Of a stretch of DNA of 64,000 nt, positions 1 through 64,000 are shown piece by piece. Within the stretch, counting starts at the first letter, position 1, and the number at the start of each line of letters is the position of its first letter. Source of the DNA: Ulota crispa (Eukaryota > Streptophyta > Bryopsida > Orthotrichales > Orthotrichaceae); NCBI GenBank assembly GCA_963920765.1, contig OY987243.1:28829060-28893059 (forward strand), given 5' to 3'. Both the position numbers and the translations under genes were made by a program. Under the pieces are notes generated by a model, which worked only from the letters and a program-made list of their open reading frames with translations, made no database searches and was not told the DNA's origin.

Positions 1-437
1 AGATTCTCAAAAGATTTCCAAAGATTCTCAAAGATTTTCAATTGTTCTCAAACATTCTCAAAGATTCCAAAATACTTGAAAAGATTCCCAAAGATTCCAA
101 ATGATTCACAAAGATTCCTAAAAGATTCTCAAAGATTCTCAAAGATTTCCAAAGATTCTTGAAGATTCCAAAGAGATTCTCAAAGATTTTCAAAGATTCT
201 CAATTGTTCTCAAACATTCTCGAAGATTCCAAAAAAACTTGAAAAGATTTCCAAAGATTCCAAAAGATTCTCAAAGATTCCAAAAGATTCTCAAAGATTC
301 CAAAAAGATTCTCAAAGATTCTCAAAGATTCTCAATTGTTCTCAAACATTCTCAAAGATTCCAAAAAAACTTGAAAAGATTCCAAAAGATTTCCAAAGAT
401 TCATGAAGATTCCTAAATGATTCTCAAAAGATTCCAA
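1..437. repeat. AAAGATTCTC minisatellite
   Basis: The first ~440 bases are a degenerate tandem array of a 9-11 base unit, AAAGATTCTC or AAAGATTCC, with a higher-order pattern: a block containing CAATTGTTCTCAAACATTC recurs near 40, 200 and 335. It runs off the left edge. No coding signal is present. Confidence 0.9.
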
Positions 438-1665
438 AATTTCTTTTGATTTAGATAATGGTGTCCAAATCAACAGACTGTATTTAGTTTTTTACAGAAT
501 TCTGTTAAATTAATCAATTAGCGTGGGCAAGTGCCCAAATCAACAAGAAACTGTTGGTTTTTTGTTGTTTTGGACAAAGTTTTCTACTAGTGGGGGTTCT
601 CATTTATCTAGATGAATCCATCTAGATATACAATATATAGGGAAGCCCCTTGGCAGAGATGCTCTTAGGTGAAGGCCTTGTGGAGTCAAACAAGGGGTCA
701 TGCCCCATAGCGGTTAGTGGCGGTTTAGTTCTACAAGCTGGGGGGGCTAAATGTCACATGTTGTTGCTTCTGGTGCAACATAGGGACAAGTCTTCTTGAA
801 AAAGCAGATCTTATGTTTGCTAAGGTAGAAGCACCTAATATGGGCACTTTTGTGAAATTAATTTAGGAGGAAAGTGCATTATTTGAGATTTTGAAATCAA
901 ACTTTGGTTAGCAAATGGGCATAGATGGGCAAAAAATTGCCCTCATTTTATTTTGTACTTTTATGAATAAAATAAGAATTTTTGAAAACAAGGTTGTAAT
1001 TACACCTATTGTGGCATTGAACCTTGGGAAAACAAACAAGGAGACGACCAAATGAGTGAGCATGAGAGTTTAAGAAAAAATCACTTTAATGCTAAAAATG
1101 GTTATTGCAACTTGAATATGGAACAACGCTTGTCACGTTTGTGTGCATTAAGGGTTTAATTTGCATACAACAAGGGTTTGATTTGCATGCAACTAGGGTT
1201 TGCTTTGGGGGATATTCTAGGGGTTTAAAAAGGGTTGGTGTCCATGTAAGGTGCTTCTAAGGTAGGACCACCCATTCCCAATCATTTAAGCTCCCGCATG
1301 ACACCACATTAGAGCAACAATGCGGTGCAAATTTTTCTTTGGTGGCTTCATACAAAATATTGTGACATGATTTTTTTCTGAATTTTTCATGCAAAATTGA
1401 GTTATATACAAACTTCAAAGTGCACAAAGTGTTCTAAACCCATACACAATCACTAGGCTCTCTTAATCCCAATCATAGCCAAAACACTTCTTGTTCACTA
1501 CTTCCTACTTTCTTTCATGACACATGTCATGACCTCATTCATCTTGATCTTGAAAAAGGGGAAAATACACATTCCAAGGCTTGAAAGTAGGCTAGTTGGA
1601 AATAGCACACCCTAGAGGTTGGGTTTGAATCCATCATTGGGAATGGGTGGTTCTACCTAAATTTT
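438..1665. other. Gene-free AT-rich stretch
   Basis: I see no gene here. A TTCTACTAGTG motif at about 582-592 resembles the right end of the CACTA-like hairpin at 7890, but no matching left end was found. The rest is unrecognised AT-rich sequence. Confidence 0.5.
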
Positions 1666-2573
1666 ACCCCTAAAGGACCAAGCCCTTTTTCTGTAAAAAT
1701 CACTAAAAACTGCTACTTCTAGGAGGTTTAGTAAAAAAGGATTTATGTTTTGTTTTTGGAAAATCCAACCAAAGGATCTTGCCCCAAACTAAAAGAGGTA
1801 CTTGAGGGAAAAAAATTTGCTCAATCTAGAAGGAGAGGAGTGAGATATTTACATTTGAAGTGAACAAAAAGTTTTTTTCCATGCTGCCTAAATTTTTTAA
1901 AAGCCAAAAAATTGCTCTACCCAAAGCTGTACTTTATTTTTTCCATGTAGAAGATCAAGTTAGGTATGTGTGGGAGAATTTTCAAATCAATTGGAACTAT
2001 AAAACACATGGGAAAAAATAATAAGTAAAAAGAAGTAGAAATTGATTCAAAACACTAAATTGTTAAGAATTTAATTTTTGAAATGAAAAATGCAAATTCA
2101 AATGGTTATAATGTTGTGATAAACAATCTACTTCCTTAGGTTTAATGTTTTTTCCAAAATATTGAAAATTGAGTAAAATAAAGGACTTCAAAGTTTATTT
2201 TAGAGTAGAGAATCCATAATTGCTCGCAAACAAAAAATCCTCATAACTTTCATCTCATTGATTGATATTGAATGGTTCAAAGCTTCTCACATAAAAAAAA
2301 TGTAAAGAACCAATTTCAAAATTTCATTAAAAAAATGTAATTTTCTAAGAAGTTTGCGGGCTGCCTGGATGGGCAGTCCTCCTCAAGTTTTCATAAATTC
2401 ATGCATAACTTCTTCATCTAATGTCATAATGAAGAAAAAATTAGATGCTCACGTAGATCTTTGAACTCCTCACCTTCAATAAAAGTTTCAAAAAATCACA
2501 CAAAGTAGTCTAGCCATAGGTACATGCTTGAAATTCAACTTGTCCCCTGAAGGGACAATGGTCCTTTAGGGGT
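1666..2573. mobile_element. ACCCCTAAAGG-ended element D1
   Basis: The stretch starts ACCCCTAAAGGACCAAGCCC and ends GGTCCTTTAGGGGT, an inverted terminal repeat. Its interior shares long stretches with the elements at 2635, 3689 and 7710, such as a CATAACTTTCATCTCA-like block. It encodes nothing visible and looks like a non-autonomous DNA element. The left TA flank is degraded; the right flank is TA. Confidence 0.7.
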
Positions 2574-2634
2574 TAATGCCTGAAACTTCTTCCTGAAACC
2601 ATAAATGACACACTACATAAGTTATGTTTTTTTA

Positions 2635-3585
2635 ACCCCTAAAGGCCCAAGCCCTTTTTTTGTGAAAGTCACTTTATACTGCCACTTTTGGGGGAATGAG
2701 TAGAAAGGTAGGAAAAATTATTTATTTTGGAAATCCAACTGTAAGATCCTGCCCTAGACTATGGGAGGTATGTGTGTGAAAAAAATTAGCTCATTATAAA
2801 TGTAGAGGAGTAAGATATTGACATCTAAAGTGAAAAAAAAGTTTTTTCCCCGCTGCCCAAAAGTTTTAGAAGCCTTTGATAGCTCCTATACAAAAAAAAA
2901 TTGCTTATTTTTAATTGAGGTTTTTTATTACCATGTAGAAGACCAAGTTAGGTAAGTGGGAGAGAATTTCCAATTGAAGTGGAGGTGTGGATCATCCTTT
3001 GTAAAATCTTGCAATGCCTTAAGGTTATGAAATTTGCATATACACTAGGCAAAATTGGAGGATATATGTAAATTTCAAAAAATTATAATATTGTGATCCA
3101 AATGGTGATAACCAAGGAATTTTATTCTACGACAACTTTGAAAAAAAAAAAGTCAAACAAAAATGCACAAATTGCTCAAAAAAGTAAAGCACCAAATTTT
3201 AGAAGGGGCAAAAGGAATGGAGGTTTGGGAGTCCCATGTCTACGTGCAAACTAAAACTTTCTCATAACTTTCACCTCACCAATCAAAATTGAATGATTCA
3301 AAGCTCCCCACCTATATATAAGTCCAAAGTACCTATTTTATATTTTTATTTAAAAAAATGCAATTTAAAAAAAAGTTTCAAGCTGTCCGCCCTCCTTTAT
3401 TTTCCAAAAGTTCATTCATAACTTCTTCGGTAATGTCAGAGTGAAGAAAATTTTAGATACCCACATAGATGTTTGAATTCTTGATCTTTCATAAAATTTG
3501 TAGAAAATCACACAAATTAGTTCAGTTGTAAATAAATGCCTGAAATCCCATTTATCCCTCCAAAGGAGCAATGGTCCTTTAGGGT
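2635..3585. mobile_element. ACCCCTAAAGG-ended element D2
   Basis: It begins ACCCCTAAAGGCCCAAGCCC and ends ATGGTCCTTTAGGGT, with TA on both sides. The interior is a diverged relative of element D1, only about 60 bases to the left, in the same orientation. No open frame of note. Confidence 0.7.
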
Positions 3586-3636
3586 TAAGCCACTAAAACC
3601 AATCATAAAATTAGCATTTGTAATCAATGAATTTTA

Positions 3637-4590
3637 ACCCTTGAGCGCCCAGTGTTATTTTTGGATTTAGGAGAAAATGGGGGGTATAACCCCTAAAGGA
3701 CCAAGCCCCCTTTTTGGGGACAAATAGGATTTTTGGGCACGTACCTATGGCTAAACTACTTTGCGTGATTTTTTGAAACTTTTATGGGAGATGGGGAATT
3801 CAAAGATCTGGGTGGGCATCTAATTTTTTCCTCATTCCGACATTTATTGAAGAAGTTAAAAATGAATTTATGAGAATTTTAGTTTGGCGGGCAGCTCAAA
3901 AACTTCTTTAAAAATTGCATTTTTTTAAATAAAAATTTGAGGTTAGTTCTTTAGACTTATGTATATGTGAGAAGCTTTGAATCATTCAATTCTAATTGAT
4001 GAGATGAAAGTTATGAGAAGTTTTAGTTTGCAGGTAGGTGTAGAGAATCTCAAAACAATGCCTACAAGCAAACTAAAACTTCTCATAACTTTCATCTCAT
4101 CAATTAGAATTGAATGATTCAAAGCTTCCCACATATACATAAGTCTAAAGAACTAACCTCAAATTTTTATTTTTAAAAAATGCAATTTTTAAAGAAGTTT
4201 TTGAGCTGCCCGCCAAATTAAAATTCTCATAAATTCATTTTTAACTTCTTCAATAACTGTTGGAATGAGGTAAAATTAGATGCCCACACAGATATTTGAA
4301 TTCCCCATCTTCCATAAAAGTTTCAAAAAATTACACAAAGTAGTTTAGCCATAAGTACATGCCCAAAATCTCAAAAGTCCCTCGAGGGGACTTTCAGTCC
4401 TTTAGGGGTTAATGGCCACCACAACTTGGAAAATTACATCTAGAATAAGTGACCGTAGGATTTGAAGAAGGACTACATTCTCTGCTGATGGGGACCAACC
4501 ATGGCTGTTTTCACTGTACAAATTTATAAAAAAATGAGATGAAGTTGTGGGCCCCATCAACAATATACTGTCAATGGGGCGCTTAAGGGT
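3637..4590. mobile_element. ACCCTTGAGCGCCC-ended element, interrupted
   Basis: The outer ends are ACCCTTGAGCGCCC on the left and GGGGCGCTTAAGGGT on the right, flanked by TA. The interior is split by the foldback element at 3689-4409, leaving roughly 230 bases of host element. The ends resemble one terminus of the 755-base elements at 32680 and 59770. Confidence 0.65.
3689..4409. mobile_element. 721-base foldback element
   Basis: The whole element is one long inverted repeat: the left half, from ACCCCTAAAGGACCAAGCCC onward, pairs with the right half ending GTCCTTTAGGGGT, centre near 4050. Arms are about 340 bases with modest mismatch, for example TCTCATAACTTTCATCTCAT against its complement. 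Flanking TA on each side fits a target duplication. A transcript would fold into a long hairpin. It sits inside the element at 3637-4590. Confidence 0.85.
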
Positions 4591-4592
4591 TA

Positions 4593-5361
4593 ACCCCTAA
4601 GTGTCTTCCTAAGAAAATTCAGCATACCTCCAACATGAAACCTTCAACACTTTCCCCAAGTTTTTGGAAAGTTGAACAAGTAATCACATAATCCAAACCG
4701 GTCATTCTATACTTAACTATAAATCAAATGTTTTAAACCAATTTGATTGCAAATCCAAGTAAATATGCAAAATCCCCACCTTTGAGAATCTCATGTTTTC
4801 CAATTTGGACAATAGTTCAAAATATGGATTTTGGACTTTCTTGTAATATTTTCTCAAAAAAAAAATTTACCTAATGGTTGATCCCATGAGATTGTGTCTT
4901 GCTATACTTGATGGAAAAAAAAACTCTACAAATGGATAAAAACTCCAAAAGATATGGTCACTCAAAGTAGCTAGATTGCATTAGCTCCTTACTTTAGAGC
5001 TATAAAAACTTTGCCCAAATCAAGAAAAAAAAAGTGGCACATCACCAAACTTCTCCCTTGTATAATACAAGACATACAAGCACCCATCCCATCCGCTCTC
5101 TAAGCTGCTCCCTTCATTTGTCCAAAGGCATTCTTCTCATGATTGTTGAAAATATAAAATATTTTCCATATTCCATGTAGAATTTAGAGCAAAGGAGAAA
5201 CTTCAAGGAAAAACAAGCCGATTAGAAATTTTTCTTGAATTAGCAACTCCATTTGGTCTTGAGTGGCAAACCAAAATTTAAGCTAAAAATACCTCTTTTA
5301 TATACTTCCACAACTCCAAGCACCCCTTTGGCCATATTGGGCTCTTTGGCCCTTTAGGGGT
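4593..5361. mobile_element. ACCCCTAAGTG-ended element
   Basis: Left end ACCCCTAAGTGTCTTCC, right end TTTGGCCCTTTAGGGGT, TA on each side. The left TA at 4591-4592 is shared with the element that ends at 4590. No coding capacity seen. Confidence 0.6.
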
Positions 5362-5449
5362 TAAACTCCTCCCCGAACATTGGCCAGCATTCGCAAGCCT
5401 GCCCCAAGTTGAAATAACATAAAGATTCCCCCTTTGCTCTTAAATAGGT

Positions 5450-5790
5450 TGAATTTTTCAACAACAACCGAACAACTATGCCACGTGGACTTCAATGCGA
5501 GAGAGCGTGTAGCTTTGATGGATGTCTCGTACTGATGTGCTGAAATACATAGTTTTACGACGCGTGTCTACGTCGGGCACAAAATTCGCAAAGCCCAGTT
5601 CCTCTGAAACAACCCCCACGAGAACAGAGATGCCAACCATTCGTGCACCAATCAAATCTCGCCACGTCTTCGCCTACAATTCAATTATTTCTCTCCTCCA
5701 CGCGCACAAACTCTTGTCTCAAAGCCCACCAGTTATTATTTACCCATCTGTTTGGATTCCGTATTGTAGACAAAGAGGTTGATTCCCAAA
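5450..5790. other. Locally GC-richer patch with a G-box
   Basis: This ~340-base patch has more C, G and CpG than its surroundings and carries the palindrome CCACGTGG at 5481-5488, a G-box core used by plant bZIP and bHLH factors. An 86-codon ATG frame (5522-5782) covers most of it, but its product matches nothing I recognise and has no clear domain. It could be a promoter remnant, a gene fragment or a small gene; I cannot tell. Confidence 0.3.
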
Positions 5791-5940
5791 AAAAAATATT
5801 CAAAAAGTACATACATACAAAGAAGATACATACTACAAAAGTTTTTGGGCATTATTTAAAGTGGTTAACATTATGATTTTCAAAAACATTGGTTCCTCGT
5901 CTTGGATGTAGTGAAGGTGTATTCATCCTATTCCAGTGGC

Positions 5941-6090
5941 GTCCTTCCATGTGAGGGGTTGGGGGTTGGGGGTTGGGGTGGAGCTCACAAATAATCAGTT
6001 GAATGGGATTCTAAAAAAATCAAGACTTCCACGTGATCGATTATTGGTGAGCTATAATGAGCTTCACCCCATCCCCTCACATGGAAGGAC
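5941..6090. repeat. 150-base inverted repeat
   Basis: GTCCTTCCATGTGAGGGG at the left is answered by CCCCTCACATGGAAGGAC at the right, and the pairing continues inward with interruptions (GAGCTCACAAATAATC against GATTATTGGTGAGCT). It is the size of a small MITE. A G-rich run lies in the left arm. Confidence 0.75.
5955..5978 (+). other. G-quadruplex motif
   Basis: Four G-runs of 4, 5, 5 and 4 separated by TT sit on the plus strand, matching the canonical intramolecular G4 pattern with two-base loops. It lies in the left arm of the 5941-6090 inverted repeat and is not conserved in the right arm, so it probably arose after the hairpin by short repeat expansion. Confidence 0.8.
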
Positions 6091-6147
6091 ACTCAAATCA
6101 CTTGACATTGATTTTATAGCATCCTGTAATTCATTAATAATCCATTA

Positions 6148-7073
6148 ACCCCTAAAGGACCATTGTCCATTTGATGAACACATGAGATTTTGGGTAGGTA
6201 CCAACGGCCTCAATTTTGTCTTTTTTGAAACTTTTTTTGAAGATAGAAAAATACATTAGCTTTTGGAGAATACAAATTTTATTCCAATCTATGCCTGAGA
6301 GCAATAGTTTTGCCCAAATAAGCACAAATTTCGGGAGTCTGGGCAGCACAAAAAATTATAAAAACTTGATTTTATTTATTTTATTTTGTTTCATTTTCTT
6401 GTAGATTATATCTTTGTCTACCTCCAAAGGTTTGATTCATTCCATTTGGACTAGTTACAAAAAAGTTATGGACAATCTTGTTTTTTGGGCAATTCAAGCA
6501 TCTTCTCAAAAAAATAACTTATAAACTTCACTTTTGAATGCAAGTTTAACATTTTTTCAAAAAAATCTATTGGAAAGTATAAAGTTTGCTTGCTAGAACA
6601 ATTCCGCCATTGGGATTATTGTGTTTCAATTCCATTGGAGGGTTATTAACCATTCAAGTTTTTGTTCAATCTCAATCATACCTTCTTCTACCTAGTTTTT
6701 TTTTAAGAATGAAATTTTTTTGTTTTAGTTTATTCCAAAGATTCTCAACTCAATTCTCCACCATAAAAATTTAATCTTCCAAACTTTGTGGTGCACAAAT
6801 TTTAAGTTTAAGAAGTTCAAAGTCAAAAAATCTAGTCTTGCAAGGTGGATTTTGTTTTTTGTTTTTTACACTTTGAACGCAACTATCTTGCAATCTCTAT
6901 GGTCAAAGATTTTGAATTTTTCTTACTCATTCTTATACTAGTCTAATACAAGATCTTACATTTAGATATGCAAGAAGATAAGTTTTCAAACTTTTTGACT
7001 CTTTGCCTTAGAAATGGCAATTTTGACTTTTGAGTGTCATTTGACAAAATAAAGGCCGCGGTCCTTTAGTGGT
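6148..7073. mobile_element. ACCCCTAAAGG-ended element D3
   Basis: Ends ACCCCTAAAGGACCATTGTC and GGTCCTTTAGTGGT, with TA on each side. The interior is AT-rich and differs from the foldback copies. Short frames inside have no recognisable product. Confidence 0.65.
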
Positions 7074-7869
7074 TAAGAGTGTCTCCACCATTGCTAGTCA
7101 TGTCTAATGCGCTAAATGTTCACATCTATTTCTAATTGGCCCTTAAAATTCTTGGCCCCCACCTTGGCTCATCAAACATGTTGTTGTGTCCCATAAAAGG
7201 TCAGTTGATAATCATCAAGTGGAGTACATGATAAAGCTCATTAAATTTAGGAAGGATAGTCTTTTGAAGGGTCATTGGGACACACTAGGATTGAGTGACA
7301 TGAGAGTATTTTGAGGGACCCAAAACACTTATCATCCAAGCATGGCAAGTGTGGCAAACCCTTAGCGCATAATTGTGGAAATGGTCTAGAACAACTTATT
7401 TAAGGGGTAGTCCACATTGAGTGCTCAATCCTCAGTGTTGTTCAAGATTCGTAATCTAATTAGTCAAAATGTTGAAAAAATGGACCTTTAGATTCACACT
7501 TATAGTTCATTCAATTTTTTTTTTACACACTAACACTTTTTGAAAGTTTTGGCACCAACAATAGACCTTCCTTTCACACTTGGATCTAACAATATGGAAA
7601 CCCAACTTGGAAGTCAAGTACCATGAGTGTTTTTAACATAAAACACTCTAGCTATTTTTGTATGTTTTTTTTGGTTATATTTAGGATCTATTGAACAAAG
7701 TGGGACTTAACCCCTAAAGGACCAAGCTCCCTTTTAGGGGACAAATGGGATTTCGGGCATGCACCTATGGCTAAACTACTTTGCATGATTTTTTGAAAAT
7801 TTTATGGATGTTGGGGAAGTCAAAGATTTACATGGGCATCTAATTTTTTCTTCATTCTGACATTTCATT

Positions 7870-8209
7870 AGAGAAAATTTGAGCCCTCTCACTAGTAGAA
7901 ATTTATGTTGAAGTTAACATAAACTACATGATGTTTTCATGCTTCTAACGCATAAATTTGCATTAGAAGCATGAAAACATCATGTAGTTTATGTTGACTT
8001 CAACACATATTTCTACTAGTGTCTAGAAGGCCCCTACCATTACATGAGAGATGTGCATATAGAGAAAAAAATTGCCATTTCTAACACAAATTCTGACATT
8101 TGCAAGCTGTCAAATCATGTGCCACAATGGTTTTAGTATTAAAAAAAAAAAAAAAAAAACCTCTGTAATGTATTGTGTAGGGGCCTTTTGGAGGGTTCAA
8201 AATTTCTCT
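7870..8209. mobile_element. AGAGAAATTTTGAACCCTC MITE nested in D4
   Basis: Terminal repeats AGAGAAAATTTGAGCCCTC and GAGGGTTCAAAATTTCTCT bound the insert. It splits the left arm of the foldback element 7710-8779. Its own left terminal repeat is split by the CACTA-like hairpin at 7890-8021: the continuation TAGAAGGCCCCTAC appears only after that hairpin and pairs with GTAGGGGCCTTTTGG near the right end. Confidence 0.8.
7890..8021. mobile_element. CACTA-like hairpin MITE
   Basis: The 132-base element starts CACTAGTAGAAA and ends TTTCTACTAGTG, is almost fully palindromic, and is flanked by TCT on both sides (7887-7889 and 8022-8024). CACTA termini and a 3-base duplication are the hallmarks of CMC/EnSpm elements; with no coding capacity this is a deletion derivative or MITE. 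It is the youngest of three nested insertions here. Confidence 0.8.
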
Positions 8210-8781
8210 AATGATTGAAGAAGTTATAAATGAATTTCTAGAAAACGGGCAAGATTGGGCAACCCAAAAACTTCTTTAAAATTTGCATTTAAAATAAAAA
8301 TAAAAATACGAAATAGGTTCTTTAGACTTATATATACATGGGAAGTTTTGAATCATTCAATTTTGATTAATGAGATGAAAGTTATGAGAAGTTTTCATTT
8401 GTGGGTAGGTGTGCTTTTGAGAGAAGTCATACCTACATGCAAACAAAAGCTTCTCATAACTTTCATCTCATCTATCAAAATTGAATGATTCAAAGCTTCC
8501 CATGTATATATAAGTGTAAAGAACCTATTACATATTTTTGTTTTAAAAAAATGAAATTTTTGCAAACGTTTTTGGGCTGCCCAATCTTGCCCGTTTTTGG
8601 AGATTCATTTTTAACTTCTTCAATAAATGTTAGTATGAAGAAAAAATTATATGCCCACGTAGATATTTGAATTCCACACCTCCAATAGCAGTTTCAAAAA
8701 ATCACAAAAAATAAATTAGCTGTAGGTACATGCCCAAAATCCATTTGTCCCCTAAGGGGACAGTTGATCTTTTAAGGATTA

Positions 8782-9512
8782 AGGAAGCACACCAAAACTC
8801 ACGGTAGATTTGTTGACTGTGACACCTTGTTTGTTGGGTCTAGGTGAATAAGCTTTGCTTTTTCACATTCTAAAGATTGTGAGAGTTTAGAAAGTTACCA
8901 TAAAAAGAGATCATATATAGAAATTTTGAGTTTACATTTGAATAGAGTGACCTCGTTTTAGTCTAAGGAACTCTAGAAGGGAGTAAAAATGACCAACTCC
9001 AACATCAGGGTAAATTTGTATTTCTACCCTTGTCATAAAGGAGCAAACCTATTTTTACCTTGGTACTAAAAACAAAGGTGTGAGAGTCATTAAGTCTAGG
9101 GTGACTTTTAGTGAAATTTGGAACTTAAAGTGTTAGGAACATGAGAAATGAAACTTGGGACATGGGACATGGGAAATGCACTAGAAGAAAACATGTCTAC
9201 AATGTCCAAAAACTTTGTCCACACTATTGTAAATGAGTTATTGTGGACAATTTTCCATCATCGTGGATAATTTTTACGAATGGTTTTGAACACGTTGTTT
9301 TTAGTATTGGATAAACATGACTCATCCCTAACTAAGGTTGATTTTTCTTCTCATATAATGATGAAGAGTTTTAACATTTCATCCACCAGCAACCAGCAAA
9401 AATATTGGATTCTGATATTTAAAGTAATTTTGTTTGCAAGGGTTCTTCACTTTTTTTTCAATATAAAACTCACACCCATTCACTTCACTAGCACATTGAT
9501 GTGTACACCTTA
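8782..9512. other. Gene-free stretch
   Basis: AT-rich sequence without a convincing gene. CACTAGAAGAAAACATG at about 9180 resembles a CACTA-type left end, without a partner that I could find. Confidence 0.4.
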
Positions 9513-11131
9513 ACCCCTCATTGCCTAAGGGGACGGTTTTTGTCCTCCAGCAATTCATCACTCAAATTTGAAGTGCTATAACTTTTGTACTAATTGTCTA
9601 AATTCTGTAAAATTTGTTGGTAAAGTTGCACATACTAGTCTAGTTTCTACAATAGAATTTTCAGATCAATCTAAGGCATATTGAGTTTGTGAAATCCATT
9701 TAAAGTTCATAGGGTCAATTTGAGTTCAACACACTGCATTGTGATGGCTGCAACTTTGGGGGCTTGTATTTTTTTCATCAAATGTTTTTTTTCATCAAAA
9801 AAATTTGGAATTTGTTCCCGTTAACCCCAAAAGGACATTGAGGACAATTTGTGTCCTCAACTACATTTTGAAGTTCAATAAAATCTTACCAAATTATTAT
9901 TTTTAGTAGTTTATTTTTTGAAAGATTGTTTTTGAAGTTTAGTTTTAGCTTCAACAATCTAATTTTGCAAATGATTGATTATGGCTTTTCTATTCAAGAT
10001 TTTGTACACGGGTGTCCAATGCAATCTTGACTTTATGTAGTGTTGAGGGCTCTTGGGAATGAGCCTCAAATACACTAGATCTTTGAGAGAAGATCACATT
10101 AGAAATTCATTTAAAAAATTTATAGAGTAGATTTTGAGAAGTCATAAATTGATTGGGATTATGCATATTAGGCCCTTTAACCTCATATTTTTTTGGTTAC
10201 CAACTTTTCAAATTTGACATGTGAAAAGAAGACGGAAAGACTTCAAATCACTTTCACAATTTTAACACCCTCATGATCAAACATTATAATCTTTCAATCC
10301 ATAAGAGATGTTGTTGTGTTTTCTTTCCTAATGTGATCTCTAACATGTCTAGTTTCATTTAATAGGGTTACAATTCAAAAAGAATTGATACAACTTATCA
10401 AAATGCTGACTTTTTGTTCAAATTAGAGCAAATTTGTAGAAGCTCAGGAATCTCCAGGGTTGTTATGGGGTTAAAGTCTAGTAATTGTGGTAGAATTTTC
10501 TTGTCAATCCAAGTTGTCTTGAATGTTGGGAAGCAACTCAAAGTTCAAAATTCACACTTTTTTGCATTACAGTGAACTTTAGTGGCTTATAACTTTTCAT
10601 GGAATTTTTTTTCTTCAATATTTGTTATTAAAAAAGTTGCACATACTAGTCTAGTTATTGTGGTTAAAATTGCATATCAATCCAAGAAGTTATGAGTGAA
10701 TGAGAAGCATTTTAGTATAGGGAGGTTTAGCCGTAGATGTGATTTTTTGCTACTTTTTCACTGTTTTTTGACATTTCAAGACAATTTTGCAAACAAAATG
10801 AGTATGTTGATTGATATTTTTTTCACCAATGTATTTCTATATTGGTTGAATCACTTTCCAATTCCTTTTTTTTCATTTGAATAGGTTTAGAAATCAAATT
10901 TCACCTCTAAACATGTTTTTAGGAAAATTTCAGCATCTTTTTTCAGAACTAAAACATTATAATCTTCCAATCTATGTGGTCAAATGACCCCAAATTTGAT
11001 GCACATCATCTACAACATGCTCACTACAAGATTGTACGGTTGAGATTTTCATACTCCACTAGAATTTAAACTTATAACACTTGGAAAGCAAGATGCATTT
11101 AGACCTCTTTGCACCTTAGACAATGAGGGGT
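9513..11131. mobile_element. ACCCCTCATTGCC-ended element G
   Basis: Ends ACCCCTCATTGCCTAAGG and CCTTAGACAATGAGGGGT, with TA on both sides, about 1.6 kb. Near each end it carries a block like TTGCACATACTAGTCTAGTT (about 9628 and 10635). The middle is interrupted by the 648-base element at 9824-10471. No transposase frame is visible. Confidence 0.75.
9824..10471. mobile_element. 648-base element E1
   Basis: Full copy of the E family: starts ACCCCAAAAGGACATTG, ends TTGTTATGGGGT, TA flanks. Diagnostic interior words such as GAGCCTCAAATACACTAGA and TTCAAGATTTTGTAC recur in the copies at 25183, 31629, 49537, 57868 and 60527. It is inserted in element G. Confidence 0.8.
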
Positions 11132-11791
11132 TAATAAGCAAGTTTTAAAAGTAGCTGGTGCCTCAAACATAAACATGCTTTGAAGTACTACTGGAAAGGG
11201 TCAACTTGTGACTTGTTTGTAAAACTAACTTGGTGAGACTTGCCTAGGATGTAAAGTTTGAAAATGAGGGGTATTTACCAACTTTGGGTACACTTATAAT
11301 CCAACACTTCAAGTTACAAGACACACATACAATCTGTAAAAGACACATGCTGGGGGGGCAGTTTACATTATGTCCCACATCTCATCTTTGCAAGTCCCAC
11401 CTTAGCGTTAATTCTTGGTTTGGTTCAATTCTTAAGTGTAAAAAGGAGTATTAAAGAAAATCATGCAAATTTTATTTAAAATATTAGTGAGACTTTAGCT
11501 AAAAGTTGGATTTAACAAAATGGTTCACCCAAACTTTGAGTGAAGTCCCACCTTCTTTGGCAATAAAATCTCCAAAAAATATTGCCATCTAAATACATAT
11601 ATTAGATATTTAGATTTTAGTGGGACGTGAGACATAGGTTATAGTGTGAATTGCACTTACAAGGACAGGGAGTGTTCTTTATCAACAAAGCTCAACAAAA
11701 AAGAAGACAATTCAACTTATTCAAGAATAGGAACCATCATTAGTTGCTTGTTAAAAAAAATTGCTGGCTTGCTATTTCTTGAGAAGGTCCT
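11132..11791. repeat. Gene-free stretch with a weak TIR element
   Basis: No gene. At about 11348 GCAGTTTACATTATGTCCCA is loosely answered by GGGACGTGAGACATAGG near 11620, suggesting a decayed ~310-base TIR element. A related block, CACTATGTCCCGCACTTA, occurs near 13091. Confidence 0.35.
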
Positions 11792-12123
11792 AAATTTTAC
11801 AAGGGAAAATTTCATGGATACCCCTTAAGTTTGTAATATTTTCATAGATGCTCTTCTTTTTCAGAAATATCACAAATACTCTTGGGTCAAAAAATTTAGG
11901 CCTTTGATTTGTTGTGCATGTCACTTCCCTTCTTCCTTTGTGCGCAAGTATAACAAGAAAGAAGTAGTGTGTGCACAAATAGAGAAGGAAGTGACATGCA
12001 TAACAAAACAAGCACCTAAACATTTTGGCCCAAGAGTATTTGTGATATCTCTGAAAAAGAGGAGCATCTATGAAAATATTACAAACTTAAGGGGTATCCA
12101 TGAAATTTTCCCTTGTAAAATTT
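11792..12123. mobile_element. 332-base palindromic element
   Basis: AAATTTTACAAGGGAAAATT at the left pairs with the right end, and about 145 bases of arm pair with few mismatches (AATATTTTCATAGATGCTC against GAGCATCTATGAAAATATT; GCATGTCACTTCC against GGAAGTGACATGC). Only ~40 central bases do not pair. Short open frames on both strands give near-identical peptides purely because of the symmetry, so I do not call them genes. Confidence 0.9.
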
Positions 12124-14454
12124 GGTGCCATGTGGAATAAAATGATATTCTTTGGCAACCTGCAAAGTAAAAACATGATGCTCAAAATATTTTGGAAACA
12201 TTCTGTATCAATCAAACATAGTATGCTTATTATCAAAATGTTTTTTAGCATTTAATTTTCAACACCCTATATTGATTGGAAGGGCACAGTCGGGTATTAC
12301 ACTGATTTTTCCAAGATTTTTTTTTGGATAGCTTCAAGATTCACAAAGAATCAAAATCAAGATTCTAAAACATTATTGAGATAATCAGAAAATAACGTGA
12401 TGAATTTTTCATGAGTTAATGCATTTTTCATTTCAATTCCTTTCATTGTGAGTGTCATGTTTTCCAAGTGAAATCAAAATTGGACACAGATAGGAATGGC
12501 ATTCTCTGGAACTATGTACCACACCATTTTCTAGTCCCATAGCTATCCGGTTTTATTCCTGGAAAGGTTTCCAGAAATTTTCCCCACAGAGTTCTTTTTC
12601 TTCAACTTGTAATCACCTCAATTAATGCAATAACTGCAGTCTGGGGCTGATCCCGGTTTTTTCCCCGCACGGTTTTTATTTATTTATTTATTCAAAACTT
12701 GAAATCAAAATAACAATGGTTCAAAATAGAAAAAAAAATCATTTATCTTCCCTCAAGTCATAAGAAAAGGTACCTTTGTAAGCATTGTGACAATATTAGT
12801 CTTGGTCCGCTGTCTGAGCAGAAGGCAATATTAGCTAGTTTGGAAAAAACCCCGATTTTGGAACTTGGAAATTTTTTCATTTTTAAGAATTTTAGGAAAT
12901 TTAGAGAGAATTTTATGATGGTTTCTTAGAACCTTACCTCAATGATGAAATATCTTGAAGGAATTATCTAAAACTCCCTTTAGATCACCAAAATACTCTC
13001 ATAAATGCAAAATTTAGTATCTTATTTTTTCGTTTTGTGAAACTGTTCTTCCCAAATTAACAAATATTATGTTTAAGGGTGCAGCTTGCACTATGTCCCG
13101 CACTTAACTCTACAAGCCCCAATTCGTATCCGTAAACTATATTTGCAAAAAATAATTGAAAGAACGCTTGAGCACTTTATGCAACAAACTTGTCTGGCAT
13201 GGCACTTGACTTTCAAAATAAGTTTTCATTATTTTTGCTAGATCCAACTCTTGGAGCAAAGTTGCACTTTATTGGTGCCAATGCTTTCAAAAATATTTTC
13301 CACACAAGCGGTTTTTTATGAACTAGAACTTGGGGACATGTGTGTGAAACTATAAATCCCCATTTCCAACATCTTATTAAATCAAAATTGAGAATATATT
13401 AGGACTTAATATATTAGGACTTGCACGAGTAGAAAAATGATGTTGAGGCACCAAGCTGTAGTGTTGGAACTTGGTGCCCCAACATCATATTTGTACTAGT
13501 ATTGGGTCATAGGTGGAACGGACAGTAAGGGCCCACGCAATCATACCGCACACACGTCTTTGTGGAGTTCAGAATATCAATTTTATTAAGTTGACGGCAG
13601 TCATGCATCACATGTAGTGATATTATCTTCAGAATGGTCCAATTCTAGTTCACAATGTAGAAATGTAACATTTAGGCTACTCAACCTAAAGTACACCAAA
13701 GCAATGGCATGTTGTCATTTTATCAAAGTTGATGTTGAAGGTGGCAAAACTTGTTTTTTTCACCAACAAGTATAAAAGCACGAATTTTCCCTGCAATTTT
13801 CTCTCCTTTTTCCATCTTGATCCGCAAACACGTCTATGAAACAGGGTGATAGTCAAGTAATCACACCTTCTCCAAAAATGTAATCCAAAAATGTAACGTC
13901 TATGAAGTACGAAGTTGTGGAGTTGAAACAGGAGCCAATGGGAGCACTTCCCCGTACAGGAAGTATGACTCTCCTTTTATGGGCAATGAAAAATGGAGAA
14001 TGAGTTTACCTAGAAATTGGTGAAGCGGTAAGAAGTAAGTTGCATTTACACGCTCAATTCATGTCTCCAACTACAAGGGTGAAAGTAAAAAGATTGCAAG
14101 ATGAAAAAGAACCACATATTAGTAAAGCTTCATATGCAAAAACTTTTTCATACAACACAATATTTGTTAATATGGCAAAAAGTCTCTCCCAAAACTAATT
14201 TTATGATACTAAATTTTGCATTTGTGAGAGTATTTTGGTGATCTAAAGTGAGTTTTTAGATCATTCCTTCAAGATATTTCATCATTGGGCCTTGAAGAAA
14301 TCATCATAGAATTCCCTCTAAATCTCCAAAAAACATTTACAAATGAAAAATTCAAAAGTGCCAAAATTGATTATTTTCCCACATTAACCAATATCATATT
14401 ATACCCATTATTTTCCTCTTTTGTGAAAAAAATAAACTTCTCAATCTTCAAAGA
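12124..14454. repeat. Gene-free region with inverted copies 1.2 kb apart
   Basis: No gene is supported. About 12860-13045 is the reverse complement of about 14215-14395 with moderate divergence: GATGAAATATCTTGAAGGAA at ~12942 pairs with TTCCTTCAAGATATTTCATC at ~14265. The two copies could be the long termini of one ~1.5 kb element or independent inverted insertions. A TATTTATTTATTTATT microsatellite lies near 12678. Confidence 0.6.
13424..13502. repeat. Short hairpin with CACTA-type ends
   Basis: CACGAGTAGAAAAATGATGT is answered by ACATCATATTTGTACTAGT, with a second stem GGCACCAAG/CTTGGTGCC inside. The ends look like decayed CACTAGTAGAAA termini, as at 7890. A small CACTA-type MITE is likely. 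Confidence 0.55.
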
Positions 14455-15047
14455 ATATGGGGTTCAAACATAAAATCTGACCTTTGAGTTAGTTCTCACC
14501 TCATAGGATCCCCGTTCACTAATGAATTATTTTTGTTCACTTGCACGCCCAAAGTTTTGACACACTTGTGAGTTTACAATTAGGGTTTTGTACACACGTT
14601 GGGGTCTAAGTGTTTGAGACACTAGAGAGGATGAGCCTTCCAAAAGTGAGTTTCTGAAATTCACTCCTAACATGAATCATGTTAGGAGTGAATTTAGTTG
14701 ATGTTTGAAGCCCCCTAATAGGGGGCTTCAAATATCAAGTTTTTTAAGTGACTCACATTGCGATTCACCATTGTGAATTCACTAGTGAACCGCAAGGTGA
14801 CTCATCTTTGGACTTCACTCCTAACGTGATTCACCTGAGGAGTGAACTTTAGAAACTCACCTTTGCGGCTTTGCACGGTTCATTCACTTGCGTCCTCAAA
14901 CTCCAAAACTTCTTTTGCAGAAACTTCCGCAAACTCATGGATGTCTCAAACTTTACGCGTACAAGAGAATGAAAACAATTCACTGATGAGCGGAGATCCT
15001 GTAAGGTGAGAACGAAGACCAGATTTTATGTTTGAAACCCCCTAATA
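14455..15047. mobile_element. TIR element with ~70-base arms
   Basis: ATATGGGGTTCAAACATAAA at the left is repeated inverted as TTATGTTTGAAACCCCCTAA at the right, and pairing continues inward through GTTCTCACC and GTTCACTAATGAA. The interior contains the palindrome cluster at 14646-14860. No coding frame is visible. Confidence 0.75.
14646..14860. repeat. Nested palindrome cluster
   Basis: Outer arms are GTGAGTTTCTGAAATTCACT and AGTGAACTTTAGAAACTCAC. Inside lie a perfect 18-base stem with a 3-base loop (14657-14695, centre CATGAATCATG) and a second stem of at least 12 bases (14704-14732, TTTGAAGCCCCC/GGGGGCTTCAAA). It looks like a small TIR element, itself built of or invaded by hairpins. Confidence 0.75.
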
Positions 15048-16695
15048 TGACCTCTGCAAATCAAGAAGAGAGTGCCACATCTACAGACTGAAAATGAGGT
15101 GAAAAAGATGTGACTAGCTTTTCCACCCCGGAGTCCTGGACCCACAAAACACGTAATTGCAGTGTACCAAGCATTCGAAACTTCCTCATGTTCCCCGTAC
15201 GTCAATGCCAAGCATCTTTCTCTTCAACGCAGAAAGCAAATAATAATCTACAAGTTTACAGCCACTGTCGTTCCACGTAACGACACATACCCCACCTACT
15301 CCTCGCTGAACCCAATTATACGTTCGAACACCATCTTCCGACTGACCAGCCTCTTCAACTAAGCTTAACCTCCCCGTAAATCTCACTAACCCTCCCCTGC
15401 TCCCCTAATCACCAGCTAATAACAGAGTGACCGGATCCACTCCAACTGGCACTTCACGGAACCGGCTAATCTTAGAATTAAGATAAGCAAGTTTTATCCC
15501 AGCTGAGATTTTTCCGCAACGACCTCCTTAAATGCGCCAGGCCAGACTCGGTCGATAACTAAAATTGGCGCCGTGGTATCTTTTGCTTTTTCCCCCACAG
15601 ATTTCAAATTTTCTACAGCACCAACACTTCCGAAGACAGAAACCCAAGTTGAAACTCGGAATTCCGCCTTCTACTACTGCACTCAGATCTTCAATTCTCC
15701 CAAGATTAAAAGCCTTTTGCTTTCGTGCGACACATACTTTACCTAGAATCAATCGAAAAGGCTCGTAACGTATGATTCTGGCTCTCACCCCGGTTGCTTA
15801 TCTTTTTCTAAGCCCTGGCCCTTAGTTACCATGACAGATGTGCTGGTGGTTTACAAGTAACGTTTTCTTTTCCATGGGCTCATAAAACCTGGAGGAATTC
15901 CGGGTAGATTCGTTCTCCGTGGTTCACGAATTATTTCGGAGTCTGCATCTAGATGCACAGGGTGTCACGACGGCTGAGCAGTTTTGCTAGGAGACCGAGT
16001 GGAAGTCGTGGAACTGGTCGAACGTTCATTAGGATTTCAGGTTGTTTGAATTTGTACTGTGAGCGACGACAGAAGGATTGGTTGGGGGTTCCGGACTTGT
16101 GTATATTGATCATAGTTGTGAGATCCTGGTTTGCAGAGAGCATCTTGAATGAGATCCGGTCCACTTTTTGCGTTTTGGCTAAATCTTCTTCTAGAAAGGT
16201 GTGTGATTAGAGGTAGAAAAATCTCTGGATCCTGAAATCTCACGAAACCTTGTAGTTGCAGGCTTGCAGCCACCCTCTTCTGAACGGTGGAAGAAACCGA
16301 AACGGATTCGTTCTCAGAGCTTGGCGCTTTAGTTTTTGTATTGGGCGGGGTCATCGATACAGTATGATCACTCGACACAGCTGTTGTAAAGGTGCCCGTT
16401 TCAATTAACGGAAGGCGGCACTTTTAGATGCAAACTTAGCACCTCCTTCCGATTCCAGCGACGAGTGTTTGAGTTGGGTCGTGAATTTTTGCACTTATGG
16501 TTTGTTAGTTCGTACCGTAGCATTGATTTTCATGAATCTCGGCTTCTGAAGGGAGGGCCGAGTTTTCTTTAGGATGAGGTCTCCGAGATGACTGGCTAGT
16601 TCATCGAGGTTTTACGGTTAAAAGATTCGCTTTGTTTTAATCACTACTAAAGGGTGGTGTTCCGATTGGCGACATCGATCAACCTTCGATTCAGG
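15048..16695 (+). promoter_or_regulatory. Upstream region and probable long 5' leader of the TBL gene
   Basis: This 1.6 kb lacks the repeat families seen elsewhere and is less AT-rich, as expected of promoter plus leader. A pyrimidine tract ending CCCCCACAG at about 15600 and a TTGCAGGCTTGCAG near 16265 look like splice acceptors, so the 5' untranslated region may be spliced. An in-frame TAA at 16648 lies just upstream of the chosen ATG. I cannot place the transcription start. Confidence 0.4.
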
Positions 16696-19600
16696 ATGGC
16701 AGCAGTACCGCTAAGACTCCCGTCGAGGAAGCATTTCGATCACTCCCGCAACCGAAAGTTATGCGGCCTGTCGTCGGTACTCCTGGTGGCGTCCTTGTGC
16801 GTGCTCCTGCTGAGTTCGCTCTTCTTCCTGGACTTGGAGATCCTCTACCACAAGAAGGGAATAGTTACTGTAGTACCCCAATCTGCAGGCGACGGTGGGG
16901 CTCTCGCCCAAGGACTCGCTTCCTCAGAGCTGGATCCCTCAGTCGATGTGGCTAAATCAGTCACCGGCGTTGCAGGAGCGCTGCAGGATGTGCCAGTTGA
17001 TGAGGACGCAGAGCCAAAGCCAAAGCTGGACCCAAAGGTTTCGGATGCGGTGGTGGTGGTGGATCCAATTGTTGCCGATCCCGAGTCCGAACCAGCGGCT
17101 TCTGATGCGAAGAAGGTAACCGTTGCAGAGGAGGAATCATCGGTTTCTGACGCGGAGAAGGTGGTAATCATAGCAGAGGAGGAGTTATCGGTTTCGAATG
17201 CGGAGAAGGTGGTGACCGTAGCAGAGGAGGAGCTAGTGGTTTCGGATGCGGAGACGGTGTCGATTGCAGCAGAGGTGGAGGAGGAGGAGAGCGCGGGGGA
17301 GGAGAGGAGTGGGACGGCGAGGGCATTGAAGGGGTGCGACATCACGCAAGGCCGGTGGGTGTATGACAACGTGTCGCACCCGCTGTACCGCAGCAAGAAC
17401 TGCCCGTTTTCAGACCCCGGGTTTCGATGCGAGGAGAACGGGCGCCCCGACACGGCGTTCATGAGCTACCGCTGGCAGCCGCACGGCTGCGACCTGCCCA
17501 GGTAAAAAGCCGGCGGGGTTCACGCCGTCATCAGTCCGTCCCCCTTCCCTTCTCTTAATCCCTTCCCTTCTCTTGATCCCTTCCCTTGACCCCGTCCTCT
17601 CACTGATAGCCGTACCAGGCATTTGTCAGCTAACATTGTCTTGGTGTCTGTGCTTTGGCCACTCTCTTATTCCATGGGATCTGGAAGGTGGCTTTGTTTT
17701 CCTTTATAAACACGGTAGGAGGCTCAAATTCGGAGCACCTCCTCAAATGTACTTTTTCTGTACATCTTGTTTTTCATAACCCTTCAACAATGTATAGTTC
17801 ATGTAGCTCATGTACATTTGAGGAGGTGCTCCATTTTAGAACCCTATGGTCTTTCCACTTCAAATATTCATAGCTAATTCCACGAAACTCCAAAAAATAT
17901 GAAACAACTTGGGTTAGATGCAGATTCTTCTTATCTTTCAAAGAAAGTTTACTGAAAACCATTTTGAAGAGTTTCACCTACCCAAAATTCAGTTTCAGCC
18001 CTTAGATGCTCCATTTATGAGCCTCCTACCTTAGTGCATGGTACCCAGAACCCTAACTATCTCTAAAACTTCAAATACTTTTAAAACTCCAACTATTTTT
18101 AATATTTCAATTATTCCTAAAATTCCAACTATCCCTAAAATTCCAACTATTCTTAAAACTTCAACTATAACGTGTTGTTCGTTAAATTGGTAAAAACATA
18201 GGTACCATTTTGTATTTCACTTGAAACCCAAAAAGTTACTTTAAACCAGATTTAAAGGTATCAAATTCAGTATAAGCCACTAAGATTTTTTCCCTCACAA
18301 ATTCCTCCTCTCAAGTGAGGGCACGTGTACAAAAAAAAACGCTGTGAGTTGGAATTCAAATGATCACCTGAATTCTTGAAAGTCCCACTTTGTACTATTT
18401 TTCCCAATTTAACAGATAACGCATTCTATCCTTAAAATTCCAACTATCACTGAAACTTCAACTATTTTTCACACTCCAATTATCCCTAAAACTTCAACTA
18501 TCTGTAACACTCCAACTATTCCTAAAAATCTAACTATCACTAAAACTCCTAATATTCTTAACTCTCCAACTATCCCTAAAAATTTGGTTTAACAAATGCA
18601 CAACTTGAGTTATAAATTCTAAACTAAGGGTAATGAACAAATTTGGAACAAAAGTAACCTAGGTCCACTTTCAAAAGACCTTGGTTGCAAAATAACCTAA
18701 TTTAAGTTGTTTCTTGATTGTGAAGCATGGGTTTATGAAAATCACACGTGGCTCTTGAAAATGTCATTAGTCATGCTTTGGGAAGTTAAAAAAATGGAAA
18801 ATTACAATTTGTGACAGATGCAAAATTGAATGAATGGTATAGGAAAAAGAACATTTACTTTGAAATTGTCCTTGTGACGTGAACTGAGAAGGTTTGCATA
18901 GAATGACCAAATTCATTGTCAATTGTGGCTGGCCTTTCAATAAACACGTTGCTTTCATATGTGACATTTTCACAAAGCTGATGTTGCAATTGGACCATAT
19001 TAAAATAAAATAAAACATTTAAAGAAGCTAATAAAAATGAGCTATAGTTAAGCTATTGAAGTGGGGGTACTCACCATTGAAAGGGTCGTTGCCTATCTTG
19101 GTTAAATGCGGGATGTGAATTCCTTGGAGTCCGCATGTCAATACTTTCAATGAAGTGACAAGTTTCTCAATTTATCAAATATAATTGAGGAAGAAAGGAT
19201 GATAAGTGATCATCTTTTCAAAAAAAGTGCATTAGAAATTTCACATATTAGAATTCTCTCCCTTGCTGTGTCAAAAGAATAGGGACCAAGTGTAGAAGCC
19301 AAAGGGTATAGTGAATTTTACTGCAACTCCGCTTCATTCCTTATTTTCAAGAGCTGTGATAAAGGTATATGGAAGTAGGAGGAAACATGCATTCCTAACT
19401 ACACAAGTGTGGGGTTTGAAACAATTTGACCCTTTCAATTGTCATTTAAAAATGGTTGCTTTCAAGCAAGTTTGGGTGATTCTAAAGAAACGGTTACTAG
19501 GGTCACATGTATCAGACAATCTACTCATGACGTTTCCATGTTTCAAATGTACCTTAAAAAACCTACATTGTACTAGACATATTATTGTGAAAAAAGCTCT

Positions 19601-22600
19601 TATACAATTAATAAAAAAACTCAAGTTGGCGATTGCCCGTACAGTCGCTGAGTGATCAGTTTACATGTTGTCAAAAATGTAACCAATATTAGGCGATTAG
19701 GTTGCTGGCCGTTAGTTTCAATTCCTCTCTCCCACGTAACTAATGTTAGGCTGTTAGGTTGCCGGTGAGGCTTCCTTTCTCCCAAAACCTAACGGTTAGT
19801 TTCAATTTCTCTCTCGCATGTAACCAATGTCATGGTCAGTTGTACGTAGCTTTGTTGTGAGCAACTTGAGTTGTTGATGTTGCTTTGTTTATTGCAAACA
19901 CCACAACAATGATAAATGTAATTTATCATGAATTATTGTTGTAACATAAATTGGAAGTGTAACTATTTTGAATCACAAATGTGAAATGTGTTAAGGCCTT
20001 CATTTGCCTTGGTAAATGGGTTTACAAGACTTGTCTTTTAAGAAAATCTCTGCAAAAACCTCCTTTTTTTTTGTTGCGCTAATGAGGAAAAGAGACAGTT
20101 TTAGGGTTTAGGGTTTTAGGATTGGCAGCAGTGTGATGGTTTTGGTTCGAATGGGCATCAAGGGCGCAGTTTTCTCCAGCTAGTGTAGGAATTACAGATA
20201 TTCTCATGATTTTCCGCTTTTTGCAAGCAGGTTCAATGCGTCTGATATTCTGGAGAGGCTTCGTGGCCAGAGGTTGGTGTTCGTAGGTGACTCCCTGGGA
20301 CGGAACAACTGGGAGTCCATGTTGTGCATGTTGGCTGAAGGAGTGAGTGACAAGTCGAGAATCTACGAGGTCAATGGGGCGCCTATCACGAAACACACTG
20401 GACAATTAATCTACAGGTTTGTGCTAAGAAACCTTCATCACATGCTCTTTTCTTTTATGGCAAATTCAAAGGAGCTACAACTAGAAGGTCTGGAGCAACA
20501 TCTTGATTGTCTTCTTAAAAGCCTCTTCTTAAAGGCCACACTTCAGAACAATGTAGTAGGAATATCAGTAAAATCAAAAGCACAAATTTAAATTAGCTGA
20601 TAATGGAACGGAGCGTTGGTTTAGGGTTTGGTGTATACAAGAATAGTCTACTCAAAACTGTTATACGCAGGAATTCGGAGATGCATTGATCAAAATTTTA
20701 TTCTTTTTAGTGAAGAGATTGTGTTGGATGGCTTTGCTGTTAGGCTAAGTATCAGTTAAAATGAATGCATTGTAATCTAGAGTAAGTTATATTTGCAGGA
20801 ATATCAGTCAATCGTGAGTGCATTCTTAGATTAGCTGAAAATGGAACGGAGCGTTCATTTAGGGTTTGGTGTATTCAAGAATAATTTACTCAAGACTTGT
20901 TATACGTAGGAATTCAGAGATGCATTGATTAAGTTTTTTCTTCTTGTAGTGAAGAGATTGTGTTGGATAGCTTTATTGTTAGGTTAAGAGTCTGTTCAAA
21001 TGGATGTAGTGTAGTTTACTGTGTACTTATATCTACGAGTGTTGATTTTTGAAACTTTGATTGCAGGTTTGAAGACTACAATTGCACTGTGGAGTATTAC
21101 AGGGATCCGTTTTTGGTGCCTCAGACTCGACCTCCGAAGAATTCCCCTAAGAATGTGACATACGCCCTTGTTGTTGATCGTGTAAGTTTGAGCACCAAGA
21201 TGTGGATAAACGCGGATATTATTATTTTCAATGCGGGGCACTGGTGGTCGGAGCACAAAATCTTCCGTCAGTAAGTGAATCTGCCATGAACATTATACTG
21301 CATTCAGTGGTATTCTTGAAATTTGACCTGTCCTTGTATGGAGCAAATTATATACAATTTATCAAGGTCAATGAAGGTTTCTAAACTTTCCAGTGGTTAC
21401 GTACTGTTTATATCCTCTAAGAGTTTTATACATTTATTAAGGTTTGTTTTTTGCACTTGATGTTAGGATTGGTGTTATAAAACGGAGTGCACTTTAAGTT
21501 AAAGGTTTATTTAAATTGTTTCCTAAGACTCCAGTCTTAAAACCAAGTGCAAAACACACCTTGAGAGATGATAGTCTTTTCTGTAAACTTTTTGGAGTCT
21601 TTTTGTTACTATTTTGTTTTGTACTTATAATCTGTACTAATGATGTGGTTGTGATGTATGATTGTAGGGGTATGAAGTTTCAGGAGTTTGAGAAAATACA
21701 GGATTACGATCTCCAGACTGGTTTGGAAAAATCTTTGCAAACATGGGCAACATATTTGAAAAAAGACTTGAATTCCAACAAAACTGAATTCTTCTGGATC
21801 AGCTATCCCTCTGCGCACTTCAGGTAATTTTAAAATCCCTCAAGGTCATTCTCTCTGCGCCTTGGTAATAGAATTCTAAAAACACTAACTTACAAAAGAG
21901 CTGATTCCCTTACTAATGGCAGTCACTTTGTTGGGTAACCAGAGTCATATTATTTTGGTGGGACTAGTGTCGTGTCATGACCTCATCTTTATAGACCTTT
22001 AATTTAACATGATTCGACCATTTATGGTTATGTCCATTGACATGAAAGGAGAGCCCTCCTGGTTGTTTATATGACATCTTTCCCAAATGAGGGACTTGAT
22101 ATACTGTTTCAACAAGGCTTTATATTCACGTTACCTGGTCGACAGTTCCATTTGTATTATGAGAGCATAAGGTAGGCACACCCATAAGCGTCAGTGTCCC
22201 CATAACCGTCACCTCTGAAATCTTGGAAAATCTGTGGAAGTAAATAGACGTAATGACAAGGATGTACAACATGTGAACCTAAACCTGAAATCTTAAAAGT
22301 GGTTATGGGTGCAATGGCAATTTGCTCTTTAAAAATTCACAACTTATTCTCACAGTATCCAAATAATACATTTGAACGTGCAAACTCATTTTTTATCTAT
22401 TCCTAATAGGATCCTATAATTTGCTAGATGTTTATTAATAGTCATCATGTTCAAAACCCTTAGTTTGACGTTTATGGGTGCTCCTACCTTAAACTGTAGC
22501 TTGAGAAGTGTCCTAAAAGAACTACTAATCAAACTACGTAGCTCTTGAATTTACAACACTAAAACCTAAGCATTTAATGAAACTCAAACTGAAGATTCCA

Positions 22601-23623
22601 CTCAATTTGAGAGTAGTTTGTGTGACTTTCTCCATCCTCAAACAATGAACAAATCAATGTCCTAGTTTGTTGGCGCTTCTACTAACAAAATGTCTGTTAC
22701 TTCGGGCACATTTTTTTTCCCTTCCTATCTGGACATTTTTTTCATCTTCTGTGAAGCTTCCTTAATGCCATACTTAACCAATTCTTGATGAGTGCGTATT
22801 TAGATATAAAACCGTGCCACAAGGCAAATGGAAATCTGTCGAGCTGTTGTCCCTATATATTCTGTAAGGAGATCCATGATAGAGGGGAGTCCATGCTTGC
22901 TTGGAGAGTTCGTGCTTGAAGAGTTTAGGTCTAAAGGAAGTGTGCATGGGATTGGAATATTTCAGAATCCCCATGGTTCCATCTAGTCCAAAGTTGATTG
23001 AACATGTCACCTAACTGAATTATTTTAATCATTGTGAGTGTAGAAGTAGTCATTAATAGACCCGAAACAAAATAGCAGGTTTTGGAGCTTGGTAGATTTC
23101 TCCACCCTTGCTTTCCGCACAATGGTTTCAAAGCTGATTTTTTAATTTTTTCTTGATTTCTCATGCAAGAAGAGCCTATGCTTGCTTGATATTTTTTGCA
23201 CTTCACTAGGTGCAGATAAACTGATGAGGAAAATGGGATGACGTGGGGGTATGCAGGGGCGGCACGTGGAACAGAGGAGGCCGTTGCGACCAGGAGAAGC
23301 GGCCCTTGACGGAGGAGGAAGCAGAGAAGGAGTGGCAAACCCCTTGGATGAACAAAATTGTGCTAGATTCATTCATCCCCAAGCTGGAGCCCATTCGGAA
23401 GGCGGTGACCTACCTGGACATCACCACGGCCACCAATTACCGCTCTGACGGTCACGGGGCCCTGTACAATTGGGACACTAAGAAGTTCGGCCCAAAGCCG
23501 CGCAACCGCCAGGACTGCAGCCATTTTTGCTTGCCTGGCGTTCCTGACACGTGGAACGAGCTCATTCTGGGGAGCTTGTTCATTAAGGGGAAGCACCCCT
23601 GGACCCTCGCATCTCCACAGTAA
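16696..23623 (+). CDS. Trichome birefringence-like (PMR5/TBL) polysaccharide O-acetyltransferase
   Basis: Five exons: 16696-17501, 20231-20416, 21067-21270, 21668-21823 and 23257-23623, all GT-AG, joining in frame to 572 residues. TBL proteins are Golgi type II membrane enzymes that O-acetylate wall polysaccharides such as xylan, mannan or pectin. Visible features: a short basic N-terminus and one hydrophobic anchor (about residues 24-46); an acidic Val/Ser/Glu linker with degenerate VSDAEKVV repeats (about 100-205); the Cys-rich PMR5N segment from GCDITQGRW to CDLPR (213-269); the GDS motif with catalytic Ser290 (FVGDSLGRN); NAGHWW in exon 3; and the DxxH motif DCSH (Asp537, His540). The start is the first ATG after an in-frame stop, in a good context (GGATGGC). 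Some models might begin 14 codons earlier at a GTG; I reject that. Substrate cannot be read from sequence. Introns 1, 2 and 4 carry repeats. Confidence 0.95.
17714..18033. mobile_element. GGTAGGAGGCTCA MITE in TBL intron 1
   Basis: GGTAGGAGGCTCAAAT is answered by ATGAGCCTCCTACC some 320 bases later. The ends resemble family A (AGGTAGGAG). A perfect hairpin lies inside the left part. It is in the first intron of the TBL gene. Confidence 0.65.
17732..17832. repeat. 101-base hairpin in TBL intron 1
   Basis: Perfect 21-base arms start GGAGCACCTCCTCAAATG and end CATTTGAGGAGGTGCTCC. With ~59 bases between the arms it could fold in the pre-mRNA. It is probably a small MITE nested in the element around it. 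Confidence 0.8.
18040..18590. repeat. CCCTAAAATTCCAACTAT tandem array
   Basis: Degenerate repeats of a ~15-base unit (CTAAAACTTCAACTAT type) run through 18045-18168 and resume at 18426-18590. The array is split by the family C MITE at 18169-18425 and lies in TBL intron 1. Confidence 0.8.
18169..18425. mobile_element. Family C MITE, copy 1
   Basis: Ends are AACGTGTTGTTCGTTAAATT and its diverged inverse finishing GATAACGCATT, flanked by CTAT on both sides. The interior words TTAAAGGTATCAAATTCAG and CCCTCACAAATTCCTCCTCT match copies at 30392, 42746 and 63141. The CTAT flanks are weak evidence here because the surrounding satellite itself contains CTAT. Confidence 0.8.
19608..20035. repeat. Dispersed repeat H, copy 1
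   Basis: AAAAAAACTCAAGTTGGCGA, AACCAATATTAGGCGATTAG and TTGGAAGTGTAACTATTTT recur in the same order at 48940-49520. It ends with half of the hairpin seen at 59423 (CCTTGGTAAATGGGTTTAC). The repeat class is unknown. It lies in TBL intron 1, about 200 bases before exon 2. Confidence 0.6.
20558..21040. repeat. ~240-base tandem duplication in TBL intron 2
   Basis: Two copies in direct orientation begin GGAATATCAGT at about 20558 and 20798. Shared landmarks include AATGGAACGGAGCGTT, TTTAGGGTTTGGTGTAT and GTGAAGAGATTGTGTTGGAT. Divergence is moderate, so the duplication is not very recent. The copies fill most of the intron between TBL exons 2 and 3. Confidence 0.85.
22170..22489. mobile_element. 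Family A MITE, copy 1
   Basis: Ends AGGTAGGCACACCCATAAGC and its inverse finishing GGGTGCTCCTACCT, TA on both sides. It is about 320 bases, opposite in orientation to copy 2, and lies inside TBL intron 4. The TA duplication fits a Tc1/mariner-type (Stowaway-like) non-autonomous element. Confidence 0.85.
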
Positions 23624-25182
23624 CCTCACTTCCAACCGGTATAGTGGCCTTTATATTCTTTTTAGAAATGATTCATTTTATTTTTAATTGTAGAGTGCGA
23701 TTTCAAGTACTTGCAGTAGTAATTTTTCTTACCTGATGAGTTACTATTGTAGGTTTTGTGTGAATGAAGAGCTTATTTGTGGAAGATTGCCAAGTTATGC
23801 GTTGACGTGAATGAAGTGTCTATTGGGGCATGTTGGTACCGTAGTGGGGTTGTGATTTGGATGTATTGACATGATGCTCTTGATGGAGTGGTTTTATTGA
23901 ATGTGTGCATTTTCTGAATTGTTTAGTTTGATTGAAAGGATGAAAGCCCAAAGCTTGTGTTAATGAATAATGGAAGAAGTTGTTTCTTAGGCTGGAATGG
24001 CGTTGGCATTGGAGCGATTAGTTTGTGTTTTTATTAAGATTTTATTCAAAATTCTTTATGTTTTTTGCAGATGTAGCTTTGTTAGTGCAAGGCCTCCTCC
24101 CCTTGGTAAATACTGAACAGTTCGTTCATGTTCTCGTTGAGACACATTTGTTTCTATGATGAGGTACAAAATTGGTCGTGGTAGGTAAAAGAGTTCCAAG
24201 AAAACGCATTATGAATTGTATACCAGGTAGGAGTACCTACTTGTTACACTGAAAAGATTGCCATGCAAATTATGATGTTTCTGAGATTTTAGAATTAAAA
24301 TGCATAAGGCATTTAGATCCATTGCAATTTGATTATCAAGGCTTAACATTTAAGTGGTTCACAATGCATATTGCTTTGGAGTAGAGTTGTATTTTTTACA
24401 CAAATGTTTGCTACCAAGGTTTTTGAACTCCAATTGATACAAATCTTTGTTGTAGCAGGATGTACTTTGCATTGCACAATAAATTTATACCCTCTTTGTC
24501 AAACAATAGGTGGTCCAATGGGAACTCTTGTTTTTTTCATTTTGAGTAGGTTGTTTGGAGGGGTCCAAACTTTAAGTAGATTGCAATGAACAATTGCAAT
24601 GTTCATCATTGTTTGTGGTGGTATGAAATCTGAATACTTATGAATAATATATTTTACAATATAATCAAAGAAGTTGAAACAAAAAGACTTGAGGATCCAA
24701 TGGGTTACTTATTGGGAGAAAGAAATTTCTATGTGCCTATAAGAATGAAGTGTATGAGCTTCTAGAGAACCTACTAAAATGTGTTGCAATTTTTTTGCCT
24801 CATTACTCACAAGTTTTATGCACATCCAAAGTTTTGTTTATTTTCACAATCACCATGTGATTTCATAGAGAATTGTTGGTATCAAATAACTTTTAAAATA
24901 AATACACATATACAATCAACTCATACAAAAGGCAAATGGCATATTCATCAAGAATGAAAAGTTTAAATCATTATTAGAATATCAAGTGTACATAGTACCA
25001 ATCAAATTGAGGGTGTTACATAATAGAAGACCACGTGCCCAATTGTCATTACTTCAAAGTATCCAATCATTATTTTGACCCAACTACACAATGTAACCTG
25101 CATTATGATTCATTTTTGTAGAGTGTATCTCTTTGAAACATCTGAAGGGCTATGTTGCATAAACCATATGGTTTTACACTTA
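23624..25182. other. TBL 3' flank and gene-free stretch
   Basis: The first few hundred bases after the TAA at 23621 probably hold the TBL 3' untranslated region; I could not fix the poly(A) site. The rest is AT-rich with no gene or repeat that I recognise. Confidence 0.5.
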
Positions 25183-25436
25183 ACCCCTAAATGCCCAAGG
25201 AACCACATTTTGGTGCTAACAATATTTTGAAGTTCAATAAAACCTAACAAGTTTGTTATTTTTAGTATTTATCATTTTAGAATTGTTCTCTTTGAAATCT
25301 ATTTTTAGCATCAAAAACTTGATTTTGAAAATTATTGATTGTGAATTATCTATTCAAGATATTGTGCAAGGGTGTCCATTGCAATCTTGACTTTTTTAGT
25401 GTTGAGAGCTAATGAAAATGAGCCTCAAATACACTA

Positions 25437-27315
25437 CACTAATAATGATAAATAGTGTTATGTTACTAATAGTGTTACTTGCACTTTTACCCCACTAACT
25501 CTAAATATCAAGTAGTTTATTTTTAGAGTTGCCTCCTGTACACCACTCCATGGCACCTTATCCTGGTAACAAACTTTGCCCTTGAGAACCATTGTGCCCA
25601 CCTATGCAGCGCCGTACTGCATTACAATTCTTTGCAACAATGTCCACAAACGAGTTTCAGGAGCCGCCTCACGTGAGGGATGCATTCTTTGCTCAAAGCA
25701 CATCGTCTATGGAGGGGCCAGGGGATTTTGCAATGCAGATGTTAGTTATTTTGTCCAACCAAGGGGAGCTGCTTCTTCCAATTGCTTTGGCCGCCTCTCT
25801 TGCCGAGTTTTGCGTGCTGTCAAAGCTGCGCAGAAAATGTGAGTTCTCTCAGCTTACTTTTCACACATTGACTTGCTCAAATTGATTTTACCCTATCCAC
25901 TGCTTGCATGAAGAATGTGCATCGAGTGTGCTGCCTTTTCTAGTGACATGATGTACCAGAGGCTTGGAAGCATGGAATTGGACTTTACAACAAAGCTGTC
26001 ATGCTTGGAGAATGAGAGCGTTGAATCCCGAGTTATACCCCTGAGCCTGTGCGGCTGGATTAGATTGGTGTCATGCTTGGCATGGTCATCCTAAACCCTA
26101 AAACCACTCATTGTCAACCATGGTTTTCTAGATACAATAGGGGGTTGGGCTTGATTGACGAGTCAGTCGCGTGGACTATGGAGATTCTTTTGGTGCAAAA
26201 AAGCCAATGTGGTCAAAGTGTTGTACCTCTGAAGATTAATTCAATCTTAGATTTTAAGTTTGGAAGAATGAGGTGGAGTGGTAGGCTGCCATGAACAGAA
26301 GGAATTTGAGAGCCAATGTTGATAATTGTGAGGAGCTCTAAGATAAGACACATGTGTTTACTTACTGGCTCAAAGGATCCAATTGGACAGCACCAAAAGG
26401 GAGAGAAACCACCCTTCGTGGACATAGCTGCTTCCTTGTCCTTGAAGTCACGATACATGTGAATGTGGTGTCAACGTTCGAGGAGTATGGGTTAAAGCCT
26501 ACTCGTTGGAAACAACAATCGCTCCAAGTGTGTGCAAAAGTAGGAGCAGCACGCTTGTTTTATGCTGAATTGGATCTGTAAGGTATAGTGTAGATGTACA
26601 TTTATTCCAGCAATTGATTTGCGTGTACACTATGATAGAGACCAGTAATATCATTGATGATTCAAGACCTTGGGTTTGTCATGCTCTAGTGATGACTGAT
26701 GATGAGTGTGCTCTTCTTAGAGACTGTCATTGTTGACTTGATTCCCACCATACTTAGCAAGTCAAGACTTTCTTGGTGTAAGTGTCTAGAAGCAAAATCT
26801 TTTGAAGTACTCCAACCATGAAGCCTTTACACTGACTAAGTTTTTGAGCTTGACAATGTGTCCAAGGTCCAACATTCTACAAATAATGCTAGATAGCCGA
26901 AGTTACTTTGGCACGAGTCCATTATGAGACCATTGTGCTGGATGTGCCATTATGTATGCCTCTCCAAGTTTTCTAAAGTACCCAGTTGTGTGAAATGGTT
27001 GATTGCCCTTGCAACAAAAGGAAAGAATAATGAAGTGTCAAATTTCCTCCTTGAGTACCAATTCTGGCATTCTTCCAAGGCTTGCAACCTTTTGCAATTT
27101 TTTATAGATTTGGGTTTGCTTTTTTTGATAATGACCAAATGAAGTAATATCTAACACTAAATGTAAACTAGTAAAAATTTCAAGCTCCCAAAAGTTACAA
27201 TAATTGACAATTAGTGTATACGTTGACATTTAGTGTTGGTAACATTATGGGGATTGTTGACATTAGTGTTAGGCTTTGTAATTAGTGTTGCCAACACTAT
27301 TTATCATTATTAGTG
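25437..27315. mobile_element. CACTA-like transposon, 1.9 kb
   Basis: Perfect 23-base terminal inverted repeats start CACTAATAATGATAAATAGT. Many AGTGTTA/CTAACAC motifs cluster in the terminal ~150 bases, the subterminal arrangement expected for CACTA (CMC/EnSpm) elements. The flanks are TA, two bases rather than the usual three. The interior has more GC-rich patches with coding-like stretches (25604 onward) but no transposase. It is a non-autonomous element, possibly carrying captured host sequence, inserted in an E element. Confidence 0.85.
25604..25885 (+). CDS. Possible captured exon inside the CACTA-like element
   Basis: From the ATG at 25604 a frame runs MQRRTALQFFATMSTNEF and on to LLLPIALAASLAEFCVLSKL, then stops at 25885. 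The composition is balanced and GC-richer than the surroundings, and a good donor (T|GTGAGTTC) follows LSKLRRK near 25840, so the real exon may end there. A second coding-like stretch follows an acceptor-like TTTTCTAG near 25945, but the two do not join in frame as I read them. I do not recognise the protein. It may be a host gene fragment picked up by the transposon (a Pack-type element) or chance. Confidence 0.25.
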   Translation: MQRRTALQFFATMSTNEFQEPPHVRDAFFAQSTSSMEGPGDFAMQMLVILSNQGELLLPIALAASLAEFCVLSKLRRKCEFSQLTFHTLTCSN

Positions 27316-27701
27316 TAGATCTTGGAGAAAAAATCACACTAGAAATTCATTTTAATAAATTGTAAAAGAGATTTTGAAAACCCGTAAATGGATTAGAGCT
27401 ATGTATGTTATTTCTTTAAACCTCATTTTTTTGGTGATCAACAGTTTAGATTTGACATGTGAAAAGAGGATTGAAAGAATTGAAGTCATTTTTGCAATTT
27501 TAACACCCTCTTGATCAAGCATTATAATCTTTCAATCCATACGCAATATTGTTGTGTTTTCTTTTCCTATATGATGTTTATCATATCTAGTTTAAATTTG
27601 TACGATTACAATTTTTTAAAATTTGATAAAACTTATCAAAATGTTGGCTTTTTTGTTCAGTTTAGAGCAAATCTCAAAAATGGCCTTGGGCATTTAGTGG
27701 T

Positions 27702-28093
27702 TAAACTCAAAATTCTTTCTCAAACCTTTAAAATTCTAATTTAAGAATGTCATTGATTGTGAAATTCATCTCAAACTCCAATATGGGGGCAAACATAAAG
27801 GCTTTTGACTTTAGACAATCTTGTGGATTGAATGCAACCAATGCACCATTTAAGGATTTAAGTGACAAAATAATTGCGAACTTTGTACTCAAATTATAAT
27901 CCAATTAGCAAAGGATGCAAAATGAGTGTCACTGTCATTGTAAAAAAACGCTCACTACCCAAAAATACTAACTGATTAGTACAAAACAGTATTGTCTCAC
28001 TTGAGTTAAAATTCATGTAATCTAAATAGTGTGACTAAAAACTATTAGTGATCAAATTAGTAGATTCAAGAACTACAACTTGTTTTAGTTCTA
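27702..28093. other. Gene-free spacer
   Basis: About 390 bases between an E element and a family B MITE. AT-rich, and I see nothing in it. Confidence 0.5.
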
Positions 28094-28555
28094 AGGTAGC
28101 AGCACCCATAAAAGTCAAACTAAGGATTTGGGAGTAGGAAAATCAATTAATGAATTTTGAAAATAATATCGTCAAGTTAGGAAGAGGAAACCAAAAATAT
28201 TGGCATCAATTTCAAAGTTCCAATTACAATCATTTTTTCACAAAGATTTTTCAAGTCCAATATCACTAAAATTGTATAGTTGTGTGTAAGCAATGCTAAA
28301 AACAATGCTTAATTAGTTCTTAAATAGTGAGATGGGGCACTCAAAATTATCATTGTAGTCACCCAAAACTCCACCGCTTTGTTACCCATAACCACCACTT
28401 CATCACCCATAACTATCACTCCATCACCCATACCATCACTTACTCCAGCACTCACACCCATCACTTTGTCACCCATAACCATTTGATTTTATATTTGTCA
28501 GCCCCTAACTGTATCAAGTGACGCCTATGAGGACATGACGGAGATGGGGCCACCT
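28094..28555. mobile_element. Family B MITE, copy 1
   Basis: Left end AGGTAGCAGCACCCATAA after TA; right end near GGGGCCACCT followed by TA, diverged. The interior block ATCACTAAAATTGTATAGTT and AATGCTTAATTAGTTCTTAAATAGT recurs inverted in the 58618 element, so the two are one family. An expanded ATCACCCATAAC array enlarges this copy. Confidence 0.55.
28375..28490. repeat. CATCACCCATAAC tandem repeats
   Basis: Roughly eight degenerate units of CACTTCATCACCCATAAC type lie within the family B MITE. The unit resembles the MITE terminus (CACCCATAA), so the array may have grown from it. Confidence 0.7.
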
Positions 28556-30219
28556 TAATCCATAATATGAACTCATTGAAGTTAACTTGTGAGCTCATCA
28601 AAAAATTCCTTAGTTTTGTGTTATTTGAGTACTACTTGAAGTCTATAAATCAAAGAAGCTAGGGATTGCAATTTTAAAACTGGACTCAAATAATAGAAAT
28701 ATCAAATGAATCTACCAAATTATCCATGAATTAGTTATTTACATCTACAAACCCAGTGGCAGCTGACTTTTCATTGTTCGTGTCAATGTTCAAAATTTAA
28801 GAGATTTTTAAAATGTATTTTTAGTTTTATTTGTGGTTAATGATGCTTTTAATAGAGAAAATGTCTCTGCTGTATATATAATTTAGAATTCAAAATCCAT
28901 AATAAAACTCAAAACCCAATTCTATAGTGGTTCTCCAAATCATTGTATGTTCCTTTGAAATGGATTTGTGCACTACAACTATAACCCATGCGTCCGTTTT
29001 TGCCATGAGAGCTGTTGAAAAGTAATGGTTCACTTGGATTTGGGAGAGTTTGCACTAACAACTCCAAATAAACGCTTTAACAATTGAAAGGGACCTAGTG
29101 AAACCTGAAGCACAAATCTATTATGAGTTTCTCTTCAAGCTTTTAGTTTTCACAAATATGCCTTACTTGCACTTTTTGCCATCTTATACGTTTTTTTTTC
29201 TTTTTTGCTGTTTATCTTGTCCAACTTGTTCTTCTTTATGCCTTCCTATTTCACCCTCCATTAAGAAAAAGTTCAACCCTCAATAAGGTCTTTATAAATT
29301 TTGTTCTTGATGTGGGAACTAGCCCCGAACCAACCCTGCTGGTTGCTTGAAAAATTTAATTAAAAAAAATATATGAAAAGAAAAAAAGTCTTACAAAAAA
29401 ATTAGAAATTTTTTGATTTTTGATTTTTGATTTTTTTGTAATTAATAAAATGACGTGGCACCAATGGTGCCTCATCAGACTGTGCATGTGAAGAATTGAT
29501 GTAATGTACCCAAGGTTCCCATGCTTGGTAACTCAAGACCTTATTGAGGGCCCAAATTTTTTCTAATGCCTTTTCCATGTCTTTTCCTCTCCCTCCCCTC
29601 TCCTCTCTGAGATAGATTTTCGAATTTCCAGTGACGGACACACACTTGATGCTTGATACAAAGGTGTATATGCAAGTGAAGAGATGGTACGTAATAATTA
29701 GAAACTTCAAATCAACGTATGAATGAAGGCGTTGAGGAGCTATCCAACAATGAGGTCTACATCCCACCTCACAAAAATGGAACTTGTTGATTTAAAGAAA
29801 ACTACATCTCAAATGCTAACCTACACACATGCACTACTATAACAGCAAGCATAATTCAGGAAAACAGTGTGACATGAAAAACATCTTGATGACCTGAATT
29901 CAAGGCCTAAGCATTTGTACTTCAACCTTAACTTTTCCTGAACTACCAAAAGGTGAACACAAATCAAAACATTTAATAGAAAACTTTTGTCCGCATTTCC
30001 TTTTTTCCTTGTTCAGAGGAGCTTTTCTGGAAAATACAAGGACTACTAGTAACGAGGTAGAACAGCCATCTAGTACGAAGTGGGCAAAACTGAAAAGAGT
30101 CCAAATAAAAACTAATTAGATTTTAGAAGTAGAGTAGCTTTCATGTGACGGAGGGCTATACTATAGTCAACTCTTGGAAAAGATACAATGAAAATGAATA
30201 CCGGTACCATAGGTTGTTA
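28556..30219. other. Gene-free stretch
   Basis: No gene is supported. A 121-codon frame on the minus strand (29402-29767) opens at GTG, not ATG, and shows no family features. The rest is AT-rich single-copy-looking sequence. Confidence 0.45.
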
Positions 30220-31311
30220 ATCCCTAAATGTCCGAGGCACCAAAATTTAGTATTAAGTAAAGTTTGGGACTTTGCATGTTAATTTTTTTTTTGGAGAAAT
30301 AGTTGTTTGAAATTGGTTTCTATGTTCAATTCAAATGTTCTCCATACTACATTCTAACTTTTTTTAGGTGAAAGTTAAACTATAAGCATGCAACGCCAAA
30401 TTTGTTAATTTGGGAAAAACAAGTGTCCCACTTTGTACTCCACCTTAAACCTAAAAAGTTACCTTAAATCAGAATCGAAGGTATCAGATTTTGTTTGAGC
30501 CATTAAGAATTTTTCCCTCACAAATTCCACCTCTCAGGTGAGGACACATGTACAAAAAAAAACGCTGAGCTTGGTTTTAGGAGGCCTCCTAAAACTTTCA
30601 AATCAAAATTTGAAAGTCCCAAAATGTACCATTTTTCCCAAATTAACGAATATGGCATTATGTATGTTAAGCATTGAAAAGTGTGATGAATAATGTCATT
30701 AAAGAGCCTATGACAAGCTGCCACATTGAAAAATGGGCAGCAAGTTGAGAATGATCCCCCTAGACAATGAGGGCCCTTTTATCCAAAATTCATCATTTAG
30801 TAAAATCCAAATGTATTTCAAGCTAATTTCATTTGGAAATTCTTTGTTATACAAATCAAAATTCATCCATTGTTGGATTCTCTTTTGTCCATGATGATTT
30901 TTGGCCAATACTTGGAACAAAAAAATCTCTGTATTAAGTGGTAGCTTTTTGAATGTTGCATTGCAAGCTCATTTGTGAAATTGCAATCATGGATTTGGAA
31001 GTAGGGTCATAGTTTTGAAATAATAACAACAAATACTATATCATTATAAGTAGTTGTTTCCCAATTTTGTACCCAAAAGTTACCATTTTTGCGTACCAAG
31101 TTTCAAGTGACTCCCACAAAAACAAGAAATAGTAGAATCTATACTCATCCACATTCAGTCACAAATATCTTAATATATGTTTCCAACACCATCTAGAAGC
31201 CTTGATATTCAAGATCCTATGGTTGCAATTTTGTTTCAATGTTTAATAATGTTCAGAAACTTCCAAGATACCTTCTTGAATCAAGAAAAGTAGCCTTAGG
31301 CATTTAGGAGT
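30220..31311. mobile_element. ATCCCTAAATGTCC-ended element
   Basis: Ends ATCCCTAAATGTCCGAGGC and GCCTTAGGCATTTAGGAGT, TA on both sides. The interior holds the family C MITE at 30392-30659. The right TA (31312-31313) is also the left flank of the next element. Confidence 0.65.
30392..30659. mobile_element. Family C MITE, copy 2
   Basis: Ends AACGCCAAATTTGTTAATTT and AAATTAACGAATATGGCATT. Flanks are ATGC and ATGT, matching in three of four bases. The interior agrees closely with copy 4 at 63141 (GTGTCCCACTTTGTACTCCA in both). Confidence 0.85.
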
Positions 31312-31313
31312 TA

Positions 31314-31626
31314 AGGTAGGAGCACCCATAAATGTCAAAATAAGGGTTTTGAAAATGATGACTTTTAACAAACAACTAGCAAATTATAGGATCCTATTAG
31401 GAACAGAAACAAAATGAGTTTGCACTTTTGAATGTATTATTTGGATATTGTGAGAATAAGTTGTAAATTTTTAAAGAGAAAATTGCAATTGCACCCATAA
31501 CCAATTTTAGATTTCATGTTCACATGTTGTACATCCTTGTCATTACATCGATTCACTTCCACAGATTTTCCAAGATTTCAAAGGTGACAGTTATGGGGAC
31601 ACTGACGCTTATGGGTGTTCCTACCT
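31314..31626. mobile_element. Family A MITE, copy 2
   Basis: A 313-base element with ends AGGTAGGAGCACCCATAA and TTATGGGTGTTCCTACCT, TA on both sides. Its left TA is the right flank of the 30220 element and its right TA is the left flank of the 31629 element, so three elements abut without spacer. Confidence 0.9.
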
Positions 31627-31628
31627 TA

Positions 31629-32277
31629 ACCCCTCACCGCCCAAGGGGACCAAAATTGTCCACCCTAGATTTTAATTTGAAAGTTTTTTACTTTTCTTGA
31701 AGATAAACTTTAGTGGTTGTATTGTTAAATTGTTCTTATTGAAGTCTTGTTTTAGTATCAAAAATCTGATTTTGAAAACAAATGACTATGATTTGTCTAT
31801 TCAAGATTTTGTGCAAGGGTGTCCACTGTAAATCTTCACTTTCTAGTGTTGAGAGCTCTTGGAAATGAGCCTCAAGTACACTAGAACTTGGAGAAACAAT
31901 CACATTAGAAACTTAATTTAAAAAGTTGTAAAGTAGATTTTAAGAAGCCGTAAATTGATTAGGGTTACACATGTTGTACTTTACATATTCATAGTTTTTT
32001 TGATATCCTTATTTGTTAATTTGAGATGTAAAAAGAGGATTGAAAGACTTCAAATCACTTTCACAGTTTTAACACCCTCTTGATCAAATGTTATAATATT
32101 TCAGTTCATATGTGATATTGTTGTGTTTTCTTTTCCTATGTGATCTCTAACATATCTAGTTTGAATTTGTACTATTACAATTTATAAAAAATTGATGTAA
32201 CTTATCAAAATGTTGCCATTTTTTCATCCAAGAGCACATTCTGAGATACTAGAGAACGTCAGTAGGCAGTCTAGGGT
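31629..32277. mobile_element. Family E element, 649 bases
   Basis: Starts ACCCCTCACCGCCCAAGG and ends GCAGTCTAGGGT, with TA flanks. Length and interior words (GCAAGGGTGTCCACTG, GAGCCTCAAGTACACTAGA) match E1 at 9824. Confidence 0.8.
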
Positions 32278-32679
32278 TAAAAGATTGTATGATGAGAGGT
32301 GCATAAAAAAAATTGGAAAGCCCTTAGAACAGCTCAAATACATCCATATATACGGTTGTACATATGGCCGCAAAGGGCTTTTGTTCCGTTCACGGGTTAA
32401 ACCGGCAAGTTTCAAACCTGGGAAAAACTGATTTGCTAGAAAGAGTTGGTACAAAAATCATTCAGCAAGACCAAAAACTGACATTTCATGAGTGAAGGGA
32501 ATCAAGAATACTAGCATTCCTAAAGGAGGGAGCGCGGGGAAGCTCTTCCAAAGCAAACAAGGGCCCAGTGGTGATACCATAAAGATACCGCGCAGGAGGC
32601 AGAACGGAAAACACCCTATCTCTATTGAATATCCGAAAACATATACTACTAAAAAAGCTGGACACCTGTAGAGGCTTTA
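32278..32679. other. Short single-copy-looking spacer
   Basis: About 400 bases, somewhat GC-richer than the flanking elements, with no relative elsewhere in the window. Short frames on both strands have no recognisable product. I find no tRNA fold. Confidence 0.4.
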
Positions 32680-33434
32680 ACCCTTGAGCACCCAAGACAT
32701 TTTTACCCAAATTAGGGTTTTGGGAGACCTACAACTGTGATGCATTGTATTTTAGTCCATTGGATGATCTACAAAAAGTAAAATTTTAAAATAGTAGAAC
32801 ATCTACTTGGAAAATGACTTGCATATTTAAGGGAACAATTGACCATGGAAGATGTGAGATTATAACATATAATCAAACATCTGATGGCAAAATCTCATTT
32901 TTGGCTAGTAGTTACTATTTAATGAATTTTACAAAATTTTGTATGTCTTAAATTCATCTCAAATTTTTTGAGTAACAAAATTAGATGTTAATGCACACAC
33001 TTACCAATTATTGGAGATTTTGCTTCTTTGTAGGTTAAGTTTAGGGCTTCAATTTGCTATTGCACGGAAAATGATGACCAACAAAATTGGTGGGAGTTGC
33101 CCCAACAAGGGTTTAAAACATGCTTGAATCCTTGCCAACAAATTTTTGTTACCACAAAACACATACAAGGAAGCTTACAATGAGCATTGATTAGTTGTAG
33201 CTTATAGACTTGCCACCACACCATGTATGATGTTTCATCAAATTAAAACTTTTGAAACATCTGTAAAATATTTAAATTACCTCATTACTCTCACAAGGAC
33301 CACTTGAATATAGCAAGGTCTGAATACCTCGATAATTGTAGCTTATAGGAAGGTCAAAAAATAAGATCCAATATCTCAAACAAGCATGTGAAATCTTGTG
33401 AGGACCATTTTGGTCCTCTGGGGAGTTCAGGGAT
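32680..33434. mobile_element. Family F element, copy 1 (755 bases)
   Basis: Starts ACCCTTGAGCACCCAAG and ends GAGTTCAGGGAT, TA flanks. It is the reverse complement, with moderate divergence, of 59770-60524, also 755 bases. Shared words include GGGAGACCTACAACTGTGAT (with a few differences) and TGCAAGCTTCCTTGCATG-like blocks. The eEF2 stop lies 370 bases further right on the minus strand. Confidence 0.8.
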
Positions 33435-33804
33435 TAACTCGTCAAACAAGAAAGTGCAACAAAATGAAGCGGCACGTAATCTTAAAAATTCAGTGGCGAA
33501 TAAGCCAACTTTAGATTCCCGACTCAACCTACACGAGAGATTACAAAGAAAACCATGTAACAATCCATCTTCGACTGCTCAAGGATATCAATTAGTGGAT
33601 CTACAACAAAAGTCTGAAATACTTGGCAAATCCTCGTGGAGTACACTCTTCGAAGGCACTGGAATAAGTATGACACACCCAACTACATCCAGCTTGAAAG
33701 GCCTGTCATGGTCAAATGCCCATGCAACTCAGTATGAACCTCAACACTAACTAAAACGCCGCATCTATGGAGGCAGATAAAAACTTTCAGAGACCACCGC
33801 GTCC
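33435..33804 (-). other. Probable 3' untranslated region of eEF2
   Basis: About 370 bases between the eEF2 stop and the family F element. It is single-copy-looking and moderately GC. A 120-codon frame on the plus strand (from 33388) covers it but starts in the transposon and shows no family features. Confidence 0.4.
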
Positions 33805-36800
33805 CTACAACTTGTCCTCGAAGTCGGAGAGCGGCGTCATCTGTTCCTTGAGCCCCTTGCGCTTCCGGATGTCCGTCACGATGGTGGCCGACTGCGTGGA
33901 CGGGTCCATGGGGTCGCTGTTGAGCATCTCCCAGTGGTCGAACACGCACTGCGGGAACGCCTGCCCCGACGTCGCCGCCCGCAGCGTCCCCGAGAACCCG
34001 AACGACTCGATCACCGGCAGGTACGCCTTGATGTTGTACAGCGGCGTCCCGGGCCGCTGCACCTCCTCGAACACGTGCCCGCGCTTCTGGTTCAGCACGC
34101 CGTAGATGCCGCCCAGCGCGCCCTCCGGCGCCTGGATCTCCACCAGGTACACCGGCTCCAGCAGCCGCGGCTTCGCCGTCAGCATCGCCGCGTACATCAC
34201 GCGCCGCGCCGTCGGGATGATCTGCCCGCCGCCGCGGTGGATGGCGTCCGTGTGCAGCACCACGTCGCACACCTCGAACGCGATCCCGCGCATGTTCTCC
34301 TCCGCCAGCGCGCCCTCCTTCGTCGCCCACTGGAACGCCGCCACCACCGAGTCCTTGATCTCGTTCAGGTACTGCACCCCCTTGCACATGTCCACCACCA
34401 TATTCGGCCCCGTCGTCTCCGGCCCGAAGCACCAGATCTTCTTCGCCAGGTCCTTGTCCCACCCGAACTCCTGCGCCAGAATCTGGCTCCGCACCTTCGG
34501 GTCGTCCCGCGGCCCGATGCGCCCGTCGTCGATCGCCTCCGGCAGCCCCTCCTCCAGCGGCCGCGCCTCGAAGTACAGCCTGTTGTGCTTGTTCGGCGAC
34601 TTGCTCATCACCGTCCGCACCGACTTGTCCAGCACCGTCTCCCGGAACGACACCACCGGGTCCGACACCACGATCTCCGCGCCGCCCATGAAGTCGTCCT
34701 GCAGGTCCTTCAGGCAGATCTCCAGATGCAGCTCTCCCGCCCCCGCGATGATGTGCTCCCCGCTCTCCTCGATCATGCACAGCACCATCGGGTCCGACTT
34801 CGCCAGCCGCTTCAGCCCCTCCACCAGCTTCGGCAGATCCGACGCGTGCTTGCACTGCACCGCCACGCGCACCACCGGCGACACCGAGAACTTCATCGCT
34901 CGGATCGGGTGCGCGTCCACCTCCTTCTCGCCCGTCAGCGTCGCGTTCTTCGTGATGAACTGGTCCAGCCCCACCATCGCCACCGTGTTCCCGCACGGCA
35001 CGTCCTCCACCGACTCCTGCCTCCTCCCCATCCAGATCACCGTCCGCTGCACCGACTTCGTGTACAGGTCCTTCTTGCCCCCGGGCACGTAGTTCGGCCC
35101 CATGATCCGCACCTTCATCCCCGTCGACACCTTCCCCGCGAACACGCGCCCGAACGCGAAGAACCGCCCCTTGTCCGACGCCGGAATCATCTTCGACACG
35201 TACAGCATCAGCGGCCCGTTCGGGTCGCAGTTCCGGATGGCGTTCGCGTACTGGTCGTCCAGCGGGCCCTCGTACAGGTTCTCCACCCTGTACCGCTGCG
35301 CCTTCGCCGGCGACGGCAGGTGGAAGATCATCATCTCCAGCAGCGCGCTCGCCGCCGGCAGCCACGCCTGCATCGTCCTCTTCATCAGCGCCTTGCCCAC
35401 CAGCTCCTTCTCGTCCGACTTCAGCCCGCAGTTGAGCTTCGCCAACATCGGCCACAGCTTGTCCTTCTGGTCGTTCATGCAGATGTTGATCACCTGCTTG
35501 ATCGGGTTGTACACGAACTGCACGAACCCGCGCTGGCACGTCCCCGACCCCGTGTTCTTCGTCGTCCACTTGCGCGTCGCCGGGTCGAAGTAGTTCTCGC
35601 CCCACAGCCTCTCCATCATCTTCTTCTCGTCCACCCCGAACTTCCCCGCGTACATCTTCGCGAAGTTCGTCAGCGTGAACGCCCACCCGTGCAGACCCGC
35701 CGAGAACGCCACCGTCCCCTTCTCCGGGTACACCTGCACGTCTCCCAGCAGCTCGTCCTCGTACGTCGCCATGATCACGTTCGCGCTCTCGATCACGCGC
35801 TGGAACGTCTGGTACGCCTCCTCGCCCTCCACCTGCAGCTCCAGGAAGCACCTGTCCATCTTGTTCACCGTCAGCACCGGCCTGATCCTCTCTCCCAGCG
35901 CCTGCCGCAGCACCGTCTCCGTCTGCACGCACACTCCCTCCACGCAATCCACCACCACCAGCGCACCGTCGGTGATCCGCAGAGCGGCCGTCACCTCCGA
36001 CGAGAAATCGACGTGCCCGGGGGAATCGATCAGGTTGATCAGATAGTCGTGTCCGTCCTTCTCGCCGTGGTAGTCCTTCAGAGACTCCACCGACATCTCG
36101 TAGTACAGCGAGATGCCGGTGGACTTGATCGTGATGCCACGCTCCGCCTCATCGGTACGGGTGTCGGTCAGACGCACATCTCCGGCAGTCTCCTGGGCGA
36201 TAATTCCGGCGGCAGCGACGAGGGAGTCCGTCAAAGTCGACTTTCCTGTGACGCAATACCAACCCAAGCCGTGTCAGAAAATACGAAAAAGGACATGATT
36301 GAAACACACCGATAGTGATTTCCTGAATTCGCCAGATACTCTCTGAAGTCCTTTGCAAAAGACGCTGCAGATACCGCACCGTGTGCAAAACATCAAGTTT
36401 GTCATCGAACCAAACGTCTACCAACGACTTACCAGAATTTCACAGAAGCAAAAAGGAAATGCATTTCTGAAGCGTAGTCTAAAATGCTCTTTGCTGAACT
36501 ACCACACAAATCTCTACGACACGATAACAAAATAAGCGAGAACTTTTCAGTGATATTAGGGAACTGGACTGGTAAACAGTTTAGGTTGATTTGGAGCTTT
36601 GAACACGTATAGTGAACAGCGAAAGGTAAAGTTTCAAACAGCAGAGGGCAGCCGCAAACCGCTGGACTATCTTGAAAAGTCAAACAATTGTTTCTGAAAT
36701 ATCTCGTGTACACGTACTATTCCTACTTGTGACACAAGATTTGCTTTTGCAAATGAATCGAAAGGATAGTTTACATCTTCAACCAGCAGTAACAGACAAT

Positions 36801-37425
36801 CTCGGAATGGAGGACCGAACTCGACCCAGACCCTAAACCAAACATACTTCGACATGCATGGAAAGCAATGAATCTCTCGCCCGCGAGGCGATACTAGTTT
36901 CCCAAATTAAACCCCTGGATTGTGATCCAATTCTTATCAAACAAACGTGCGTCTGGCGATACGTTTCGCGATTCAAACCGATACACAAAACGCGCACCAC
37001 AAAAAGACGAGAAAGAGAGATCTTCACATACCGTGATCCACATGGGCAATAACGGACATGTTCCTGATGTTGTGCTTCTTGTCCATGATATTCCGCAACT
37101 CGTCCGCTGAAAACTTCACCTGTAACCACGCAGCCACACCAAACCCTCAGATACGCTTCAATAAACCCTCGACACCAAAAGCCACAACAAGCAAGTCCAC
37201 AACCGCCGCCATATCCCGTCTGTTTACCATGTCTGCCACACGAGTTCGAAACACCGTCGACACCTACGCAAACAGATGACCTAGATCCGCGAACAAAGCT
37301 CCAGCGCTTGGAGCGCAAACATCGCACTCAAGCGCTTGTGACCTAAAACTTGAAACTTGGGGAACTACATCAATTTTGCAAGGAACTAGCCGTAATAAAA
37401 TACACAAGGAGATGCAACGTACCAT
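33805..37425 (-). CDS. eEF2: Cytosolic translation elongation factor 2 (eEF2)
   Basis: Three coding exons on the minus strand: 37423-37425 (the ATG alone), 37032-37119 and 33805-36245, with GT-AG introns of 303 and 786 bases. The product is 843 residues, the usual plant length. eEF2 is the GTPase that translocates tRNA and mRNA on the 80S ribosome. Visible: G1 AHVDHGKS (26-33), Thr57 in [13 protein letters not shown] (the eEF2-kinase-type site), DSPGH (G3), NKMD (G4), the domain IV tip DAIHRGGGQ with His700, the diphthamide and diphtheria-toxin target residue, and the C-terminus FEDKL. The intron between HVDH and GKS splits the P-loop in phase 1. Exon 3 is strongly GC-rich at third positions, unlike the flanks, which fits a very highly expressed gene. 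Because of that bias long open frames appear in other frames across it; they are shadows. All key residues are present, so it should be functional. Confidence 0.98.
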
Positions 37426-38861
37426 CTTGGCGAGTCTGTGATGTCCTCGCCCACCGGGCAACAAGATTCAGAATATGAAGACGGCGGAGAATGAGGGTTC
37501 GCGAGAGAGAGAGCAAGCTGCTCTTCTCTGTGAGGCGAAAGAGGGAGCCCCTGAGCACCACCCTCACTCGTATATCCGAGCCTGGGGTCTGCCAGGGGCC
37601 TTTGACGGCTGAGATGGGCCGGTGGAGGGATCGGATGGCTGCCGTGGGGTGGAAGTTAGGGTATCGGATGGAGTAGCAAGCTCGGGTTCTCCTTCCTTTT
37701 TCTTTACCTTTTCATAAAGCTTTTCTGTGCTTGGGAGCAACTGCGGATTTATTGCGCCTCGGGTTGTGAGCATCTCCAGTAGACCCGGTAAGCAGGCCCG
37801 GTATATTATGTCTAATTGTCTAGTAATGGACAACAAATTATAGCATAAAATTTCATAATTAGAAGGTTGTTCAAATTTTTATTACAGAATAGGTATAGAA
37901 TTTTGGTATGAGCGTTTGCTAATTGAGATATAGCCCATCAAAAATTTAACTAACTTTCTAAAAATGTAGAGGTTTTTCAAAATCAAGCTCAAGTAAGAAA
38001 TGCGGTCGAAGGGGTGGTACAGTTGCTGTCCCTTTGGCTTTGGGCTTGATTTTGGGGTGACCTCTATATTTTTTGGAAGCTAGTTAATTTTTGATGAGAT
38101 ATACCTAAGATAATCGATGCTCATTCACAAAAAATTTATAACATTTTTTTGATAAAATATTGAATGCCTTTGAAGTCATAAATTAATTATGTTATGTTTT
38201 ATTTTCTTTCAAAAAATTAGACATACTGGGCCTATTTGTTGGGTTCATTGGAGATGCTTTTAGGGCATCATTAATCCAACACTATAAACAACTCACCAAA
38301 TATATTACTATCTTTTATTTGGTGGAAAGTTAGAACTTGTGATTATAATCATTGGAAGCGCATAATTAAATTCTTTAAATGAGTATTATAAAATATGAAA
38401 TTTATTATTGGATATTCATAGAGTTCATTAAAATAAACTAAAAGACAAAAGAGACAGAAAATCAAGCTTTAGATGAAGAATCCATGGTTATGGCAACACC
38501 AAATTTTGGAAATTTTAATGTGTTGTTACTGTGGATTTTCTTTCTTGTGCATGGTTTGCTATATTGTTTGTTTCTTAACATGCTTTTAATGGACTTTATT
38601 TCTATTGTCCAATTTCCAATCTCATATGTTTTTTTGTTTATTTAATTTTTCTTGTATGTACTTTTAATGATAGTATCACACGTTTTAATTTTACATCAAA
38701 AATTAATAATAATAATAATACATTTGATAAGTCATTTAGAGTGCTAGATTAACAATGCCCTTACTAGCAAAGGGTTGGGGTGAACTAACCCCTTGTTGCC
38801 AATCACTTGGATGGATGGGGCCAGAGGCTTTGTCTGCTACAAATTTGTGTCTGTGGGACTC
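37426..38861. other. eEF2 promoter side, then gene-free DNA
   Basis: The first ~250 bases (to about 37680) are GC-richer and should hold the eEF2 leader and promoter; a GAGAGAGAGA tract sits at about 37503. Beyond 37830 the sequence is very AT-rich with no gene. An inverted pair (TCTAAAAATGTAGAGG near 37970 and CCTCTATATTTTTTGG near 38061) suggests a small decayed hairpin. Confidence 0.5.
37615..37620 (+). promoter_or_regulatory. Site II-like motif upstream of eEF2
   Basis: TGGGCC lies 190 bases upstream of the eEF2 ATG. TGGGCY (site II) elements are common in promoters of plant ribosomal protein and cell-cycle genes, where TCP factors bind. A single six-base match is weak evidence alone. 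Confidence 0.35.
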
Positions 38862-39045
38862 ACACAATGTTAAAGCAACATGGGACCTGACTCTAGTATC
38901 ATTTCCCCTAGATACCTAGGGGGGAATAAAGTTAGAATACCAAGCCATTGATTGGCCTGGTATTATAACTTTATTCCCCTCCAGGTATCTCAGGGGGAAT
39001 GATACCAGGGTCAGGCCCTACATTGCTTAGCAATGTTATGGACCA
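38862..39045. repeat. Long hairpin, ~180 bases
   Basis: The core GGACCTGACTCTAGTATCAT to CTTTATTCCCCTCCAGGTAT pairs over about 60 bases per arm around a five-base loop near 38954, and weaker pairing extends outward (ACAATGTTAAAGCAACAT against ATGTTGCT-like sequence). It could be a palindromic MITE or the foldback of a small-RNA precursor. Confidence 0.8.
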
Positions 39046-41466
39046 GTGTGGAAAAGCTTGGTTTTATCACAAACAAGATAAAGGTAAAAAGAATTTGCCT
39101 TTATTTTGGAGTTGGTCAATTTCATTGCCTATGAGATCTCTACACCAAATTAGCATCTTGAAATCCAAGTGTGATTTCAAAGTTCTCAAATTCAATCTTT
39201 TGTTGGTAATTTTTTAGTTTATACTTCTTTGTATGAAAAATTAGAGTGTCTCCATCCTAGCCCCACATATTAGTAGAACGATAGACCAAGCCCTAGCCAC
39301 ATTCACCCAAGTTGGGGCCAACAAAGGGGTTAATTCATACTGACTCCAACCGAGGTACAAACTTTGGGAGCAGTTTTGGTTTTTGACATAGAAGAATTTG
39401 CTAACTAAATGTCAGACAACTCATTTGAAGGGTAGCTAGTTCTAAAAAAACCATTAGTTTCTATGTGTCACATGACTATTTGAGAAAAAATGACATGTCC
39501 AAAACACCAATTGAAATAAAGCGTATTGTTACCAATCTTATTTGGAGAAAAATACAAATAAAAAAATAAATTTGTTGATTTTCCTTTGTATGGTTCTTCT
39601 AATTCCAAGAACCTTCCCAAACTTACAGACATAGTGAGCTAGTTGGGCCAAGTGGGATGGCAAGGGTACAATAAGGGCCTAGCAAGGGGAGTGGCTTGAG
39701 CAAGATGTTTAAGAAAAGTATTAGATTTTGCAAACACAATTTTCTAGTGGCTCACACAACCTTGGAAATGAACCCAAAGTCCATAACCTCTACTTCACAC
39801 AAAAGAAAGAAAAGAAAGGATGACTTGCCAAACATTTTTTTTTACTAAACCCAAACCACCACCAACACCACCCAAAGAGGTGATGAATTGAATTTGGTCC
39901 CAAGTTTGCAAAGGTCAGATCAGTGGGTTGAGTCGGTTGACAATTGGCACCCTTTCGGGAAACACAACCTTCAAACCCCTTTTCACAATGCAGATTTTTG
40001 CGCTTTCTATTTATTATTTGAAAAAAAGAAAACATAAGATGATAATGGGTGCCGAACAAGATAATAAGGGTTCACTTCTATGTAACAGCAATTTTGATAA
40101 AGTTCACAGGTGACGAACAGTTTATTCATACTCATGTATGGAAATGTGGCTAATTTGCAAAAAAAGAATGGGCAAACTTGGCCAGCATGTTTCCAAGAGG
40201 AAGCCTTACATTTCAATTTTTTTGGTTGACGATGAAATGGCAAAGTTTGATAGTTAAATTTTCCTTGTTCTGCAAAATTATCACAATTATGTAACTTGCT
40301 ATAACAATTATTAAGAATTGCGATTCCTCTCCAGATGAGGTGGAAAGGTGTTATCTAAAGCTCTTCAACAAATCATGCATCTAATTTGGATAAAAACTCC
40401 ACTTTGTAAATTTAAACAAATTTCAAAATTTGTTAACACGGCAATTGTCAATGTTCACTTGTTTCCTTCCTACTCACTTGATAATCACTTGATACTCACT
40501 TGATAGTGATGGGTAAAACTTCTGGTGAGCAATGAAAGTGATTGGTAAAACTTTTGTTTAGTAATGTAAAAATATACTTTACCAACATCAATAAACGTCT
40601 TGAACCTTAGCCAACTTGGTCGGGACATGGAGGCCTAACTCTATTGTGTGATCTGAAAGATGGAGTCAATTTGGTGTGATCTGAAAGAGCAGAGAGGACA
40701 TTATTGTTCAGTAGTATTAGATACCTGCTTAGGGTTCCTACATCAAATTGAATTCAGCGTTTGGGGTTTAGGAAACAGTAGTGAGTCAGTACGTCTCTCT
40801 GCACGCTCTGGCTCACGAGCATTGTGCCGTGAAAATCTGTAAGATCACTTAATGAATTATCAGAAACTGTTTCTCCACGTACAAAACAAAACGGCTCGTC
40901 AGTTCACCAGAAAAAGTATTACAAAAAAAGTAACAGGTCACAGAATTATTCAGCTTATGCAATCGCAAGTCAGTCTTAGATTGAACGACAGGTCTAGGAG
41001 CAGCCCAGACACAACTCCTAGCATTCAACCCTGATTTTTCATGCAGAGAGAGCTAACGGTACTGCCATAGCAAAGTCTCATATAATACCAGCACTACTTC
41101 GCAACGGTGTATAAGCACAATTGCAAAGTATACAACATCGACGAAATCCAGAAAACTGCAGTATTAAAGCGTCTTCACACATTATTCCATGTTGATTATT
41201 CTAAAATAACCTCACTCACACAGAAATAACCAATCTTTACGAAACTGGTAGAACGTCTCCATTTTCACATACCCTAAGTATTAGTCCAAGCCAACATGAA
41301 AAAAATCAATGCAAAAATGAGGTTTACGTTTCAGACATGCAGACAGCGCTACGTCAAGTAGAAACGAGACAAATCGGTTATCCACATTCGTGTTTTAAAT
41401 GCGAGCATGCTCCGAAATACCAATTCTAAAAAGGTAAAACTATGTCTACAAAATGAGCTACACATT
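39046..41466. other. Gene-free DNA and RPL6 3' side
   Basis: No gene is visible to about 40640. From there to 41466 the sequence is less AT-rich and single-copy-looking and could include the 3' untranslated region of the plastid L6 gene. Short frames here have no recognisable product. Confidence 0.45.
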
Positions 41467-42375
41467 CTACTTCTTCTTACCAACCTTTCCTTCCTTACGA
41501 CGGATAACCTCGCCAGCGTACTTGATACCTTTGCCCTTGTAGGGTTCCGGAGGCCTCCACTTTCTGACTGCGGCCGAGAAATCTCCCACGTCGCACTTGT
41601 CCTTCCCGGACACGATCAACCTCGTGTTCTCCTCCACTTTTACAGTAATGGTGTCGGGGATCTTCATCCGCACTTGGTGAGAGAATCCCAAGTTCATCGC
41701 CAGCTCGCCCTTGTCCACCGCCGCTCGGTATCCGACGCCAATAAGCTGCATCCTCTTCTCGAAACCCTTGCTGACGCCGATGACCATATTGTCCGTCAAC
41801 GTCCTACACGACAATTCCAATTCCAATTATCTCAAACCCCTGGCTCCTTCTTTAGGTCAAATTCTCACCACGATGTCGAAAGCTCCTTACACAAATCATT
41901 CAATGAAATTTTACAGCATTATTCGAATGAAAAACACATAATTTCAAACCTAATTCAGAATTAGTTAATGAATGTAGGAGTAGGAAAGGAGCGTGATCGA
42001 GAGAGAGTACCTGAAGAGGCCGTGCATTTGACGAGCTTTCCGGGACTCCAGAGCTCGTTCCACAGTGATAACGCCGTCGCTCCCCGAGGTGAGCTTCACT
42101 TCCCTAGGGTATGTCCGGGCGAGCTCGCCGAGCGGGCCCTTAACGGTCAAGTTCTGGCCGACGAGGTTGACGGTGACGCCCTTGGGAACGGAGATTGGCG
42201 CCTTGCCAATGCGAGATTCCTTGGCTTCGATTCGGAGCACGCCCTTCGACGACTGCTGGAATTGCTGGAATTGGCACGAGGAGGCGGCATTGTCGACGAG
42301 AGAGTCTCCTTGGAAGCTGCTTCGGAGAGCTGAGCTACTGCAGGGAGCGGAGAGGGAGCACGCGAGCGACGCCAT
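41467..42375 (-). CDS. RPL6: Plastid ribosomal protein L6 (uL6c), nuclear encoded
   Basis: Two exons, 42011-42375 and 41467-41803, with a 207-base GT-AG intron, give 233 residues. The first ~48 residues (MASLACSLSAPCSSSALRSS onward) are rich in Ser and Ala, poor in acids and end before IEAKESRIGKAPI: a chloroplast transit peptide. The rest is a bacterial-type uL6: SRIGKAPISVPKGV, GQNLTVKGPLGEL and MHGLFR, then TLTDNMVIGVSKGF, IGVGYRAAVDKGEL and the uL6 signature PPEPYKGKGIKYAGE. uL6 sits at the base of the L7/L12 stalk near the GTPase centre of the plastid 50S subunit. Length is slightly above the usual ~223, from the transit peptide and a Lys-rich tail. The start is the only ATG in a sensible place. 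A telo-box-like AACCCTAG lies 215 bases upstream at 42590. Confidence 0.97.
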
Positions 42376-42658
42376 CGCTGGAGCGATGCTGCGAGAAAGA
42401 TGGACTCGTGCGAGACCCCGGGCGCTATCCTTGTTGCAGCTCCATGGCTTTCTGGCTTGTGGATATGGCTGCTGTACAACGACTGGTCCTTCTCATCCTC
42501 CTCTCTAACTATCCTCATTCATCCATGCGGGTGTATGGTTGGAAACTTGGTACCGGTACTTGGAAACCAACAGCAATCTGGCGTTGTAGAACCCTAGTTT
42601 CTAGCCTAGTTTCCATTAATCCATTATAAACCGTGCTTTTTAATCCTTATCCCCTATA

Positions 42659-43197
42659 AGGTAGCAGCACCCATAACCGTCAAATTAAGGGTTTTGAACA
42701 TGATGATTATTAATAAATATTTAGTAAATGATAAGTTTGCATTTAAACACCATATTCGTTAATTTGGGAAAATTTTACATTTTGGGACTTTCAAAATTTT
42801 GATATGAAGGTTTTCGGTGGCCTCCTAAACCCTACACATGTCCTCACCTGAGAGGAGGAATTTGCAAGGGAAAAAATCTTACTGGCTAAGATTGAATTTG
42901 ATACCTTCAAATCTGGTTTAAAGTAACTTGTTGGGTTTCAGGTGGAACACAAAGTGGAACATCTATTTTTCCCAAATTAACAAATATGGTGTTATTTTTG
43001 AATGTATTATTTGGATATTGTTAGAATAAGTTGTGTATTTTCAAAAAACCAACTGCAGTTGCACCTAATATCAACAAGAAAGTTTCATGTTTACATGTTG
43101 TATATCCTTGTAATTACATCTATTCACTTCCATAGATTTTTCAAGATTTTAGAGGTAATGGTTATGGGTAGAGTAATGGTAATGGGTGCTGCTACAT
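42659..43197. mobile_element. Family A MITE, copy 3, interrupted
   Basis: Ends AGGTAGCAGCACCCATAA and AATGGGTGCTGCTACAT, TA flanks. It is split by the family C MITE at 42746-42993; without it about 290 bases remain, near the family A size. It lies about 280 bases upstream of the RPL6 ATG. Confidence 0.85.
42746..42993. mobile_element. Family C MITE, copy 3, nested in family A
   Basis: Ends AACACCATATTCGTTAATTT and AAATTAACAAATATGGTGTT. The host word GTTTGCA(C)TTTTGAATG is split, with ATTT present on both sides of the insert. The interior is inverted relative to copies 2 and 4. Confidence 0.88.
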
Positions 43198-43645
43198 TAT
43201 GCCCAAATGGCCACAAGAGCCATACAATTTCATCAAGTGAGTTTATAGAACGTAATAAAAAATACCAATAAGAAGAGGATATCATGTTATGTTTTTTTAG
43301 CAATGAAAGTTGATTGTTACTTTTTTTTGGATGAAATCATCTCTTAAAGTGATTTTTTATTTTAAGTTCAACAAAAAAAGAAATTAAAAGAGTCTAAAAT
43401 AACTTCTCTATATAGAACCATTTTCAAATTTTCAAAGGTTTTTTGACCATCAAAATCAATGAAAAAATCTGAAATGGATGGTAATGGCTATTGAGATTAA
43501 GTTATTCTATAGTATTTCATTTAGGGAATTTATATGTGTACACTAGGCGCTGGGGGGGCGGGGTAGATACTTACCATCAATAAGTTGAATATGGAAAATT
43601 TGAATTCACATTTGGTTTTAGAGATCTTGATTTAGTTTAGAACTA

Positions 43646-43775
43646 CAAAGGAGGATACAATTGAACGATGTCAAGTGGAAAAACTTTAGCTAGGAGGCAA
43701 AATATAACTTTATCTTTGTTTTTAAAAAACTAAGCTTTTCCACTTGGCTGTGTTTAATTGTATCCTCCTTCATGA
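43646..43775. repeat. Nested hairpin
   Basis: AAAGGAGGATACAATTGAAC and GTCAAGTGGAAAAACTTTAG pair with AAGCTTTTCCACTTGGCTG and TTTAATTGTATCCTCCTT further right. Arms are about 40 bases. It lies inside the 43537 element. Confidence 0.75.
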
Positions 43776-43785
43776 TTCTAGACTA

Positions 43786-44476
43786 CCGTACCTTACTAGC
43801 AAGTTTGGCATGCAAGTGCCAAATAATTAATTAAAGTGCAAAAACATGATTAGGCCACTCAAAAAATAGTTTAAAAAAAATTAGTCACTTTCAAAACAAA
43901 AAAACACTATTTAGGCATTCATTGAAGTCAAATATTATAAATGAGATAGTTAGCTATTGTATCTAATTGATATGATCAACAACTTGAGATGATCTTCATT
44001 TTAGTATTCATTAACAAGATGGCATTCATGAAAAAAGTAGTAGTTGCTAATTTCTCATATTGCCTTAATGCTTATTGTATTTATAAACTAACTTTTGCTT
44101 GTGTTTTTGTATGAATTTATTTTTATTTTTATGTGAGGTTGTGTCTCAATAAAATGAGAATTATCCAACAAATAATTCTACAATGAACATTTAGAGAAGT
44201 TGACAAAAATGAGTTGGAAGCATGTGTGTTGTTTGATTTTGCAACTTTGAGCTCAAATTTGATATTGTGATCTATGTGTAAGTCAATGTAATCACAAAAC
44301 TTATTAGGTAGTGTTTCAATTCTTATTTTAACACCTTTTTGTATAATTTCTTTTTTTTCAGCAATATTTAAAAATTATTTTCCAAATTTTAAACAATGAA
44401 TGTCCATAATTATGAAAAAATTTAGGCAAATGTTTCAAGAATTAATTTTTGCCGAAGCTGCTAGTAAGGTATGGTA
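43786..44476. mobile_element. Nested TACCTTACTAGCA element
   Basis: TACCGTACCTTACTAGCAAG at the left is answered by GCTGCTAGTAAGGTATGGTA at the right. The element is about 690 AT-rich bases without coding capacity. Confidence 0.55.
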
Positions 44477-44599
44477 AATTAAGATCTCTAAGTTCAAATG
44501 TGAATTCAAATTTTCCAAATTCAACTTGTTCATGGTAAATATTTAAAATTTATCCCCAATGTACATGATGGTAAATATCTAAAATTCACCCTCCCCCGT

Positions 44600-44655
44600 G
44601 TACATATATATAATACCTGGTGTACATATATATAATACCTGGTGTACATATATCA
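44600..44655. repeat. Tandem TGTACATATATATAATACCTGG
   Basis: Two and a half copies of a ~24-base unit (GTGTACATATATATAATACC) directly follow the right end of the 43537 element, apparently grown from its terminal GTGTACATATATA. Confidence 0.85.
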
Positions 44656-45451
44656 ATTCCATTAAAAATATGCAAACAACTATATTATACTGAGCCTCTT
44701 TAGGTCATGTAACCATGGTCATATAAAATTGCCTAAATTTGACACACAAACAAAAGCTTGATTGGTCATTGCATTCGGATTTCCAACTTTGAAGTGACAC
44801 TAATGACACACGTTGCATTGAACAATATAAGAGCTAGAAACAGAATAAAAACCTTACACCTAAAAAGGAGCTCTATTCCAATTACAGTATAATCATTTTT
44901 CTCGATTTCTGCTATGTACGTCCTACATCAGTTGAGACCTACTTAATCCTACATGAAAATTTCTTGCATAATAGAAAATTACAAACCAGCATTAGAAAAT
45001 AGGATTCAGAGCGTGCTGTAGAAACAATATATTCAACAAGAGTGAGAGATTACGTTGCGAATGGGGCAACAGGTGGGCAAGAGTTTCCTCAAACCGTAAA
45101 TTCTCAGTAAAAAGTCACCAGTAAATTTTCATTACATGCAACCCGTTGATGGCGCGTCGTAGGGTAAAACCCAAACTACATTTCGTTGAAGGAAAATCCT
45201 GGTTTCTCAGGATGCAGTACTCATAGCTCAATCTAGGTGAAAAGTCCAAACTCAGCTTAAAAATTTCCTACGGATTCTAGTTCCTCGTCGCAAAAGATAC
45301 CCTAGGAGCTTAAGAAACTCATAATACAATGGAGACTGCATTGACAAGAGGTTGGTTGTCCAGGAGATGATGAACAGACCACCTATTAACTCGTTAGCAG
45401 CCCGACCTTGCAGATTGTAAAGCAAGTGGCAATACTGAGGTGCTGCAAAAC
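44656..45451 (-). other. MRT4 3' flank
   Basis: The half nearer 45451 is single-copy-looking and should hold the MRT4 3' untranslated region. No other gene or repeat was recognised. Confidence 0.4.
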
Positions 45452-47202
45452 TTAAGAGCCAACAGAAGGGTTGTCTGATTGCATGTTTTCTTCCGTTTCA
45501 AAAACCTCAAACTCATCAGGAGCCCAGCGACATCGAAGATGCAACTTGAAAGCGGCCATTTGAACACCCAGCAACCGCTGTAAGCAGACAATGCACAAAC
45601 TCAGAATCCTCACATCAAAATATGAAAATCCAGTCCAGAATATGACAATGCAAGTGCCGGGAATGTATGATACACTACAAGATAAGTGCGTGGTTAACGT
45701 GTTTCAGATAACAATGTAAGTGTAGACTACAGCAAGACGTAAAGAGAAGAGTACCAATATTCTTGAGGCCTCAGGTGAAATATTCTGTCCTTCAGTACAG
45801 ACGGTATAATCTGCAACAAGCTCCACAACACCTGCAAGAAGGAAGAACACATGAAATGAGTTCAACACCTCCGCTATAAGATAGGACAAGACTGGTCACA
45901 CTACCAGATTGCAGCATGTTGTTCCACATAACTTGAATGCTCAGTCCTCTCAAATATGTTCAAAATTTGCAGCAACTTTCCAGTTACGTATTCCCAGTGG
46001 AGTCGACGACACAGAGCTCTATCTGAAGGTGGAATTGAATACTTGAAAAGAGAAGCATACCTCTGTTAAGTCGCACAGGCATGCCTTGCTTGCGAAGAAA
46101 TGGTTCCATGTCATGCGTGAATTGCTCTAGAGGTCCTTCCTTCAACTCAACCTGTATTCAACCACATCGTTAATATAGGTACCGTTCATTGCAAATGAAT
46201 TCAAATGATTTGCTCTTCAGAAGAAGGCAGAAACCGCTTAGGAAAGTATAATCACCAACCGTTTCAGTAGCAGCGCTGCCAGTCCGAGCGAAGTCCATCT
46301 CCTCAAACTCTTGAAATTCTCTAAGAACCTCAGCTTTCGGAAGATTGGTGAAGAGTAAACCGCAAAATCCATGAATTAACTGCAAAGGTACCAAGTCCAT
46401 ATTATCAACTGCTGGTAAAGCACAGTTATTACAATTCGCAGTTTTGATTAAGCTTAAGTCTTACAACAACTTCCAGATAAACAAAAGGTTCAATATCAGT
46501 ACGTCTAGTAAATTATACTCATAGCGTACCTCGCTGGCTTTATGTAATCCTTCCTTCTGCTCTTCAGCATCAGTTTTGCCAAGAGCTATTTGGAGCACCT
46601 TGTTGCCTCCCAAAAAGAACCTGCTCAAATAACTCCGGAATACACTCTCGTACGTTATCACGTAAACAACTCATAAAGGGACTCATTTTTTGTGTTAGTG
46701 TTGTGTAACCCTAAGTATAGACGTCTGAAGACCTAAAATCTGACAAGACCGTCTGACGCAGCAGAGGAGCAGAGAACTAAAACTTGAGATTGAAAACGCC
46801 AACAGCACAAAGGCCAAGATCATAATCTAATAGCATTGCATGAGAAGAGCGACAGAGAGAGGAACACAATACCTGGAGCTAGACTTAAGCTTCTCTTTAA
46901 ATTCTTTAAACTTAGTGTTTCGCATATTCTCAAAAGAGAAAATGTACAGTGACATAAACTCATCGAGACAATCTCGAACAGACTTCACGAGCGACTCCTT
47001 CTGCTCCTTGCCCCTTTTCTTCGTCTTGGACAGAGTCACTGCATCATCGCCACACGCACACACACCTAAGGCTCACAAACAATACGCAAAACTGGAGTTC
47101 TATCGCAACACAAATAAAAAGGAGATTCTTTCCAAGAGGCGGAACGCAGAGATTCTGGGTTGTTCCATTCTCACCAAGCTTGTTACGCTTCGACTTCGGC
47201 AT
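45452..47202 (-). CDS. MRT4: mRNA turnover protein 4 homolog (MRT4/MRTO4), pre-60S assembly factor
   Basis: Seven exons on the minus strand: 47175-47202, 46873-47038, 46530-46620, 46260-46379, 46061-46151, 45755-45831 and 45452-45577, all GT-AG, joining to 232 residues. MRT4 is a nucleolar paralog of stalk protein P0 (uL10); it occupies the P0 site on pre-60S particles until exchanged for P0 late in maturation. Recognition rests on the N-terminus MPKSKRNKLVTLSKTKKRGK, the uL10-like core YIFSFENMRNTKFKEFKEKL followed by SSSRFFLGGNKVLQIALGK, then LIHGFCGLLFTNLPKAEVL, the second-domain segment LEQFTHDMEPFLRKQGMP and GVVELVADYTVC, and the end QMAAFKLHLRCRW. The acidic P-protein tail is absent, as expected for MRT4. 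Exon 4 could in principle use a donor four bases further on, but that brings an immediate stop. Exon 1 has 28 coding bases. Confidence 0.96.
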
Positions 47203-47314
47203 GGCGACAACGTTGATAGCGGTAGAGAAGGAACCGAAAGAGGTCGGGGATAGGAAATTTTTGATGGGAGCAGTGCCAAATTCCGAAGTGAACAAAGGCG
47301 AAGCCTATGGCGAG

Positions 47315-47341
47315 AAACCCTAAATGAGGCTTAAACCCTAA
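47315..47341 (-). promoter_or_regulatory. Two telo-box motifs upstream of MRT4
   Basis: AAACCCTAA occurs at 47315-47323 and 47333-47341, 113 to 139 bases upstream of the MRT4 ATG. Telo boxes are a known feature of plant promoters for ribosomal protein and ribosome-biogenesis genes, so two copies here fit MRT4's role. They may lie in promoter or leader. Confidence 0.7.
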
Positions 47342-48163
47342 CTAGGGCTTCTCTGGCTCTATTCACACGTACACAGAGACGACCAGCGAGCGTCATCCTT
47401 TATGTTTAACCCTTACAGCAGCTCCAGCCTTGCTCGCCAAACGGCGAAGCTTCGGGTTCGGGCCCGGGCTTGCGAGGACTCGGAATCCCGGTGCACCATA
47501 GGCTCGTCAAATGCAAAAAAAAGGTCGGGCTTCTTAAACTTCTCTTTTGAAGCTGTAGTTTTCAATGTGTTTAGGAAATTTGACGTGTTCTTATTTTGGA
47601 GGCTCGTTTGCTACTGCGGCACTACCCGCTGCCAGCGCATATTGCTTTTGACCATTCCGGATAGTGGTCACACAATTTTTTATTTTCATCCTTGATTTGG
47701 CGAGTCAGGTTGGACCTCCCGCCCGAAGCAGCACCCTACATAGAGAAAGTCACACGGGAAAATCCATTTCTAGTCCTTCGTTTAGAGAGAAAGGTTGGAG
47801 AAGCTCTTAATGGACTAACCTTGAACCCGTGGCCAACCCGAGTTTAGGAGTGCACTGTTCAAGGGTAGTGAACAGCCTGTGGCATGTGTCCAAGAGAGAT
47901 AATATTATCCTCAAAAGAAGGAAAAGTCAATAGTGTATCCTACCCTTTCAAAAAGGGCAACAAGGACCTTGTACATCTCTTTACAAATTGGTGTTTTAAA
48001 AAATATGGAGGCATGGAAAGCAGCTATATTTGGCATTCAGAGATGTGGCACATCTCTTTGACCACTTTCAAGAAAAAAAAATTGAAAAAAAAAACTTTTC
48101 CACCCTCAGGGTGTTTTTGACACTGAAAGGACAATTTTTGTCCTCTTGGGCGGTTAGGGGTTA
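47342..48163. other. MRT4 upstream DNA, repeat end at right
   Basis: About 47400-47520 is GC-rich (TTCGGGTTCGGGCCCGGGCT) and may be promoter. A 97-codon ATG frame at 47402 shows no family features. Near 48130-48161 GTCCTCTTGGGCGGTTAGGG is the right terminus of an ACCCC-type element whose left end I could not place. Confidence 0.4.
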
Positions 48164-48477
48164 AGGTAGGAGTATCCATAAGCGTCAATCTACGGGTTTT
48201 GAACATGATGAATATTAATAAATAGCTAGCAAATTACAGGATCCTATCAGGAACAGAAAAATAATGAGTTTGCAATTTTGAATGTATTATTTGGATACTA
48301 TGAGAATAAGTTGTGAATTTTTAAAGAGCAAACTGCCATTGTATCCATGACCGTTATCAAGATTTCATGTTCACATATTGTACATCCTTGTCATTACATC
48401 TATTTACTTCCAAAGATTTTCCAAGATTTCAGAGCTGACGGTTATGGGGATAACGTTGTTTATGGGTGCTCCTACCT
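48164..48477. mobile_element. Family A MITE, copy 4
   Basis: A 314-base element, ends AGGTAGGAGTATCCATAAGC and TTTATGGGTGCTCCTACCT, TA on both sides. The left TA directly follows an ACCCC-type terminus (GGTTAGGGGT|TA). Confidence 0.9.
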
Positions 48478-48512
48478 TACTTTGCCCAATGATTGGGGAG
48501 AACCGGTAGTTA

Positions 48513-48836
48513 GGCCTGGTTCAAACTAGGGACCGGTTGAAAATTTCTCAAACGTGATTGGTTGAAATTTGGCTTTTTTCCGCTGTTGGGTTTAGACTGC
48601 GGGTTTGTCCGATACTTTTACATCCATCTTCATCATTGTGGGAACCGCCCTATATAGCCACGTCAGTGGCCAAGATAGTGAAGATTTGGAGCTTGTTCTA
48701 AGGGTGGTACCAAACTTGTTCGGCAGAGGCACACTCTTGGATGACACGCAATTATACGGAAAAGTTTCTATCAGGCGAAACATTGGACGGGGTGCCAATT
48801 TCAGTGTCTCGGCTGGTCGCTAATTTGAACCGGGCC
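48513..48836. mobile_element. PIF/Harbinger-like MITE
   Basis: Ends GGCCTGGTTCAAACTAG and CTAATTTGAACCGGGCC are inverted repeats, flanked by TTA on both sides (48510-48512, 48837-48839). TTA duplications with GGCC/GGGCC-type termini are typical of Tourist-like PIF/Harbinger MITEs. A 72-codon frame inside (48605-48823) is not supported as a gene. Confidence 0.85.
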
Positions 48837-48939
48837 TTAGTTGTTTTTGTGAAGCGGTTGAAATTGCAAAAGAACCGGTTGAAACTTGAAACTACTAGAT
48901 AAAAAATTGGCCTTTTTTTTCCAAAAATCTAATTATCTA

Positions 48940-49520
48940 CAATTAACAAAAAAACTCATGTTGGCGACCTGTTTGTTCATTTGCTGATTGACATGTTTAC
49001 CTGTTGTCAAAAAATAGTTTGTAACCAATGTTAAGCGGTTAGGTTGCTGGTGAGGCTTCGTCTCTCTCACAATGCCTTGCAAAACCGTAGCAATTGTACT
49101 TGGCAGTTAGGCGGTTAGGTTGTAGATCTTTGCACTTTCTTTGTGCTTGCTTGCTAGTGTGGATCTATGCATTTTCTTTGTACATGCTTGCCGGTGAGGT
49201 TTTGGATCTTTGCATCTTCAATTACTTTGTAGCAATTATGCTTATTCATTGGTGAGTTTCCATCATGGCAACAGAGAAGGATTGTTGTTTGTGTCATCAA
49301 ACACAACCTAAAAGGCTATAAGCTTAGGTTCGTTGACCTTGCACCATTGTAGATATTTCCTTTAGCAAATCCTTGCAGTTTTTTTGAGCATTTCATGCAC
49401 GCCCCACAAGCTTTGGAATGTTTGCACTTACAAATGTAGTTTATCATGAGTTGTTGCAATAACATAAGTTGGAAGTGTAACTATTTTAAATTAGAAATGT
49501 CAAACAAAAGATAACACAAA
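48940..49520. repeat. Dispersed repeat H, copy 2
   Basis: Shares ordered blocks with 19608-20035 (AAAAAAACTCATGTTGGCGA, AACCAATGTTAAGCGGTTAG, TTGGAAGTGTAACTATTTT). This copy is longer, with an extra ~150 bases around TTTGCACTTTCTTTGTGCTT. Class unknown. Confidence 0.6.
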
Positions 49521-49536
49521 CATTGAGAATGTGTTA

Positions 49537-49800
49537 ACCCCTCACCGCCCAAGGGCCCAAATTGGGCTTCTCTGAATTTTATTCAAGGATGCTCAACCTT
49601 CCTACAAGATTTGTTTTAGCAATTATTATTATTTTAAAACTTTTATTGAAGTTTAGTTTCAGCATGAGGAGTCTAATTTTGAAAATGAAAAGTGATTTGT
49701 CTATTCAAGATTTGTGTGCAAGGGTGTCCATTGCAATGCTTCATTTTTTAGTGTTGAAGGCCCAGGGGAGCACTCCATGTTTTTGTATTGGTAACGTGCA
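49537..49800. mobile_element. Family E fragment
   Basis: Starts ACCCCTCACCGCCCAAGGGC and carries E words (TTCAAGATTTGTGTGCAAGG, GTGTTGAAGGCC) but loses similarity near 49800. It is the left part of a truncated copy. Confidence 0.65.
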
Positions 49801-50744
49801 ATCAAATGAAGGGGAATTATAATTATGTGGCACCTAAATTTTAGAAAATTTTTAGGAAAAAAATAGCATCAATACAATGGCTTTTTAGTTTTATAAAGAA
49901 TGAAAGGTACAAGAAAGTACTGAAATTTTGCTAATTTTCATTTCTATAATAGCATTGCTAAAATTAAAAAAATAGACCAAGATTAAAAAAAGAAACAACT
50001 AGACTTGCCAAAAGGCCTACCAAAAGGATCCAAGGCGTGATTATCATTCCTCATATTCCCTTATAGTGGTAATGGATGAATTCATGCTATGGATGAATGT
50101 CAAACATGTGGTTTGCATTCGTCAATGTAGCAAGGGTTTTCTCTCTCCCAGTGAGTGTAGGGTTATAGTGTGGGCATTTTTTATCAAGACCCATCATTTT
50201 ACGATTGCATTGGATCTCTACGGTGCAAGTTTTTTCTTACTTTGAGTACACAGCAGGGCAACCGCGGTTTATGGTGCTTCCGCTCATTTGTATTGCTGAA
50301 ATATTATTGAGGGCAAATCAAATTGGAAGTTGACGTTGGTCTTCTTCATTGTCGTGTGCATTTGTCTGGTGAGCATTTTGGTTGAGGGCTTCTTGAAATT
50401 GTCACGGCGTGGAATTGCAGGGTTCCTTCACTGTTCAGAGTGGCAACATCTCACTTTTAAATTTGAGAATGGTCTAGGGAGAATTAGCGTATATGCCCTG
50501 ACCGTTGTGCATATCTTTTAGGGTTTAGGGTGTGTCAAATTTCTTCACCTGCAAGTTAGGGTTTAGGAAATTTCATCATTTGCGGTATATAGTGTTTTCA
50601 ATTTCCTCATCTGCAATTCAGGATGTTTTCAATTTCCTCATCTCAATTTAGGGTGTTCTCAATTTTTTCATCTACGATTTAGGATTTAGTTGTTCTTTCC
50701 AATTCACAATAATCTTTACTGTTTCATGTGTTCAGGGTTGTAAC
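49801..50744. other. Region upstream of the transposase-like pseudogene
   Basis: No gene. At 50570-50700 a ~30-base unit (TTTTCAATTTCCTCATCTGC type) repeats three to four times, mixed with TTTAGGGTTTAGG words. It may hold the promoter and left end of the decayed element that follows, but I found no terminal repeat. Confidence 0.4.
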
Positions 50745-53700
50745 ATGGCTAATACTACCGCCAATAGGGTTACGCTGTGGACATTGGAGGAAGAGAGCAC
50801 AACTCCGGAGTATTTTGGCAAAGTCAATATTGCAGGTGCCCTGATGCTTGATGCATTTTGGATTACACTAGAAGCCAACGACATTTTCTAGTGGCCTTTT
50901 CAATTTTGGGATGTTGAAGACAAGCAATGCATCCATAAGAAATTGGAGCAGGTGAACAGCATCTATGCTGAGGTTTTTGTCATTTAACTTCTTGAAGGGG
51001 GCGGTGATTCATACAAGAGATGCCGTGTGGAGGATGGTTCTCCCTTTTGGACCACCATAGAGGTTGTGTCTGATGTAGACGACGTGGTTGAAGTTGAAGT
51101 ACCAGTATTGGATACAACAATTCCGGTTGTCGACTCTTCGAGGGTGAGCAATAGCACAGATTCCAGCAACATTGACGATGTCCCTTGCAAATTGGTTCTT
51201 TTGCCAAATGAGGTCATGACCGCTATTTGGAGAGGGCCAAAAAACTTTGGTCAGAGTTGAAGAGGATTGGGATGTCTGACCACGGCTGGTGGCTGAAGAC
51301 CTTTGACCTGAATGGGAATGGAGTTGTTAAATTGTGGTGCAGGGAGTGCAAGAAGGATTGTGGAGGTGGAACCAAGGACCACACAAAGGCACATATTGAT
51401 AACTTGTTCAATAATTTCCGCTGATCGCACATTGTGAGTGCAGCCCACATGAAGAATTTTTGTGTAGTGAAGAATGTGAACTTTGATGACCATCCGCAAT
51501 CAGAGTCCAAAAACAGGAGGGGTGTCACTTTGAAGCCGGAGGATCACAAGCACATGATTGCAGATGGAGTAGACATTGTCAAATCAATGAATGCCACTCT
51601 TCCAGAAGGACACAAACACTTCATAGTTCCTAGGAATTTAGAAGCAGCTGACACTAGATGTTACTGGTTTAAGGTAAAATGTCAATATTGTTGAGATTTG
51701 ATGGTGCTCTGCCCGTTGAAGAAGAACCTCGAAGTGAACTTGAGAAACCACATAAGTGGTCCAAAACACAAGAACGCTGTTGAGGATGCCGAGAGGGTGC
51801 AGAAGGAGCCACCAAGAACTGGGCAACTGAAACGTCCAAGTAGGTTGAACACCACCAGTTCTCATTCAAACCAAGGTGATCTTCACACATGGCTCATACG
51901 GAGTACGTCTAATACTGTGGAAGGTATGCCCCAAACTCTAGACAAAAACTATATTGCTAGATTCATGTGTTATAGTTTTCGTGGTCCAAGTGTTTGGTAT
52001 GGGGGTAACTTGTATGCGGTTACTACATTACTGAACGACCCTCATTTTGGTAAGGAATGGTATTCGGAGCCACATCTATCTACTGTAATTCACGTGAATA
52101 ATGATATTGTTCAAGTAAATGGGACATTTTGTCATAGACAATGCAGTCGGTTGTTCGTCTCTCTGGATCCGTTCCCAAATCTAACTTGCCCTCTATGTGC
52201 CCAAATTCCACTTGAGAATGATTTCAAAATGAGAATCCGGAGAGAGGACCAGGCATTGGTCAAGAGGGGCCATAGAAGCACTATTGGTAGGATACATTTA
52301 GGATATCTCTCTGTTCATGAAGTGTCTAAATTCACAAGAGAGTTGTCTAGGAAGTACCGAGTACAAAAATTGCATTATTGGCATGCCAAAACAAGGATAG
52401 TGCAGCTCAAGGTCAAAAAACCAACTTTGCGTGAGAGTGCTATGAATGTCGCCTCTAATAACAATATCATGAAATTTTGTAATAATATACTTAGTGCACA
52501 TCGGATAGGAGCGTCCGGGGGCAAACTAGGACTTTGGGACTTCATGAAAGACATGGCGGCCAATCTGAATAGGGATGCTTGTGGTCATCGGTTTAGCAAG
52601 ATCACGAAGTACTTTTCACAAGCTATGCGGATATATGGGAGTTGTTGTCTTTGCAATTTGTTTGCACTAAACTTTGGAGGACCTAGTTACAATACTATTT
52701 GCCTAGAATGTAGGAAATGGGTTCAGTTTATAGCAGGGGAACATGCATAAATATTTGAGTCCATTGCTAGTGTTTACAGTGAGGCTAAGGCTGCTCACAA
52801 GATAACTGGCCCTATTCCAGTTATACTTGCTAAAGACGAGACTAAGGTGAGGGGTCGTGTGTTGTGGGAGGCAAAGTGGGATACAATGGTGGGATTCTGT
52901 GGTCCAAAGGAAGACCACGTTTGTGTCCCGCATTATAAGCTTGTTAAGGGAGTTGGGGAAGTGGGGTACAATTTGATGGTTCAATCCTTAAAGTTGGACA
53001 AGGTCGGTGGCTTTGCTAGAGTAATAGTTGTGAATCCATTGCATGAGAAATTGCCTCGGTTAGTGCTTGTTGCTTGCTGCACCTGTAGTTGTTTTGACTC
53101 ACAATGGGTTAGACGGCAATGGGATAGGATTGATGAATTGTGGATGAAGCACTGCTACTCTGTTGTGGGTCCTATTGTAGGGCACGCAAGTGATGGCAAC
53201 TCACAAAGAAGGCAATTAATGCTTCAAGATTTCAGATGTGTGCAAGGGCCAAGGTTATCAATTGATTGGGAGGGCTAGGTTTTCACTTTAGCTTTGAACT
53301 TGCATGGTGAAGCTACAGGTTTGCATGATCAAGACTATATTTACAATGGTAAGAAACTCCTAAACCCTATTGATAGCAATGTCCATACTTTGAGACTAGG
53401 AGGTGACCTAGCTCTCCACTAGCAAATTTGTCAAGTATTCAATTGTTTCACAGTTGATGAACATGGATTACTTCAAGAGGATTTTGATAGAAAGGATAGG
53501 CAAAATTGGGGTAGCGCACAAAGGTTGTGTTCACAAAAGGTTAGGGATTGCCTACAATCTCTTTGCTTGTGTAATGATGTCCATTGTGAATGCACTCTCT
53601 GTACTAAGGTTTATTCAAAGATATGTGCAGATTACATCGACATATTCCTGTCTCCACGCCATGACCTTCAGGATCAAATTGTGAAAGCCACAAAGGTTTC

Positions 53701-55368
53701 TTTTTTTTTCAGGATTTGGAAATTATGGGTGAAGCATGGTAATCATGGGGTGATGGGTGATATTGAGCCTGTGAATCCAAAAGTCAATTTGTTAGCCAAC
53801 AATGTTTCTTGGATATACAGATGTCATGTCACTTTGTGGTTTTGCTTCTCTGTCATTCTTGCAATAACTACCTTCATCTAATTGTACCCTTACATCTAAT
53901 TGGTAGCGACTCATGTGAGATATTTTTCTCCAAAATTGGAGGAATAATAGGCATGGAAAAGGCATATGACTTTCATGAATTGGTGGGATGTGTGAACATT
54001 GTAAACTTTTTGTCCCAGATTGAGTACGGTGGGAATGGGATTAAGTTTGGCAAGGCACACAACAAGATGAACAACATTTGGAGGAAGTTGCATGGATTGC
54101 AAGACAGTGAAGTGCACCCTGATCTTGGAGACTACACAGCTATAGCAATCAATGATCAAGTAATTGGAGCCTTATAAGAGGGGTTAAAGGATGCTCAAAG
54201 GTTGCTGAACAGCCTGAACATGGCCCCCCATGCATAAGCAGCTGCCAAGCACAAGGTGTGGTTTGAGAAGCCATGGAGTATTGAGCGAGCAGATAAACAG
54301 TCATTTGGCTTCACGGCCTCTGCCAATCCTGTGCATGATGAAGATGGTGACATGGAAGTCCTCCGTGACGATTTGCAGTAGAAAGAGCGTGAGTTAGAAC
54401 TTCAAGCCGACGCAGCAGAGATTCCAAGAGAGCAATTAAATTCGGTGGAGCAGTCTAAAGAAGATGTACTAGACGATGGGGTTCTCGCTCTGACCGTTCT
54501 AGAGAGTGAAATACGTGATGTGATTTCTGACATGTTGAGCAGTCACAAAGAGCAAGTGACTTTGATACCACTGCCGGTTAAAGTTGAAGCATTTGTCAAG
54601 TTTGGTGGTCACAAAATTTTCAAGTCAACTTTAGTTGGGTAGTTAAATGGTAATCCATTTACGTTGAAAGATCGTTTGACTTGAGTTAAGAATTCTATAT
54701 ATTATAATAACAGCAATGCATACCTTTGTGCTGCCAAATGCTCAAGTATTTGTTTTGTTGGGATAGGGTTAGATGTTGGGGCTTTTTTTGTGCAGCGTTT
54801 GACGATCACACAATTGTCAATCGTGACTGCAGCGAAAAAGCAAGGGAAATGTAGAGCTGCAAAGTCCGGTGTTGCTACTTCTGTATTGCAAGATATGGAC
54901 ATGGATACGTGGTGGGTGGAACGTATCCAAAAAATGCGAAGGCGTGCTGGTGGTACTTTGTGGAGATCATTGAAGCAGCCAGTTGATTTGGCAAACCGCG
55001 ACAGACCCACAAGTAAGAACCCCAACCCAAATTCTAATATTCAGCTTATGATGCACTATTATACTCGTGAACTTGGGCAATACAAATTCAAGTATAATTT
55101 AATTGACTCAAAATGGATTGATCTTGAGTTCATCATCACTAATGTTACTCTCACTTATAATTCTAAATGTCATGTTTATAGCTTAGATGCTAGTGATGCA
55201 GAGAACCTTAATGATTATATGTCCAATAATGCAGTGTGGTTCTTCTTTTTAGCCTTCTCATCCGTCTTATTTATTTGTTACGTTTATAATACAATTTCTG
55301 TGAGTCAATTTGATTTCCCAAAATATAAAATCCTATTTAAGCATATAGTAACATATTTCTTGGTATAA
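50745..55368 (+). pseudogene. Decayed intronless transposase-like gene
   Basis: A single reading frame can be followed from the ATG at 50745 (MANTTANRVTLWTLEEES) to about 55236, broken by in-frame stops at 50889, 50985, 51422, 51692, 52748, 53276, 53420, 54175, 54235, 54379, 54640 and 54682, and by frameshifts near 51225 and 53800. The longest intact piece is 51698-52750. Visible parts in order: an acidic N-terminus; a CxxC...H zinc-finger-like segment (WCRECKKDCGG); a second finger (CxxC...HISGPKHK); Cys pairs CPLCAQ and CCLCN...CLEC; then a core with ILAKDETKVRG (Asp at 52835), HASDGNSQRRQL (Asp at 53192) and GSDSCEIFFSKIGG (Glu at 53917). Zinc fingers followed by three well-placed acids suggest an RNase H-fold DDE transposase; the last motif resembles the Glu helix of P-element/THAP9-type enzymes. 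The superfamily call is an inference. The C-terminal part includes KFGGHKIFKSTLVG and MRRRAGGTLWRS. It is not translatable as it stands. Confidence 0.75.
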
Positions 55369-56095
55369 CAGGATAATCGTAAACCTTGAAGTAGATAGTA
55401 TTGCTTGAAATATTCTCATTCTGAACCTTAAAGTGAATTTACATGTGAGCTGAGAAATGGTTTTTGAAAGGCCCCAAATTTTGGAAAACTCTCCTTTAGT
55501 GTAGACTCTCCTTTGTTCACTCTCAAGTGTGCAAGTCTATGGAAAAGGTTATATGGGGGTGGTAGAATACCAAAACTTGACATTGCCTAAACAATCATTT
55601 TATGTCAGCCAATGTTCAGGAGGCTGCGAATCCATCATGTGCCTGACGACCCTCAAATCTAACGTGGTGGGAGATGTGAGGGTACTTGTTGTGAAGTAGA
55701 AAGTACCATCAAGCTTTCAATTGTGACATTCTGGATGGAACCATCAAGGCAAAATCACAAATCTCCAGATTTGTGGGAAGGGACGGGGGAAGTGATGTTT
55801 TAGGAAAGGGGTGTCTTTGGAAAGGGATGTGTTTGGAAAGGGATGTGTTTGGAGAATCAGGATCATGAAATCGTGTGGAGGAGATATCGGTGAGGGCGCT
55901 AAAAAACTTCATGGGGCCGCCAATCCGGCACATATACCTCTAGAAATCCTACATTGCCTAGTAAGTCCTTTGAATCGCCTCGTTTCCCTTCAAAAGTTAA
56001 ATTACTTAAGGGGTTGTTGTTTTTAGCCGTTGTAGAGTGTAGTCGCTGTTGCATTGCACAGACCTTGCGGATTTTTCTTTGCTCCAGTTTTAGAA
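55369..56095. other. Spacer between the two broken frames
   Basis: No gene is visible. A tandem of ~16 bases (GGAAAGGGATGTGTTT) lies at about 55802-55855. If the frames on either side belong to one element, this is its internal spacer. Confidence 0.4.
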
Positions 56096-56608
56096 ATGGC
56101 ATTCAAGCGCCAAAAGATGGATCAAGGCATTGTCATGGACGTGTGGCTAAGCTACTTCCTTGATCACTGTTGTTGGTCGCATGATGGCTAGGTGCGCTTA
56201 GAGTGTGGTCATGAGGATTGTGTCGGTATGCTGTGGACCTGGGCAGCGTGGGCGGCTGCATCAAAGCAACACTAGCAGTTAGCAGGGGTCACTGTCACCT
56301 GGGCTGCTCTACAGCTAGTGTTGTCTGAGCTCGAAGTCGTTAAGGGGGAGCTTTCAAATTGCCGGGCCTAGAAATTTCTGCTAGAACAGTTCGACAATAA
56401 GGTTGCCTTGTTCAACAAATCTTGGAGGGTTTCTGCAATTCTTCCGGAGTACATGCGCACACAACCGCTTGACGACCTAAGCGTGCACGATTTGCAGCAA
56501 CTTTGGCGGACTATCCTTGCAGGTTGGCAGATGGAGATTGAAGTGGGAATAGTTGACACTTCTGCGGAGTCTGAGAACATTTGGATGAAACCTGCAATGC
56601 GCACTTGA
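56096..56608 (+). pseudogene. Second broken frame, ~170 codons with three TAG stops
   Basis: From ATG 56096 (MAFKRQKMDQGIVMDVWLSY) one frame continues to the TGA at 56606 with no frameshift, interrupted only by three TAG codons (about 56189, 56273 and 56369). The segments are coding-like in composition: Trp-rich, then acidic and helical (LVLSELEVVKGEL; YMRTQPLDDLSVHDLQQLWR). I do not recognise the protein. It lies on the same strand about 1.2 kb after the transposase-like pseudogene and may be its accessory gene. Confidence 0.5.
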
Positions 56609-57375
56609 GGTAAGCACCTTGCTTTCCCTCCTCACAATTCCCTGAATGCACAAATTTGCATTCCTCGCTATGAATGTATGTTGAAGTTGAATTGTTGGAT
56701 TTGGTATGTGTTCTTTGACCCCCGCCCACAATATTCATCTACTGCTCGTACTGTGCAGAGTTGGAATGGAATGTGTGAGCACTCGTCAATTGGAGTGCTT
56801 CAGTGTGTTGCTATCTTTTGAAATGGAAAATGCCGCTAGTACTTTTTGGATTTCTAGGCTATTAAATGCTTCATCCACTCTTTTTCTTCACAGTTGATGT
56901 CTACGTTTTTTAGATGTCATGAGTTCCTACGTTTTGGACGGGTTTATGAAATTTTGGACTTGCACATACGACAGATATTGTTTTTGCTACAATTTTAAAC
57001 ATTGTAATGTTGTAGATTTTTTGTACAAATTTTGTAATGTGTGATTAAACACATACAACATTAAAAAATAGTTAGTGGTAAGGCATTTCTTTCATGAACT
57101 TGCAAATGTAATGAATTTCAAACTATTTGTTTGCTATTTTTGCATCTTTCACTGTTTTTGATGAATTCTAAACCTTTGAACTCCCAATGTTGAATGCCTA
57201 CACCACCCAAAGCCCTAATTCTATGTTTCCTTCATCCTAAGACCGTAAAAGTAAACCCTGACCCTAAACCACTTCTTCACAAACCATAAACCCAAATCCT
57301 ATTATTCTCTGGGACCTGACTTCTCTCTATTGACCAACTTCTGTCATTAATACCAACTCGTATCTTTATACACCT
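56609..57375. other. Gene-free stretch
   Basis: AT-rich sequence with no gene or clear repeat. Any right end of the decayed element should lie here, but I did not find a terminal repeat. Confidence 0.4.
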
Positions 57376-57618
57376 AAGGAGGTAGGAACACCCATAAGCA
57401 TTTGTTTAAGGGTTTTTAACATGATAACAACTAATAAACATCTAGCATTATAAGATCCTACTAGCAAGAGAAAAATAATGAGTTTGCACTTTGAATGTAT
57501 TCTTTGGATACTATGAGAATAAGTTGTGACTTTTTAAAGAGCAAAATGCCATTACACCCATAATCAACACTAGGGTTTCATGTTCACATGTTGTACATCC
57601 TTGTAGTTACATCTACCT
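57376..57618. mobile_element. Family A MITE, copy 5, deleted
   Basis: The left end AGGAGGTAGGAACACCCATA and family A interior are intact (GTTCACATGTTGTACATCCT), but the block normally before the right end is missing, so the copy stops at ACATCTACCT|TA after 243 bases. Confidence 0.8.
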
Positions 57619-58617
57619 TAACCCTTGAAAATAGCCTAAACCCTAAACCTCTAAACATGAAAGGTTTCTATATCTATAATGAATGTAGCATACAATCAAT
57701 TGCACTCAAAATTTATATATAATGAAAGTTAGGGTATCTAGAATGGCCTTACTTTAGAAATTTAGGTAAATGAAGGCCTATATAAATTATAAGAATTTAT
57801 CTACATAGCTATCAAGCAATAGGGGGTTGAACACAGGTGATCAATGGACACCTCAAGGAGTACCCCCCTTGGGGTTGAAGGCTCTTGGAAATGAGCTTCA
57901 AGTACACTAGAACTTGGAAAAAAATATCACATTAATAATTCAATTTCAAAAATTCTAGAATAGATTTTGAGAAGCTGTAAATTGATTGGGGTTATGCATG
58001 TTATACTTTACATACTCATATTTTTTTGGTACCCTCAATTTTAGGTTTGAGATGCAAAAAGAGGATTGAAAGGCTTCAAATCACTTTTGTAGTTTTAACA
58101 CCCTCATGATCAAACATTATAATCTTTCAATCCATAAATGATATTGTTGTGATTTCTTTTTTGATGCGATCTATAACATGTCTACTTTGAATTTGTATGG
58201 TTGCACTTCAAAGAAATTTGATAAGATTGATCAAAAGGCCAACATTTTGTTCACTTTTAAGGTAGATGCAAGAAACACTTCACAGTTTTGTCTCAAACAC
58301 CCTTAAAACTGGTAGTACTAGGTAGTACTATGAACTTTTGAAATAATTTTTTTTAAATAAAATAAAACATGGAAAATTTGTAAAGCACTTAAAATAGCAT
58401 ACTTGTGAAAATTCAGTCCTAGAAAAATTTTATTCTAAAAGTTATGCACAAAAATGGAGGGACAAAAAGTACCAACAAATGGACAATTTCTTTTTTTATT
58501 TTTAGAAAATGGTAAAAAAATTCAAAAAAATAAACCAAAATATGGCCATTGGTGATCACTTTCACTACCATGGGTTCATGCAATTGATTGTCAAAAAAAG
58601 TTTTTGACCTTGCACTA
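57619..58617. repeat. Family E fragment and gene-free flanks
   Basis: About 57868-58250 matches the right two thirds of family E (GAGCTTCAAGTACACTAGA, TCAAACATTATAATCTTTCA). Its left end is lost. The flanks hold no gene; a minus-strand 87-codon frame near 58419-58682 overlaps the MITE that follows and is not supported. Confidence 0.6.
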
Positions 58618-58982
58618 AGGTAGCCACACCCATCAGTGTGACCATCCCCATGGGCGCCACAAACACAATAATTAAAAAGCAAATGCTTATGAGTGAACTA
58701 AGTGATGGTTGTGGGTGACTGGTATGACGGTTATGAGTACCCATCTTACTATTTAAGAACCAACAAGCCTTGATTTTAGCATCTCTTACAATGGTTCCTA
58801 CAATTTCAGTGATTTAGCACTTTGAAAAATACCCACGCACACATGACTATGTGAATAGCTTCCCAAACTAAACTAATATTTTTTGTTCTTTGTTTCCAAT
58901 TTAATGATATAATTTTTGTCCTTGTCCAACTACCCTAACCATGCTAAAGTGCTTCAACTCACGCTTATGGGGGCGGCTACCT
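58618..58982. mobile_element. Family B MITE, copy 2
   Basis: Ends AGGTAGCCACACCCATCAG and TTATGGGGGCGGCTACCT, TA on both sides, 365 bases. The interior ACTATTTAAGAACCAACAAG and ATTTCAGTGATTTAGCACTT is the inverse of the 28094 copy. The termini tie it to family A. Confidence 0.8.
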
Positions 58983-59422
58983 TAGTGGAGGGAGACAGGT
59001 TGCTCACTTTGAGTGAATGGTCAAGACAAAGAAATAGGAATTTTCCAAAACTAGTCTATAGATACTTGTAACTCTTACTCCTGAACAACTACCCTCATTT
59101 TTGGCCCTAAATTTGCATTTTACGACCCAATGTAGTATTAAAAACCCCCAAAACAACAAAAGTTGACAAATTATTTAAAACCCAAAAAAAATACTACAAT
59201 GATTTTAAAGAATACTTAAAAATTAGGGAATGTCTTCAACTTTGATGTTCACTTTGTCCTAAAATTTCAGGTCAAAAGGTCTTTTGAAGCAAAAGATACA
59301 ACACTAAAACATGCTGTCGAGGTAGTAGGGGAAAAAAATGTAGTACACCCATTTCTTGCAATCACCCTTCAAGCAAATTCTAAGATACTCCAAACTACCA
59401 GGGGCGGTGAGGGCTTAATGCA
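58983..59422. other. Gene-free stretch
   Basis: AT-rich with no gene. GGGGCGGTGAGGGCT at about 59401 looks like the right end of an ACCCCTCACCGCCC-type element, but the left end was not identified. Confidence 0.4.
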
Positions 59423-59512
59423 TTCATTTACCTTGGTAAATGGGTTTATAAGACTTGTAGTATATTATGATATATATGAGTCTTGTAAATCCATTTACTA
59501 AGGTAAATGCAA
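59423..59512. repeat. 90-base hairpin
   Basis: CATTTACCTTGGTAAATGGG and TTTATAAGACTTGTA pair with GAGTCTTGTAAATCCATTTA and CTAAGGTAAATGCAAGC around an AT-rich loop. One arm also occurs alone at about 19998-20035. Confidence 0.8.
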
Positions 59513-59769
59513 GCTTGAGCATAATTTTTAAATTTATTTCTATCCATCTCATGTCCCCCATGCACCCATGTCCCCCATGTGCAGCCAGTAACACTGGTAA
59601 GTGACAACCAAATCAATAGGTCTAAACGCAAGTTTCTTTATTAATATAGACATAAAAAATTCACAAGAAAAAACTGGTCCATGCTATTGAAAACCGGTTT
59701 AGATTGGAAAATGCCAAATTTTAGCCGGTGAAGCTAAAATTTCTCCCCAAACTTTGACTCGCCTCTTTA
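59513..59769. other. Short spacer
   Basis: No gene. A GCACCCATGTCCCCCATG direct repeat lies near 59550-59580. Nothing else is recognised. Confidence 0.4.
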
Positions 59770-60524
59770 ACCCCTGAATGCTCCAAGGGACCAAAATGGT
59801 CTGCATAGGATCTCACATGCATGTTTGAGGTATTGGATCTTAATTTTTGACCTTGTTATATACTACAATTATCAAGGTATTGAAATAGTCCATGCAAGCG
59901 GAACAATGGCAAGGCAAACCAAATGTTATACAAGTGCCTCATGTGTCATAATTGGGTGAAACAATGTACAAGGTGTGGTGGCAAGCAATGTCTTATAAGT
60001 TACAATTGATCAATACTCATTGCAAGCTTCCTTGCATGGGCTTTCTAGTAGCGGGAAATTCACAAGCAAGGTTTCAAGCATGTCCTAAACACTTATTATG
60101 GCAACCCTCACCAACTATGCTAGTCATAGTTTTCCTTGCAATAGCAATTTGAAGCCCTAAAATTTAACCTACATAGAAGTAAAATCTTCAATAGTTTGCA
60201 AGTGTTCACATTCACATCTAATCTTGCTACTCAAATTTTTGAGATGTTCTAGGGGCATATAGAATTTTGTAAAAAAATATTAAATAGCAACTACTTGCCA
60301 AAAATTATAATTTGCCATAACTTGTTGTTTGATCAAACGTTATAATCTCCCATCTCCCAAGATCAATTGTTCCCAAAATTTGTAAGCCATTTTCCAAGTT
60401 GGAGTTCCATTCTTTTTAGTGGTCAGTTATTGTGGATCATCCAATTGACTAAGATACAATGCATCAAAGTTGTAGGTCTCCCAAAACCTTGATTTTGGTG
60501 AAAATGGCTTGGGAGCTCAAGGGT
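59770..60524. mobile_element. Family F element, copy 2 (755 bases)
   Basis: Starts ACCCCTGAATGCTCCAAGG and ends GGGAGCTCAAGGGT, TA flanks. It is the same length as, and inverted to, the copy at 32680-33434. The right TA is shared with the family E fragment that follows. Confidence 0.85.
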
Positions 60525-60526
60525 TA

Positions 60527-60850
60527 ACCCCTAAAAGCCTAAGGCATACAATTTGGGTGTTGAAAATACTTTGAAGCTCAATAATCCTAACTAAGTTTTT
60601 TTTCTTCTAGTAATACATATTTTTGAACTGTTCTTTTTCAAGTCTAGTTTTAGTATCAAAAATATGATTTTGAGAATGGTTTATCATGATTTTTTTATTC
60701 AAGATTTTTTGCAAGGGTCTTGACTTTCTATAATGTTGAGAGCTCTTGAAAATGAGCCTCAAATACATTAGATATTGGAGAAATTTTTTCATTAGACATT
60801 TATTTTAAAAATCTATAAGAGAGATTTTGAAAATTTGTAAACATGAATTT
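60527..60850. mobile_element. Family E fragment
   Basis: Starts ACCCCTAAAAGCCTAAGGC and contains E words (GAGCCTCAAATACATTAGA, TTTTATTCAAGATTTTTTGC). The right half is lost. It abuts the family F element through the shared TA at 60525-60526. Confidence 0.75.
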
Positions 60851-61371
60851 TAAGAATATTGCAATTTTTAAAGTGTTTCCGAAATAGATTTTTGTAGTAA
60901 CTCAACGTAATTTAATTTGCAATCAATTGCAAAAGTATTGTTACATTCAATATGCAATTTTTGGCAAAGTTCAAGCTAATAAGCATTCTTTTACTTTAGT
61001 ATACAATGATAATTTTGGAAAAAATCCAATAATTTCTTAGTAAAACTAATTATTTTTTTAATTTTTCACACTATTAATAATAACCTAAGCACGTGATTTG
61101 AAATTTATTTTTCCATTTTCTTTCATTTTACTTTTAAGCATTGTTGCCTCTTATTATTTGTCTAACATTGTAATACTTTTACTTTTTAAGTATCTTTTAC
61201 TTTTGATAGATAGACTATATATTTTATATAATCATACATCATTTATGTTACACACCACTTCCTCATATACAAGTATTCTTTGCAATTGAGTAAATATATA
61301 TTTTGTATTATCCTCACAAGTCACACTCTTCTTTTATCAAGGTTTTGCTTGGCATTCTTTCAACTCTTACA
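60851..61371 (+). promoter_or_regulatory. Upstream region of the small 61372 gene
   Basis: Very AT-rich. A TATATATTTTATATA stretch at 61216-61230 lies about 150 bases before the ATG and could be a TATA box, though such words are common in this composition. No other motif stands out. Confidence 0.3.
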
Positions 61372-61695
61372 ATGGGGTGTTTTTTCTCAAAAAACAACAA
61401 AGGAAATAAGACCCAAATGGAAGAGCCAAAATGGAGGATTGTAATCAAGCCAAAAAGCAATGGCAAAAATACAAACCAAAACAACTTTGAGTATCCAGAT
61501 TCCCAAATGTTACAATTGGTTGGTGATGATAACACAATTGCTTGCAACAAACGAGCCTTAACTTGGAGGGAAGATATTCCATACTCATTGATATTCAAGT
61601 ATGGAAGAGATGACATGATTTATGAAGCACCTCCATACAATGAGGATTATTACAGTACATACCATAGAAATGGAAACAAAATAGAGTGTTACTGA
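61372..61695 (+). CDS. Small protein with predicted N-terminal double acylation (MGCFFSK)
   Basis: An ATG frame of 107 residues from 61372 to the TGA ending 61695, in a good start context (A at -3, G at +4). The product starts MGCFFSKNNKGNKT: Gly2 with Ser6 and Lys7 fits N-myristoylation, and Cys3 beside it fits S-palmitoylation, the pair that anchors many plant kinases, CBLs and G-protein subunits to the plasma membrane. After this come a basic Asn/Lys-rich stretch (to about 45) and a mixed region with Tyr-rich APPYNEDYYSTYHRNG, ending IECY. There is no signal peptide, membrane helix or domain that I know. Reading further upstream would need a TTG start and is unlikely. Codons are AT-rich, unlike the four main genes. 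AATAAA follows at 61755. It may be a young or lineage-specific gene, or a chance frame; an intron could extend it. Confidence 0.45.
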   Translation: MGCFFSKNNKGNKTQMEEPKWRIVIKPKSNGKNTNQNNFEYPDSQMLQLVGDDNTIACNKRALTWREDIPYSLIFKYGRDDMIYEAPPYNEDYYSTYHRNGNKIECY

Positions 61696-63140
61696 AACTA
61701 AAATCTCAAAATCAACACTATAAGATAGTACAAAATCTTTTGAACTCTTCTTGGAATAAAAAAATCAATAGTAATAAGATTGTATTGTACAAAAAGTTAT
61801 TGTTTCCATCACAAAATTTCAACATATATCAATATATTATTTGTTGGTTTTCATTTATTTGGGAAGACATGTAAAATACACAAAACTTGATTGGAGTATA
61901 TCTTTTCATATTATTTTCTATAATTTTGTCATGATTTTAAGATAACAATAAATTTGGAAATCTTATGATTGCATGACAACTCTTTGAAGCTGCAACACTA
62001 GTATAAATTTTAATTTTACTTAATAATAGTGAAACTTTTCTTGTAAGTTATAGATCACAAATCATTCCATATGATTTATTTTAACTGCTAAAGTTTTTTA
62101 CTATGTTTCACCAAAAACTCCAATAATGAGTCATTTTGATGGCAAAGGTAAAAAAAAATGTGAAATGAAATCTTGGTGCAATTTACCATATTATCTAGTA
62201 TTAGAGTACTTCATCATGCTATAGTAAAAAGAAGAAAGACCTTTGTCACATATGTTGTGAGATTATAGGATTTGAAGTGAGAAATAGATTTTTTTGGGGG
62301 GTATTCAAATTTTGGGCAATTCTAATTTAGGGATTCTTTTGCACCAATGATTAATGGTTTTCTGCTTGTAATTTTTTGGATTCATGTTTGTGATAAAGAT
62401 AGCCATATGTCCAAAGAAATTCATAACATTTTGAATTGGGGAGCACTTACCAAAGATTTAGAACAAAAACTAGCTTCAAGTAAATTTGCATACAAAACTG
62501 TTTTTTCAACAATTTTTGGCTTCTACATACAAATTATACAATAATCTTTTCAAAATGCTTTAGGTTTTTGTCAATTTGAGAGGAAAGGAATAAAAAATTC
62601 AATCAATTAAAATTATGGCTTTGGCAAGCTTGATCAACATATGGCCACTTTCATCAAAGGTGAAGTAAAGAGTAGTAAGCAAAAACAATTGCCTTCATGG
62701 AATGAAGCTGGGTCAAAGTGTGACAAGGAAATAGCTTTGCTCCTCAACTTTTAAATTAAATCTTGAAATTTCAATTGCAATGTAAATAAATGTGCCTATG
62801 TTGCCCTACAAGCAAACAAAAATACTTGTACCATCTTAACTTTTTTTTACAAATAGAAATGGTTTATAAATTGTTGCATTGGAAACCTACTAACACACAT
62901 CCTCTAGTTTTTTTGTAGATATTTATTTTTTATTTTATAAGCACTAGCATGCACAAATTTTTATGTTGCCAAAAAAAATTGTTTGATCCTTTAGGGTTAA
63001 AACAATACAACATATATACAAATAATTTACTAAAATATATTTCAAATTGTACAAGACCTTTGAGTTTCAACATACTTCTTTTAAAGTTTAGTATAGACAT
63101 AGACAAAAATTATTGCAAAAAAGGATCTCATTTAACAAGT
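61696..63140. other. AT-rich stretch with weak coding-like pieces
   Basis: No gene can be supported. Two pieces look mildly coding: 62347-62544 (from an ATG, including NILNWGALTKDLEQKLASS) and 62610-62752 (KLDQHMATFIKGEVKSSK, ending at TAA). They could be remnants of one broken gene, but I recognise neither. Confidence 0.3.
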
Positions 63141-63409
63141 AACACCATATTCGTTAATTTGGGAAAAACAAGTGTCCCACTTTGTACTCCACCTTAAATC
63201 CAAAAAGTTACCTTAAATCAGATTTGAAGGTATCACATTCAGTTTGAGCCACTAAGATTTTCTCCCTCGCAAATTCCTCCTCTCATGTGAGGACATGTGT
63301 ACAAAAAAAAATCGTTGAGCTTGGTTTTAGGAGGCCTCCTAAAACTTTTGGAACAAAATTTGAAAGTCCCAAAATGTACAGTTTTTCCCAAATAAACAAA
63401 TATGATGTT
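63141..63409. mobile_element. Family C MITE, copy 4
   Basis: Ends AACACCATATTCGTTAATTT and AAATAAACAAATATGATGTT, flanked by AAGT on both sides (63137-63140 and 63410-63413). It is 269 bases and the best-preserved copy with copy 2. Confidence 0.9.
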
Positions 63410-63462
63410 AAGTGGTTAAATAAACAAATGGTTACAGATATTGTGATTGAAAGCAGTCTCTA

Positions 63463-63778
63463 AGGTATGTACACCCATAAGCGTCACTATTTCCATAATC
63501 GTCACCTCTAAAATCTTGGAAAATTTGTGGAAGTGAATAAATGTAATGACAAGGATGTACAATACGTGAACATGAAATCTTGAAAGTAGTTATGGGTACA
63601 ATGGCAATTTGCTCTTTAAAAATTCACAACTTATTCTCACAATATCCAAATAATACATTTAAAAATGCAAACTTATTATTTTTTGTTCCTAATAGGATCC
63701 TATAATTTGCTAGCTGCTTGTTGGTACTCATCGACATGTTCAAAACCCTTAGTTTGACGCTTATGGGTGTACATACCT
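63463..63778. mobile_element. Family A MITE, copy 6
   Basis: Ends AGGTATGTACACCCATAAGC and GCTTATGGGTGTACATACCT, TA on both sides, 316 bases. It has the same orientation as copy 1 at 22170. The termini share a compensated change (TATGTACA for TAGGAGCA) on both ends. Confidence 0.9.
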
Positions 63779-64000
63779 TACTCTTGTTGAACATGTTTTG
63801 ATTCCCAGAGGTAGGGCTCTTCTAGTGAATTTTAGGACCTCGATTGAGATCCATTTAATGATTCAACCTTTTGGTTAATTTTAGTAATAGTAAGATTACT
63901 CACAACAGTCAATTTGAGTAATTTTATGATTTCAAGCTCAACTTTTACTAATTATGATTATGGTCAATTATTAAATTTAAACATGGATATTTTAGTATTT
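63779..64000. other. Right edge of window
   Basis: AT-rich sequence with no gene or recognised repeat. Confidence 0.5.

Follow-up and report, generated by a model that had tools for sequence, protein, structure and literature searches.

The window, that is the whole stretch of 64,000 nucleotides of Ulota crispa DNA analysed here, contains a mobile unit of 8,113 bp (49762-57874) flanked on both sides by TTGAAGGC. The left target-site duplication occupies 49754-49761 (9 bases with the G just before it) and is the same as the right one at 57875-57882. Its ends are short inverted repeats that match imperfectly: CCAGGGGAGCACTCC, and CCCCAAGGGGGGTACTCC when read on the reverse strand. The left repeat, CCAGGGGAGCACTCCATG, was placed at 49762-49779 on the forward strand from the left-end matches of other copies, and the right repeat at 57857-57874 on the reverse strand (GGAGTACCCCCCTTGGGG on the forward strand) from right-end similarity at other loci. 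Between them, and all on the forward strand, lie a non-coding 5' part (49780-50744), conserved among copies up to 50099 in blastn alignments, a decayed transposase gene (50745-55260) and a second, smaller gene (56096-56608). An unrelated repeat (57380-57616) is nested near the right end and is about 86-90% identical to 39 other places among the matches listed, for which 40 of 3,292 candidates were scored. Outside the element, a long uninterrupted frame on the reverse strand (33805-36273), which from reading by eye we take to be elongation factor 2, coincides with a 2-kb step of G+C content 0.66, the adjoining steps having 0.39 and 0.47. Other neighbouring frames, also read by eye, presumably encode a plastid-L6-like protein and a trichome-birefringence-like protein, and together these frames point to a plant host.

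The path of the transposase gene comprises 1,510 codons with 12 stops and 2 frame changes, in agreement with the preliminary description, which had reported an intronless frame of about 1,500 codons, twelve stops and about two frameshifts. It consists of three blocks on the forward strand. The first (50745-51257) opens with an ATG and has 171 codons with 2 stops. The second (51245-53800) has 852 codons with 5 stops and holds the fingers, the first two catalytic Asp candidates and most of the insertion domain, and the third (53800-55260) has 487 codons with 5 stops and holds the Glu. The six straight-through frames of the same stretch contain 53 to 110 stops each. Among 500 order-1 Markov sequences of 4,516 bases, in which 2 frame changes were also allowed, the number of stops was at least 46 and on average 65, so that a chance frame was ruled out as the origin of the path. 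In one related copy (L043), blocks one and two and the first 372 codons of block three can be read without a frame change over 1,386 codons, a path with 17 stops where the other two frames have 92 and 111; the remainder of block three needs a different frame. This supports a single intronless gene. Within the interval proposed initially (50745-55368), the frame is present up to 55260, and the final 110 bases or so are probably non-coding, since DNA similarity to the nearest copies stops at 55223-55250 in five of the six compared (the sixth stops earlier). The unit that moved is larger than this interval.

Three Cys/His segments were read from the sequence upstream of the core, and all recur in an alignment of 12 copies (A1): a finger-like segment (51338-51463), a Cys2-His2-like segment (51680-51769) and a Cys-rich segment (52130-52201). 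They correspond to the CxxC/H finger-like segments noted initially, as do ILAKDET, HASDGN and GSDSCEIFF to the motifs for which spacings of about 119 and 240 residues had been given; we find 119 and about 242 codons, the second distance spanning a frame change. The first putative catalytic Asp (ILAKDETK, 52835-52837) is Asp in 27 of 28 rows and the second (GHASDGN, 53192-53194) in 24 of 27. A D(2)H-like motif follows at 53333-53344, where the window reads DYIY and 10 of the 12 rows of A1 have D-x2-H, and then the Asp of YIDIF.SP (53639-53641), found in 22 of 27 rows. The putative catalytic Glu (GSDSCEIFF, 53917-53919) is Glu in 16 of 27 rows and Lys in 9, which is consistent with a G-to-A change. 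All these features are on the forward strand. The landmarks conserved in A1 are ILA(K/E)DETK, GHASDGDSRRRQLML, DYIHNGKKLIN, YIDIF.SP and GSDSCEIFFSKIGG.

A single-sequence AlphaFold model of the 175-residue core alone had a mean pLDDT of 35.9, too low to interpret. Averaged Chou-Fasman propensities, a weak method, gave clear strands at VPVIL before the first Asp, at ARVVVVN, at LVLVACC and, ahead of the D(2)H motif, at GWVFTA. Strands were patchy at LVGF and at GPIIGH before the second Asp, and the signal at WVRDQWERIDKLW was mixed. For the segment around the Glu a strand was called where a helix is expected, and the propensities agree only in part with the order of an RNase H fold.

Counting the window, the left end of the element matches at least 41 places in the host genome, 40 of 181 candidates having been scored; the match starts exactly at 49765 in 24 cases and within 49760-49766 in 33. 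In six nearby copies, DNA similarity starts at 49764-49765 in three and further inside in the rest. Right-end similarity was present in 13 of the 19 other left-end loci that were fetched. In eight of these it stops at 57867-57868, in three at 57835-57842, and in the remaining two at 57861 and 57872. By a fixed rule, an exact 8-bp duplication flanks 8 of the 11 insertions with both ends; one further insertion matches at 7 of 8 bases and two at 6 of 8. For comparison, left and right flanks taken from different copies were paired; of 110 such control pairs none had an exact duplication and 2 agreed at 7 of 8 bases. This test covers 11 of the 20 fetched left-end loci, the window and 10 others, 21 of the 41 matches not having been fetched. 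It leaves out L049, whose locus is cut off within the flank, L062 and L063, for which no right end was located, and L048, L053 and L057-L060, which are without right-end similarity. One of the insertions scored at 6 of 8 (L052) may carry a mutated duplication, as 7 of 8 bases agree by eye in another register; it was not counted as such.

The ten derivatives in this test are 1.06 to 1.64 kb long and have both ends in common with the element of the window. The right ends of four short derivatives (L046, L047, L049, and L055) are 89-92% identical to that of the window, compared with at most 80% in the core for other transposase copies. The transposition of these derivatives may postdate that of the transposase copies.

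We searched the host genome (274.8 Mb in 157 contigs) by tblastn with the 175-residue core and obtained 75 matches, which merge by eye into at least 59 loci, window included. Core identity at these loci is 33-74%, the window's own match aside. None of the 30 copies examined (L009-L038, the window's own included) is intact, each having 4 to 24 stops within the covered part (594 to 1,179 codons). The 30 copies amount to 28 distinct ones, as two pairs are near-identical inverted duplicates. These pairs, L014/L015 (C10:607914, 854197) and L024/L025 (C11:4758313, 4838061), lie on opposite strands of the same contig, with 99.6-99.97% identity along almost the whole 3.5 kb that was fetched; the match scores of a third pair, on C9 (6076533, 6095498), are equal. 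Such opposite-strand pairs are either large inverted duplications or assembly artefacts.

The mismatches between the window and copy L040 amount to 0.171, 0.143, and 0.387 at codon positions one, two and three, and the three positions rank in this way, with the third the most mismatched, in all six copies compared with the window (over only about 315 codons in L042). This excess shows past selection on the transposase protein, which was selected while the family diversified, the copies decaying afterwards.

The second gene (56096-56608, forward strand) has 170 codons and a stop, with three more in-frame stops. No Pfam match was found for it. Its protein is 43-45% identical to those of three copies, and in three comparisons the mismatches are highest at third codon positions. 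The host genome matches it at 18 places, that of the window among them, and by eye nine of these have a transposase match no more than about 5 kb away. This second small gene travels with the transposon, and our guess is that its product is a helper protein.

Searches of wider collections returned little. Pfam scans of the open pieces, of 12 copies and of the read-through blocks gave chance matches only, with no P-type, hAT, KDZ or Cys-cluster domain. The PDB, searched by sequence and by profile, yielded no relative, the one hit being a kinesin chain at E 0.77. No relative was confirmed among 29, 73 and 12 pattern matches in viral contigs, nor among 65 in prokaryote contigs. A search with PF21787 was as silent in all 14 control genomes as in the host genome and is therefore uninformative. 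Similar uncharacterised proteins may exist in marine invertebrates, a possibility given no weight in this analysis. The family may thus be undescribed, as the preliminary description had suggested, judging from Pfam, PDB sequences, the viral and prokaryote contigs and the accessible portions of the literature on transposons and moss genomes; relatives elsewhere and earlier names may exist. In the part of a 2022 review available to us, the land-plant superfamilies of such transposons are given as Tc1-Mariner, hAT, Sola, MuDR-Foldback, PIF-Harbinger, and CACTA, and P is absent (PMC9033089).

According to the sections available of PMC8230255, the P superfamily string consists of D230, D303, the D339 of a [C/D](2)H motif, and E531; residues 339-528 form an insertion domain, and its D444 contacts GTP. 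By eye, the matching order D-D-[D(2)H]-E is present in A1, and the motif spacing of one copy (L013) is 119/47/102/93, compared with 73/36/105/87 in the fly enzyme (fly residues from the same sections). We then used hhalign against a P-type profile made of residues 228-559 of the fly P enzyme and one further, provisional P-type sequence. The score was 23.0 (E 0.086, probability 0.7%), with E 0.054 for the catalytic part; against the fly sequence alone it was 18.4 (E 0.18, 93 columns). Column shuffles reached the real score in 2 of 60 and 5 of 200 cases, and the reversed profile scored 14.3. The alignment puts the first Asp on D230, the second on D303 and the YIDIF Asp on D444, with the D(2)H column misaligned and the Glu outside the local alignment. 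None of 200 shuffles had two or more of five key columns on acidic residues (17 had one and 183 none), a register test that is not blind because these columns were chosen with the alignment already in view. When 28 rows were anchored on the window, the match covered only 47 columns around YIDIF (E 0.26). No THAP domain was matched by Pfam in the read-through blocks or copies, where other finger-like segments are present. Because the profile match and the THAP search both came out negative, we do not file the Ulota element as a P element.

Several other origins were weighed against a P-like one. A host gene family, or its retrocopies, would account for the intronless frame and for nothing more; the common ends, the target duplications, the short derivatives and the decay of every one of the 30 copies examined argue against it, so that we hold it to be extremely improbable, and a host gene as such was rejected because all these copies are broken. 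Among transposons, a divergent hAT-type element would share the 8-bp duplication and the [C/D](2)H motif, and would carry a hAT-type insertion domain. The hAT superfamily has this motif and an N-terminal zinc finger, as does the Ulota element, whose G-rich ends resemble some hAT ends although they follow the hAT end pattern just loosely. P-element transposases are themselves similar to hAT families, as stated in the available part of PMC3985635. However, none of the scanned pieces or copies matched a hAT Pfam domain, for dimerisation or otherwise, and YIDIF aligns to the FDIF of the P element and a GG comes after the last motif, which is also the case in P-type sequences, the profile partners having been P-type only. 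A hAT origin is thus improbable in our estimation.

The Kyakuja-Dileera-Zisupton (KDZ) elements invite a similar comparison, having a large protein with Cys clusters that recalls the Ulota protein and its Cys-rich segments upstream of the core. Their motif strings appear to differ from those found here, no KDZ or Cys-cluster Pfam domain was matched, and we consider this assignment very unlikely. Duplication length alone does not decide the superfamily, since 8 bp is also the length found for Zisupton and a Dileera element, from what could be consulted of PMC12730594. A wholly separate DDE superfamily, with a convergent or chance resemblance to P, is a stronger contender, although still unlikely: the P profile score is not significant, the two Asp are 119 residues apart rather than 73, and there is no Pfam match, but three Asp fall in register and the spacing of the insertion domain is nearly equal to that in P.

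The ends, 8-bp duplications, derivatives and multicopy protein show a dead DNA transposon, in support of the initial view, and Asp-Asp-Glu are conserved in the aligned copies. The locus is almost certainly a dead copy of an autonomous 8.1 kb cut-and-paste DNA transposon. Its placement in a distant P-like lineage is favoured, at slightly better than an even chance, and is not proven; the same applies to the whole reading, a dead cut-and-paste transposon together with a P-like placement, which we think a little more probable than its negation. In such an element, the N-terminal zinc fingers would bind the element ends, and the RNase H-type core (Asp 52835, Asp 53192, Glu 53917) would cut these ends and join them to target strands 8 bases apart. 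Its P-like character, without THAP, would come from the insertion domain, which spans about 195 residues ahead of the Glu and has an Asp where the P element has its GTP-site Asp444. Point mutations and frame changes later broke the copies. It is conceivable, at somewhat less than an even chance, that land plants harbour a further superfamily-level cut-and-paste lineage, a sister group of the P elements of animals. It would have zinc fingers of its own where those have THAP, an insertion domain that may bind nucleotides, and a second protein encoded by the element. P-type transposons have been studied as animal elements, and THAP domains are reported to be confined to animals and absent from plants, in what is accessible of PMC7776569. 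If true, a plant lineage with the P catalytic layout but other fingers would suggest that the core is older than the THAP front end, and would show which parts of the GTP-dependent mechanism are ancestral. The Ulota element is also a probe for unclassified repeats of plant genomes.

In comparison with known systems, the Ulota element resembles hAT elements in its 8-bp duplications and differs from them in having no hAT Pfam domain. It likewise shares 8-bp duplications with the KDZ elements Zisupton and Dileera (PMC12730594, available portion), and differs from KDZ in lacking a match to the KDZ Pfam domain. It differs from the P superfamily in the distance between the first two Asp (119 vs 73 in the fly), in a protein of about 1,500 residues, in the second gene and in the plant host, and no Pfam P-type domain was detected in it. 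In zebrafish, P-type elements are bounded by 13-bp inverted repeats, produce 8-bp duplications and occur also as internally deleted copies, in the portion available of PMC7776569. Like the P superfamily (the Drosophila P element and THAP9), the Ulota element shows D-D-[D(2)H]-E in this order, with an insertion domain that measures about 190-195 residues and an Asp at the place of D444, together with 8-bp target duplications, short inverted repeats and internally deleted copies.
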